Positions 1 to 64,000 of a stretch of DNA of 64,000 nucleotides are shown piece after piece. Below the pieces are notes generated by a model. That model ran no database searches, was not told the origin of the DNA, and worked only from the letters and a program-made list of their open reading frames with translations. Positions within the stretch are counted from its first letter, which is position 1, and every line of letters begins with the position of its first letter. This DNA is from Bryum argenteum (Eukaryota; Streptophyta; Bryopsida; Bryales; Bryaceae): the NCBI GenBank assembly GCA_037043015.1, contig CM073330.1:14340512-14404511 (forward strand), written 5' to 3'. A program made the translations under genes and the position numbers.

Positions 1-260
1 GCAATGCTATTCAATGTACATTAACGACTATATGGGTACACTTGTACATAATAATTATTGTTTGGTAATGCTTAATTGTAATGCAATTCCAAACATACTA
101 GCATCAGTATAAAGTAACTCAGAGTATACTTGGTTACCACAATAGCCTCATGGAAGTTCTTGATGTATGCTACCATAATTAAGATTACATAACATTAACA
201 CATACATGAATATATATGATCATACGACAATGTGATGGGAGGTACTGAAATCATTCGAAC

Positions 261-1265
261 CTGAGTATCTGTCAAGTAATGGGTTGCATGAACCACATAC
301 TCATTTCGCCCTAAGCGACGTCTAGTCACGTCTTTCTTGTTAGGAGACACGCGAGTTTTCCCATGCCACCAGGCTCGCGCAGTATCTTTCACGTAATCCG
401 ACAGTCCAGGTTGTTTTGCCCGCTCCAGAAGCTTGAACTGCTCATTGGTAGAGACGGAACCAGATCTCCTTTCTACAGCATTCAAAATGTTCCTTGGATG
501 CACCTGCAAAACATGAGGCAACTTCAGAACACCTCGTCCAATTCAAAGTGACATAAAACAACAACGTCCTACATATCTCATTCCAAGACAACGTCCTACA
601 TATCTCATTCCAAGACGCCCAAACACTTCAGAGTACAGCAGCTGATAGGATGGAGGCGCACTGAGTTGCAATCACATAAACTGAATACGCATTCTTCCCT
701 AGTGGAACAACCACCAAAGTTAAAGACCTTGACTCCCTGGACCCTAGTTGATCCCATTACCCAAAGTACAGCTTGGGCGATATTCAGTTCCCATTAGAAG
801 GCCCCTAAATCCTATACTGAATCATGAGAAGAAATAGCAAGGACGCACCTGTAACACCCTCCCAAGAACTCGCGTTCCTTCAATCCCTTTGCTAACAGCG
901 GCATCGAGTAGAACACCCTTTCGCGCTAGGAACTCCTTTGAATGTGCGGTCTTAACTGACTGTAACTTGTTTCGGAAACTCCTAACGAAGGTGAATATGG
1001 ATTTCGCCTCTGAAGGCCGGGGGTAGTAATCAGGGAGATGCGGCCAAACAGAGTCATGATTTAACACCTTCTCCATGATGGAGCTCTTGTCGCATTGTGT
1101 TTGGCAAGCCTCTAACTCCTCTATGATAGCCCGGACCAGTTTGTTGCTCTTTCGGCTGGTTAGACGCTCACCGAATCCACTGCACTCCATCGAACCCTCA
1201 CCCGACCGCCTATTTCTCTCAACAGTGGTGGCAGCTTCGGCTAGCCTCGCGCGATATGCACGCAT
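261..1265 (-). CDS. 5' part of a transposon-type gene (N-terminal region of a DUF7869-like protein), cut by window edge
   Basis: Two exons are supported. Exon 1 runs from about 1265 (first good Met; a TAA lies in frame just before 1304) to 849, ending CAG|GTGCGT. Exon 2 runs 503 to 261, entered through TTTTGCAG and left through CAG|GTTCGA. Both junctions are phase 0. The product starts with a basic helix-like stretch (MRAYRARLAE), has an Arg/Lys-rich middle, and contains VSPNKKDVTRRRLGR followed by HATHYLTDTQ. I associate that layout with the region upstream of the catalytic core in plant and animal DUF7869 proteins; this is from memory of the family, not a search. The rest lies beyond position 1. 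It is not the same gene as the one at 16.1-19.0 kb, whose N-terminus differs. A host gene of unknown role is the alternative. Confidence 0.45.
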
Positions 1266-1609
1266 TCGCAGTCGTGAAGCTTCTGCTGCGGCCGCGCGTG
1301 TCACTTATGTTCTTGCAGCAGCCGCGGATCGTCCTTCTAGACCGGGCCGGATGATCCCAAGTCAAGTCCGCAAACGATTGCGCTCATTCCCCATGACCGC
1401 AAACTATGGAAGCAGTCGAAACCACGGTCAAAAACAACGATCTGTACGTTTTTCTCAATTGAAATCCTATTCACACCCATCAAACTCCGGCATCGGCGAC
1501 ACACAACTTTGCTTCGTAGCGCTTGTGTGCAGGCGCAAAACCAAAACCCTAGATCAAAGAAATCGGAGGAAGACGACGCGCGGGGCAACGGATCCAAGTT
1601 GAAAAGCAT

Positions 1610-2314
1610 ATTGTATCTTCAAAAGCCTCGCAAAAAGCCTGGCCAAAGCCAAAGATGAGAAATTAATGGAATTCCATTCCTGGCGGCATCCAACTTAATA
1701 GTGCCGTCAAAATCGCATGTGCCACTTTCGACTGCTTCTAAAGTAAGTTGGGGCATGAGTACTTTGAGTACTATAGGGACATCTTTTTAAAATTCCCACA
1801 CTTCCTGCAAGTGTGCTTTACCGCAAAAACATTGCTCGTTTTTACACCCAAAGAGTGGCTCGGCTTTCTCTATAGGATCCTCGAAAAAAAATTCAAAAAT
1901 TTTTAATTTCTTGGTGATGTACACCATGTCAAAGTTTGGGCACTTTGACCACTAGAAATAGTAAGGAGGGAACGACATTTTGGGGAGTATGAATGCAAAA
2001 TCTTAAGCCTTAGAAGATCCTCTCTCTAACCCTTTAATTTGTTTAGTACTTGGCAATTTATATTTACCCCCATTTTAGTACTATATGTCAATGTTACACA
2101 GCGTAACGTACATTTCTGATGAATAAAAAGTGCCATTTGTGTAAGGTTGTAGATGTTTTCTACAAAAAAGCTCACGTGATTTGTAATCAACATGCTACTA
2201 TTATGTCAAATCCATAACAATATTTGAAGACTACAATGTGAAAAGGACCAATAATAGCCTTTGAACATGCAAATTACAGGATTTTAAATCCTGTAACGTA
2301 CATATTGATCCACC
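1610..2314. other. intergenic, nothing recognised
   Basis: AT-rich spacer between the 5' end of the left-edge gene and the 3' end of the H3-tail/ParB/methyltransferase-like gene. I see no coding exon, no repeat array and no copy of the palindromic unit that marks the element to the right, so the left boundary of that element may fall in this stretch. No clear terminal inverted repeat was found. Confidence 0.4.
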
Positions 2315-5300
2315 CTAGTGTGCTTCCGCCCAGGACACGACATCATCTCCCAAATTCATAGGATAGGGATCGATATTGTTATCCTCCTCAGACGCTGCAG
2401 TACCCTCCTCAGCACCCTCTTCGGCGTTCTCTCCGTCAGAACTATCGGAAGTAGGTGCATCTCTGGGCAACCTCTCTTGCCCAAGAATCACGTCCTCCTC
2501 CGAATCAGACCCAAAAACATCATTTGCAGCCTTGGTGCGGGTCTCTCGACGATGATCTGAGTTGTCTTCTTCATTGTCATCGTCGCTAAGAGTTTCGGGG
2601 AGGCCCGTGGAGGCGAGTGTCTCCTCGAGGAGTGTAGGGGGATTTAGGTCGACGCAACCTAAATCCCCACCGCAGGCCAAGGATCCGCGCCGCCTGACCA
2701 ATGGAAGAGCTTCATCAATGTCGTCATCGAGGCCAATATCTATGAGCAGGTTCTTGTAAACAGGATCGATGCTCTGTATGGGCTCAATACTCAAAGCCCG
2801 CACGCCAGAAGGCCCAGTAGATGCCCGATCGCGACTACGACCACGACCACGCCCACCACGAGCACCGGATGAAGGACCGCCACCAGACGAGGGATTACTA
2901 CCACGAGCACGGCCACCAGACGACCGATTACTACCACGAGCACGGCCACCAGACGAAGAACGACCACCACGAGCAACACCAACAGACGACGGATCGCCAC
3001 CAACAGTAGACGACGGATCGCCACCACCAGCAGAGGACGGATCACCACCATCAGTAGACGAAGGATTCCCACCACCAGCAGACGATGGTTCCCCTTCAGG
3101 AGCCACAGTATGAGAGGATGCCTTACCACGACGAGCACGACCACCAGATGCCGATGCCTCGCCACGACCACGACGAGCAGTTCCGGTAACCCCAGCCTGA
3201 GGCAAGGACCCAGGCTTCGGACCATGAACCCAATCTGGATTCACATAAGCGTCCACACAGAAGTCGTTCGGATCCAGATTGAAACTACTGTCACGGACGG
3301 CTTCGTACTTCTCCAACTCATCTTTGTCCTCGTAGACAATATGAGTTTGAAGATTAAGCATCTGCGAAATGAAAACACAAAGTTAGTCCACTAAGAAGAA
3401 CAGAAGAGCAGATGGGAACTTGAATAAACAGACATTTAGGTGGCATCGACCTAAACGCCCAAATCAGTGTCAAGTCTGACATACGCCAAGTAAATCAAGT
3501 GTACTTTAGATAGAGACGAATTAAATTGACAAGTGAAACGGAATAGACGATGCGAACTTGACAAAAACAGGCATTTAGGTGGCATCGACCTAAACGCCCA
3601 AAGGAATGACAAACTTACAATTCCTGCAAGCATGGGCTTAGATCCACCCATGATCGACAGAAATCTGTTTCCTGGAACTGTAAACATTCGCAGTACGCGA
3701 ATGTATAATTCCAAGCGCAACTCGTTGTCGTTGATGCAGAAATCGAACTCCCTCTAAGTTCCTGGCTTATGATACAGGGGCAACGCCGGGGCATAGAATA
3801 CCTCCGGAATTTCATCGAATATCTCCGATACCTGGGAGGTTCTCTTGAGGAGAAACAAGAGCGGAATGCGGTGTTTGTCCACGACCTTCCCCTCCAAGAT
3901 ACCGTTGAGACGCTCGTTGTTCGCGGGTGCTTACTGAACTGCCTTCGACTTGTACATATCCTTGAAAGCGTTGAAATATACGACGGCCTGACAATGACGA
4001 TCGCTAGTCTCCGTTATAATAAGCCAGACGTCAGGATTCTTGATGGAGGGGTCATACACAGAATCCTTCCAAGCATTCAGGAAGTCCTTGAAGTACACGT
4101 TCGAAATATCATCCACCCTGCTACTATGGCCCGGGACGCATCTCAGGTCGATGATGCCCAACGCGCATCTTCCATCGTCCCAAGCATACCCATTATCCCA
4201 GCGAGCGAACTGAAACGCCTCAGCATCAAACATTCTTGTATGAAGTTCCAGGGTCGGCAGCGAAAAATCCCCTTTCACTTCCAAGAACTTCTTGAAGAAC
4301 TCCGCAACGTACTCGGAGAACTCTTCAGAACTCTTGTTCTTCGTCCTCTTCTGCCGGTAGTCGCTGAAGAACACGTCCCCGGGCACGGAAAGAAGCATCG
4401 ACATGGTTTGCCGATTTACGTTGTATTCGAACTTGAAAAGCTTCCACTTTTCAACCACAAACTTGTCAGCACTGTCGAATAATCCCAGTGATGGCTTGAT
4501 GTTGTGGAACTCTCTTGCAATGCATTTCTTCCTCTTGCGCTTCTCCAGCCAAACCTTTATTGCAACGCACTCCCAGTAATTCAGCTTCGGTTTCTTCAAG
4601 GACACCTTGGGATACGGAAGGTCCCGGTCCGGAGTCCTATTCAGAAGATGAAGCGCTAGTGTCTTGAAGTCGTGCTCCTCGAATCCAGACATCTGCCTGA
4701 AGGTATCGCGAGTCAATACGATTTCCTTGGACTTGGTCTCCCAGTCGAGATTCCGGTTGAAAGGCTCGCAAGTGTCGGGGTCTATCAACTCTCCCATCTG
4801 GACTGCAATGATAACTTCGGACCACAGCTGGTACACCTCCTCAGAAGCGGTGATGATTTCTAGTTCGTTGAGGAGGTCCGCTGGCTTCAAGAGCTTGTCC
4901 TGGGATTTCGTGTTGATGCTCATGAAGCGTTTCACCATGGCCTCTTCAAAATCATGAAATGAAAGGTCGACATCAATTCAAGAACATGACGAGATGATCA
5001 TTTAGCTCGAGTCCAGCTAAACGCACGGAATTTAGGTCGAGTCTACCTAAACGCACAGAATTTAGCTCGCATCGACCTAAACACCTGAAACTTAGGTGGC
5101 GTCAACCTAAACGCCACAAATCAAGCAGAGAAAATTATAAGAAAATGCAAGACTTACCTCATAGTTCTTTCGAGCGATAGCTTGCTCGATTGTCTCCCGA
5201 CCAGACTTGGGCTTTGCACCACACTTCGCGGGCGACCCGTATTCAATCCAAACACTTCTCGCGGCCAATATGTTTGTGGCCCACGATGGTGTGAATGTTC

Positions 5301-6822
5301 CCGCGTTGTTGGTCTTGTTCGCCATGATGGACACGTCCATGATCATCTTCGCATCTGAATGCCAGACAACATGAGCCCGCCAGGTCTTCAAGGCGGTAAT
5401 CTTATCCTCGGAGATTCTAGCCTCCTTGATAAGCTCATTCGCAGCTTCGACATGATGCTGCCCATCGATCACACGGAAGTTGCACTTTGACTCGAGAAGT
5501 GCATTCCAGTCCCAAGTCGGAGGAGCCACAGTGATGATGGGCATGATGATGATGGTCTGCCTTGAATTCAAATCGATTGAATTCGTCAGGATATTCTTGT
5601 AATGGACAACTCCAGCAGGCTCAAGCTTCCGGACGATGAAACGCGCATCAGCTTTCTCGAGGAGATCGATGTCCACATTGACAGGAGCCGAGTCCTTGCC
5701 CAAAACGTAACAAGGCTCGCACTTCTCCCAGAAGTCCTTCAGTGTCTTACTAGCAGCTTCGTAGTCGATGTCCTTCTCGGTTGTGGCATGCTTGATTGAA
5801 GGATTCATATACGTAATTGTATTGCCTGCCAAACTACTCTTGATTCTCTTCGGCTGCTTTACTGGCGATGGGTTCGAGTTGCGGCGTTTCCGCGAAGGCG
5901 TAGGAGTTACCTCGATGGAGGCCGTACCAGACCGCGCTGTTCCTGACCCGGTACCCTCCTCAAAAGCAGGCATGAGTGCCTTCCTTGCGGGTGCTTTGCC
6001 TTTCGCCTTGCATCTCTCGAAGTCGTTCAGAGCACTCCAGATATGCATGCAATACTGCTGGTAGGTCTGCACAAATTTCTTTGGAGAGCTAACATTCAGT
6101 ATGCCACCGACGATGTGGTCCAGGAGCCCCGCCTCCATCTTCCCCACCATGTAAGACTTGATGGTGTCGTGCGAGTATCGCACTTCATTCGAGGGAAAGA
6201 CGATGGTGAAGACGAATCCACGAACGTAGGTCACCTTCAGCGTGATGAACAGGTGTGACTCCTCATAGTTCACCGCGTAAATGAAAGTGTCGTTGCAGAA
6301 TGGGAGATGGGCAGGATTAGTTCCAGACTGTTGAAACAGGTGAAAAATTCCTTTCTCCTTCGGGTACTAGGACCACGACAGAATGGAATTTGGCTTAGGA
6401 GTCCACAACATGCCGTAATTCTCGACGTCCGCGACAGCAGAGGCAAGTACATCAGTGGCCTCAAAAACAAGGGGCTTCAGGTATCCTTCAATAGTGCTAA
6501 GGTCAAACGGTACCTAATTTTAAAGAAGCAACGAGATGTGCGTTTAGCAGGCATCTACCTAAAAGATGTGCGTTTAGCAGGCATCTACCTAAAAGTGGTG
6601 TGTGAAACAGGAACCTACCGAAAAAATGTGCGCTATGATGTCATCTACCTAACATCTACTGATAATGAACTAAAAAACAAACAATCAATATTTTAAAACA
6701 AACCATCAAAGTACAAGAAAAATTCATACCTGATTGTCTTGAGGTTCATCCTGACTCCCAGAACGGATGTCCCTCTCTGCGGGAGCGGGAACAATTGTAG
6801 CAGTCTGCTTCGTGCGAGCCAT
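2315..6822 (-). CDS. Element-encoded protein: H3-tail-like N-terminus, ParB-like motif, DNA-methyltransferase-like fold, RG-rich acidic tail (three in-frame stops)
   Basis: Four exons, all joined in phase 0: 6822-6730 (donor CAG|GTATGA), 6513-5158 (acceptor AATTAG, donor GAG|GTAAGT), 4941-3619 (donor ATT|GTAAGT) and 3361-2315 (acceptor TTTCGCAG). The frame spans about 1272 codons. Residues 2-8 are ARTKQTA, the histone H3 tail. Basic nuclear-signal-like clusters (RKRR, KQPKRIK) lie near residues 235-260. VIDGQHH at 379-385 is ParB/DGQHR-like. Residues 740-945 follow the beta-class N4/N6 methyltransferase order: IIDLRCVP where DPPY is expected, then a pre-motif-I helix, LSIMGGSKPM where FxGxG is expected, then VYEDKDELEKY. 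The last exon has GGGDPSS and RGG-type repeats and a D/E-rich end. In-frame stops lie at 6369-6367 (TAG), 3933-3931 (TAA) and 3756-3754 (TAG). GC content is far above the flanks. The domain calls are motif-level inference; catalysis is doubtful because both key motifs are changed. Confidence 0.6.
3362..5157 (-). repeat. Palindromic units inside introns 2 and 3 of the ParB/methyltransferase-like gene
   Basis: The span covers two introns with exon 3 between them. Intron 2 (5157-4942) carries four back-to-back copies, about 5000-5117, of a unit shaped TTTAGGT-N7-ACCTAAACGCAC. Intron 3 (3618-3362) carries two copies, near 3434-3460 and 3570-3600, each with TTTAGGT and ACCTAAAC arms around GGCATCG. 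Intron 1 (6729-6514) carries further copies at about 6535-6660. The exons contain none that I can see. Confidence 0.7.
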
Positions 6823-7760
6823 GTCTGCAATTCAGCGCAATAACTGTGTGATTAGCAAGGAGCTACAGAAAGAGCTAAGCGATATCAGGCATGAACCTAA
6901 CAGCTGTTCGTTTCTGAGGACTAAAAGACCTAAAAGATGTGCGTTTAGCAGGCAGCTACCTAATTTATGGTCGTTTAGCAGGCAGCTACCTAGCTAAAAG
7001 ATATGCGGTAAGCAGGAAAACACCTAAAAGATATGCGTTCAGAAGGCATGTACCAAAAAATCTGAGCGTTTAGGAGGAAGCTACGTATGGGCTGTGCGTT
7101 AAGGAGGCAACTACCTAAAAAATGTGCATTTAGCACGGTGCTACCTAAAAGCTGTTCGTTTAGAAAGCGTATATATAAGGTGTGCGTTTAGCAATTAGCT
7201 ACCAGAAGCTGTGCGTTTAGAAAGAAGCTACCTAAAAGCAGTGGATTAAGTACGCAACTACGTGAGAGCTGTGCGTTTAGAAGGCAGCTACCTAAATAGT
7301 GTGCATTTAGGAGGCAGCTACCTAAAAGTGTTCGTTTAGGAGGCAGTTCCCTTAAAAGTGTGCGTTTAGGAGGCAGCTACCTAAAAAGTGTGCAATTAGG
7401 AGGCAGCTACCAAAGAAGTGTGCGTTCAGAAGGCAGCTATCTAAAAGTGGGCAATTAGGACGCAGCTATCTAAAAGTGGGCAATTAGGACGCAGCTACCT
7501 AAAAAGTGGGCAATTAGGACGCAGGTACCTAAATAGTGGGCAATTAGGACGCAGGTACCTAAAAAGTGTGCGTTTAGGAGGCAGCTACCTAAAAGTGTGC
7601 GTTTAGGAGGCTGCTACCTAAAAGCTGTGCGTTTAGCTCGAGAAATGGGAGATACCAGAAATTTCCACTTAAAAGATGTGCGTTTAGCTCGTGAAATAGG
7701 AAATTTCTCATTTTGCGACCTAAATGCACACCCATCGACCTAAATGCACACCCATCGACC
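6530..7760. repeat. Left array of ~28-30 bp palindromic units
   Basis: Dozens of diverged tandem copies of a unit reading about GTGCGTTTAGGAGGCAGCTA followed by CCTAAAAG. Arms TTTAG/CTAAA face each other around the centre, so each unit could form a short hairpin. The array covers intron 1 and the region upstream of the start at 6822. Copies at 7430-7560 form a homogeneous subgroup with GGGCAATTAGGACGC, a sign of local expansion. The last units near 7720-7770 change to the form CGACCTAAATGCACACCCAT. Confidence 0.85.
6730..6822 (-). other. First exon encoding the H3-tail-like N-terminus
   Basis: A 31-codon exon opening ATG-GCT-CGC-ACG-AAG-CAG-ACT-GCT, that is Met followed by ARTKQTA, then leaving the H3 sequence for TIVPAPAERD and an acidic/Gln-rich stretch. 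It ends exactly at CAG|GTATGA and joins in phase 0 to the next exon at 6513, whose frame stays open apart from one TAG for 452 codons. This supports the ATG as the true start. After Met removal the protein would begin like mature H3. Confidence 0.6.
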
Positions 7761-7949
7761 TAAATGCACAATGTTACTTCAGCTATGGAAAATTAAGCGA
7801 GCAGAGAAGTTGAAAAATGCAACATCAAATTCAAATTGCAATGCTGTAAAGAAATTGCATACCTGAAGAAGATTGAGAGAGCACAAAGAAGCGCTGAAGC
7901 AGTCCGAATGCGCAGAGACCTAGCCACAAATCAGCGTTAAACACACAGC

Positions 7950-8740
7950 ATGACCTAATCAAACGTGAATGTAAAAACCCCAGCTCAAGCGAAAATCAGA
8001 AATTGCAAAGATGATCATACAAATGCAGGAAACCCACCACCACAATCGCGGAGAACGAGCACACCACGAGGAGGACGGCGTCAATCGAGCACGACGAGCA
8101 AAAGCAAAAAACAAGCGGAGCTGCAAAAGGGGAAATGCGGAGCTGCGGAAGCACACGGCCGCGACGAGCAGGTGCGCAAGCCGCGAGAGGAGGGCGACGC
8201 GAAAAAACAACCGATCAAGCAAGCAAAAAAAGCAGCAGCGATCGGCGCAAACAAACGGCGCGGGAGAGCTGCGATCGAGAAACGGCAAAGAGCAAGAACG
8301 GCAGGAGCGCAACGAGGAGACAGAAAGCGATCAGGAGCGCAACGACGAGCAACGGCAGAGCGAGCGAGAGTGAGCGAGATTGAGAAACGGCGAAGAGCAA
8401 GAACAGCAAGAGCGGAGACAGAAAGCGCTGAAGCAACGACGAGCGAGAGTGAGCGAGAGTGTCGGCGGGGAGCCTTGGCGGGAGATGTCGGCGACCCCGC
8501 CGGCTGCCCGCAAGCCATGACGCGTGGCGGCTGCGCGGGCTGCCCCAGGGGCTTTCGGCGGCGCTAGGGCGCTACCCGGGCTGCCCCGGCTGCCCCTCTT
8601 TGCCCGCTGCCCGTGGGTGATGGGGCAGCACTGCCCTGGCTGCCCGCTGCCCGTCCGTGATGGGGCAGCGCTGCCCAGGGTGCCCAAGCTGCCCCGTGAT
8701 GCCCGCTGCCCATACAATGTTGACATTGCGTAATTAAATT
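7950..8740. repeat. Left GC-rich low-complexity block
   Basis: Strongly purine-skewed simple sequence (GAGCAAGAACGGC, GAGCGAGAGTGAGC types) from about 8040 to 8460, then a very GC-rich stretch with repeated CTGCCC/GGGGCAGC motifs to 8712. Long open frames exist on both strands but are arginine/serine- or alanine-rich products of base bias, so I do not call a gene. The inner edge (CCGCTGCCCAT, then ATTAAATTGC) resembles the inner edge of the right GC-rich block in inverted orientation. Confidence 0.6.
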
Positions 8741-11700
8741 GCTACACGTTTTTAATTCAAACACTCTAATCCGCAATATCTATTTTTGCATGTCTTTTTT
8801 TGCACTTTCATTACTTACAAAATGTCCAAACTTATTAATTTTCTAATTCTTAGAATATTCTTTGAATCACTTTACTGACTTTTTGTGATTTATTTAACCC
8901 CAAAAAGTCCAATCAAGCGAATTATGATCGAACCTCAATTTGGAAGAGCAATAAGCAAATTAAAAAAGTTACTTTTTTATGTACTTTGTTACATATTCAA
9001 AGATTAATATGTTATAAACGCCATTCAATTTAGATAACTATAATTGATTTGATAGATTGTTCCCAATTAGCCTTCTATAACAAACAAAACAAAGTTTTAT
9101 TATTGTAAGAATATTTGACGTAAATATTATGAGATCCCATCATTTACTTGTACTTTATTACTATTTTATCATTTAATATGTGATTTTAGTGGAAGATAAT
9201 TGTTTCTAATTATAAACTACAAAAATTAAATTCATACCCGATTTGGTTATTAATCAAGTTTAGTTTGTGTTCTAAAATTTGCAAGTGCATACAATAAACT
9301 ATGAATTCAAGGTATGCAATTAAGAGAAAACAACTCTTGTTTTCGGGTTCCCAAGCCTGTGCTTTACCATTGCAAGCAATTTTGTGAAATTAAAAATAGT
9401 ATTTCAATATTTATTCTTTTCATGGTTTAATCTTAGAAGATTCTTAACAATTTTGTAATGAGAAGTTTTTTGATTCAAATGATTTTGCTTTTGGATTAGC
9501 AATAATGTTTAAACAACACTAAAAGTGAAGAACGTATGATACTTGAACAGCTATATTTCCCTCATCCACCGTTAGAATTCAACTTAATATTTTTTGATGA
9601 CCCTCAATTACTGTGTAGTCTAAGTGGTAGAAACCTAAATAAGAACAAAGATGTTTTGAACATAATGCATTAAATTGATAGGTAAGAGTCTAATTCTGAG
9701 CTATATTTTTTTTGTAAAATGTTCGGTAGTTTTTACCATTGCATGGCTTTTATTTCTGCCAAGAAATTGTTTGGATGTATTTTTGTTGAGTAAAGGACTC
9801 GTAAAAATGAATAGGATCAACATTTTCTCGTTGGTGATTATTATAATGCAATATGTATATTAGTAGCAATTTTACCTCCAAGTGTATATAAATAATTTTG
9901 TAGTTAATTTTAAATATTAATATGTTATGATCTTAGAATTTATAAGGCACCAAATTTTGATCCACACGATCTCCGATAAGTCTATTACAAGTTTGTACGA
10001 TTGAACTTCTAATAGGTTATAATGAATTTTATCTAAGACGATTTTTATGAAAATGTTCTATTTTGCTAAAAGTAGACTCAGCCGTTTAAAATTTAACTTC
10101 AAAATATCAATTTAATGATCTCTATTTGATTTGCTATATTGTTCCGAATTACTTTTCAATCACAAACACAACAAGGCTTTATAATTGTTATACTTTGTTC
10201 TATTTCACGAAAATTATTAAGGTCTCACATTAATTACTTGTATTTTATTTCGATTTATTCATATAAGAACACAATTAGCTAGAACACAATTTTCTTAGTT
10301 ATTAGTAATATATTAGTAATTACAGTTCTAATGTAGAATGTTTTCTTAATGTTTGAAATGTTTGGTATAAAATAAAATACATAAATAAAGTTTAATAAAA
10401 AAATACAAAAATAACACAATTATTACATTTTCTAATATTTTTTGAATATATAAAGAGTTTTTACATTTACATTCCTTACTTATTTATTATTGTTAGTTAT
10501 ATAAATTGCTTTCATAACATTACATTTGGACGCGATTTCGTCAATAATATTTTCCGCATTTTACTAAAAAAAAATATATATATATAATATTCATAAGATG
10601 ATATTTACATAGCCAAATAATGGTATTTTTATCATCATTTCATTAATCTATTTTTCGATTATTTTTAAACATTTTGTTTATTTTGTACTGTTTATTTTGT
10701 TTATTTTGATCAGAACTGTATACATCTAATACTAGGATGATTTTATATATTAAATCTTATAATTCATACATGCTAACTTTTGATTTAATCAAAATTTATA
10801 ATTTTTCTTATTGTTTAATTTGCTATTTTTCTTCTTTGTTTGAAATTTAAATCAAATTATATAGTTCTTAGTAAATAAGAGTAAAATAACTTATTTATAA
10901 CATAAAAGTTTGAATATTTCAATCTGACATTTCTCCGATATTCTAGTTAGTTAAAAAAATACTGGTAAATTATTTCTTCTTTTCGTGAACATGACTTCTT
11001 AAATTTGTTTTAAGTTTTATATGCGACAATGTATATCAAACAAAAAACGGTATATATCAAATAAGCAACAGTGTATATCAAATGAACAACGGTGTATAGC
11101 AAGCAAAAACGTTGTTTAAGTAATGATAAATTCACAATTTAAAATGTAGAAAAGAAAATTGTTATTCTGTATCTTCTTATATTTCAAAATTGCAATTCGC
11201 CTAGGCGTATTAGTTCAGAAAGAAACACAATCTCAAACTTGGTGAAAAAAAACTTTGTATTCCTTGATTTTACAGTTTCATATCATAGGTGTAGCAATGT
11301 TTTAACTTTCCTCAACATAGAAGAATGCAAAATATATAAGACTTATTGCAATCTTTTCGCACCAAATTGAAACTCAACACAAGTCGAGTGTCGTCTTTCA
11401 CTTGCTCCAAGGAATGTAAGCAGTTGCTTTCTACCATTGCTTTATACAATTGCTTTACAATTCCGCGTGAGACTTTGTTTGTTCAGATTTAAAACTCAAG
11501 AAACTCAAGACAAGCGCCATTCAAAACAAGGTGTATTTGCCATGTACATTGAAGTGTCGCGTTAGTAATGCATACTGATATATTGTAGAATAATGTAAGA
11601 TTGACTTTATAAGAACGTTTATTTATTTAAAAGTATAGTTTCAACAAATAATTTCAAAAGTATAATTTCAATCAAGGTATATAATTTTAAATTTTTTTAA

Positions 11701-13800
11701 TTTGAAGTATGAACTTCTCTTAAAAAAAGAAATGTCCAAAATTAAGCACACTACTTAAAATAAATTAAAATAATATTATATTGCTTAGAATACATCATAA
11801 TGGTAAGTAAAGAGTTTTATATGTTTATGATTCATTATAATTATTAAAACGTAAACAATATATGATCAAATAAACTCGATTTGGTTAATAGATGTAATTC
11901 ACTACAATGGTATTATTTACTAAATTTGAGAAATATTACATATTTGACTAAATATGAACAATCCACAATTTACAATTAAAAACAAGAGTTGCAAAATATT
12001 TCTAAAATATAAGTTCTATGAAGATTCTCTTTAAAAATGTAAATTATAAGGTCATGGATAGAGAAATCTCTCTATATTTTAAAATTGCTAAATAAGCTAA
12101 AAGTTCATATTTAGTTAAATGATGCATAAATGAAGGTTAAGCTTGGTTCAAACTTAATGTATATAAACATTACATTTCGCTCAACTCAAGGTCAATTTTC
12201 ATCAATTACATAATCTGAATATTTCCATTCTAACGAATTACGTGTTTTAAGTTTAAGCTTAAAGAACATCAGTACTAAAAAATTTCATTTCCTTAATTAG
12301 TTTTCAGAAATCTTATTCTTATGATTTCATAAGATCAAATAATTTAAGACATAAGCAAGATATGTAAGATATGTGGGTGCTTGTGAATTGCAATTAGATA
12401 AGTATATATTAACATAATATTAACTCGTATAATAAGTCGAACGTACAATACGAATCACATGTATATCTAGTTTAATACAAAATACATATTTATATCAAAA
12501 ATTGGTTGTTTCAAATTATGTTTACTTAGTTTGTTTATTATTTACATATGAAAATTTATTCTGTCATTAGTATATGAATAATATAAATTTATCTAAAATT
12601 TAAGAATAATTTTAGTTTGTTAAAATATATTATATTTTGTTCTTAAATTTATTTAAAGTAAAATACTTTTTTTTTTTTTTAAATTACAGTTGTTTTTACG
12701 TTTAGTTTTAATGATTTTATAGAAATTTTTTTGATTAGTTTGATAATTTATAAATGGTTGATGTATTTAAAATATACATTGAATTATTACTATTAACTTT
12801 TGTGAATAAATAAGTTTTTTATAAATAAAACATGTAAATGTTACAGCTATAAAAAACTTATATGAATTGATACGTAATAAGCTAAATTGTATATTAAAAT
12901 TAACAATATTAGATGAATTCTATTTCTTATTTTTTTATTTATTTAAAAGTTATATGAATGTTTTAGTTTTCAAAAAGTTATAAAAAGATATATTTTAAGC
13001 CTTTATACTATATTTAAAGCCTTAAAAATCGTTCTATCCTTAGATATAATATTTGATACATCATTTTTGGTATCAAAATAATATTAAATAATTTGCTTTT
13101 CAATTGTAGATATTAGTTTTATTATATTTAAAGTAAGGTATACTAAAGTTAGTATTCAGTAAATAAGTATGAACTTATAACAAAATTCTTATTAAATTTG
13201 GTCAAGTAGTATAAGATTAATTAGGATTCAAACATTTTAAAAGTAGTATTCTAATTTTTTTGTACATGTATTTTACGCAAATTATTCTAATCCAAATATT
13301 TGGAAAATTACGTTCAAGAACCTACAAATATTAGTACTCATACTTTCTAACTGAGGTATTCTAGGATTACAATTGTTGACTTTAGGGTTTAGGGTTTAGG
13401 GTTTAGGGTTTAGAAAACCTTAAATCGTAAACTCTAAAGATTAGTAACTCGTAAAGTATATGTACTAATATAGGAATAATTTAGTTATTTTGAATGTGTT
13501 ATTCTAAGAATCGAATTAGTAGATTGTGTTATTTTGAATTATTTTAATTCATCTATTTTGGGATTGATACAAAGTGAATTATTTAGGACATCTTTAGAAA
13601 ATGTAATAGAAAGAGTATTAAATTACTTATCAGCCTATGTATAATTCAGAACTTAATGCATGATTTTGAAATGAATAAGTTAGTTGCATTACGGATTTGT
13701 TTTTTGATTTTTTTTAAAAATTTGATTTTATAAGTAATTTATTTTAATCACTGGAATTATGTCTTAATTTTTTAATTAAAGTCAATTTGAGACTAAATTT
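8741..13800. other. AT-rich, gene-less core
   Basis: About 5 kb of very AT-rich DNA with no credible coding frame (the longest is about 60 codons), no splice-bounded exons and no copies of the palindromic unit. It contains a telomere-like run near 13.38 kb and a few short local repeats, for example three near-copies of GTATATATCAAATAAGCAAC around 11030-11100. It is bounded by GC-rich blocks on both sides with abrupt composition changes. Confidence 0.75.
13381..13413 (+). repeat. Interstitial telomere-like repeat (TTTAGGG)4
   Basis: Four perfect TTTAGGG units followed by TTTAG, the plant-type telomere repeat, inside the AT-rich core and about 400 bp from its right edge. It is a short interstitial tract, not a chromosome end, because the sequence continues on both sides. 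Confidence 0.9.
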
Positions 13801-13810
13801 TTTTTTATCA

Positions 13811-14330
13811 TTGCATTTAATTGGGGCAGCGGGCACCCCGCCACGTCATGAGGGCGGGCGGCGGCAGCCCCCCACTCGACCATCATCATGCAGGCGACCC
13901 GCCGCCGCCGTTGGGGCGACTTCCCGCCGAATTTTTTTTTGGAGTTTCCCGCCAGCCAGGGGCCCTATCCGGCTCGCTCCGCCAGCCAGCGCTCCTTTAC
14001 CTGCCGAGCAAGCTGTCGAGCAAGCTCCGTTAGCTCCGCTCCTTTGTAGCGCCCTGCTCCGCTTCTTTGCAGCGCCCTGCTCCGCCAGCTCCGCTCCTTC
14101 GCAGCGCCCTGCTCCGCCAGCTACGCTCCTTCGCAGCGCCCTACTCCGCCAGCTCCACTCCTTCGCAGCGCTCCGCTCCGCACAGCCCAGCGTTGCTCCG
14201 CAGAGGCCAGTGCCACTTCTTGCGTCACTGCATTGCGCTCCGCGTAGTTGCTGCTGCCACTTATCGCGTCAGTGCGCTAGGGTGTGTTTGTGCGCTCTAT
14301 CAGGTACGCCATTACGCAATTGCAGCGTTA
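13811..14330. repeat. Right GC-rich block with ~32 bp tandem repeats
   Basis: Opens ATTTAATTGGGGCAGCGGGC at the edge of the AT-rich core. From 14030 to 14180 it holds about four tandem copies of a ~32 bp unit (CGCCAGCTCCGCTCCTTCGC then AGCGCCCTGCTC). Its pyrimidine skew is the reverse complement of the purine skew in the left block. Open frames across it are low-complexity Ala/Ser/Leu-rich and probably not genes. Confidence 0.6.
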
Positions 14331-14439
14331 TTTCATCTTGTTATTTGCGACCACTTCATGCGCAATTGCATTGTTATTTCATCTTGCTATTTGCGACCTC
14401 TCCGCGCGATACATTTTACATCAGTACAAATACTAGAAT

Positions 14440-15850
14440 CACAGTGTGCATTTAGGTCGATGCCTGTGCATTTAGGTCGATGCCTGTGCATTTAGGTCGC
14501 AAAGACAAGTATTTCTTATTTCACGAGCTAAACGCACAGCTTTTAGGTCGCAGCCTGCTAAACGCACAGCTTTTAGGTAGCAGCCTGCTAAACGCACAGC
14601 TTTTAGGTCGCAGCCTGCTAAACGCACAGCTTTTAGGTAGCAGCCTGCTAAACGCACAGCTTTTAGGTAGCAGCCTGCTAAACGCACAACTTTTAGGTAG
14701 CATCCTGCTAAACGCACAGCTATAGGTATCAGCCTGCTAGACGCACAGATTTAGGTAGCAGCCTGCTAAACGCACAAATTTAGGTAGCAGCCTGCTAAAC
14801 GCACAGATTTAGGTAGCAGCTTGCTAAACGCACAAATTTAGGTAGCAGCCTGCTAAACGCACAGCTTTAGGTAGCTGCTTGTAAAACGCACAAATTTTAG
14901 GTTGCTACCCGCTAAGCGCACGGTGTATACGTCGATGCCTGTTGTACGCAGTGTTTGAGTCGCTACTTGATAACCGCACAATAGTTAGGTCTCTCCCATC
15001 TTAACGCAGTTTTAGGTCAATGTCTGCTAAACGCACAGTGTGTTTAGGTCGTTGTCTGCTAAACGCACATTGTCTTGGTCGCTGTCTCCTAATTGTACAT
15101 TGTTTAGGTCGCTGTTCTAATCGCACATTGTTTAGGTCGTTGTCTGCTAATCGCACATTGTTCAGGTCGTTGTCTGCTAATCGCAGTCTTGGTCAATTTC
15201 AACTAAACGCAGTGTGTTTAGGTCGCTACCTGCTTAATGCACAAATATTAGGCCGGTGCCTTGTAAATTCACGGTGTGTACTTCGATGCCTATTTAACTT
15301 AGTGTTAAGGTCTCTGCCGGGTAAGCACACTGTGTATATCGATGCCTGTTAAACTTAGATTGTGTATCTTAGAGTGTTTAGGTCGTTGCCTGCTAAACGC
15401 ACTATTCATGTCACCTCCAACCGATCGCAGTGTTCAGGTCGCTCCCTTTTAACGATCAGTGCTTGGGTCTGTGTCTACTACACAATCTGTGATTAGGTCC
15501 CTGCCTCCTAAGCTTACTATGTAGGTCTCTGCTTGTATATTTCAGTGTTTAGGTCGCTGCTTCCTAAACGCACAGTTGTAAGAACTCTCGGAACTGAATG
15601 TAGTGTTAGGTCGTTGTTTGCTAAACTTATAGTGTTTAGGTCGCTGCCTGCTAAACATGCATATTCAGGTCGATCCCATCTACAGGCAGTGGTTAGGTCG
15701 TTGTCTGCTTAACTCAGTGTTTAGGTCGATCCCAAATAGATGCAGGGGTTAGGTCGCTGTCTGCGTAATGCAGTGTTAAGATCGCTGCTTGGTAAACGCG
15801 ATCTGTTTAGGTCGATGCCTCCTAAACGCACAGTATTTGTTTAAGTTATT
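14440..15850. repeat. Right array of ~31 bp palindromic units (inverted relative to left array)
   Basis: About twelve well-conserved units from 14525 to 14890, each near TTTAGGTAGCAGCCTGCTAA followed by ACGCACAGC. The core TAGCAG-C-CTGCTA is a perfect palindrome. From 14890 to 15850 the units become progressively diverged (TTTAGGTCGNTGNCTGCTAAACGCA). The unit is the reverse complement of that in the left array. It lies upstream of the gene starting at 16107, mirroring the left arrangement. Confidence 0.85.
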
Positions 15851-16106
15851 GTTTCGAGCTATGTCCACAGTGTCAAGGTTTTGATTGTTTCTATTTGATG
15901 TCAAATGATAATTTAGGTAGGAATTTAAGGTAGGAATTTAGGTAGGAATTTTAGTCCAGTCGAGCTTAATACTAATTCCATAGGTTTTTCTCAGCATGTT
16001 CTGAGGTTCCATGTTTGCGTGTTCATTTCCACTAATGGTTATTTGAATCGTTTGTAATGTTCTATAGATTATTCACGGAGCTATAATCAGGGTGTGATCG
16101 CTGTAC

Positions 16107-18985
16107 ATGGCGAGTAGTGCGTCCGATGACGACTGGGACAGTCGAGGACTTTCTTCAGAGGTATTATAATCTTCACGGCTTTGTTTACATCAACGTCTAT
16201 TGTGGTTCCTTGTTTAACAGAATTGTTTTTTGGTTATTAGGATTTGGAAGATGTTGAGCTCGTTCTGCCGGATCGATTGAAGGATTGCCCTGGACTCCCG
16301 AGATGCAAATGGATAACCAAATTTGTGACACTATTGAATCCTGGAGGGGCCATTGTTGCAGAGGGTATTTGTCAAAGTGTGGGGTCTAATTGTGTACTGG
16401 GCTCCGATGACGAGCCTTTGCGAGATGATCAAGTAGTTGTTCAGATCGTAAAGTGCTTGGATTTAGAGTTTCTACCTCCTGATACAATATTTCAGTCATT
16501 AAAATGGGATCTCAGCCACGCCATTCACGACGGTTGGTCTTTACTTGATCATTTGCATGAGGAGCAATACAATATTGCGGTTTATGCTCGTGATCAACCA
16601 AAGAGGAAAGGAGTTCGTCCGTATACTTTGGGAGAAAGACATCCAAAGATCCACAGAACTAGGAGGGAAGAGCAACTATTGACCGTAGAGTCTGTCAATT
16701 TGGTTGCGAGTATGAAGTGTTGCAGTAAAAATTGCTGTGAGCCATTCCCTCGCCAAAAGATTCTAACCTTGAGAAAGCAGATGTACGAGTCGTCAGATTT
16801 TAAGTTCAAGGCGCACTTTAAGATTGATGTACATCATCGATTTCATAAAACTGCTGACGGAAGTATGATGGTTACGACGGAGGGTATTGATATTTGTGCT
16901 CGAGCTTGGCAGAATATTACTGGAGTTCCTCTGGCAACGTTTTACAGGAAGAAAGCAGAGGCGGCTGCTGGCCTACGGGCTCGACATCACGGGAATGTTG
17001 GCTCCAAGAAACCACGACTTCATGTGAAGCAAGCTGCTGCAACGCTGAAAGTGTTAATCGACAACGCAGCTGATCATATGCCGCACAAAGCGAAGATGCT
17101 GAGTAATGGACTCAAAGTAGTTTCACGGTCATTGCCTTCGTCCTTCAAATGGAAAGATACGATCCCAGATATCAATCTCATCAACGAGAGGTTGGGGCTG
17201 AAATTTATCGCGCAAAGTACTCTCAGCAAGATTAGGCGAACAATATTCTCCGAGTATTCAAAGAAAGCACCCGGAGACAATTTTGCGCGATGTGCAACGT
17301 GTGATAAACTCGAGACCATGATCAAGTCCATGGTGCCAGATTCAAGTGAAGAGAACATGTGGATCAAAAAGCTTAAACTACACTTGGACCATAAGCGAAC
17401 ACATCGTGAGTATTATTATACAAACCGCTCTTTATCTATTCAAAGGCCCAAAGATGTTCTTTGCATTATCCACGACAAAATGGATCATGCGAAAACGGCT
17501 TGTCCTTTGTTCTCTCACAAAACAAAAACAAATGATGCACTTATGAAACTTCCTATTGCTGTGACGGGAATGATTGCTCACGGGCATTGCGATGTTCGTT
17601 ATGCTCACTATGGACTTGACATTTATCCGAGTGATTGCAATCACACTGTTGGATCTATTTTGAAGCTTCCGCGGGATTTAGAAGGAGTTCCGATATCACA
17701 TTCGAAATCATTGTTTGCTGGATCTGGAACGCATCCTTTGTTTGAGGCATTGCTTGTCAGAAAAGATGCTTGTTTGAACTCTCTTTTGCCTGAGAGTGAG
17801 TCATCAGGAGCTACGGAATCCCTTCCTCCAGTTTTACATGTGCAACTTGACAACGCCGCCTCCGATAACAAAAATCGGTTTATGTTTTGTTTTTGGTCCC
17901 TTCTGGTACATATGGGCGTTTTTAGTGAAATTTACGTCAATTTTCTTTTAGTTGGACATACTCATGAAGATATTGACGCTCTATTTGGTCGTTGGAGTAT
18001 GATTTTAAAGGAAAATGACTATTGGACGATTCCTCTTTTGATGAAATCGTTCATGGATGCTGAGGCACTCCCAGTTATTCCGCATTTGATTGAGGAGATT
18101 CCCGATTTTAAAGGATATATAAAGGATTTCATTGCTTCTAAAGACGAAGTTCTTGTTGGTCATTCGGAAGGGCAACAATTTAAATTTTTCAAACATGACA
18201 ACGGGTGGCCCATGATGAAGTACAAGATGTTATGTTCTGACAATGAGTGGCTTCCATCGACCAGTGAAGGAATCAAATTGTGGAAAGAGAATTCTATTAC
18301 TGGTATGCCTCTATTGCCTACGGGAGAAATGAAGCCTCCAGCGTCAATTCCTATGAAGAATCTCGATGAAATTGTGAAAGGTATATCAGGTTTCATTAAG
18401 TTGTGGGAAACTTCATGTGCTCAAGACTTGTCAGGAGAGTTTCGTCGACGTCATGATTCCGTTTTACGATACTTGCGTGCTGTCAATGATTTATTGTTGG
18501 CGCCTATAGAGGTTTCTTCTACTTTAAAGAATGGATGTTGGCCTTTGTCTCGAGTACCGTTGATTTGAGAATATCTGAATACTGGCGAATTACGCGAGGA
18601 ATATGGGCAAGACCCCCATTTTATTGGCCGATTGTGTGATAAACCAAGAGAGTCATTTCGCGTTGGTCGAGATGTTTATGCTGGCTACTTCTTGGCTTTA
18701 CGTCCTGCAGATGGAGATGCTCGACCCTTTTGGATTGCGCGGGCTTTGACTGATTTCGATGTAGATCGCAACAATCCAGGATGTATTCAAATTCAATTTT
18801 TTAAACCTTTTAGCAAGCGCGCTCTTGTTCAAGATACCTATGTCGGTTGGGACACACAAAAGAATTTTAAATGGGTTTTTGATGACAGCCATGACCCGGT
18901 TTGGCTTTATGCTGGTGCTATTTTTACAGCATGGAAATCGAGTGCCAAAGCTGGATCTCAACGTCCAACAATCTCAATATCTTAG
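16107..18985 (+). CDS. DUF7869-like transposase candidate with C-terminal beta-barrel-like region (one in-frame TGA)
   Basis: Exon 1 is 16107-16160 (starts MASSASDDDW, donor GAG|GTATTA). Exon 2 starts at 16241 after TTATTAG, phase 0. The frame spans about 932 codons with one TGA at 18566-18568. C-terminal residues after it (EYLNTGELREEYGQDP, then VGRDVYAGYFLALRP and PFWIARAL) look like the normal end of the protein. The core has LDNAASDNKNRF with Asp at about 555, and VGHTHEDID at about 589-597. This matches plant and animal DUF7869 proteins in my memory and is plausibly an RNase H-like acidic triad. Cys pairs (CCSKNCC, CATC) lie N-terminal to it. Its role as the transposase of the surrounding element is inferred from context. 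It may be a decayed copy, or TGA may be a recent CGA-to-TGA change. Confidence 0.65.
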
Positions 18986-19049
18986 CAACAAGTAACTATC
19001 ATCAAACAAAGTATTGTGCGTTTTGAGGTCGAGGATGAATAAAATTGTT

Positions 19050-19560
19050 TGATCATTCAAGACATTGGTATTTAGGTCACGTCGACCTAAATAGTCAATC
19101 GAGGCTTTAGCTATTATGGAGGACAGAGCGGATAAGAGCAACAAAGTTTTTTGGGTTTTGATGTGCAGGAGGAATTAGCATTTTGATCACTGAAGACATT
19201 GGTATTTAGGTCACGTCGACCTAAATAGTCAATCGAGGCTTTAGCTATTATGGAGGACAGAGCGGATAAGAGCAACAAAGTTTTTTGGGTTTTGATGTGG
19301 AGGAGGAATTAGCATTTTGATCACTGAAGACATTGGTATTTAGGTGACGTCGACCTAAATAGTCAATCGCGGCTTTAGCTATTATGGAGGACAGAGTAGA
19401 TAAGAGCAACAAAGTATTCTGGGTTTTGAGGTGGAGGAGGAATAAGCATTTTGATTACTGAAGACATTGGTATTTAGGTCACGTCGACCTAAATAGTCAA
19501 TCGCGGATTTAGCTATTATGGAGGACAAAGTGGGCAATAGCTCGTCCATAATTTTTTCAC
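19050..19560. repeat. 134-bp tandem repeat, about four copies, each with a perfect palindrome
   Basis: The marker GACATTGGTATTTAGG occurs at 19061, 19195, 19329 and 19463, giving an exact 134 bp period. Each unit carries TATTTAGGTC-N5-GACCTAAATA, a perfect 10-bp-arm inverted repeat related to the palindromic unit of the two large arrays. It starts about 70 bp after the stop codon of the gene ending at 18985. Confidence 0.9.
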
Positions 19561-19599
19561 GAATTGGATTTATGCTCAATAACGTTGAAGTTGTTTAGA

Positions 19600-20040
19600 G
19601 CTTTCTCGTTCTAGGCAGAATCAGATAAGTAGATTGGTGTATTTTTTTGTAGTAGTACTGTATTGTAATTGATATTATTAATAGAATCATGTCTTTAGAA
19701 TTATATGTAATATTTGATATTGTGATGATTACTCATTTTAATGTGTTTTCCGTTCTGATGTGCTATTCTTTTTAGATTGGATATGGAATGTGATTTAACC
19801 ACTCCAAATATATGTTCTCAATATAGTTGAGTTTCTTGTTTTAATGGGATGTTTTTCTTATATTAGAGAGTTTTGAGTTTCTTATTTTGCACTTTAGGTC
19901 GAGCTGTAGTCCTTTTTGTGGGATTTAGGTCGATGATAATAGAAATATTCTCACTTTAAAAAAATATGTTATTTGATGATAATTTGAATATTCCCATTTT
20001 AATGAATTACGTGTTTTGTCTTTATTTTTCCCAAAAGTGT
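19600..20040. other. intergenic, nothing recognised
   Basis: AT-rich spacer. Two isolated TTTAGGTCGA-type words at 19893 and 19921 hint that the composite element extends at least this far. No coding exon seen. Confidence 0.3.
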
Positions 20041-20214
20041 TATGGATTCAACGGTCATAAAGAATTGCAGACGTGGTAGTGTTGACGAGAGGATCTTTGA
20101 GTGTTTCCTTCATACTCATGATCAAGGAGTGTTTTGATATCAAAATCTTCTTTAACAGGGCATAGTCTGCATAGTCTTGCCGACAAAAATTTTGACTCGA
20201 AGTTGTGTTGTGTG

Positions 20215-20500
20215 CAGATTAAGGATTGGCTCTGCCCAGACTGTGGAGCTAAGCGGCACCACTGCTTTGCATGTGAAGAGCTCTAATCCGAAGTCTCCCT
20301 TGCAAGCTGTAATCGTGTAAAGTGCTGCTCACTATGATCTAGGAGAGCAAAGTTTTATTGGTGCATTCCTTCGAATGCGATGCTACTAAGTGTAAGCGCT
20401 TTTACCACCGTCTTTGTGTGATCAAATTACTGCACATTCCTGAAACAATACGCGAAAGCCGATGGTTTCACATTTACGTGCCCATTACACAACTGAATCT
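20215..20500 (+). pseudogene. EDM2-like PHD/ADD-type zinc-finger fragment, copy 1
   Basis: After a CAG-type junction at about 20217, the frame reads IKDWLCPDCGAKRHHCFACE. It then breaks by stop codons and frame changes, and resumes as pieces matching FYWCIPSNA and, near 20460-20490, FTFTCPLHN. The order CxxCG-KRHHCFAC ... FTCPLH is that of the atypical PHD region of plant EDM2-like chromatin proteins, as I recall the family. In-frame stops (for example directly after the first block) make a working gene unlikely. Confidence 0.5.
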
Positions 20501-20544
20501 GAAAAGTGCAACAAGAGGAAAATGGGCTTAGAGAAATGCACGTC

Positions 20545-20790
20545 CTACTACAATTTGAGGGGGTTTGCAATGTTTTCTTTTCGAACGTTCCTTCAGTTTA
20601 GCAACGTTTTGGAACTTTCTAGAGCAATGTTTTCAAGAAAGTAAGCAACGTTATCAAACTACCAAGCAACGTTTTCTATACTCTAATTGAAAACTTTGCT
20701 TAGGCAAGTTCCAAATCATTGTTAAACTTTAGCATCGTTTACACAAAAGCAACATTTGTAATGTTGCAAACCCCTGTCCTTCTAGAAGTG
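20545..20790. mobile_element. CACTA-type fold-back MITE, copy a
   Basis: Roughly palindromic 245 bp element with GGGGGTTTGCAATGTT at its left and AATGTTGCAAACCCCTGTCC at its right, ending TTCTAGAAGTG. Related to the better preserved copy at 29254-29539. Internal words AACGTT and GCAACGTT recur in both arms. The left end is degraded. Confidence 0.55.
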
Positions 20791-20802
20791 AGCCTAGGTG
20801 AA

Positions 20803-21018
20803 AGCACGTGAGTGAAGGTGGCGTTAGGCGATCACTACCGGAGGATGTACAGAGGCCCTCATCATAGACGTGGACAATACACGGCGAGAAGGCCCAAAAA
20901 AGAAGATAAAAAAGATGTAGTCCCTAGCACCTCCATGGAAGGCAATGGGCAAAAAGAAATTGGTAAAAGAGCACTTGACTTAGTCCCCTTTAATGATTTG
21001 TATATGATCCTTTAGCCT
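20803..21018 (+). pseudogene. Possible exon remnant, basic low-complexity
   Basis: A short open frame with a Lys-rich stretch (RRPKKEDKKD) and an ending LDLVPFNDLYMIL. It sits between the two EDM2-like fragments and could be a remnant of the same gene, but no domain is recognisable. Confidence 0.2.
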
Positions 21019-21359
21019 AGCTTGATTTCAATACATGTATAAGCGTAGTTGTTTTCACACAGATGTGACATGCAAGCTTAGATTTGGGAGGATTGTCATG
21101 ATTGTAAGATAAGATCTCTCTTATCTTTTTGAGTTTATGAATATGAAAGGTTATGGATAACTTGTGTGTTAGGTATTTTTTAACCCTCTTTTCTATTAGG
21201 GCAGGTTCCTATGTTACATGTGCATAATATATATAATGGCACGAACTTCCTCCGATTCTACTTTTTGCCCCGTGGGTGGCCCATGCCCCATAGTAGCTTT
21301 CACATATGTAACCAACTCATCTCCCATTAGTAGTAATAAACAATGCCTTAGAAAGGAGT

Positions 21360-21560
21360 TGTACTTGTAGTGTTGGTTACTATGATGATCTAAGAGAGCA
21401 AAGTTTTACTTACATTGTGATTGGCGTACGTCTCCAAATGCAAAGATATGAACTGTAGGCGCATCTACCACCCTCAAGCTCAAGACGCGGAGGCATCACA
21501 TTCACATGCCCATTACACAAATGAATGTAAAAAGTACAACAAGCCGGGAAAAACCGGCTT
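21360..21560 (+). pseudogene. EDM2-like PHD fragment, copy 2
   Basis: About 200 bp repeating the second half of copy 1: both contain a CTATGAT(G/A)ATCT-AGAGAGCAAAGTTTTA motif, a Cys-rich piece (here AKCKDMNCRRIYHP) and a FTFTCPLHK-like end. Frame changes separate the pieces. It indicates a partial duplication of an EDM2-like gene followed by decay. Confidence 0.45.
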
Positions 21561-21587
21561 AGTGAAATGCAGGCGATGCCCTTGAGC

Positions 21588-21820
21588 CACTATTACAATT
21601 TGAGGGGTTTGCAATGTTTTCTTCTCAAACGTTGCTAATGTTTATCAAGGTTTTGTAACTTACTTTAGTAACGTTTTCAAGAAAATAACTAACGTTATTT
21701 ACAGTTTAATTGAAAACGTTGTTTATCTTCTTGAGAGGAATGCTCAAGCAAATTCCAAAACGTTAAATTGAGTAAAAGGGCAGGGACTGGATTTCACGTT
21801 TGTAACGTTCCTTCCAAAAT
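21588..21820. mobile_element. CACTA-type fold-back MITE, copy b (degraded right end)
   Basis: Starts CACTATTACAATTTGAGGGG then TTTGCAATGTTTTC and carries the same AACGTT-rich arms as copies a and c. The right terminus is hard to place because of decay. It directly follows EDM2-like copy 2, as copy a follows copy 1, so the MITE may have been duplicated with the gene fragment. Confidence 0.45.
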
Positions 21821-22301
21821 GATGTTACCACTATACAGGATTAAATACACGATAAATGATTGTGAGGATATGTTCTTGCAGAGAATTACAGAGCCGGATG
21901 TGGAATTTTGCTGACAAATATGTCACGTATTGCGAGTAAGCATTCAATGCTCACATCGTTGGCTGCATATAGTTTTGGTGGTCATATTTAATCAAAAGGT
22001 GTAAATTATATAAGTGATGAGTGTGCGTGCAGCAAGAACAAGATGAAGGAGGATTTGGAGACTGCAGTGCGAGACTACATTGTCTTCCCAAAGGTAAGAT
22101 GTGAAGTGATACATGTTGTTAAGAAACCTTGACTGACAAAAGAAATCTTCAACTCTAGACTTCACATTGTACACAGAAAGACTTACATACTAGGATCACT
22201 TTTAAATACCTAGTATTAATGTGTGAATAGAATGTTGTCAATCTTGTTCATTTCCCCTCTACACGCATGGTTCCATTGTCCAACATATTGAGCTTAATGG
22301 T

Positions 22302-22559
22302 CACTATTTTGAGGGGGGTTTGCAACGTTTTCGTAACGTTGCTAAACATTAGCAACTCTTTGAAACTTTTCTGATCAACGTTCTCAAGAAAATTGGCAAT
22401 GTTATCGGATCACCAAAAAACATTATCTATGATCTATTTGAAAACGTTACTTATTTTATTGAGGACGGTGCTCAAGTTAATTCCAAAATGTTGTTAGACA
22501 TTAGCAACGTTTACAAAAACACGTTTGGAACGTTGTAAAACCCCTCTTTTCTAGTAGTG
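22302..22559. mobile_element. CACTA-type fold-back MITE, copy c
   Basis: Left end CACTATTTTGAGGGG and TTTGCAACGTTTTCGTAACG; right end GGAACGTTGTAAAACCCCTC then TTTTCTAGTAGTG. The termini are those of CACTA-superfamily MITEs. No matching 3-bp target duplication is visible (GGT versus AAC). Confidence 0.6.
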
Positions 22560-23690
22560 AACTCAAGAATCAAGAAGAGAGAAGAGAATTAGTGAAGCTC
22601 AAGAATCATGAGATTTTGAACGAGGTTAGAGGCATTTCCTCGTCACCTCTATATACGATGCCGATTTGGAATTAATCTTTAAGATGATTTTATCTTTTGA
22701 ATGTGACTAACAATATTCCTTTTTGTACGTCAGATATTCCAAATGAATGTGGAGGACATCTCCAACCCTATTCCTCTTCAGTTGGTTAAAAAGAAACCAC
22801 AAACGCTTGAATCAGAGGCAAGCAAGAGGGCTTGAGGCAAGCAAACCTCTGGATGCTCGTCACATTTCACAAAGTGACTCTGATTTTGCAACTTCAACAC
22901 TTGGGAATTACGTTTTCTAAATGAATAGGTAAGGTAGTTTGATATGGTTAAGAAGAAAACGTTATGGTCATTTGAAACTTTAGAGCGTTGCTACATTTGA
23001 ATTACAATGAGGTTTTAGAAGACAACACATATGGAGAAAATTGTAGGTGTTTTTAAAAGACAACACATATGGAGAAAATTGTAGGTGTGGTAGCCTTCAT
23101 TTGTAATTACAAAATTTCTCTTATAGATATTTTTCAATAATTATTCAAACAATTATTAGAAGAACTATTATTGCATGAGCGATTTGAAGGCTAAGTTGAG
23201 GATCAATCAGATTGCAATATTGGCATGAGTTGGGTTGATTGCAATATTGATCAAAGAAGGTTATCTATTTGCACTCATTGGTTAAGCTCGAGGAGTTTTC
23301 AAAAAAATGGTCGTCATAGATGGTTGCTTTTAAGTACACTATGTAACATAGTAGTAGTCAAACAATAAGTCTTCGTGCTCCATCTTTTATTTTACACTTG
23401 CCCAAATCATTTTCATGTTTCGTATTATCTTATATAGTCCTAAGTTTTTGTGCATCTAGGCTCAGTGCAAGCTCCCCACACAATATTGTAGATCTCAAAT
23501 GATTGTATGATAAATTGGAATGAATTTATTTATTTTATAGAGTTTTCTCAGTATAAATTGGACTTAGATCCTACACGACATGTCAAGAAAAAAACTTTGA
23601 CCAAATATTATGATGAGTGAGACAATAACCTCGCCGTTTTGGAGAATAAGCTTTACAATAGAGTTATTTATGATTAATCCATACATTTTG
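22560..23690. other. intergenic with possible exon debris
   Basis: Stretches at 22560-22830 have coding-like composition (KNQEERRELVKLKNHE-like reading and VEDISNPIPLQL-like reading) and may be further remnants of the EDM2-like gene, but no continuous gene could be built. A 35-bp direct repeat (GACAACACATATGGAGAAAA type) lies at 23017 and 23053. Nothing else recognised. Confidence 0.25.
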
Positions 23691-23696
23691 CAAGCA

Positions 23697-25480
23697 TTGG
23701 AGGTCTTGGAGGTCTTGGGAAAGTGCTTCCTAAGCATTATAAGTATTCATTTCTTTTCTACCTCCACTCATTGCAAGCCTCACAAATGATTTTACAAAAC
23801 TAACTCCTCCTTAACCCCTAAAGTCGAAAAAAGCCCGAATCGGGTCGTTTGGGGTCTGGTCAGCCCCATACTTACTATATTTAGCTCGTACGGAATTAAA
23901 ACCTTTTGCAAGTTGAAGAGTTTTTCCATAGCTTTCCGAAAAGTTATTTCATGCTACTAAATTCCTCATACTTTATGAGATATTTACGGTCAAAGTTTGA
24001 AAACACTATTTGAAATCTGCCCAAAACTGCCCAAACTGTGGTATATGCTCGTTTATTCTCTAAATCTGCCCAAAATAAATAAGATTGCTGGAACTTCAAA
24101 AATTCACCAAAAATTGAAATTTTACTTTTTTTCGTTTTTTGTGCTTGTAAATAAGGTTGTAAGGCATGATTTCACCGTTTGGATCTTTCTTCCAATTATT
24201 ATTCACATGCCAATTTTATTACCAAAGAGGTGCCTTTGAAGTTGAATTTCATCATACCTCCATGTGAAAGTTCAAGCATTTCATTAAGTTTTATAGGTTG
24301 CATGAGGGTACAAATTGCATAGGCACATTCCTAACTCACTTAGGAACAAGAATTAGAAGAGCCTCAGTTCAAATTTACTCTTGAATTCGGTTTTTTGGGC
24401 TCACAAAAAACTTCAAACCCATTTTGCAACAAGGAAAACGAACTTTTTTTCAACTTTGAATGTTATGATCTCACAATTGCTATGAAATTTGGAACTAAGT
24501 TTTAATACACACATACATGGACAAGTTAGGTATAAGATCTTACGGTTACATACTTGAGATTACGTCAAAAATTGAAAATTTTCATCTTGCATTGAAAGAA
24601 GGTGGTTGAGGAGTTCTGACACTTTTGGAGGCTTTCGACTTTAGGGGTTAATAATTTCAAGGTGCATATTTTGCTTTCAAAGCTTAGATTCCCATTTGGT
24701 GGGGTGATTTACTTTGTTCTCTTCTTGAACGTCTTATACTAATACTTCACAAGTTCCTATAGAGTGGTACCTAGATAAAATCAACCTTGTTAAGATCAAC
24801 GTCTTGTTAAGAACGATGTCCATGTCCCTTTATTATGCAAAGAGGCAATGTTTCGTTATGGTCAACGCTTGGATAAGATCAACATTTTTGTTTATCCGAA
24901 AACGTTTATCTGATCCAAGCACCACTGTAGTTTCAAATTTTTATATGCGTAAAAAATCTAAGACACTCATTTGTTAATTTGCTCAATTTAAGGGGAAATT
25001 TGAAAATATTGTAAGTAATCCTTAGGCCTTTAGATAATTCAAATTTGCAAGAATAAATCTTAGAAACCTTCAAAGTTAAATATCATCGTATTGAGCCCTT
25101 TCATTTGTAGCAACTTGCAAGGAAGATGGAAGCATCCCATCTTACGTCAGAGGATGTGAAGATGTAGCTTTATCTAGAAGCCATTATATGGAGAAACTTC
25201 ATCTATGAGCTATTCCATTACGTCGTGTTAAAACCATTTTCCCCATTGAAAGCTTAATCAGGTTTGAGATTACATTTCCTTTGCCTTATCTGTCTTTGAT
25301 ATTCCTATCGTTGTGCTCTTTGTAAAGTCTTAAAAACTATTTCATGTCAATAAGAGGTCGAATGGAGTAAAAAACACTTGTCCCTTTGCCCTTGTAGTCA
25401 CTGTGGATTAGAGAGAATTTCATGAATCATTTTTAGTTTTTGGAGGTTAAAGAGGCTTTTTTATTTTACGTTTCCGTCTT
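23697..25480. repeat. Left arm of an ~8 kb inverted-repeat structure
   Basis: Segments here match the reverse complement of 30700-31660 in collinear order: the AAGCATTATAAG / TTTTCTACCTC / CACAAATGATTTTA block at 23735-23795, the CAAAGCTTAGATTCCCATTT block near 24680, the CTTAGGCCTTTAGA block near 25020, and the GGTCGAATGGAGTAAAAAAC block at about 25355. An 833 bp MITE interrupts this arm and is absent from the other. Confidence 0.7.
23815..24647. mobile_element. piggyBac-like MITE
   Basis: Flanked by TTAA on both sides (23811-23814 and 24648-24651). Termini are the perfect inverted repeat CCCCTAAAGTCGAAA / TTTCGACTTTAGGGG. TTAA target sites with CCC-starting ends are the hallmark of the piggyBac superfamily. 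No transposase-length frame inside. The equivalent place in the opposite arm of the inverted repeat (near 31470) lacks the insert. Confidence 0.75.
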
Positions 25481-28400
25481 TGTGCTTTTCGTGCAATCTC
25501 AGAAATCTATTCCTACTATCAGAAAAAACGACTTCCGATCATGGCAAATTTTCAAAGCCCATGCACGCGGAAGTGCTCAAGCACGTGTTTCCGTACATTG
25601 CACTTGTAGCATGATTGTCATATTGGACATATTACTATTCATTTCATTCCCAATAGGATGAGTTACTATTAATCAAATGTACTTCTTAAGTACATGTTAT
25701 GAATAGGAACTTCTCCTATAGGACATAAAATGAATAGTGATTTGTAAGATATGACAACTACGACTTGTAGACTTGTGTATTTGTGTGTTGCACTTGTTTT
25801 TGTGCATTATACCTGTTTATGTACGTTGCACTTTTTTTCTGACGTTTCCGTCTTTGTCCTTTTTCTAAAATCTCAAAAACCTATTTCAGCCATCATTAGA
25901 ACAACTTTTGATCCTTGTGGACGAGGGCATCATTTCATAGCCCGTGCACGCGAAAGTGCGCAAGCGCGTGTTTTTGTGAGTTGCACTTGTTGGCTTGTGT
26001 GTGAGAGTGTATTTTTATGCGTTGCGCTTGTAGAATTGTACATTGTACTTGTGTACCAGCACGTTGCACTTGTAAAATTGTGTTTTTGTGCATTCCACTT
26101 GTTTATGTGTGTTGCACTTTGTTCCTTGACGTTTCCGTCTTTGTGCTTTTTGTAAAATTTCAAATACCTATTTTCTCTATCAGGAAAATGACTTTTGATC
26201 CGAGAAATGAGGGCATCATTCCCTAGCCCGTGCAAGCGGAAGTGTGCATGCGTGTGTTTTTGTGCGTTGAACTTGTAAACCAATGCGTAAGCGTGTGTTT
26301 TTATACGTTGAACTAGTGTATTTGTGCGTTGCACTTGTAGACTTGTGTATTTGTGCGTTGCACTTGTTTTTTTGTGTGTTGCACTTGTTTCCGTGTGTTG
26401 CATTTTTATCCTTGATGTTTTTGTCTTTGTGCTTTTCGAAAAATCTCAAAAACCTATTTCTCCGATCAGAAGAACAACTTTCGATTTTTTTGTTTGTTGC
26501 ACTTTTTTGCTTGACGTTTCCATCTTTGGGCATTTTGTAAAATCTCTTGAAACCTATTCCCGTCATCAGGAAAGCGAATTTCAATTCTTGAATCAAGGGT
26601 ATAATTTTAAAGCTTGTGCACAAAGAAGTCCACAATCGCGTGTTTTAGTGCGTTGGACTTATAAACTTGTGCGTCAGAGTGTGTTATTATGCATTGCACT
26701 TGTAGACTTGTGTTTTTGTGTGTTGTACTTCTTTTTGTGTATAACACTTGTTTATTGAGCGTTGCACTTTTTTTCTTAAATATTTTGTCTTTGTGCTTTT
26801 TGTAAAATCTCAAAGACCTATTACCGCCATTAGAAAAACAACTTTCGATCCCGAGAAGAGGGCAACATTTCATAGCGTGTGCACGCTGCAGAAGCGCGTG
26901 TTTTTGTAGGATGCACTTCTAGACTTGTGCATCAGAGTGTGCTTATTCCTTTGCACTTGATGATTTGTGCGTTGCACTTGTGGACTGTGTGTTGCGCTTG
27001 TTTTTGTGCATTGCACTTTTTTGCTTGACGTTTTTGTCTTTGGACTTTTTCTAAAATCTCAAAAATCTATTTCCGTTTTCAAGAAAAACGACATTTTATC
27101 CCGAGGCAAGGGTATAATTTCAGCGCTTGTGCAAGCAAAATTGCACAAGCGCATGTTTTTAATAGTTGCACTTGTACACTTGTACGTAAGAGTGTGTATC
27201 TATGCGTTGCCCTTGTAGTTTTCTGCATCCTACAAGTGTATTTTTGCGTTGCACTTATAGACCTGTCTTTTTGTGTGTTGGACTTGTTTTTGTGCATAAC
27301 ACTTCTTTTTGTGCATTGCACTTTTTTGCTTAACGTTTTTGGGTTTGTGCTTTTTGTAAAATCTCAAAAATCTACTTTGGCCAAGAACGACTGAATAGCT
27401 TGTGATCTGAGACAAGGGCATCCTTTTATAGCTTGTGCACGCGGAACTTTGCAAGCGCATGTTTAAGTCCGTTGCATTTGTAGACTTGTGCATGAGAGTG
27501 TGTTTTTATGCGTTGCACATGTAGATTTGTGTGTTGTAGTTGTATATTAGTGAGTTGCGTTTGTACACTTGTGTTTTTGTATGTTGCACTAATTTGTATT
27601 ATATTTGCTTCTGTGCAATAATCTTCTTTTTGTTTGTTGCACTTTCTTCGTGGAGGTTGTCGTGTTTGTGCTTTTTGTAATATCTCAAAACCTATTTCCG
27701 TTATAAAAAAACTTCTTTTGATTCAGGAATAGACGGCATCATTTCATAGCCTCTGCATGCGAAAGTGCACAAGCGTGTGTTTTTGTGCGTTGTAGTAATG
27801 GAATTGTGCGTTGCACTTGTAGACTTGTGTTTTCTTGTATTGTACTTGTTTTTGTACATTGCACTTGTTTTTGTGCATTTGACTTGTTTTTGTGCGTTCA
27901 ATGTTTTTAGTTAATGTTTCCGTCTTTGTGCTTTTTGTAAAATCATAAAAACCTATCTCCGTTTTGGATATTGGAGACGAGGATATCATTTGATAGCCCG
28001 TGCATTCAGAAATGCGCAAGCGCATGTTTTTGTGCGTTCCATTTGTACTTATGCGTAGCACTTGTTGGTTTGTGCATTGCAGTAGTGTATTTCTGCATTG
28101 CACTTGTAAACTTGTGTTTTCATGTGTTAGTACTTTTTTAATGTATTGCACTTGTTTTTATGCATTGTGCGTTGCGTTGCACTTCATTGTTTGTGCGTTG
28201 GACTTGTGGACTTGTCTTTTTGTGAGTTGCACAAGTTTCTTTTTAAGCATTAGACTTATTTTTGTGCGTTGCACTTTTTTCCTTGACGTTTTTGTCTTTG
28301 TGCTTTTTGTAAAATCTCAAACACTTATTTCTGCCATCAGAAGAACAACTTTCGATCCATGAGGCGAGGGCATTTTTTCATTGTCAGTGCACATAAAAGG

Positions 28401-28780
28401 GCACAAGTATGTGCTTTTGCATCTTGCACTTCTAGATTTGCGCGTGTGCTTGTATTTGTATGCATTGTTGTTGTTGATTTGTGTGTCGCACTAGTGTATT
28501 AGTATGTTGCACTTGTAGTAAAAGTTGTGTTTTCGTGTATCGCACTTTTTTTTTTGTTGCACATCTTTTCTTGACGTTTCCATATTCTGCTCTTTGTAGA
28601 ATCTCAAAATTAAACCTATTTTTGCTACTGGAACAACAACTTCAATCTTAGAGATGAGGGCATAATTTCAGAGCTTGTCCACGTGTAAGTGCGCAAGTGT
28701 GTGTTTTGTGTCTTTCTACTTCTAAACTCATGAATTGCACTTTTTTTGTGTTTTGCACTTGCACTTGTAGATTGTAACAA
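25440..28780 (+). repeat. Degenerate satellite, ~260-370 bp units with ~28 bp sub-repeats
   Basis: At least eleven copies of an ordered unit: a GACGTTTCCGTCTTTGTGCT word, TTTTGTAAAATCTCAAAAAC, CTATTTCCGCCATCAGAAAA, a GATCC-GAGGGCATCATTTCA block, AGCCCGTGCACGCGGAAGTG, then a variable number of GTGCGTTGCACTTGTAGACT sub-repeats. Marker words lie near 25466, 25842, 26130, 26417, 26514, 26777, 27028, 27330, 27650, 27914, 28287 and 28575. Open frames here repeat phrases such as CVALVFLCVALV and are repeat artefacts. An inverted partial unit lies at 30480-30850. Confidence 0.85.
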
Positions 28781-28822
28781 ATAATGTCTGGTAACAAACC
28801 AATGATGGAGATGAAGCATACA

Positions 28823-29183
28823 GATAGATAGATAGAAACTCCAATCCCTTTCTAAGGGGCCGGCGTGAATGAAGTGTCCGTTCGTAATGCTAATATCCCG
28901 ATGGCCACCGGACAAGGGGAAATTGGAACAATACTACTTCCCCCTCTCGAGGGTGGACACTATAACTACGCTAGTTTCTAGCCTAGTTACTAATGCCTTG
29001 AAGATACTTGACATAGTATCCCCCCAAAGGACTTTGAGGTACCCATACAACAAGGTCCAAAGACCCCCCACAATAGTTGGGTGGACTATAGTGGTGAGCA
29101 CCACGCCGGCATGGGGAATAGAACCCACGACCTCCTCATTGGGGGCCTAAGCCCTAACCACCAAGCCAATGCTTGTGGTGCCT
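28823..29183 (-). mobile_element. tRNA-derived SINE, full-length copy 1
   Basis: Flanked by a perfect 13-bp target-site duplication GATGAAGCATACA (28810-28822 and 29184-29196). Read on the minus strand it begins AGGCACCACAAGCATTGGC. It carries an A-box-like TGGCTTGGTGG (29158-29168) and a B-box-like GGTTCTATTCC (29115-29125, one mismatch to consensus) at tRNA-like spacing, and ends in a (TATC)n tail. 361 bp, no coding capacity. Related copies lie at 37617 and 43173. Confidence 0.85.
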
Positions 29184-29253
29184 GATGAAGCATACACTTC
29201 TTGTTAAAAGGCGGTCGCTGATGGTGGTGCAATTTCTGAACAAGACATTGGAA

Positions 29254-29539
29254 CACTACTAGAAAAAAGTGGGGTTTGCAATGTTACAAACATTGCTTTT
29301 TGTGTAAACATTGCTTACTTGAGCAGCGCATTGAAGCTTGCTTTAGCACTGTTCTCTTTAAAGAAAATAAGCAATGTTTTCAACCTCAAATTTATTAATT
29401 TGTAGATTTTAGGCTGAAAACATTGCTTATTTTCTCAGAAATGGTGCTAAAGCAAGCTTCAATACATTGCACAAGTAAGCAATGTTTACACAAAAAGCAA
29501 TGTTTGTAACATTGCAAGCCCTCCTCTTTTCTAGTAGTG
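29254..29539. mobile_element. CACTA-type fold-back MITE, best preserved copy
   Basis: Ends CACTACTAGAAAA and TTTTCTAGTAGTG are perfect inverted repeats. The whole 286 bp is nearly a perfect palindrome (GCAATGTTTGTAACATTGC and AAAATAAGCAATGTTTTCA in both arms), so a transcript would fold into a long hairpin. Target duplication is not clear (GAA versus AAG). No coding frame. Confidence 0.8.
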
Positions 29540-29689
29540 AAGCTAAGAAACGTACCAGTTCCATGGGTTCTCACATTGGGGCATAGCAAGTTGGTCATTA
29601 TTGCTTCAGAATTCATCTATCATTAAGGAAGCTTTCCCTTCTTCTGTCAACTTTGAGGAATAACCCTCTCGGCATTATCATCTGTTGAG

Positions 29690-30215
29690 TAATGGTCATC
29701 GTCTTATTGAGTAATAGTGATCGGTGATGATATCGATCTTGCTAGTAGGCTTCCTGTTCTTGTGAGTTTAGATCACACGAGGAGGCTCCATCTCAACGTG
29801 TAGAGCTGGGGGAGTCGGACCCTAGCCTGGCCGTCCTTGGAAGTCCGTTCCTCCTCAGCTGGATGTGGCGGTGACGATTGTGCCTTGTTCACCCACTTAG
29901 CGGAGGTCGGATTTCAAATGGGCATGGCGGAAATGGGCATGGTGGAAGTCATTCTATGATTCGCACAGTCCCAGTAATTCTTCAAGTCAACGGGCGTAGG
30001 GTTGCGGGTTGCTTTCACTGGTGGTTTAGATTGGCAGCGCTTCACGACTGCAACCAACGACTTGTTTCACGTGCCCTCGATCAATTCGCCGAAGGTAGTC
30101 TGCAGGTCGAAAATGTCCACGATTCTACCATCGCTTCGAATGAACTTCAGCTTAGGAATTGTCTCATTTGGGTTGATGTAGCCGAAAATGGGTGCATTGA
30201 GATACAAGGATGAAA
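29690..30215 (-). pseudogene. Decayed copy of the gene family also seen at 33.6-35.1 kb
   Basis: On the minus strand a frame reads IFDLQTTFGELIEGTWNKSL and then LVAVVKRCQSKP, and further on KNYWDCANHR, interrupted by stops, followed by SKIDIITDHYYS. The 34.3-35.1 kb locus has parallel pieces (IDMHTTLSDLIADRGKKRLE, RNNWADHT, TKIDLIISDYSS) in the same order and strand. I do not recognise the family. Multiple stops argue against function. Confidence 0.45.
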
Positions 30216-30469
30216 CATGCAACTCTTCACAAGTAAATAAAAATCGTTTGCAAGAAACTATGAAGAGTCACTCTCACTTCAAAGAGAGTATGAAGTAGCA
30301 AACAAGGAAATACAAACAAGAAAGTTGGAGAGATTACTTACCTCAAGCACCCTCCGAACCTCTTTGAGTGTCTTGTTCAAAGGCTGCACCACTGCCAGGG
30401 GCCGCCTTTTTACGAGAAGTGTAAGCTCCGTCTTCATCACTAATCTCTTCTCAAAAACCTTTTGCTACA

Positions 30470-30620
30470 ATCTACAAGAGCAACATTTTGTAAGTCCAAC
30501 AATTTGCAAGTGCAACAATCTCCAAGTCCAACAATCTCTAAGTCCAACAATCTCCAAGTGCAACAATCTGCAAGTGCAACAATCTGTAAGTACAACAATC
30601 TATAAGAGCAAGTGCAAAAA
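30470..30620 (-). repeat. ~15-bp tandem repeat at the inner edge of the inverted structure
   Basis: About eight copies of AAGTGCAACAATCTG with small changes (AAGTCCAACAATCTC). The repeat is the reverse complement of the GTTGCACTTG sub-repeat in the satellite at 25.4-28.8 kb, so this is an inverted, separately expanded piece of that satellite. Confidence 0.75.
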
Positions 30621-30699
30621 CACACGTTTGCACACTTCCGCGTGCACCGGCTCTTGAAGTTATGTCTGTTGGAGTGTTTCTTGTGATGGAGAAAATAAG

Positions 30700-31660
30700 T
30701 AATTGAGATTTTACACAAAGCTCAAAGACGGAAATGTCAACGGAATTTTTTTAATTTAAACCGTTTTAACCTTTAAAAGATAGAAAATGGTCTATGAGAT
30801 TTTCTAAAATCCACAAAGACCAAAAAGGCAAAGGGATAAGTGTTTTTTAACCCATTCGACTTCTTATTGGCAAGTAGTAGTCCTTGACTTTAAAAAGAGC
30901 ACAATGATGGGAATGTTATAGAAATAAGTGTTTCCAAACCCAGTTGACGTTTAATGGCTAGAGGAAATTCTTTTGATTTACCATGACAAATAAGGCAAAA
31001 AAAAAAAGTATTCTCAAATCTATTGGGGAGAAATGGTTTCAATACTACTAAATAGAATAGCTCGTAGACGAATTTTCACCATCTAATGGCTTCTAGATAA
31101 AGCTTCATCCTCAATCATCCTCGGACCAAAAATGAGACGCTTCCATTGTCCTTGCAAACTGCTACAAAGAAAAGGGTTTGAAACAAAATGACATTAAACT
31201 TTTAAGGTTGCCAGGATTAATTCTTGGAAATCAAATTTTCTAAAGGCCTAAGAATTACTTAGAATATTCTCAAATTTCCCCCTAAATTTAGCAAATTAAT
31301 AAATGAGTGTCTTAGATTATTCTGGCATAGAAAAATTTGAAACTACGGGAGCTTGTGAAGTATGAGTATAAGAAGTTTAAGAAAAGAAAAAAAGAAAATT
31401 ATAGCACCAAATGGGAATCTAAGCTTTGAAAGTAAAATATGCACTTGAAATTATTTGAGAGGTTAGCTTTGACCAAGCAACTTGACATTTTGTATAATTG
31501 ATCCACAATTGAATTGTTACCACTCTTTTATTTCTTTTACATTTATTCAAGGTTTATAAAATCATTTGTGGGGCTTGCGAAGAGTCGAGGTAGAAAAGAA
31601 CTCAATCCTTATAATGCTTAAAAAAAACTTTTCCAAGATCTCTAAGACCTCAGTCCGATG
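30700..31660. repeat. Right arm of the ~8 kb inverted-repeat structure
   Basis: Reverse-complement counterpart of 23697-25480, running from the CAAAGACGGAAATGTCAAC block (satellite edge) through GGGATAAGTGTTTTTTAACC, TAAAGGCCTAAGAA, AAATGGGAATCTAAGCTTTG to the CATTTGTGGGGCTTGCG and TAGAAAAGAACTCAATCC blocks. The two arms have diverged by many substitutions and indels, so the structure is old. Confidence 0.7.
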
Positions 31661-31664
31661 CTTG

Positions 31665-31863
31665 CTTTAGCACCATTTCCGAGAAAATAAGCAATGTTTT
31701 TAACCTCAAATCTACAATTAAGTAAATTTGAGGTTGAAAACATTGCTTATTTTCTTTAAAGAGAACACTGCTAAAGTAAGCTTCAATGCGTTGTTCAAGT
31801 AAGCAATGTTTACACAAAAAGCAATGTTTGTAACATTGCAAACCCTCGTCTTTTCTAGTAGTG
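31665..31863. mobile_element. CACTA-type fold-back MITE, 5'-truncated
   Basis: Shares TTGCTTTAGCACC, the AAAATAAGCAATGTTT arms and the right end TAACATTGCAAACCC then TTTTCTAGTAGTG with the copy at 29254-29539, but lacks the left terminus. Confidence 0.65.
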
Positions 31864-31913
31864 GAAGAGGTTTTAAGGGTGCTTAAGGAAAAGATTGTAG
31901 ATTGTCTATTAAA

Positions 31914-32052
31914 TTGTAGATTTGAGGTTGAAAACATTGCTTATTTTCTCGGAAATGGTGCTAAAGCAAGCTTCAATACATTGCACAAGTAAGCAATGTT
32001 TACACAAAAAGCAATGTTTGTAACATTGCAAACCCCACTTTTTTTTAGTAGA
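31914..32052. mobile_element. CACTA-type MITE, right half only
   Basis: From AGATTTGAGGTTGAAAACAT to TAACATTGCAAACCCCACTT then TTTTTTAGTAGAG. It repeats the right half of the neighbouring copy about 50 bp away and keeps a damaged terminus. Confidence 0.55.
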
Positions 32053-32059
32053 GCTTGGT

Positions 32060-33480
32060 CGGCTTTCATTCAAGCAACAACTAAAGCTTGGTCGGCTTTG
32101 ACTTAAGCAACAACTACAGCAAAGCAAACCTTTTGTCACCCACGCTTCAGAGAAGGAGAGGGAGAGCCATCCCGACTTTGACTTCTACAAGCAACCGCAG
32201 GCCCCGAAGGACGATGAGATCCTGGAGGATGATGAAGAATCTCTCCCGCAGACGAGAGGTTAGATGTGATTGCTTTCGTTTCCAATTTTTATTGTTGCAT
32301 TACTCGTGGAGTCCGTTCCAATTTTTATTGTTGCAATACTCGGGGAGCCTCCTCTCTTCAAGTATACTTTATTCATACATGTTGAAATTCAACATTTCGA
32401 TGAAGAGTAGAAACTCTGAAGAGTCTTAATATATCCTCTTTGGTAAGACTTCATTTGAGATAGTTTGAATTTATAGCATGAACTCTAGTAGTAGGTGACG
32501 TTATTTTATGGTTTCGAAACATGAGACATGTATTGTCACTTCAAGTCAATTGTATGGATCATATTCATCTTCTTTTAATATGAGTTGATTTTGCTCATTT
32601 ATGCCCCTGGGTTTTTAGTATTGAATAAACATTGTAAACATTGTTGTTAGGGGGAGTGTTTTTAGTAGGATCGGAATTGAGATATTGACTTTTCAAACTT
32701 ATAAATTTGTGTTGACTTGTGAATTCGGATCAAATTGGAGCCTTCTAAAATTGCAAGATGTAAATGTATTTGTGCTTAAATCCTACACCCAAGCCTCGTT
32801 TTGGTCATAAATGTCACAATTTTTAAGAAAGTAGCAAAATTGAAAACTGAGGTTTATCATTCACATCTTAATCACACCATCTTATAATAAGCTTATTGTA
32901 AATCATGTGGGCCAAAATTTGAGTCACAAAGCCCCATAAATTGCTAGATCATAATGATGCCTTGGTCGTTGATCTTCTTTTCTTTCTATACACGTAGAAT
33001 CTAATTACCCTTGACAAACCTTTGTCGATTTGCAAGTCATATTAGTGAAAGCATAAACTAGTGAAGCATAAAGAAGCATTCAAGTTTTTTACAATGTACT
33101 TATAAGCTTCTAAAGCTTAAACTTATGAAACCTTACACACGCAAATCCAAATTTCCAAAAACTCGATTATCACATCTGATCTCACAGTGAAACACACATG
33201 CATCTCAGTGAAACACACATGCATGCACGTGACCCTTTGTATTAACTGTTGGGACCTCTTTGCGTGGAACTATGGGGGCCTCTTTGCGTGGAACTATGGG
33301 ACCTCTCCATCTTAGCTATCAAAACTCTATCGTCACTATTTCTCGACCAAAAGCTCCCTCGCTCTCAGAGCTTTTCACGCTTGATCTCTACGCCCACAGG
33401 ATCCTGCACAATGGGATCGGAATCCGACCAAATCCCACAAGTAAATAAACAGTTGAAGTTCTGCGGGTGCAAGGTACTGT
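32060..33480. other. intergenic, little recognised
   Basis: Mostly AT-rich. A ~25-bp direct repeat (CTCTTTGCGTGGAACTATGG) lies at 33259 and 33284. The stretch near 32900-32950 (TGTGGGCCAAAATTTGAGTC) resembles 60150-60200, so an old dispersed repeat is likely. No gene supported. Confidence 0.3.
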
Positions 33481-33566
33481 GATGGGGTCATTCTGTAAAT
33501 GAAATGAAATCTTCGGTTTCCAAATCACAGTCACTTACCAGTCGAGAATTCAGCTGCACAGCCAGG

Positions 33567-35140
33567 TTACACTGCATCAGCTGGCTGTTCGAGCTCCTCC
33601 TTCTGTCTGCGGTCCTCTTCTATCAGCTCTACCAAGGATTCCTCTGGTCTCACAGCAATCGCACACTCCAGCTCCTTGATGGATTTCTTCAACCGTTTCA
33701 CCTGGATACACATCATCACATTCTTTATCATAATAACGGACAAACAGGGATGAATTCGCAAATGCTTCCAGAATGTGTCTCTGAAGACTAAGATAGCTAG
33801 CGTGTGTTCTGAAGTGCGGTGTGATTTACCTTCCGATATGGTCACAACATCAACTTCTCGTCGTTGAAAAATTGCTTCAACTCTTGTACGGGCATTTTGA
33901 GCCTGTGAGCAGCAACTGTAGCTTTCGAAGTTGAAGTTCTGAGTCAAATCCGTCAACTACTAAGGCCTTGGTGCTTTACCTTCAACCTGGTCATATTGAA
34001 ATAATCATTGTTGAAAATTGAATCATTACAACCATCACATAGGATGCAACTCAGAGAAAATCTACAATGCAGATAAGGGACCAAGCAGACATACGATATT
34101 TGGAAATGCGTCATTGTTGTGCGAAGAATAACGCCGGCCCCAATCTGGCCCTTGAGCACCATGTCATGAACGACATCGGCTTGAGGTGGCGCTACAGCTT
34201 CGGGTGGCGCTACATCTTCAGGTCGCGCTACATCTTCGGGTGGCGCTACATCTTCGGGTGGCGCTACATCTTCGGGTGGCGCAGTGCCTTCAGTTATGGT
34301 AGCGCTTCGTCGCCTGAGTCAACTATGTTCTGTTAAGCGCCAGGAGCGGCAGGCAGGCCATCGTCACTCGAGTAATCGGAAATGATCAAGTCGATCTTAG
34401 TAAAGAGCTTCTTCTTCTGGCAAGATTCCAGTACATGGGGAACGTAATTATTCCTTCGGTTGCTGCCGGGCAACCTTCCCGCATCTGCCGCATGAGCCAG
34501 CATACGGACAAAACTTCAGCTGGGTAGCCAGTGGGGTTTCTGGATTTACCCCACTTTGTACCATTGGCACATAGCGTTATGTTTCAAGGGTGCCAGGCGA
34601 CGACCGGAAGAACGGGGAGCGTTTCCCCTGTGCTGGGATCTTACCGAGAAGATCTCATCGATGAAGTCGAACGACGGAAGAAGGTACCTCTTTTCGGGAG
34701 TGTTCATTGCGCCAGGAATTACCGTTTTAACCTCTAGAGCACTGGGAGTATCAACCCAATTGTAGACAGAAGCCCATTCCACTTGGCCTGTGTGAGGCGG
34801 TGGCTTGTTTGCAGGATTCATGGAATTCAGGTCGGTGCTGTACTTTTGGATTTCGAATGTACACATGTGGCGGAAGGCTCACTGTATGATCGGCCCAATT
34901 ATTCCTCAAGGCAGCTCGCGCAGGGTTGTGGATCACGACCACTCATGGTTCAGATCGACCGCCCTTTATGGAGGCCTCCAATCGCTTCTTTCCCCTGTCC
35001 GCGATCAGGTCGCTTAGGGTGGTGTGCATGTCGATGTCCTCTCGCTAGTGGTCATTGCTTCGAGCCAGCTTCAATGTGGAAATTGACTCATAGCGCTCTG
35101 TGTAGCCGAGAAGCAAAATTTAGACCATCCTTCAAAAACC
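33567..35140 (-). pseudogene. Decayed or fast-evolving gene with APPEDV repeats and a coiled-coil last exon
   Basis: The last exon (33701-33567) is clean: acceptor TATCCAG, then VKRLKKSIKELECAIAVRPE and a Glu-rich coiled-coil-like end, stop TAA. Around 33830-33950 another exon-like frame (QNARTRVEAIFQRREVDVVT) ends before GTAAAT. At 34100-34290 a frame contains six tandem APPEDV-type hexapeptides followed by ADVVHDMVLKGQIGAG. Upstream pieces (34330-35060) match the decayed copy at 29.7-30.2 kb but contain stops, for example one between GGRSEP and VVVIHNPARAAL. Family not recognised. Confidence 0.35.
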
Positions 35141-35475
35141 TCATTCTTCAAAGATCCCATTGTTCAAATGAACCTTACTTTGAAGTATCATTCTTCAAAA
35201 GTCCCATACTTTTAAGTACCATCCTTCAAAAGCATCATTATTCCCGAAGTCATATGTACTGGAAATTAATTCGTAACATCATCTAACATATAATATTTAC
35301 CCCGCATATTTCTATGCAATTCTTGTTTTGACTGAACGGATTTTTTAAGTCAGGAAAAACTTCGATAAACTGCACTACAATTTTAGTGTACCCAATTATA
35401 ATTCTTCTGATTGTTGTTTGCTCCGCAGCCAAAACAGCAAACGCATCAAAAGGAATGGGGCCAAGTTCGGGGTAT

Positions 35476-35547
35476 TGAACCCGACGTGAATCGAACACGC
35501 AACCTTCTGATCTGGAGTCAGACGCGCTACCATTGCGCCACGGATCC
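35476..35547 (-). tRNA. tRNA-Trp (anticodon CCA)
   Basis: Minus-strand 72-nt cloverleaf. Acceptor stem GGATCCG/CGGGTTC with discriminator A, D-arm around TGGCGCAATGGTAGCGC, anticodon stem TCTGA-CTCCAGA-TCAGA with anticodon CCA, T-arm containing GTTCGATTC. The sequence matches the standard plant nuclear tRNA-Trp as I know it. No intron. Confidence 0.95.
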
Positions 35548-35639
35548 CCGCATGTTCAGAACGTCCACAAAATACATTATACACAAGCAAGCTCAGTTCG
35601 AGGAGATTTTCTCTCGCTCCCTTGGAAATGGTGTACAAG

Positions 35640-36890
35640 TATTTAATTGCACGTTCTGAGCAAAAGACGGAATGCGCACTGAGTCGGGCCTCGCACCCTC
35701 TCTAGCGTTCTCGGAAGTATGCGGGCTCGGAACAAGAGGCTGAATGCAAGAAAATGAATACCCTGCATCCAGCGATCATGCCTAAAACCCGCAACCCTCT
35801 AATACATTAGCATCCACGAAAAGGCATTGCAAATTGCAATGTTAAAGAATGTGCACTCAATCTGGGCACCAACCACGGTGAGAGCCAGTCGTGAGACAAG
35901 CGTGGTTGCAATCTTCAGATCAAGAGGCAGGATACAAGAATGAACTTCTTGCACCTGGAGGCTTTACTGTGGCACAGCTATGACTCGAATCCCTTCCATC
36001 AATGCTTTCGCACCCACGGAAGGCGCTCTTAAGGGCCGTGCGATGAATCGAAGAGAGGATCAGTATGAAGTTGGCGTCACCGCGGAGGGGAGAATAACAG
36101 GAGGGGAAGTGCATGTTGATGTCAGGAGAAGTCTAGGCCGCACATGAAACTTGATATGGCGGTCCACGCCTTTTTATTCAACCTATTTCGACTGACTTGA
36201 CGATTGCATGTAGGGGAGCTTGCGAGGGCATCTAGCGTTAGCTTTCGGCAAGTGCCCGGGGTGCTCCCCTCGCACTTACTCCCTCCGTCGCTGAGCCCTC
36301 CGCTCAAACCTTTTACTGAACCATCATATCCTACAATCCCAAGTCTACTGCATTCAAAGAGACTCAAAAGAAGAATGCTGAAGTTTCGCGTGTGCTCGGA
36401 GAAGCTGAACAAAACTAAGCTAAGCACAGACGACCTGGAGGCAACTGCATAGCGCAGTAGATTACTGATTGGAAAGAGGCTTCGGGAAGCATATAAGCTT
36501 TGAAGTGTGGAAGATGATGGTGGACGAAACCCTAACGAAGGTGCAGGACGCAACCCTAACTCTGGTCGTTTATATTTTTTATTCAGTCTCGTCGATGTTG
36601 TGTCTCGGAAGAATGGGAGTTTGATACCGTTGGGATCAAGATCCACAATTCTTTTCCCCTGAAAAGCCCAATTTATCATTTTATCGTTTATATTGATTTT
36701 TGAAAGAGTGTCAAAAAAAACTACTGAAATGTAAAACATGTATATAAAAATTGCTGAGAGTTATGAATCATATGTAATATTCAAAGTTTCATGTACAATC
36801 ATAAAAAAAAGTGTAGGTTTTTCTTTTTAACACAACCATGGGAGGATTTTCACTCATAGACTCACTAACCAAGAAGTTGAATCGTATTGA
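35640..36890. other. spacer with no supported gene
   Basis: Downstream of the tRNA there is moderately GC-rich sequence to about 36550 with AACCCTAAC words at about 36528 and 36552 (telo-box-like). Open frames on both strands (for example 36122-36739, minus) have no recognisable domain or splice context. This may be the promoter or leader of an unrecognised transcript. Confidence 0.25.
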
Positions 36891-36924
36891 TAATATTCCA
36901 GCATTGAGAACTTCATTTTTAGTG

Positions 36925-37340
36925 TTACACCCCACGGCATTGCCACACTCATACAAATAACTTCTTGTATTTTGGAGGCCATAAATAGTTAAATACTTTG
37001 AAATTCAATATCTTTGTATACGTCGCTTGCACCTCTACGGAAAAACTTGCTCCAATGACACCTCATACGCCCCAGTCCCAGTCCGACTCAGTCCGACCGA
37101 CAATTTCTAAGATCATATTGAGACTCACAAAACGAACTACCTATACCTATCTTATATGATAGACTGATACATCCTCGCAGCGTTGCCATGCTCATACAAA
37201 TGATTTTCAGTATTTTTGGGGCCATAAATTCTCTAAAAAAATGATACTATGAGATCCATCAACCCAATTCGCAATCCAATTGTTGCATGCACCAATATGT
37301 AACATCGGCTCGCAACCACACCTCATGCGCCCCGATCCGA
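36925..37340. repeat. Dispersed ~240-bp repeat, two diverged units
   Basis: Two consecutive units, each with a GCRTTGCCAYRCTCATACAA start, TTTTGGRGGCCATAAATT, a ...TTGCACC... stretch and an ACACCTCATRCGCCCCRRTC end. The same unit recurs at 51290-51800 (two units) and inverted at 52390-52760. Confidence 0.6.
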
Positions 37341-37616
37341 CCAAGGGTGCATGAGATATAATGACATCACTCACACTTTTACACACACACACACAAACAA
37401 ATTACCTCCCTTGAATAATAGATTATGAGAAACTTTTTACGAAGTTATCAAACACAAAGTTTATAATATATCAACTATTTTCTCCAAATCCCCCTTAGAC
37501 CTTTAAGAATTAGTTTGTAATTTCTTGCGTCTTTAGGGGTTGAAGCTTCTTACCTAGAATTGTTTAGCTTGTTACCTTTGATCGTTCAGAAGTTGAACTT
37601 CTTATCCCTTTGGACC

Positions 37617-37983
37617 AGACACCACAAGCCTTGGCTGGGTGGTTGGGGCTCACGGGCCCCCCATTGAGGACGTCGTGGGTGGTTGGGGCTCATGGCCTCC
37701 AATGAGGATGTCGTGGGTTCTATTCCCCATGCTGGTGTGGTACTTACCACCATAGTCCACCCAACTATGGTGAGGGGCGCTTGGACCTTGTTGTATGGGT
37801 ACCTCAAAGGTCTTTGGGGATACTATGTCAAGTATTTAGTTATAGTGTCCACCCCTGACAGGGAAGAGTAGTATTGTCCGAATTTCCCCTTGTCTACAGT
37901 AGTAGACATTGGCTCATTAGCATTACAAACAAAGACTTCATTCACGTCGGCCCCTTAGAAAAGGACTTGAGTTTCTATTTATC
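37617..37983 (+). mobile_element. tRNA-derived SINE, copy 2, with internal duplication
   Basis: Same family as 28823-29183, here on the plus strand: starts AGACACCACAAGCC, B-box-like GGTTCTATTCC near 37717, ends GAGTTTCTATTTATC with a worn tail. The A/B-box region is tandemly duplicated (37641-37680 and 37681-37720, both starting GGTTGGGGCTCA). No convincing target duplication remains. Confidence 0.75.
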
Positions 37984-37988
37984 CTTAA

Positions 37989-38386
37989 GAGCATTCCTAC
38001 CCATCCTGAAAAACGGATGAACTCAACTTATATTGTGAGTGGCGGCCCTCAAAAGTGCTCCACCCATCCTGCAAAACGGACGAACTCAACTTGTTTTGGG
38101 GTTAGAAGTTGAGTTTGACCTGCAAATTGGGGTCATTTTGAGGGGTGGAGCTCCAACCCCAAAACAAAAAAGGAACCCACTAAATGACAAAGGACAAACA
38201 AAGAACAAACTTCATATTCTCCTCCGATTTCCAGGTGCCAATGAGATTCATCTTGCTTTTGTTTTTTCCTTGTTTTATCACCATGTATACAAGTCATGGG
38301 TGGGGCACCTGGCTTGCAAACCAACTCAACTCAACTTATTGTGAGGATGATCCACCCTCCCATTTCTGGAATGGGTGGTGATGCCC
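37989..38386. mobile_element. PIF/Harbinger-like MITE
   Basis: Flanked by TAA on both sides (37986-37988, 38387-38389). Imperfect terminal inverted repeats GAGCATTCCTACCCATCC and, reversed, GGGCATCACCACCCATTC. An internal AACTCAACTT word recurs in both halves. It abuts the 3' end of SINE copy 2. No transposase frame. Confidence 0.6.
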
Positions 38387-38530
38387 TAAGGGTCAAGCGG
38401 AAGGTGATCAGCGTCTTTGTAAGCATATTGATACCCAATCTTCTTTTTATGTTGACGTTATGTGTGTTGTGTCTACACATGCACGTGGGATAACCGTGTA
38501 ATGAACCGATCCAGTTCCTTGATGTTCTGA

Positions 38531-38548
38531 ATTAGGGTTTAGGGTTTA
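38531..38548 (+). promoter_or_regulatory. Telo-box upstream of the RPP14-like gene
   Basis: ATTAGGGTTTAGGGTTTAAC contains two overlapping telo-box motifs (AAACCCTA on the minus strand), common in plant promoters and leaders of translation and RNA-processing genes. A second tract sits in the first mapped intron at about 38846-38863. Confidence 0.55.
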
Positions 38549-38674
38549 ACAGTAACAGAGCCCAGTACACGACATTTCTTTTACTTTCGATCTTCAAAAA
38601 ATTGCACAACATCGCACATTGATAAAGTTATTTTTCTTCATTCATTCCAGGGAGTGAAGTTTCCGTTGTTTTAG

Positions 38675-39271
38675 GCTACTCGAAGAATTTCTGGAGAATC
38701 GACAATTGCTTTTCCTGTGACCAACAGTAGGGTTAATGTGAGGATTGAGGATGCCGGCAAGCAAGTCTCGAGGACGGCGAAAGCTGAGCTACACGTACAT
38801 TCGTTTCAACTTGTACGCCTTTCTATTCACAATCCCCTGCTGTGAGTAGGGTTTAGGGTTTAAGGGATCCGAAAGGCTCAAGTGATTGTTGTTGTGATTG
38901 CAGCACATTGGATTCTCCCAAACTCAAGGCATCGCCGGAGTCTTTCACTGACGCTTTGGACACCGCACTCACCACGCTGTATGGGTGCATCGGTGGTGCT
39001 CTCATTTGGGACCTGGTGAATTTCGATAACGAGCTCAGCATCGCCACAATTCAATGCCAGAAAAGGTGACTATCCTCAAAATCAGTATCAGAATACTTCT
39101 GAGATTCTTTTTTTGCATGGAAGGGTGAGTCGATTGATGTGTGAGTTTTGTTACAGTGATGAAGAGCGGATATGGGCAGCAGCAAGTTTTTTGACGCAAG
39201 TGAAGGGCTCATTTTGTCGTCTTCAAGTTCTGGACTCGTCTCCCTCTCTCATGTCTGCTTTGGAGCAATGA
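38675..39271 (+). CDS. RPP14-like RNase P/MRP protein subunit (5' end not placed)
   Basis: Three exons with matching phases: 38675-38841 (acceptor GTTTTAG, donor CT|GTGAGT), 38904-39065 (acceptor GATTGCAG, donor AG|GTGACT) and 39157-39271 (acceptor GTTACAG, stop TGA). The product reads ELHVHSFQLVRLSIHNPLL, then FTDALDTALTTLYGCIGGAL and IWDLVNFDNELSIATIQC, then DEERIWAAASFLTQVKG and FCRLQVLDSSP. This follows the human RPP14 pattern (small alpha/beta subunit of RNase P and MRP, tRNA 5' processing). The first exon with the start codon probably lies at 38.48-38.66 kb. RPP14 versus the related POP5 cannot be settled by eye, but the LQVLDSSP end favours RPP14. Confidence 0.65.
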
Positions 39272-39537
39272 AGAGCACAGTCAGCCTTTGATTTGGATTA
39301 TTGAAAGGCTTGTATGGAGGGACGGATATGATGCAAGGAACTCAATTATGCAGGTGGCGATGGTTTATGATATGTAGCTGATTGAACACTTCGGTATGGG
39401 AGAATCGAGAATCAAGCCGTATGTAGATTACAGCCTTATGAAAAGCAGAGGTCGTGTCTTTAGTATCAGTTGTTAACTCTGCCTTTCCAACACGCATTCA
39501 CGTTGTGTACTATATAAGCTTCATGTGAAGATGCATT

Positions 39538-39945
39538 TTAAGAACCTCTTTGTCTCCGAGTGGTTTCACACTGGGACCTAAGATCACAGATCTGTAATTT
39601 AATAGTACCTTCGATACAATAGTACTCTGGATTGTTCTTAAGCACATCATTTAGTAGTACTTTTCCTAACAAAAAAAGTCTCTTCTTTCTTTTCGCGAGA
39701 ATTGTTGCTGAGACAGTACGTAGCACATTCAAGTCTGAGAGGATTCTGAGTATTTTCTGGTGTCTAAGGTAGATCAATAAATCTTTTGCGTATGGCATTC
39801 CTGATACTGTGGTCGTGTTGATGTACTGGTGATAAGGAGTTACGGTAGTCATTGTTCGATGGAAACAGTAGAGTATGTAGAGGTCCAGAATAGCTCCAAC
39901 ATACCCATCTGGGAGAGTTATAGCATCTGTTGAACTAATCGACAC
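39538..39945 (-). CDS. Hypothetical 135-residue protein
   Basis: Intact ATG-to-TAA frame with ordinary codon use (MSISSTDAITLPDGY at the start; a basic stretch ILAKRKKRLFLLGK in the middle). No domain, signal peptide or membrane segment recognised. It lies between the convergent RPP14-like and MOC1 genes. A chance frame in 3' flanking DNA is possible. Confidence 0.25.
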   Translation of the reverse strand: MSISSTDAITLPDGYVGAILDLYILYCFHRTMTTVTPYHQYINTTTVSGMPYAKDLLIYLRHQKILRILSDLNVLRTVSATILAKRKKRLFLLGKVLLNDVLKNNPEYYCIEGTIKLQICDLRSQCETTRRQRGS

Positions 39946-40414
39946 CCATAAAGTTTACAATTCACAACGTCTATGTATCAAGCTTCTCCTAGCTTGAATG
40001 ATAGGATGGGATACAGTAAAAGGTAGGTTGTTTCCCTTCTCAGCTTCAGTTGCACACTCAGGTTTCACTATCTAAATATTAGAATAGGAAGCTCTGAACA
40101 TGCTTAGTCAGCCGCCCTAAGTTGCAGATTTCTAAGACCATTTTGAGAGCTACACAAAGCCTACCGACAGAAAGTTTTTGACACACAAAAGATCGATGGC
40201 GAGGCCGAAGGACAAGCACAGAACAACTCATCAACGTGAAAACAGGAACTAAACGGGAATGAAATTGAACTTTTCAACGTCGTGATTCAATGTAATCACG
40301 TCCCTCAATATCTGTTAACAATGTGCTAGAATCCCACAATGATGTACAAACGTCTGCTTAAGTTCTGTAGGTGGTCATCCAACTCTGGTTGCATCATTGC
40401 AATCTTTGGTAACT

Positions 40415-42240
40415 TCATTCAGTCTCCTCATCCAGTACTTTCGGTGGCGGTGACAAACCCTTTCCAAACGCTGCAATAAGAATAGCATCTGCGCGACCTG
40501 CAAAACCAAGCATTCATTAGATTAACAAGCTGGGTTTTCATTACGACGCTATCTCAGGAGCTAAGAGAGAAATTCTTTACCATGATCTTTTTTGCGCTTC
40601 AGCTGAGGTCCCAAATCAGGGAAGAGAGCCATAGCCAAGGTTCTACTGTCATCCTGCACTCAAAAAACATCATATGTCAACTCTCTCTAATGAAGTGAAG
40701 CTTTTTCAACACTAACCATTTTAGACAAGGAATGGGCAAATGAAGAGGAAGTCAAACCTTAGTGTACTGCCTCCCAGATATGCCCATTGCACTCTTCCAT
40801 GCTTGAGCGCGCACAGGCACTACTCTGAACCCTAAGGCCATCAATATTCCAACCCACATACCATAGCCGAATCCACAACCATACCACCCCTGTTGCAAAC
40901 ACATCATAAAACAATAAGGTAATTGTCGAAATTAAAACTTAGAATCACCATCAGGAGGCTTTACAGCTAAGAAATGTATACGATTGGTTACTAACCTGCT
41001 TTCCATCTTTGGGGAAAGGCATGGCTTGCTCCACATATGCTACACTTCCTGCAAGTGAGAGTCAAATCCTAGAAATAAGTAATGCAATACATTACAAATC
41101 AAAAACACTAGATTGTACGCATTTGATTACCTGCTGGTGCATTGATGCCGTTCACAAGATCAACGATGGAGCTAGCATCGTGACGTCGTCTCATGGTTTT
41201 TCCAATCTGCACTTTCACGCATGGAACGTCCAGAACCTGCAGCATGGTTACAATGCACTCCATATTTATCGCAGTATAAAACATGTATAAGATTCCTGTT
41301 TATCGAAACTCTTATCTTACAACAGGAAGTTCGGGAAGAGTACCTCTTGACTCGCAGCTCGCAGGACGGCAATTGCACCAGAGGCATCAGGATCGATCCC
41401 AAGTACACAAGCGTTGCTCGGTACATCATCAACCTGTATGAACACAAAGATGTAACACTTAATACACCATGAGAACTAAAAGAAAGTTTTATACATGATT
41501 GCAATTCTCATACCTACATTCAGTCCATCTAGTCCGACGCTCCAAGCTGCTGTCTCCAGATCCTCGGGCACTGGTTACAACAAGAAATAAGACCTGTTAT
41601 TATTGATTTCATACATGAAATGCTACAAACGAGACAGAGATACCATGATCCTTACAATCGGCTAATTCTCCTTCTGATTCTGTTTCTGATTCTGATTCCC
41701 CTTTCGTGACTAGCTTGACAGGAGCTTCAGCAGCAACTTTGATTCCTCTAATAAGCGACTGTTGCCTGGACCTGCCAATTGCCCTTCACATGTTAAATTC
41801 ACGTTGAACTTTGAATAATCTTGTATAAATTACAGTTGATGTGGGGTTACTGACTTGTTGATGATAAATGTTGTAGGTTCTACTTTGCAGAGACGACATT
41901 TTGTAAGTAATCGATTTCTCCAGCATGCACACGACGGTGCCGTTTCCTTCTGTGATACACAGAACGATCCAAATTGAACCAGTTTAGCATTTGCTGATAA
42001 TGTGAAATCAATGAATCTAGTTTCTTTCTTTTATAATTTAGCACAAAAAGAATCTGTACTAAGAAATAGCCCAATTCTCAAAGCCACCCTAAAGTCTGAA
42101 CCCACGAAAAGTGAGCACAATACCCGTTGGGTACCAAAGAAACTGCGAAGCTTGATTGAGGAAACAGATGAAGCTATAAACGGTGTAAATCGTCCCGAAG
42201 CAACAGCAGCTACGCCCTTCCATGGGACTCCCTTCATCAT
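40415..42240 (-). CDS. MOC1: Plastid Holliday-junction resolvase MOC1
   Basis: RuvC-fold endonuclease that resolves recombination intermediates of plastid DNA and is needed for nucleoid segregation. Exons with consistent phases: 41993-41884, 41771-41656, 41570-41518, 41433-41344, 41236-41131, 41048-40996, 40889-40758, 40653-40581 and 40497-40415. The first exon starts at ATG 42240 with an Arg/Ser-rich, transit-peptide-like start (MMKGVPWKGVAAVASGRF); its donor is unclear. Acidic catalytic motifs are visible in order: VLGIDPDASGAIAVL, AYVEQAMPFPKDGKQ, YTKDDSR and KRKKDHGRADAIL. The GFGYGMWVGIL and VPVRAQAWK blocks are those of plant MOC1. All splice sites are GT-AG and all expected blocks are present, so the gene looks functional. 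Confidence 0.9.
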
Positions 42241-42635
42241 TATGCTTTCCCGTGCGATTCAAAGCTGCAATAGGTATTCAAAGGAGGTGAACTCTCAAGT
42301 GACAATTCGACAAAAATCAACGCTGTACTAAATATTTGGAATTTTTAGTAAAACTTTCTTGTACTAAGTCCATGAGAGTACCTGCTGGTGCGAGGTCGTT
42401 CTTCAACTTCGATCTAGGCGATCAGCCACTCGCCATTCTCACCATTCAGAGCTGCTGATTAATGTATAAGCAATTTGTCGCAGTCATGAGAGTAACAGTT
42501 GCAACGAATTCTCGCGAGAAACCCTAATTCCTCTCCGAAAATGTACGCTTTAGAATTCTCGCTCTGCCCCTCGATTCACAGCCTCACCGCGAGTGAGGTT
42601 CTGCACAGGCAACCGAAGTCACGAGGGGTTTAAGG

Positions 42636-42648
42636 GGGTTTAGGGTTC
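42636..42648 (-). promoter_or_regulatory. Telo-box upstream of MOC1
   Basis: On the minus strand GAACCCTAAACCCCC lies about 400 bp upstream of the MOC1 start codon, and a second AAACCCTAATTCC is at about 42519-42530. Telo-box-type elements are common near the starts of plant housekeeping genes. Confidence 0.45.
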
Positions 42649-43172
42649 TTCGAAATGCTGATGGGCAGGGGATCAAATTCTCTTGCTACCGCCAATTTCA
42701 CTCATAATTCAAAATAAAATGTAACTCTCAAACCTTGTAAGGGTATCTTAGACAATGCAAAATCCATGCATCTCCTTAAACTGCTCATTCTAAACTGTCC
42801 ATTTTAGATTCATGCCTACTTTCTAAATTTCATGTAAAAGAATGTACCTCATGTGCCCATGGAGCATGTGAACAGTTTTAGGAATGTGGTGCATGTCACT
42901 TCTAAAAAAATTATTTATTTTATAATTGTTAAAAATATATTGCAAAAATATGAAATTTTCTTTATTTCTTCATATTTATGATTGAAAATATTGATTTACA
43001 TATTCCAAGTTTCCAACTATAGTGTAGTTCTTAAATGCAGAGTTAAAATATGGTTTACCTTATGCTGCTCTCAATTGATGATTGGGAACCTTTCTCGATA
43101 TGAAGCTCCCTCAAAATGAATGGAACCCTTCTCACAAGACTTTACGGATGATGTAGATATCTATGTATTTGG

Positions 43173-43265
43173 CCGGTGGCCATCGGGATATTAGCATTAC
43201 GAACGGACACTTCCTTCACGCTGGCCCCTTAGAAAGGGACCGGAGTTTCTATCTATCTATCTATC
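43173..43265 (+). mobile_element. tRNA-derived SINE, 5'-truncated copy 3
   Basis: Only the 3' end is present, from CCGGTGGCCATCGGGATA to GAGTTTCTATCTATC with a (TATC)n tail. It is flanked by an 11-bp duplication TATGTATTTGG (43162-43172 and 43266-43276), showing it inserted in truncated form by retroposition. Confidence 0.8.
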
Positions 43266-43440
43266 TATGTATTTGGTATTCATATTTGAAGAAATATATA
43301 TACCGACAAAGATTGCAAATGTATTTATATGAAAAAAAATTCATACACCACCAAATATTGCAAGAACTCTTTCGTGTCTACTTTCAAGTAAATCAACTAA
43401 GCATTGGAATTAAATACCCACTTTGAAGTTGAAAAAGTAT

Positions 43441-43671
43441 AAGAGCACTTTCACTACCCGTATGTCATTTAGGCTAGTTTGACACCCTCATGTTGAATAA
43501 GTAAATTTTTTTTTGAGATTTTGATTCAATAGTTCACTTTTGTGCCAGTTTGGTTCATTTGAGTGCCAATAACGTTTTTTACAAGAATAGTAATTTCTGG
43601 ATTTTTGGTGATTTTGATTTTAAATTAATTTTTGTCGAACTGGCCTATGACATACAGGTATTTGCACTCTA
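43441..43671. mobile_element. MITE with ~35 bp imperfect terminal inverted repeats
   Basis: Left arm GAGCACTTTCACTACCCGTA then TGTCATTTAGGCTAGTTTG; right arm, reversed, GAGTGCAAATACCTGTATGT then CATAGGCCAGTTCG. About 230 bp, AT-rich centre, no coding frame. Target duplication ambiguous (TA-rich). Confidence 0.55.
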
Positions 43672-43679
43672 TATAAACA

Positions 43680-44590
43680 CAACAAATTTAGCATACAAAG
43701 CATGTGGTAGTTGTTAAATGCATGTCCATTGTTAAATGCATGTCCATGATAACCTCTTAGAGGATCCTCTCCACTACCCTTGAGAAGTGTAAAAACCGCT
43801 GCAAAAAGTATGTCAACATTGGAGTATCCATCTGGAATGCAGATATTGAATATGCTCTAAAACTCATCAGAAGATAGTCATGTTAACTTCCAAGTTAGAA
43901 AACAAGGCCTTAAGCAAGTGGTCATGGTGAACTAAAATGTCCAAATTTACATAAAATTGTTTAATAACACAAATGTTCCAATCAACATAGATGTGTTGAT
44001 TTGAACTTTTCAATTTATTGCGTTCACTTGAGTAGGGCCCCCTTTTCTACTACACAAGAGTTGTTACTTAGTGTTATGGTTTGACAATTAGTGTTGTAGC
44101 ACTATGGTGAGATGTGACATTTACTCTTACGGTTCGCAATTAACACGACTGTAACACTAATTAACAACCTCTTGTGAGCAAACTTTTTTGAGCAAGCAAG
44201 ACACTTACTTTGAGTCATAGGGGGAAGAAAAATTGGTACATCATGATGCAAAGATTTGTAATATTTTGAATTCTTGCATGACAAAGCGTCTAAGGTAAAC
44301 CTACAGTATCGAAACCAAAATGGCAAATTGCATCTTCACAGAATTGGAGTAAAAACCTTAAGTTTTACATCATTCTGGTGGAGCTATTCAAGTCATCACC
44401 ATAGCCACATTCCAAGGGGCCCTAAATTTTCCTGCACCAATCTGTACTCGTCGACGAGGTCCTCTTCCGGAAGATCATGCCTTTTCCGGGGAATTTCTGA
44501 CTCCGTGTGCATCTGCGTAAGGTGCGTGAGATCCATCAAGCTGCTCACAATCGCAACTTTTCTGAGCTTTGTGGGTCAGTTTTGTCAATA
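43680..44590. other. intergenic and probable 5' flank of the MoaE gene
   Basis: No gene supported. A 22-bp tandem duplication (TGTTAAATGCATGTCCAT) lies at 43716-43752. GC content rises after 44400, and a telo-box-like CTTAGGGTTTTG sits at about 44595, consistent with a promoter and leader for the gene starting at 44769. Confidence 0.35.
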
Positions 44591-44668
44591 TCGAACTTAG
44601 GGTTTTGAATGGAAGATTGCAGGATGAACGCTCAAGAGAGAGGTTCGATGCGGATTATGGTAGATTGA

Positions 44669-44696
44669 AGCAGCAGCAGCAGCAGCAGCAGCAGGT
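44669..44696 (+). repeat. (AGC)n microsatellite in the MoaE leader
   Basis: About nine AGC/CAG triplets just after a short upstream frame that starts ATG AAC GCT at 44624 and ends TGA, followed by CAGGTTCCG. It precedes the main start codon by about 75 bp and lies outside the protein-coding frame. Confidence 0.75.
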
Positions 44697-44768
44697 TCCG
44701 TAATTTGATTATCGAATCACCACTTTGGAGGACTACAGTATTGAGTTCGAGTGTGGGGATTTCTAGGG

Positions 44769-45281
44769 ATGGCCGAAGGAGTGAATGGCGATGTGGTAGA
44801 GATAGTGGAGGACCCGATAGACATGGCCAAGTACGTGGACAAGGTGCGCGACGCAGGGGCAGGCGCCATATCCACATTCCTCGGCACAACGCGGGACACG
44901 TTCGAGGAGAAGAAGGTAGTGGAGCTTCGGTACGAGGCGTACACAGCCATGGCGCTGGAGCAGCTGCGGCGGATTTGCAACTCCGCGCGGGCCAAGTGGG
45001 AGCTCACGAGGATCGCCATCGTGCACCGCATCGGCGTGGTGGGGATTGGGGAGGCGAGTGTTCTCGTGGCCGTCTCGTCCGTGCACCGCAAAGAATCGCT
45101 CCATGCTTGCGAGTTCCTCATCGATGAGCTCAAAGCTTCTGTTCCCATCTGGAAGAAGGAAGTTTACGAGGATTCCGGCGCTGCTTGGAAGCAGAATCCC
45201 GAGTTTCTGACGCGGAATTCGATCGAGACGACGCCGACGACGACCACCACCACTGACGCTCCTCATGCCCCTAAAGATTAG
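44769..45281 (+). CDS. Molybdopterin synthase large (catalytic) subunit, MoaE/MOCS2B/CNX6 type
   Basis: Single-exon, 170-residue protein. It transfers sulfur from the MoaD-type small subunit to cPMP to make molybdopterin, in the cytosol. The start ATG at 44769 (MAEGVNGDVVEIVEDP) is chosen over an upstream GTG. Family blocks in order: GAGAISTFLGTTRDTF, LRYEAYTAMALEQL, IVHRIGVVGIGEASVLVAVS, SSVHRKESLHACEFLIDELK, ASVPIWKKEVYEDSGAAW. Both active-site lysines expected from E. coli MoaE (the one ending IDELK and the one in IWKKE) are present. The Thr-rich C-terminal tail (TTTTTTDAPH) is extra. The coding GC content is much higher than the surroundings. Stop is TAG. Confidence 0.95.
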   Translation: MAEGVNGDVVEIVEDPIDMAKYVDKVRDAGAGAISTFLGTTRDTFEEKKVVELRYEAYTAMALEQLRRICNSARAKWELTRIAIVHRIGVVGIGEASVLVAVSSVHRKESLHACEFLIDELKASVPIWKKEVYEDSGAAWKQNPEFLTRNSIETTPTTTTTTDAPHAPKD

Positions 45282-45289
45282 TCTTCTTC

Positions 45290-46700
45290 TCTACACTCCG
45301 GGCTTGCTCTCTACTCATTCATCCTCACATTCATTGTAAGGTTTTACGTGCTCAATAATGGGCATGTTGCAAACACGCAATTTGTGGAGGTGGGCGAAGC
45401 AAGTAGGGAATTGGACTTGTTTGAATCACCTTCTTCGAAGCCTTCTTAGATACATTATCAAATTTAGAAGTTGGACTTGTAGGTGTTCCTTAGGTGGCGC
45501 AATCTAGAATGTTCACAATAAGTGTATCAAAAATTAGCCTTTGAAGCTATTATGTACCTCATGTATGACTAGCAAAATCATTAAGGTTTCTCACAATAGT
45601 GCAAACCATCGTACAAATCTAGTAACATGATCACTTGTGTAATTTGGAAGTATATAAATCACTGCACCTTAGGCATGATTTTGGAGTAGTTCTTTGCATA
45701 GACTTCACCCAAACGATATTTGAAACCAACATGTATGTTGAAAGTATGCATTGGGAAAACTAGTAGGATTCATGCCTTCACATTGTGAGTGCAAGATCTT
45801 TTGTGGATGTTTTTTCAATGTATGCCTTCTCTTCAGTAATAGAGGAGTGGCTCATTCTTTTTGAAAACATAACCAAGGTCTCACAAATGTAACTATGTGA
45901 ACTAGTGAGGTTAGAAGTGAACACTACATATAATGTTTGTGAAACTAGTGCCGTTGAAATACACTATACGAACAAACTGAGCAAATTAGTAAGTATACAT
46001 AGAACTTCAATCAAGGAAAAATAGGAAGAGAATGACCACCTATTTAAATTCCAAAAATGTAAACTATATATTCCATAGCTTTTCACACATTTAGGGTGAC
46101 TGTTGTTTATCACAATCATGTCTTGCGAAGAATAGACAACACCATGAAAAGTGCAACAAAAATCCAAAGAATCTGACCTAAGGTTACTTCACCACACTCA
46201 ACATGAAATTTCATCGTAATGCTCTTTGATATATACATTGTCATCATTGGATAATGAGAATCAATTAACAAATTTTAAATGATCAACACCTAACTGGATG
46301 ATGTCATTTTTGTCAAGCACGGGACAACAAGTGACCCACCACTTCACTTTTCTGTTGAGGAGGTCCTCAACAAATAAAGTTTGAGTAATCTTCACTCACA
46401 GGTACACAATAGTTTCTCCATAAGACAATAGCATGTACTCATTGCAAACATGATAGGGTATCACATTTTAGGAACACCTATATTTCCAACTTCAAAAATT
46501 GAGAACCCATTAGAGAAGAGTCTCAAAATGATGATTCCACTTGCTCTAGCTTTCTACTAATTCTCTCCATGCACAAAAATTGCCTGAACTGGAAACATCC
46601 TGTTAAATTTCCCCGTGCCGAAAACTGGTCACCTTACTATAAACAATGGAATGAAACTCCACAATGACTTCGACGGACATACGGAAAACATGCAATGCCT
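45290..46700. other. intergenic, nothing recognised
   Basis: AT-rich spacer between the MoaE gene and the S1-type gene on the opposite strand. No exon, repeat array or terminal inverted repeat seen. Confidence 0.35.
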
Positions 46701-46707
46701 GAATGAG

Positions 46708-47175
46708 CTAGGAATTCTCCAACCAAGGCTCCATGAGGACCCACTCCTCAGCCTCACCGTCGTCTTCGGTTTCGACGATGAGCGCAGTCCAAATGCCGTC
46801 GGCGCAGACCTTGTAGCTACACTGGCCACGGTTGCAGCAGACGGGACGATCAGCATGGTGGCTCCCCTTCCACACCGCGAACTCCTGCTTCCATTCCCTC
46901 CACAGGAACGAGCATGTGAAGAGCGTTCTTCCGAAGATGTTGGGGTGGAATGCCCAGTAGTAATTCGATCCGCCCGGGAACGATATCGCGCCGAAGTCCG
47001 TCTCCCGCGACCAGCAGTGCATCACCACCGGCTCATTCATCGCGTTCAGTATATCCACCGACGCCCCCGTCGGATCTTTGAAAATTTCCACCGACACCTC
47101 GGACGCCTCACCCACCACTATCATGCCCAGCATCAGCATCGAAATCCGTCGAACCGAATGCTGGTGATGATTCAT
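46708..47175 (-). CDS. S1-type secreted protein (plant self-incompatibility protein S1 family)
   Basis: Intact 155-residue frame from ATG 47175. An N-terminal hydrophobic segment (ISMLMLGMIVVGEA) is a likely signal peptide. Family pattern is clear: VDILNAMNEPVVMHCWSRET, DFGAISFPGGSNYYWAFHPN, FGRTLFTCSFLWREWKQEF, then a Cys-rich VCCNRGQCSYKVCADGIW. S1 proteins are small secreted beta-sandwich proteins of plants; those outside poppies have mostly unknown roles. The two diagnostic Cys of the HC..S and C.....W blocks are kept. The end is acidic (ETEDDGEAEEW). The gene is single-exon with higher GC than its flanks. Confidence 0.85.
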   Translation of the reverse strand: MNHHQHSVRRISMLMLGMIVVGEASEVSVEIFKDPTGASVDILNAMNEPVVMHCWSRETDFGAISFPGGSNYYWAFHPNIFGRTLFTCSFLWREWKQEFAVWKGSHHADRPVCCNRGQCSYKVCADGIWTALIVETEDDGEAEEWVLMEPWLENS

Positions 47176-47637
47176 GATTCCGGTGACGGATTTGAAAAAG
47201 TAGTGTTGATTTGGGAGCGTCTTCCGATGTGGGTGAAGTCAAAGAGAGATGTTTGTTGGAGGTAGCCTACGATTTCGGCACTTCGTCGATCACGAGGAAT
47301 ATGTGGTGGTGGGTAGAGGAATATGATGGTGGTGGGTAGGTATTTGGATTTCATTTCTCTCTCAAGTGGCATAGTAGAACAACAAGGACGATTGAGTTGT
47401 TAGAGGGATGTACAAGATGAATCACAATTGTATCGTTGACTTAGGTTGATTTTTTGAGAGGATCTTCGTGTTGTAAGAAACAACCAGATATTTTAGTTTT
47501 TTGCATTTTAAATGTCTGTGCGTCTGTTCTTCAAGTGCTCTTTACATTGCAAAGTGTATGTGGTAAAATTTGCAAAGCCAAATAAATTGCAACTCTAAAA
47601 CCTTTAGGTTCCAAGTTCAAAATTTTAAAACCTAAAG

Positions 47638-47760
47638 GTGATTTGGTTATATGCATGTTTCTAAAAAAATTCTAAAATTCTAAAATCTTCATCTAAAATA
47701 TTTTTAGTCTTTAATGGACTTATTTTTATTTTTTTAGAAACATGCATATAACCAAATCAC
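47638..47760. mobile_element. 123-bp hairpin MITE
   Basis: Perfect or near-perfect inverted arms of about 32 bp: GTGATTTGGTTATATGCATG then TTTCTAAAAAAAT on the left, and its reverse complement ending at 47760. The AT-rich loop has a second short inverted word. No coding frame; superfamily not assigned. Confidence 0.7.
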
Positions 47761-47769
47761 TATTTAAGT

Positions 47770-48640
47770 TAGGAAGGCACCCAAGTTAAAAAGTATACCA
47801 ATTTTACAAGGTTAGCCTCCAAATGTTTCAAGTACAATCTTTATGATGCGTTAAAGAGCTTGGGAGACAAACTTTGGAAGTTATGTTTTTTCAAATAGTA
47901 AACATTCAACCGTCAATTTTTGGCGAAGTTATTAAAATTTTGTCTTAGGTATAAGAACTTACGGTTGGAAGTTTGATAAAAGGGAAAATAAATTGGTTCA
48001 AACCCTATGGAGTGCATAGAGTTAGAAAATCATGGTATTAAGGTTTTAAGCTTCCAAAAATACACAAAGACTGTTAGGGGTTAATAACGTGCATTATTCT
48101 AGTTATCATCTAGTTACCGATGTGATTTAATTTGAGATTCCATTCTCGTCAATACAATTAAATCCATAATCAAGCTTTGAAGGCTTAAGTGATCCATAGT
48201 CCCTTTCTAAATAGTATAATATCTATACTTAGTATTATTGGAATATTTGAATGATTCTTACACAATACAATAAATACATTTGTTTATATGGAATCTAAAT
48301 GAAAAGAATCAATTAAGCTTGTCAAAGTATCGGTGTAAAAAATATTGAGAGAACCAATAGACTTTGGTTTTTTAACCAAAGTTGGTTATGTTAACTTCAA
48401 AAATTATAAATGAAGATATCTCTTCAAGTGTATACATGGTTTTGTAATTGGTCAAGAGATTCTAGGTTTTGAACACTTCAAGAATTTGGGCATCTATCAT
48501 TTTCATTACTATCAATACCAACTAGGATGATCAAACTAGACCAAATTTAATATTGTTCTTTTTTTCTTCAGTTATCTAAATTTTAGTTGGGATCCGTACT
48601 ATATGCATCCTTATTGATATCTATATGCAAATTATATCTA
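47770..48640. other. intergenic, nothing recognised
   Basis: AT-rich spacer downstream of the two-exon gene on the minus strand. No exon or repeat supported. Confidence 0.3.
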
Positions 48641-48641
48641 A

Positions 48642-50723
48642 TTACTGATTTTCATCAATCCAATTACCATCCAAAATCTCATCATGACTATTTATAGTTT
48701 GATCAAAACTTGCCAAATTTGTACTTGGAATTTTATTTGATGATTTTTCAATGTTATCAACAACAATGTTTGTTGTATTTTCTATCTCTATATTGATATT
48801 TGTAGGTAAATGACTTATATTATTTAACACCATTTTACTTGGTGGTTTTAATTCATCATCTATCTGAGGACTAATATTACTGTAATTGGTAGTTGTTCTT
48901 GTACCCTCTCTACCCTTATCAAATACCTCCAAGAATTCAACATTGTCAACTTGGATATCATATTTATTGTCACTAAGTATACCTATAACTCCATTATTTC
49001 TTTTAATTCTATCTTCACTAGTTGGACCTATTTCATTTTCAAGGTCTAAACTATCACTATTTTTATATTCGTGATGTGCACTTCTAAGTTCATTAGAAGT
49101 ATTATCCATATTTAGTGATTCTTCCAAAATGAAATTATTCACTTGACCCTTTGCGCTTGATAAATTATCAAACAAATTATCTATCAATTGATTTTTGTGG
49201 TTGTTTTCAATTCTTTCTCCAATATCATTGATAAGAGAATTTTGAACCACATAACAAGTATCAGTGAAACTTGCGTCCTTTTCTTCAAAATTTGATGCAA
49301 GGTCATTCAAACAATGATTGTTATCATTGCTACTTTGAACTTCCATATTTGTTTTTGTGGTGCTACCATCTACATAACAATTTGTAATTGAAGGTGTTTT
49401 CTCAATGTCAAGACTTTCATTTAAGTAGGTGTGTGGTTTATCTTGAACTTTTTCATTTGATCTATCTATCATTGCAGTTCCAAATGTGATTGTATAAGAA
49501 CGATGATTCCAATCATTTGAATCGATGTTTAGATCTACATTGTTATTGATTTTTCTTTCATCATCTCCTAAAATTTGACTAAATTGCCTCTTGTTGTAAT
49601 TATTTTCTAGGTCTTTAACTACTTCAGCACCAATACCAATAGGTTCATCATTTTCAAAACCTAAAGAATTTTCTAACGAAGATTTGTTGTCGATTTCTTT
49701 GTAAGGGTGATCGTGTGGTTCATGAGTTTGTGGCTTGGAACCTTCTCCATACATTGTTGTTGGATTTTTCAAGGAAATTTGTTCTTCTGTAGAATTCTTG
49801 TCATCTAGCCACCCTTCTACAATTGCAATTATGTCTCAACATAAATCTTATACAACATAATATCATATTCAAGATTTTTCTTAACAAGAATTAGAAAGTT
49901 TTCTAAGTACAAAAATTCATGACATATTTGAAGTACTGACAACCGTATCAAACATACACATGAAAGTTTTTATCCAACAAAGGTGATAAGGAATTAATGA
50001 GTTAGCAATCAAAATCATGTGCAAATCTATCTACTAGAGAATTAAAATTTTAATTTTGTATCAGTTTTGAGTAATTTAAAAGGAAACCAATCTTGGAGAT
50101 TGAATAATTGCGATTTATGATGACTTTTTTACCATATCTAAATCGTAACAATTTAGGAAGATCATAATATCAAAATGACTACCTATAATCCTATATGATC
50201 ATATTAGCATACCTCGCTCACCACCATTTGATCCTATGGATTCATGATCTACAACTTCCAAATCTTCATGAAGGCTCAAAAGGTTTGATGATTTTTCATT
50301 TTTATATAACCAATATTGTAGATCATAGTATACCTCACTGATTATCTCATTTATCAAATTATAATTAATTTCTAACGAAGACAATACGTGAGCGTAACAT
50401 TTATCAAAAAATGTAATAACATCTTTATCTAAATGATCATTTTCATATGGAACATTTGAAAAATCTTTTATGAGGAAATAAAAGGACAAAAACAATAAGG
50501 CAACAACGACAATATAAACAATCCTTTTTGTAGGGAAACATATTGTTGCCCTAGGAGTATTTTGATTTGACTTTCTAGACAATATTTTCTTTTCTAAACC
50601 ATAAGAATTCTCTGCTTCTATTTTATTTTCTATTTGGTTCTCGCGATCCTCTTTATTTTTATTTTCAATGTTTTTTTCAATCTTCTCAATTACTTCATCA
50701 ATGATTTTTGCTTCAATTGCCAT
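48642..50723 (-). CDS. Single-pass membrane protein with long Asn/Asp-rich tail, unknown function
   Basis: Two exons with matching phase 1: 50723-50213 (start MAIEAKIIDEVIEKIEKN, donor CGAG|GTATGC) and 49816-48642 (acceptor AATTGTAG, stop TAA), giving about 561 residues. The N-terminal 60 residues are a charged coiled-coil-like stretch (EKIEKNIENKNKEDREN), followed by a basic flank and one transmembrane helix (IVYIVVVALLFLSFYFLI). After the helix come about 80 residues with hydrophobic pattern (CYAHVLSSLEINYNLINEII) and then a ~390-residue low-complexity region rich in Asn, Asp, Ser and Glu. No known domain is recognised. Codon use is strongly AT-biased, unlike the GC-rich MoaE and S1 genes. 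The long uninterrupted frame and exact splice junction support a real gene. Confidence 0.55.
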
Positions 50724-50839
50724 ATTATTATATATTTTCCATCCCAATATTTTTTGAATTTTGTATTTAATCTTTGAATATCTTGAGGTTAATTCCAATC
50801 TTAAATAAAAATTATTAAAAGAATAATTTTCTTTCAAAC

Positions 50840-51280
50840 CTATACTAAATTATGATGAATCTATATAATATTCTCTTATTTTTGAATATGTGAAAATTAT
50901 CAAGTATAAAGCAACAAACAAAGAAGAAAATAAAAGGTAAAAAAGTAAGAAACTAATCAAAACCGTCTACTCAGTATTTGTGTACATCTATGTTGTATAT
51001 TTGAGACTACACGTAAGAATTAGCTTACACATATTATTATTTTTAATTAAGGTGTCCTTTAGCAAAGGTTGTATCTCTCGGTATAAACTTCAATTATATA
51101 TTTGTAAAAAACTTATATGAGTTTATCCATTAGATTTTTAAAAATGACTTCTAATTGGATGTATGATATTTTATTATTTTAAAAAAGAAAAAAAAAAAAA
51201 TCCAATCGAAAGAAATCCATATGTGATTCATAGATAAAAGCAGATTTTAGCATTAATTCACATGTAGAGTTTATTCTAGA
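50840..51280. other. intergenic, nothing recognised
   Basis: AT-rich upstream flank of the membrane-protein gene; includes an A-rich tract at about 51180-51200. Confidence 0.3.
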
Positions 51281-51289
51281 AATCTACTA

Positions 51290-51800
51290 GTAGGTCTCCA
51301 ACGTTGCCATGCCCACTTAATTGCATTGACCATGCCCTCTTGTTTTTGTGTTAGATTCAAAATTAGTTCATTTTTAAAAATCTCTTGGAAAATCAATATC
51401 TCAAGGTCTGTCAACTTGATTTGTAATCTGATCATTGCTCCATCTCCACAAACAACCTGCTTCCTTCGACTCCTCATGCGCCCCAATGTGATTGTCGGTG
51501 TCCGAGATTATAGTCTCACATATGTAACATACCATATGCCTTATGTAATAGACTAGTAAGCCCTCGCGGCATTGCCATGCCTACTTAATGACTGACAATG
51601 CCCATCTTGTTTTTTTGCTAGATCTAAAATTTGGTCATTTTTGTAATTTTTGGTGATTTGGAAGCTATAATTACTTGGAAAATTCAATCTCTCGGGATCC
51701 GTCTGCCCAATTTATGATCTGATCATTGCATGTACCTCTACAAAAAAACCCGCTTCCAACGACACCTCATGCAACATGATCTAAGTGGCAGTTCCTAATC
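51290..51800. repeat. Dispersed ~240-bp repeat, two units
   Basis: Two diverged units starting CCTCGCGGCATTGCCATGCC / TCCAACGTTGCCATGCCC and ending CCTCATGCGCCCCAATGTG / CACCTCATGCAACATGATC, the same family as 36925-37340. Internal words ATCTGATCATTGC and TTGGAAAATCAATCTC recur. Confidence 0.6.
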
Positions 51801-52389
51801 ATAAAAATCACTCGCAAAACAAAACAGACAAACTATCTACCCTATGTAAACGATACTCCCTTTGTCTCAAAAAAGCATCTTGATATGTTAAAAATGGTTG
51901 ATTTTCCAGATGGTCTAGATTAGATCTTAATATAGTTGAATAAGGTTTGGATGGTCTAAATAACTAATTAATATCAAATCTTGATATCATTGTGAGACGG
52001 GTGTGTGAACCAAATCATGGTATTTTAGTGAGAAAAAGGGAGTACCTCCTATGATTTACCTTCCTATTTTTCTATTTTTATGATAATTATGTTTTGTATC
52101 ATTTCTAAGTAAATTATGAACAAAATAGTATAATCGTATTACAATGGTGTACATATGATAAGTTCTATATAAACTACAGATTAAAAAATCAAAAAATAAT
52201 CCTTAAGAGTGCAATATTGGGGATTAATAATTTACATGAAGGTTGAGAATATCCAAGACGCCCTTGTTATTCTATTCAAAGCAATATTTGATTTGGTTTC
52301 CTAAAACATAACATTATCTCTGATTTGGAAAATAACGATTAATTTTTATACAATGATTTTTTTGGTAATTTTATTCTAAGGTTGAATTA

Positions 52390-52760
52390 TCATTTTAATG
52401 TGAAGGTTTCCGGCCCTGAGGAGTGTGAAGGGGAGATTTGGGCATGCAAGCAAAGAGATAAAGACAAAGTTGTTAGCGTCAGATTAGCACAATAAATGAC
52501 ATATCTCGTGAGTGTGTGAGTGACATTATGATCTTGGCGACCACCGGTCAGATTGGGGTGCATGAAGTGTTGTTGAAAGTGGGTTTCTGTAGAGGTGCAA
52601 GCAACAATCAGATTGTGGATCGGGTCCAAGATATTGAATTTCAGAGTATTAATGGCCTTCAAAACACCGGAAAATACAACAATGACCTAATTTATATTTA
52701 GCAGATAAAGAAGATGGGCATGGTCATAGTATTTAAGTTGGCGTGGCATCGCTACAAGGG
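52390..52760 (-). repeat. Dispersed ~240-bp repeat, inverted copy
   Basis: Reverse-complement relative of 51290-51800: GGGGTGCATGAAGTGTTGTT, GGTTTCTGTAGAGGTGCAAG, CAATCAGATTGTGGATCGGG and GATGGGCATGGTCATAG match in order. Open frames here are incidental. Confidence 0.55.
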
Positions 52761-52769
52761 CACACAAGT

Positions 52770-55700
52770 TGGAATGAAAAGCACAATGAGGTTACAGATG
52801 TGAATGTCATGGTCGTTTAAGCACAATGTTTATTTACAAAATCCTCAAAAGAAATTCAAAAGACTTGTTAATACATTGAGTGATGAGTGTAATATCAACA
52901 TTTAACCCAAAAAATAAAAATAAAAAAATGAAATATCCCATATACACATCAAAGTAGCCCATCTTACAAGACAATTGAGCAACTTGGACTAGAAAGTTGT
53001 CCAAGAGGTCTACCTCCATGATTGACATAAGAGGTGTAGTTTTAAATTAGTGTGAGCTGCCTAATATTCTTACAACAAAGGTGATGAATGACATATCCTT
53101 GAAAAACTAGAAAAAAATCATAGCAAGTATCATAATTAGTATCGGTGCTTCAATTGAGGAGGAATGCAACATACTAACGATGGTCAACACGTGAAGCATT
53201 CATAGTAATTTGTTGACTGCTTTACGAATGGATAAATATGCTTATCTATGAAGGCTCATCAGTTGTATAGTCTTTTTTTTATATATGATGTGTATTGTAG
53301 GCACGTCAACATCGCAATATTAAATAGGAAATCTCTTAGGTGCTTAAGACATGCATAAAGTAAGTGGTGATATTGAAATAGTCATTAGATATATTACAAC
53401 CATATTTTATGACTTTTGTTTTTATCGCAATTGTAACATATGTTTCCTACAAGCTATGATTGTTATTGTTAGTAAAAAAAAGTTGTTAGATCTAAATAAA
53501 GAATTACAACAAATGAAGGGATAAGAGTGTTGGTTATTGCAATATTTGTATGTGTTTGGTAACTCCATTAATGAGAGAATAAAATATCATAAAATAAACA
53601 ATACTGACCCAAATTATCGTTTTGAACTTTGTCTTCATTATTTTCTTCTTCCTTCAAAATTTTATATTAATTGTATGTGCTACTATCTATAAATTAGTTT
53701 AAAGTCAATTTTGAGCTTTCTTGTGATTTAGGAGCTAGAACATGGTTCTAATAAAAACATAATTGTTGAAGAATATTTATGGAATCATTTACATCAATCC
53801 TCTCAATTTGTAAAGTTTACTTCTCTAAGAAATACAATTAAATGCAAAATGGACCGGTTATGTTCTACATCTCATTATTTTGAGGAGATTAATTGTGGAG
53901 TTTTTATTCATGCGCTATTTACTATTATTGTTAGTTTCTTAGGGTTAAATGTGCACGTAATAAACTTTTCTACTATATATGTGACCCAAACTTTTGGTTC
54001 TCAAAAATAAAAATAAAAATCACCCTTGAGACATTTTAAAGCCTAGATTACAAAATTTAGAAAGCTGAATACAAGACTTAATTAGTGAATTTATCAACAA
54101 CTTATATTATCGTTTGATATACTGTCAAGAGTTCCTTACATCAACCTATTTTTTACAAAATGTTATCAACTTATCATCATTTCACCATACATTCACATAT
54201 TGCTACTTACAATGCTTTCCAATATCAAAGGGAACATATTCATTGAAATCATTTAAGTTTTAGTTTGTCAAGTAATAGGGTATATAAAGACTCTATTAGG
54301 AGGTTACAAAAACTCATCATCTATGCCATGAGAAGATCTTTGTAGATTTTTCCTCCAACCGACCCTTTACCTCCAACTTTTGTCTTACTATTTTCTATCA
54401 ACTACTATCAAGCTTGAAGAAAAGAATACCAATGGCTTTTGGCTTTTCAAAAAAAGTTTAAGAAAGGTAATATTTATAGATGCTAAAAAAACCATTTATT
54501 CAAATATACTCTAATATCAATGAATAAACATGTATTTGTTTGGTTATTTGCACTATTGATAGATATTTTATTTGTTAACATTTTGATTATAAAGTATTTT
54601 ATTATGCACTCCTTTCAAACAAGTGCCACAATTACATGTCACCAATATGTTATGTCAACCTCTTCATTTAGCACCGTAAGGACACTCTACATGAGGGGTC
54701 AAGCGAAAAGCGAAAAAGAGGGCAATAATTCCTCTCATGTCATTGGGTCATTTTTTGAATTTTTAGAAATGGGCCAAACACATGAGAGAAATTGGCCCTC
54801 TGTTGGCCACATGAACAACACAATTTTTTTGTGTTTTTTTTATATTTATTTACCGAATCTAATTATAGGAAGTAATTAGAAATTTGGACACAACATACAC
54901 AATCAAGTATGTCGTGCATTGAATTTAAGAACCAAGATCATCCTAAGTATAAGACAAGTCATTACATTTGTACAATATGCAATCAAATTTAGATGGGTAA
55001 TTTTTGGAATTGTAGTGCTTGAGCTTTGACCAATATCAAAATGTAAGTCTTGAATGATTTTTAGTGTAAAATGCGCTTTTACATTAGAGGCAAACAACAT
55101 TACACTCTTTACATTCAACTTTCATTGGCTATAGACATTGAGATAAGCCTTTCAACAATGAAAATATGTATACACATTCTTTCATGTAGATAAACAAAGA
55201 ACCTTGACTATAGACATCATTTATCTATTGTAGGCTTTTACCTACCTTCCACTATTTTTACATGTAGGAGAGTTTCTTACAAACACAAATCACCTCTTTT
55301 AATTCATATCCTGAATCAAACCTGTAGTCCACCAAAAAGCTTTAGTATAGTGTGACACGTGATTAACCTTTGAAATCTAAATAATGGAATTTTATTCTTT
55401 CACAATATATTTATAAATGTACAAATAAACATAAATATTAAAATATTAAAATAAATATCACGTATCATTCAATGAATATAATATACTATCCTTAGCATGT
55501 AGAAGCTAAGCTAAATGGTATGCACCTCTACTACAAGAGGTGACTAGAATTTCAAGAGTAAATTATACCGATGTGGCATTTATAAAAAAATCCAATCTCT
55601 TTATAAATAAATAATAGCCACTCGATCTTAACACTCTTGGATTCAAGTGCAAACCCTATACTCTCAAGGAAATCAATAAATATCAAATAATTATATTAAA

Positions 55701-56640
55701 TAATAAAGAAAAAGGTCGAACTTAACCTTTGCATTGCAACTCTAAAACCGTATTTTGTACATGTCTTTCCTATAGCAAAATTGTCCTTTCAACCATTACA
55801 ATTGATTGAATGTAGGTCTTGTGTTTAATGGCTGTGGTATATGTAAACATGAGGGTTTCCTACTTCGAGTACAAGCTTGTGTCGCTTTGTCGACATGAAT
55901 ACTTTTACGCCTTGGGTTTGGCAAAAACAAACCTATAATGGGCCAACTTGACGAGCTTGCAATAAAACTTCGCACGTAAGGGGTGATTTTGATAATTAGT
56001 TGTTGTAATTTTCTCACACAAAAAGTTGTAAATATCTTCAACTCAAAGTATAAATGCTTCGCTTCAATTCGGAACCAATGATAAGTTTTTAGTGCCATTA
56101 CTCGACATAACTTGTACGGATATTTTTTAAACCATAGTCGTGCCTGGCTGCCCACGCAATTGGCTCTACAATATAAATTAATGAATTCTTTCCACTTATT
56201 CGCTCAATATGTAAGTATTAATAACCTCTAATTTGAACAAGAAAAATTGTGTCAAAAAACAACAGGTTTAATAAAATCAATATTTATATTCTAAATAGTA
56301 CCATCTATAACCGTGTACTACAACAACTTCTTCTCCGTAAATACACAACTTCAACACATTTATAAAAATAAAAAACATATATGTTGGAAATTTGAGCAAT
56401 ATATTTTTTTTTAAATGATCAATATCAGATGATCATCTCCATACGGTACAACTTCATTTCAATTTTTTTGGTATTATAGATATAAGAATCATACTTGTTA
56501 TAAGTTTGATTTATCAGTAAGAGATATATTCAAAATACTTTCAATACAATGAAAGACATTGTTCAAGTAGATTCCAATTAATTGAATTTTGTAAGGATTA
56601 ATTGATTTTTTAATTATTCTAAAGAATGTCTTAAAATTAT
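52770..56640. other. long AT-rich intergenic stretch
   Basis: No gene supported on either strand. A frame at 56155-55796 (minus) may be a last exon of the CIAPIN1-like gene because it follows an acceptor-like ATTGTAG at 56178, but the phase-consistent reading gives only SQLRGQPGTTMV before a stop. Scattered short exon-like pieces are not convincing. Confidence 0.3.
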
Positions 56641-56652
56641 ACAAAAGATTAC

Positions 56653-58932
56653 CTTTTTAAAATAATTCGACTTTGTGCATGAGGCACAAGTACTGCATGC
56701 ATAGGTAAAACCCTGTAAAAACCACAAACCAATCAAAAGAAATTTTGGTTTGTTATATACTATCTTAGAATATTTCAATTTTCTAAGGTTATATGCAACA
56801 AAACTTTAATATCTAAACTTACCCTTTGACTTCCCCATGGTGGGTATTCCGTTTGTTGTTGCCTCTCTTCTAGTTCATTAGGTTGAGTTGAGCAATTCTT
56901 GCAAGGCTGCCTACCGCGACATGATTGTCCTGGTGTATGTGGCTCTATAAAAAGATAACAACTATACCAATTAGATCTATAATACTCAATGTTGAAAAGT
57001 TAACATTTATGAAGCAATTTAAATGTTTCAAATGGAAATTACCTTGGTAAGATGATGCGGTGTCTCCTTCTGTAAGAACCTCATCCTCATCATGATCAAG
57101 TTGAAATTGGTCTTCATGTCCACCACATACATTAGAAAGATCTAATTTAAAGGTTCGTCTACAAGGAATTGGTTGGAGATCCCCTTCATGTTTAAATGTT
57201 TGATCATTTGGACTATATTCAAACTTGTTGAGATATCGGCTTGTAGGTAGTGGAGTGTCACCTCCAATTATCTGATCTTTAGAAACATAATCTGTTTGGA
57301 CCATAGTCTCATTGTGATGATCATACGTTTGATGATACGAGTCATATCTATCATGTTGGTCGCGTATTATTTGTGCTGACACATTCACATCTTTATAGAT
57401 TTTTGTATCGGTCTGGGCGGTTGCCTCTGAATGTTTATCCTTTTTAGCATGACTTCTCTGTATAGAACCTATTATTGTAGCATATACAACTTTAGAAATA
57501 TAAGAGTCTAACTTATGTAATGAATCAATTTGAAGTAAGGTTATCATTACTTTGTAGTTTTTAAAGTACAACATACAATCTCTAATCAATCATATGTTCT
57601 TTTTGTTTTCAAAACTCACAAAGTGGATCCATATAATATTTTGTATACAAAATGTATGAAATCATAACTTGTTGCTAAAGTTGTGGGTAATTTTGAACAA
57701 ACAATATGTTACCTTAAATGCAAAGGGGAAGGAAGTTGCACCTTGGTGACTATGATCATGGTGAGTGAGTTTTCTTTGTATAGCAAATATAGACCTTGAG
57801 TCCCATGTTGGCTTATTGCCTTTGATCTGAAAAACAAGAGATTATGTCTTTAATGATGAAGAATATGGTCAAAGTCTCTAACTCTTGTTGTAATCATACA
57901 AATATCTTACGTCATCTTGCAGTTCTCATTTACATAAAATGATCATAAAGATTATTTGGAGAAAAAGTTCAAACTTCAAAAGTATCAACTAACCGCAAAA
58001 GGCTTCAAAAGAGGTCCATAGATAGAAGCAACATGGAAAGGTTTGATGAACTTGTATTCATTTGACAATCCTACACCATATAGAGGTTCCTCCATTTCTA
58101 CGTTTACAAATCCAGCTAACAACAAGCTTCGCTCTAAATTTGCTTTCTCTTGTGCTGGTGTTGTAGCTAGTCTCTAAATACATTCAATGTTTGTTACAAA
58201 GTTAGAAAAATCCTTATCCTATCATATATTTTTAACTAACTTGACAATAGGAGCCTATCATATATATTTTGAACACATATTGTTTCTCTAAACTGAAATT
58301 TAAAGTAACAAAGTCATCAAGATCAAGTTTTCAAAGCAAAGGTTAACGTTACGTGACACTACTCTATAGGATTAATATTAATATTATACAATGTTTCTAA
58401 TTATGTTGAGGTTTTGTCATTGTACCAACAAGTTTTCCTGTAAATATACAATAATTCTATTCTAAAATCTATTTTTTTTGTCATATCATTATGTTTTTGA
58501 GAAAAGTGAAATTACTCTTTGTTCTTCATTAGTAAGATTTCTACAAATTAGGGGTTCTTGTATCCAAAAGTCACCACCAGTTTTAAGTACTCGTCCAACT
58601 TCCAAAAGCCAAGCCCAATTGTGAAATCCGGGACTTTCAGCCAAAGATATGACTACTTCTACAGAGGATGTTTCAACATCAAGTTTGCCACCTACAAAAA
58701 CATTTGATTTATATAGATCAATTTAAATATTGGTATTGAAAAATTATACTTATTGATATCAAAGTATGTAAATTAATGATGAATTTGTACCCATCTGAAG
58801 AAAATCTGTAAGAACGGTCAACGCAATACTCCCAAGAACTCTATCTCCGTAAGTTCTTGTAGCCCACATGATAATAGATGAAGGGAGAGTTGGAACATCT
58901 GTCACCAACAAAACTTCTGACTTTGAGGCCAT
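56653..58932 (-). CDS. CIAPIN1/DRE2 (anamorsin)-like protein with altered Fe-S cysteine motifs; 3' end not placed
   Basis: Seven exons in matching phase: 58932-58791, 58691-58516, 58173-57994, 57826-57713, 57457-57043, 56944-56823 and 56712-56653. DRE2 is the Fe-S electron carrier of cytosolic Fe-S assembly, reduced by TAH18. Visible parts: a methyltransferase-like N domain (SSVEVVISLAESPGF, VGRVLKTGGDFWIQEP), LLLAGFVNVEMEEP, the linker KGNKPTWDSRSIFAIQRK, then RTFKLDLSN with an acidic DEDEVLTEGDTASSY. An extra ~100-residue His/Asp-rich insert lies in exon 5. Where two cysteine motifs are expected I see SCRGRQPCKNCST, lacking the final Cys of CKNCxC, and YACSTCASCTKS in place of the CxxC-x7-CxxC pair. 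This suggests a diverged paralogue or a gene losing cluster binding. Confidence 0.6.
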
Positions 58933-58989
58933 CTTCCTATAATTGATCAACTACTTGATTCTTCTATGTCCGATAATTACATAATGAGA

Positions 58990-60480
58990 ATCTCATTCCA
59001 ACAATAATAATACATTCCTATGGCCTTTAACTCCATTGTGTTGGCCGCATAGCAATATATACTCAAAATAACATTGGATATTTTGTACATTTTCCAAAAA
59101 ATGATCCCAAGTGTTGTATGGAATATTCTTTGATCATTGAATATCTGAAGTTGTTGTGTCTTGTCATCATATCATATAATTTCTTCGAAATACCTTCCAA
59201 CATCATGAAATGACAATAGTTGCTTCATGCAGCTTTTAGCCCTAACTTAAAGTTGAAGTTCTCTATATAAAATATAAACATCAACTTCTAAGTTTTTTTA
59301 ATTTGCTACAAATTCCCGTGCATCATTATAAATGAGTGGCATTGAATAAATAAGAACAAATGCATATAAATATTTACATAGAAATAAACATGGAATTACT
59401 TCCATTCCAATTGACATAATTTGTTAAAAAAATTTGACATTTGTATGCATCACATTTATGAGTCTTCTAAACTTGGTAACGAGGTTGGCATCATGGAATC
59501 TATAAATTAAAATCGAAGAAATGGTACAAAATGCATGCTAAAAATGGACTTTGGGCCATTCTCAATTACAACAAATTTGTGAATAATTTCTTATATCTCG
59601 TTGAAACAAAAAGGAATATCAAATACAAAGAAAAGAAGGAAAAATGAGAAGCGGTGTGTCTTTAAAAAATACAACCAAATAAGGAAAGGGTTTGATATTT
59701 CTTCGTAGGAAGTGGCATAAAGGTTTGAGATGTTATTAGAAATTGATTGGTACCTTAGTTGCTATCATTCTAACAAAAAAAATAAAAAATTGAACATGTT
59801 CAATGTGTTTGAATATTTATTTCAATACTCCAGTTTGTGATTTATATGTTTTACACTTGAAATAGTCTATTACCCTTGTTGTTATTCTAGTATGGTAGTT
59901 AATAACTTCAAAACTAGTACAAATTCAATAAGAAGTCCATATTTTAAAGGAAAAAAATAAAAAAGAAAGAAAAAAAATAAAAAAAATAAAATCCACTTCA
60001 ATGAAAATATACTTGATTTCAACCCTTAACTCCAAAATAGTTTGACTCGTTTTAAGCAAAAAGAACACAATCTCGAAAAAAGTGTTACAAATAGACACAA
60101 AGGTAAGTTTTTTGGAATCCAATTCTACAATCTTGTTGTAGACATATTGTGCATCATGTGGTTAAATTTTGAGTTATGAGGCCTTATAAATTGCGAGATC
60201 ATGACATATTAAAACTCAAAAAACATTACAAAATCTCATCATTTTTACTTTGAAGTGAACATACTACCAATAGACTTATTGCAATGGAAAAGCCACCAAC
60301 TATGAAGATATTTAAGTTTCTCTCTGTAACACCTTTGAGCAATAGAAAACCATGAGAAATGATTTTTTGCGCAAATAATAGTCTACCCAAAACTAAAATC
60401 TACTAACTAGAAAGTTGCTGAATTTCATTTTGACATCATGCTTATGCCAAAAAAATCATGAAAAACTAAATTGGATTTTA
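58990..60480. other. intergenic, nothing recognised
   Basis: AT-rich upstream flank of the CIAPIN1-like gene. An old dispersed repeat resembling 32900-32950 may lie at 60130-60200 (ATGTGGTTAAATTTTGAGTT). No gene supported. Confidence 0.3.
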
Positions 60481-61059
60481 CATAGTTGGCTTACAACTGT
60501 ACAGTAGGGTCCAACATGGAATGGCGTTTTTGGTTTTGCCGTGGGAAAAAAATCAAGTCTGCCCACTTTGGAAGCCTCTAGAGAGCTCAAAAATTGGTAT
60601 TTTACCTTGAAAATTTTACCATAGGCTTGAAATCAAGTTTTTAGTATGCCTACCAAGTTTCAAAGCCTAAAAATTTACCAAAAAAAAGTTATTTAAAATC
60701 TACCAAGATAGGTAGCTATAAATTGTTTTTCACTCGTGCCAACTTTGACAGCCTCCCAAAAATTGAGATCATTTTTCATTGCTTCGATTTTTTTGTGGTA
60801 GAACACAATTTGTGTTAGTGATATATGGTAAAAATCTGAAGTCCAAAATATTAGTGAAAAAAAAGATATTCCCAATCTACCAACATGTGTTATTTTGCGG
60901 TATGCTTGTAGAAATCAACTCCACTCCAACCAACTTTGACACCCTCCCAATGGCTAAAAAGTGGCCCATTTGCCATGAAATTTTTGTCACAAGATAAGCT
61001 ACATGTCAATGACTAGTGTGCCAAAATTCAAGCTCTTACACAAAGAAAGTAGCACCTAA

Positions 61060-61335
61060 TCTACCAACGTGTATGTCCTCCATTTGCCTCTATCACTGAT
61101 TGTAACCTAGCAGGCATGGAATGACATAGTTGAAGGAGCTTTTCACCACTAATTATCTCCCACTCTCTTGCAATAACTACTCTTAAGTCACTTGTGTTTT
61201 TAGGGCATATTGAACCATGTTGAACTGCATCTTTCAAAATCTTCCAAAGATTCTCAATTGGATTGAGTTCAGGAGAGTTTGTGGGCCAATCTAGCTTCTC
61301 TAAACAATGTGCGTGCCTTCATTCTTGCTTAGGAT
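61060..61335 (-). pseudogene. Tc1/mariner transposase, C-terminal piece
   Basis: Minus-strand frame reading LDWPTNSPELNPIENLWKIL then KDAVQHGSICPKNTSDLRV and ending CHSMPARLQSVIEANGGHTRW. The LDWP-NSPELNPIENLW block carries the third acidic residue of the DDE triad. It is separated from the catalytic core by about 740 bp of other sequence. Confidence 0.85.
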
Positions 61336-61729
61336 TGCCTACCACATAAGCACACTTGTCATATCCCAATGAATACACTTGTTGAGAATTTGAATGCCAC
61401 ATATGCATAAAAGAGATTTTGTTCCCTACATCAATGCTTGTTTTGAGAATTGACAATCATTGTGACTTATAGATTGTGTGATAATTTGAGTTTGAGAGGG
61501 TTTATTTGAGAGGAGAGCACATGTATGGTGATGTGAGAGCAACTAGATGTGCACATGAGGGCTTTTATACAGGAGAGAGGTTTCTGGACACATACTAGTA
61601 ACTGCTTAGTGACTGAAAATTTGCATAACCTTAGGCTCATGAATGTTGATTTCAAAGGAGGGCATGACTGTATGGACGTGTGGTTGGGTTCTTAAGATTT
61701 TAGATCAAATTTTCATATTATAATTCTGA
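61336..61729. other. Non-coding interior of the Tc1/mariner element
   Basis: Between the C-terminal piece and the inverted N-terminal piece. It probably holds the original 5' leader and promoter of the transposase, now internal. No domain recognised. Confidence 0.4.
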
Positions 61730-62080
61730 TTGATGGCTATTCCGGATGAAATCCGTGCACGTATTGTGGGTTTGAGTGAGGGAGGGAAGAAAGGGGTTGA
61801 AATTGCAGCTATTTTTGGAGTCCCTGTTAGGACAGTTCAGAGGTTGGAGAAGAACTTTCGAGAAAATGAAACCTACAAAAGTAAAGTGTCTTCTAGAAAA
61901 TATGAAAAAAAACTTAGTGATAGAGATGATCGTGGTATAACACGTGTTTTACAAGTTGATCGTCGCATCACGTTGTCTAACATTACTAATATGTGTCCTT
62001 CTAAAGTATGTAGAAATACTATGCGAAAGGCGTTACATAATAGTGGCATTTATAGTCGAATTGCCAAAAAACTTCTATGG
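61730..62080 (+). pseudogene. Tc1/mariner transposase, N-terminal DNA-binding piece, opposite orientation
   Basis: Plus-strand frame MAIPDEIRARIVGLSEGGKK, then GVEIAAIFGVPVRTVQRLEK (helix-turn-helix), then a second basic HTH-like region ending HNSGIYSRIAKK at about 62070. Downstream residues are antisense of the catalytic core and not native. The real start is ATG 61733 or the ATG three bases earlier. It faces the other two transposase pieces head-on. Confidence 0.8.
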
Positions 62081-62480
62081 ACAGGGGCACCATCTTCCAT
62101 GAGTAATCCTTGTGGTTTTTTCTTCATAAAATGAAGTAACTCCCCATTGTAAACCACTTCAACAAAATCCTTCGCAGAGCGCCGATCCTTAGGCATAAAA
62201 ACAAGTCGTGACTTCTGCCCTCCAGAAAATGCACCCCAAATCATCAATGAAGTCCTGCCACTCTTGAAAGATGGAACTATACAACTTGAAGCAAAGCGCT
62301 CATGCACAGTTCTCCAAACATGAATTTGTTTAGAGTTTTTACCAACTTCAAACGTGGACTTATCCGTCCAAACAACTTGCTCCCACTCTTCTGCACTCCA
62401 TCCACAATATTTTCGAGCAAAAGCTAATCGTTGAGATATGTGACAAGGTGTTATAAAAGGTTTTTTGTGTAAGAGCTTGA
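62080..62480 (-). pseudogene. Tc1/mariner transposase, catalytic core piece
   Basis: Minus-strand frame FITPCHISQRLAFARKYCGW, VVWTDKSTFEVGKN (first Asp), VWRTVHERF, SGRTSLMIWGAFSGGQKSRL and GLLMEDGAPVH (second Asp). It begins directly at the inner edge of the right terminal repeat, where the N-terminal part would be expected, and stops at the junction with the inverted N-terminal piece near 62080. Confidence 0.85.
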
Positions 62481-63009
62481 ATTTTGGCACACTAGTCATT
62501 GACATGTAGCTTATCTTGTGACAAAAATTTCATGGCAAATGGGCCACTTTTTAGCCATTGGGAGGGTGTCAAAGTTGGTTGGAGTGGAGTTGATTTCTAC
62601 AAGCATACCGCAAAATAACACATGTTGGTAGATTGGGAATATCTTTTTTTTCACTAATATTTTGGACTTCAGATTTTTACCATATATCACTAACACAAAT
62701 TGTGTTCTACCACAAAAAAATCGAAGCAATGAAAAATGATCTCAATTTTTGGGAGGCTGTCAAAGTTGGCACGAGTGAAAAACAATTTATAGCTACCTAT
62801 CTTGGTAGATTTTAAATAACTTTTTTTTGGTAAATTTTTAGGCTTTGAAACTTGGTAGGCATACTAAAAACTTGATTTCAAGCCTATGGTAAAATTTTCA
62901 AGGTAAAATACCAATTTTTGAGCTCTCTAGAGGCTTCCAAAGTGGGCAGACTTGATTTTTTTCCCACGGCAAAACCAAAAACGCCATTCCATGTTGGACC
63001 CTACTGTAC

Positions 63010-64000
63010 AACATGCTTCATGTTTGAAAACCCAAAAACAAGAGCTTCCTTTACCAAATTGCATGTGGTCAATTCATTTTTTTCACATATTTTTATATTG
63101 GCATAATTATAGTTTGTTGTATTTTCTCTCTAACAACATATCACTCCTTCGATTCTAACACTGTATGAAACTGCAGTGTTTAATCAAGTAGGGGGATTAT
63201 AACAATCATTGTTTGTTCAAGACTAATAAAGGGTTTACTAATTGTATAATTAAAGTAAGTGTATAATTACAATGAGGAGTGAGGGTATCATATAGGTTAG
63301 GGTATTAAAAAATAGAAACAATAAGAAGTTGAGAGTAACTAGAAATAATTACTTAGTCATGTTTCTTTTACACTTATCATAATTAATTAGAAGATGGTGA
63401 AGATTGCCGCCTGGTTTGACCCCAATGTCATATTCACCATCTTCTATTTTACAGTAAAGATCGACATATTCTTCAAAATCTCATACGCACAATGTCTTTC
63501 TCGGAGATGGTGAAAGAAAAAAATATATTCATTCCGGGAATCTTTTGATTTTTTTGAACCACTTTTGGCTCTTTGCCATAGACATAAAGACAATACTACA
63601 ATTGCGCACGAAAATCAAATAAAGCTCGTATGCCCGGGCAGACGGAGCATTCGTTTTATGACGAGCTTTTTTCTCGGCCTTATAATATTTTGCTCGTTGT
63701 GGGCAAAAAAAGAATTTTTTTCCGACACTTAGTAAAACAAAATTATGGCACTTTTTGCGTTGCGAATGGTGAGTGGATTAATAATTAAATGGAATAATCC
63801 AAGATGACCTCTCTTTCAATTTCAATTATGTCATTATATAGTAATGGCATGCGGCGAACTCTATTGAATGCGCCAAAAACTTGACTTGTTGGGTTGTGTC
63901 AATTTATTGAGACAATAAATTTTTTAAAACAATGAATGTCGATGACACAAAAACCATTTATTTTAATAGTAGGAAATACAATGCAGATTACATATTTTCT
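63010..64000. other. intergenic, nothing recognised
   Basis: AT-rich flank to the window end. No exon, repeat array or terminal inverted repeat supported. Confidence 0.3.

Follow-up and report, generated by a model that had tools for sequence, protein, structure and literature searches.

A mobile element of the moss Bryum argenteum encodes a predicted protein that opens with a copy of the N-terminus of histone H3, placed directly after the presumed initiator methionine in two subfamilies, as ARTKQTA and as PRTKQTAR. Proteins that mimic histones and transposons that counteract silencing have each been described; what appears to be new here is a transposon-encoded H3 N-terminus that selection has kept between subfamilies about half identical to each other. 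We analysed one copy within a stretch of 64,000 nucleotides (the window) together with its relatives across the genome. The features of the window copy are as follows:

6823..6837, minus strand: acceptor-like bases (..TGAATTGCAGAC) just upstream of the ATG, where a 5′ UTR intron probably ends
6730..6822, minus strand: first coding exon, M-ARTKQTATIVPAPAERDIRSGSQDEPQDNQ, identical to H3 residues 1–7
6514..6729, minus strand: predicted intron 1, GT..AG, phase 0, with element repeat units inside at 6534–6632
5156..6513, minus strand: exon 2, ~452 codons interrupted by a single in-frame TAG; no Pfam family
3931..4977, minus strand: exon 3 frame, no known family; a stop closes the window copy where relatives continue
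2332..3382, minus strand: exon 4 frame, acidic and of low complexity
6928..7774, no strand: repeat array upstream of the H3-like gene, its ~30-bp units bearing half-sites of the TTTAGGT/ACCTAAA type
14441..15954, no strand: arrays 5′ of the DUF7869 gene, of which 14441–14932 is the inverted counterpart of 6928–7774
16241..18985, plus strand: second, divergent gene with DUF7869 (E 3.5e-41), candidate transposase
19071..19493, no strand: four palindromes TTTAGGTSACGTCGACCTAAA, 134 bp apart, near the right element end

On the minus strand, positions 6822 to 6730 read MARTKQTATIVPAPAERDIRSGSQDEPQDNQ, with a GTATGA donor directly after. The translation opens M-ARTKQTATIV and stands in phase 0 with an exon of ~450 codons; the acceptor of intron 1 (...AAAATTAG) has its last base at 6514, and exon 2 runs from 6513. 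An earlier note on this DNA had read here a first exon encoding Met-ARTKQTA that then leaves H3, correctly in both coordinates and translation. It had also described a good donor and an in-phase join to the long exon, of which the donor and the predicted phase stand; exon 2, at 452 codons, is closed by its one TAG, and the copy is thus broken. We predict that exons 1 and 2 are spliced because the window copy shares GT..AG borders, phase 0 and an open continuation, all in matching positions, with a relative about half identical to it. Probing the genome with the joined exons of this relative, L078, returned 40 exon-2 pieces and 26 exon-1 pieces, every one separate; none of the 40 candidates scored was a contiguous copy lacking the intron. 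Because the probe consists of exons alone, the pieces necessarily end at the junction and leave the exon borders unproven. In the element copies that we read, the likeness to H3 ends with residue 7 (or 8), and neither the H3 tail past residue 8 nor the histone fold is present in them.

In the 258.8-Mb, 25-contig genome, whose contig C10 holds the window, M-ARTKQTA is encoded at 55 places, against 0 for a reversed control, and the earlier judgement that seven exact N-terminal residues are hard to put down to chance is thereby upheld. Twelve of these places are true H3 genes, all of which were read and continue RKSTGG. The other 43 are copies of the element (36 read, 7 located just 5′ of exon-2 matches), in agreement with the earlier attribution of the protein to a mobile element. 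The looser pattern M-x-RTKQTA occurs at 112 places genome-wide (100 of them itemised; reversed control 0), and M-PRTKQT at 59 further places, where it opens a subfamily 51–56% identical in exon 2. The earlier note had allowed that other copies might show no conservation of ARTKQT; aligned at the first exon, they conserve it in the two numerous subfamilies. We rejected a chance origin of the H3-like start on the empty reversed-pattern controls and on the silent-only variation described below.

One comparison is between the window copy and the PRTKQTAR subfamily, which starts M-PRTKQTARIV. Exon 2 is 52% identical in this pair and the remainder of exon 1 can hardly be aligned, while 6 of the 18 bases of RTKQTA differ and all 6 differences are silent, with a simulated neutral chance of 1.5–3.5 per 100,000 for a motif that was chosen before the tests, for its fame. 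Nine of the first 11 residues are conserved, a level equalled by 13% of the 11-residue windows of exon 2, so that in conservation the tail matches the better-kept stretches of that exon. Within the ARTKQTA subfamily, the motif is intact in 35 of 40 scored copies, chosen by DNA similarity; the other 5 carry one change each (a stop at position 5, R2H, K4E, M1I and Q5H). We aligned 33 of these copies, after setting aside 5 that were not fetched and 2 with indels, all 7 of which bear the motif. Expressed per codon and per pair of copies, silent differences in codons 2–8 amount to 0.193 and amino-acid differences to 0.034, codon 2 being uninformative because the placing required GC at its start; codons 12–31 show the reverse, 0.020 silent and 0.177 amino-acid differences. 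Counted by hand, variants number 10 silent and 5 replacement in codons 2–11 versus 5 and 19 in codons 12–31 (Fisher p 0.007), or, for variants present in at least two copies, 4 and 0 versus 2 and 12 (Fisher p 0.005), in copies that are related and hence events that are not independent. Because the variation is silent-only or nearly so, selection on the peptide is well supported by the sequences compared.

In the PRTKQTAR subfamily, the motif lies just upstream in 32 of 65 5′-complete exon-2 copies, and its presence varies with the number of stops in exon 2: 11/15 with none, 8/15 with one, 5/13 with two or three and 8/22 with four or more. This loss with rising stop count looks like decay after insertion. 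By motif search, 4 of the 15 stop-free copies lack the exact motif.

To cover more divergent subfamilies, we took 20 loci around exon 2 and sought their first exons as M-starting frames, ranked by likeness to the first 16 residues of the window copy. Recognisable first exons were found in 18; in the remaining two (L062 and L064), no M-starting frame resembled those 16 residues. The starts, with percentage identity, are:

AHTKMTAT and ARTKMTAT: 86 and 85%
ARTKQTAT: 79%
AGIKSTAR, AGIKSTTR, TRIKSTAR, AHIKSTAR (two) and ARIKSTAR (three): 75–81%, one 72%
ARTRTTAR: 71%
ARSRIITR: 68%
PRTKQTAR (five): 54–56%

Across these 18 first exons, 17 have A or P at residue 1, 13 have R at residue 2, all have K or R at residue 4, 17 have T at residue 6 and 16 have A at residue 7. 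Outside the window copy's clade, residue 8 is R; position 5 is the most variable (Q, M, S, T, I). Intermediate subfamilies (ARTKMTAT, ARIKSTAR, ARTRTTAR) keep the frame and drift at positions 3–5. Lysine 4 is replaced by arginine in the 71% and 68% copies, and both T3 and Q5 are replaced in the ~72–81% subfamily. For the window copy and the ARIKSTAR subfamily, dN about equals dS over codons 2–11 (0.282 and 0.273), indicating that the latter lost or changed the constraint to match H3 exactly. The earlier suggestion of an H3K4-type mimic on a mobile element therefore survives as to an H3-identical start conserved beyond chance, and its label 'H3K4-type' proves too narrow, given the changes at K4, T3 and Q5. 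A tree built from the first part of exon 2, some inner nodes of which are weak, sets PRTKQTAR opposite ARTRTTAR, ARIKSTAR, ARTKMTAT and ARTKQTAT, and groups ARTKMTAT with the ARTKQTAT copies. This tree leaves two histories: an ancestral RTKQTAR with about three later alterations, or an RTKQTA that arose twice.

The H3-like gene and the DUF7869 gene together form one two-gene mobile element, because their divergent pairing recurs: at 33 scored DUF7869 places (of 822 candidates), the two genes lie divergently within 15 kb in 25 and within 30 kb in 29, with other arrangements within 30 kb in 2. The H3-like partner was sought among 40 first-exon rows and 80 of 107 exon-2 rows; those set aside were of PRTKQTAR type, a single row at 63%, or small fragments. 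DUF7869 is the sole Pfam match of the partner gene, which has no match to MULE-type transposases; it is our candidate for the transposase of what is probably a large plant DNA transposon. Homology of the window to other copies covers ~10 kb down to 2332 and resumes across 16241–18985; against copies L041 and L043 it ends at 2332, which indicates that the left end of the window copy is lost. The partner gene (16241–18985, plus strand) bears an HTHEDIDALF motif, and the name DUF7869 is absent from the open-licence PMC text that was searched. Between the divergent genes, positions 10001–14000 form a very AT-rich core of 23–25% GC.

Introns and flanks of the element carry palindromes of the form TTTAGSTCGANTCGASCTAAA. 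Of 32 such sites in L078 (at most 4 mismatches in 20), 20 lie upstream of exon 1, one each in introns 1 and 2, and 8 in intron 3; of the others, 1 is exonic and 1 downstream, the borders of the fourth exon being approximate. Genome-wide, the exact 21-bp palindrome of the L078 subfamily is found 5878 times, against 0 for a reversed control, regularly spaced in element introns and flanks; in the window, such arrays fall within 2.6–19.5 kb. The window copy bears a related form, its half-site concentrated at 2–8, 14–16 and 19–20 kb.

We propose that the peptide serves as an H3 N-terminus decoy on a self-targeting, anti-silencing protein of the element, a reading that falls a little short of an even chance. 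The initiator methionine would be removed, exposing a free H3-like tail, [A/P]RTKQTA[R], and this tail would bind a host reader of the unmodified H3 N-terminus. The rest of the protein would tether the tail to the palindrome arrays that the element carries in its introns and flanks, where it would compete for or divert the reader and let the element escape silencing. Our first guess at the target is the VIM proteins, which we take to be the plant UHRF1-type proteins, and our second is LSD1-type demethylases. We infer the individual steps, namely exposure, reader binding, DNA binding, transposition by DUF7869 and anti-silencing; a self-addressed decoy is proposed because the element joins a VANC-like anatomy with a peptide resembling UHRF1 ligands. 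To our knowledge, readers of the H3 N-terminus use positions 1, 2 and 4, and position 5 little. The variability at position 5 across subfamilies is compatible with reader binding in this respect, and a PHD ligand is a poorer match for the subfamily that has lost T3. A more elaborate version is somewhat more doubtful: the peptide may be the fake H3 N-terminus of a self-addressed anti-silencing factor, diversified across the transposon family by an arms race, that blocks a host reader (VIM/UHRF1-type, another PHD protein or LSD1-type) and so DNA-methylation or heterochromatin maintenance on the element only. Matches to the SRA domain in the host number 13; the two read by eye combine SRA with SET and SRA with pre-SET (the latter cut at the end of its stretch), and both are SUVH-like. 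Judged by sequence features, the H3 proteins and SUVH-like genes of this genome resemble plant ones.

In Arabidopsis, VANC proteins of VANDAL transposons bind arrayed motifs and induce loss of silent marks (excerpts of PMC5735166 and PMC10398659), and VANC21 is enriched in introns, intergenic regions and terminal noncoding regions, binding motifs accumulated there as tandem repeats (excerpt of PMC5735166). The moss element resembles VANDAL21, as those excerpts describe it, in having a further gene beside a presumed transposase and motif arrays in introns, intergenic and terminal noncoding DNA. It differs in having DUF7869 as presumed transposase and no VANC-type Pfam domain in the exons searched. 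The transposase of VANDAL elements is of the MULE type, and we know of no VANC protein that bears a histone tail.

Peptides that occupy readers of the H3 N-terminus are known from animals. The PHD finger of UHRF1 binds ART in H3 and VRT in both PAF15 and DPPA3 (PMC11187062, partial text); mouse DPPA3 (Stella) competes UHRF1 off chromatin, human DPPA3 only modestly (PMC11187062 and PMC7060239, partial texts). The moss peptide shares with these ligands, so far as the partial texts describe them, a short H3-like xRT sequence, N-terminal in PAF15, that occupies a reader of the H3 N-terminus. Both are animal host proteins with a shared motif of 3 residues, against 6–8 in the moss element, whose likeness is one of sequence only. 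The SNAG peptide of SNAI1, GFI1 and SCRT1 offers another H3-tail-like sequence, which fills the substrate cleft of LSD1 in mimicry of the H3 tail (PMC5896174, partial text). Its bearers differ from the moss protein in being animal transcription repressors. Viral histone mimics such as influenza NS1 share with the element that a genetic parasite copies an H3-tail motif; the moss motif differs in standing at the start of a transposon protein and in being kept across subfamilies. SNAG peptides begin PR, and their sequence after P-R is unlike the moss peptide; the H3-like motif of NS1 is C-terminal and shorter. Judged by title and abstract start, none of the papers listed in searches of open-licence PMC text concerns a transposon-encoded H3 N-terminal mimic, and PMC3520747, in the part of its text consulted, concerns other matters.

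Whether the peptide is N-terminal bears on how it would act. Just ahead of the ATG, most copies carry an acceptor-like ...GCAG|AC-ATG (...GAATTGCAGAC-ATG or ...GAATGACAGTG-ATG) that resembles an intron end. A 5′ UTR exon probably lies upstream, and a coding exon there is possible, so that the peptide might be internal to a longer protein; we consider this improbable. It would agree with the CAG that most of the copies read carry two bases upstream of the ATG, as at an acceptor, and with the in-frame ATG that, provided the stretch is unspliced, lies 9 bases (3 codons) upstream in 4 of 5 PRTKQTAR copies read, the fifth having two (3 and 10 codons upstream). Against it, the ATG is kept in 32 of 33 aligned copies, although it was not a selection criterion; the window copy, if unspliced, has an in-frame stop 3 codons upstream; and the two bases between acceptor and ATG vary by subfamily (AC versus TG or TA), unlike a conserved codon. 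DNA similarity of the window copy spans −12 to +33 around the ATG against PRTKQTAR and −15 to +94 against ARTRTTAR, that between ARIKSTAR and ARTRTTAR starts 13 bases before the ATG, and in the closer pair of window copy and ARIKSTAR the alignment extends on through the arrays. Compared directly, ARIKSTAR and PRTKQTAR show no DNA similarity at the start, and ARTRTTAR and PRTKQTAR array matches only. Alanine or proline as residue 1 favours removal of methionine, which would thus be favoured in 17 of the 18 divergent first exons. We take the H3-like peptide to be truly N-terminal on these sequence patterns; an internal position would still leave mimicry possible, because an internal VRT can act, as in DPPA3 (PMC11187062).

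The decoy reading must also be weighed against other accounts of the constraint. The peptide could be selected for a role apart from mimicry, as a basic nuclear import signal, a DNA- or RNA-contact peptide or an N-terminal processing signal, with its H3 identity incidental. This is unlikely but carries real weight, since the ARIKSTAR and ARTRTTAR subfamilies retain the basic frame and not the H3 identity; yet a generic basic peptide does not need RTKQTA, and 6–7 consecutive H3 residues stand at the very start, with A or P as residue 1, in two subfamilies that use different codons. Less probable again is a lure in the manner of SNAG, which would not block LSD1-, WDR5/COMPASS- or ORC1/EBS-type readers but bring them to the element or to sites of integration. 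The PRTKQTAR form starts PR as SNAG peptides do, but residues 3–6 are unlike SNAG; the occupation of the LSD1 cleft by SNAG as an H3-tail mimic (PMC5896174, partial text) also speaks for a lure. That the peptide is a functionless relic of a captured H3 first exon is the least credible account. H3 genes are present in the genome (the 12 read), and an [A/P]RTKQTAR ancestor would be still closer to H3; however, the similarity ends at residue 7–8, and the silent-only change between subfamilies, with the silent/replacement reversal within one, needs present or recent constraint. As sole account, plain capture without function was rejected on that constraint.

Viruses and host regulators provide known cases of histone mimicry, and Arabidopsis those of transposon anti-silencing proteins, for whose stripping of silent chromatin we know of no established mechanism. 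The decoy reading, if true, would provide a concrete mechanism for transposon anti-silencing, in which a copy of the H3 N-terminus is joined to self-addressing repeats, and a natural high-copy probe for the plant H3-tail reader required in transposon silencing. The diverging subfamilies (ARTKQTAT, ARTKMTAT, ARIKSTAR, ARTRTTAR and PRTKQTAR) form a ready-made test series.

The body of the protein matches no established family. Pfam searches returned no family for exons 2–4 of the window copy at E 1, the VANC domain included, and at E 5 none for the second and third exons of L078. Profile searches across Pfam, NCBIfam and PDB likewise supported no family for either exon 2 or exon 3. Profiles of exons 2 and 3 found no relatives among viral contigs, nor did exon 2 among phages. 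Two single-sequence structure models reached mean pLDDT values of 33.7 and 35.5, which carry no confidence. Three PDB matches of exon 2 to WDR5 (E 0.5–0.7) were discarded, as the query residues involved (145–208) form a basic low-complexity linker. A search of the relatives, excluding the window copy, matched phrog_1033 (ParB-like) weakly in two of them (E 0.029 and 0.077), over the DGQHH-motif stretch of exon 2; the DNA binding proposed for the protein leans on these weak matches. Phage DNA methylases with a glycine motif follow ParB-like domains. Exon 3 of two relatives (L078:4201–5799 and L081:4178–5692, both minus strand) ends in ..FLSIMGGTKPMLAGI, which by eye resembles the glycine motif of DNA methylases and has no profile match to them.

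A basic linker in exon 2 reads GKAP(A/M) followed by R or K in the window copy (5158–6363, minus strand), L078, L080 and L081. It resembles H3 near K14 (GKAPRK), and may represent a further H3-like segment or else a nuclear signal.

Copies of the element are concentrated on the largest contig, C1 (44.1 Mb), where they are mostly broken; elsewhere they are more often open. Counted by hand, stop-free 5′-complete PRTKQTAR-type copies make up 5 of 48 on C1 versus 10 of 17 elsewhere. C1 may be a sex or heterochromatic chromosome.

In the better-preserved L078, exons 3 and 4 continue the gene, and farther along that strand the element also encodes an NIF/FCP1-type phosphatase-like domain (L078:650–1510, minus strand; Pfam NIF, E 1.3e-5). 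Its usual Asp pair reads, by eye, E-L-D in L078 and E-L-N in L080, and the domain is perhaps inactive. A protein resembling Pol II CTD phosphatases inside a transposon merits separate attention.
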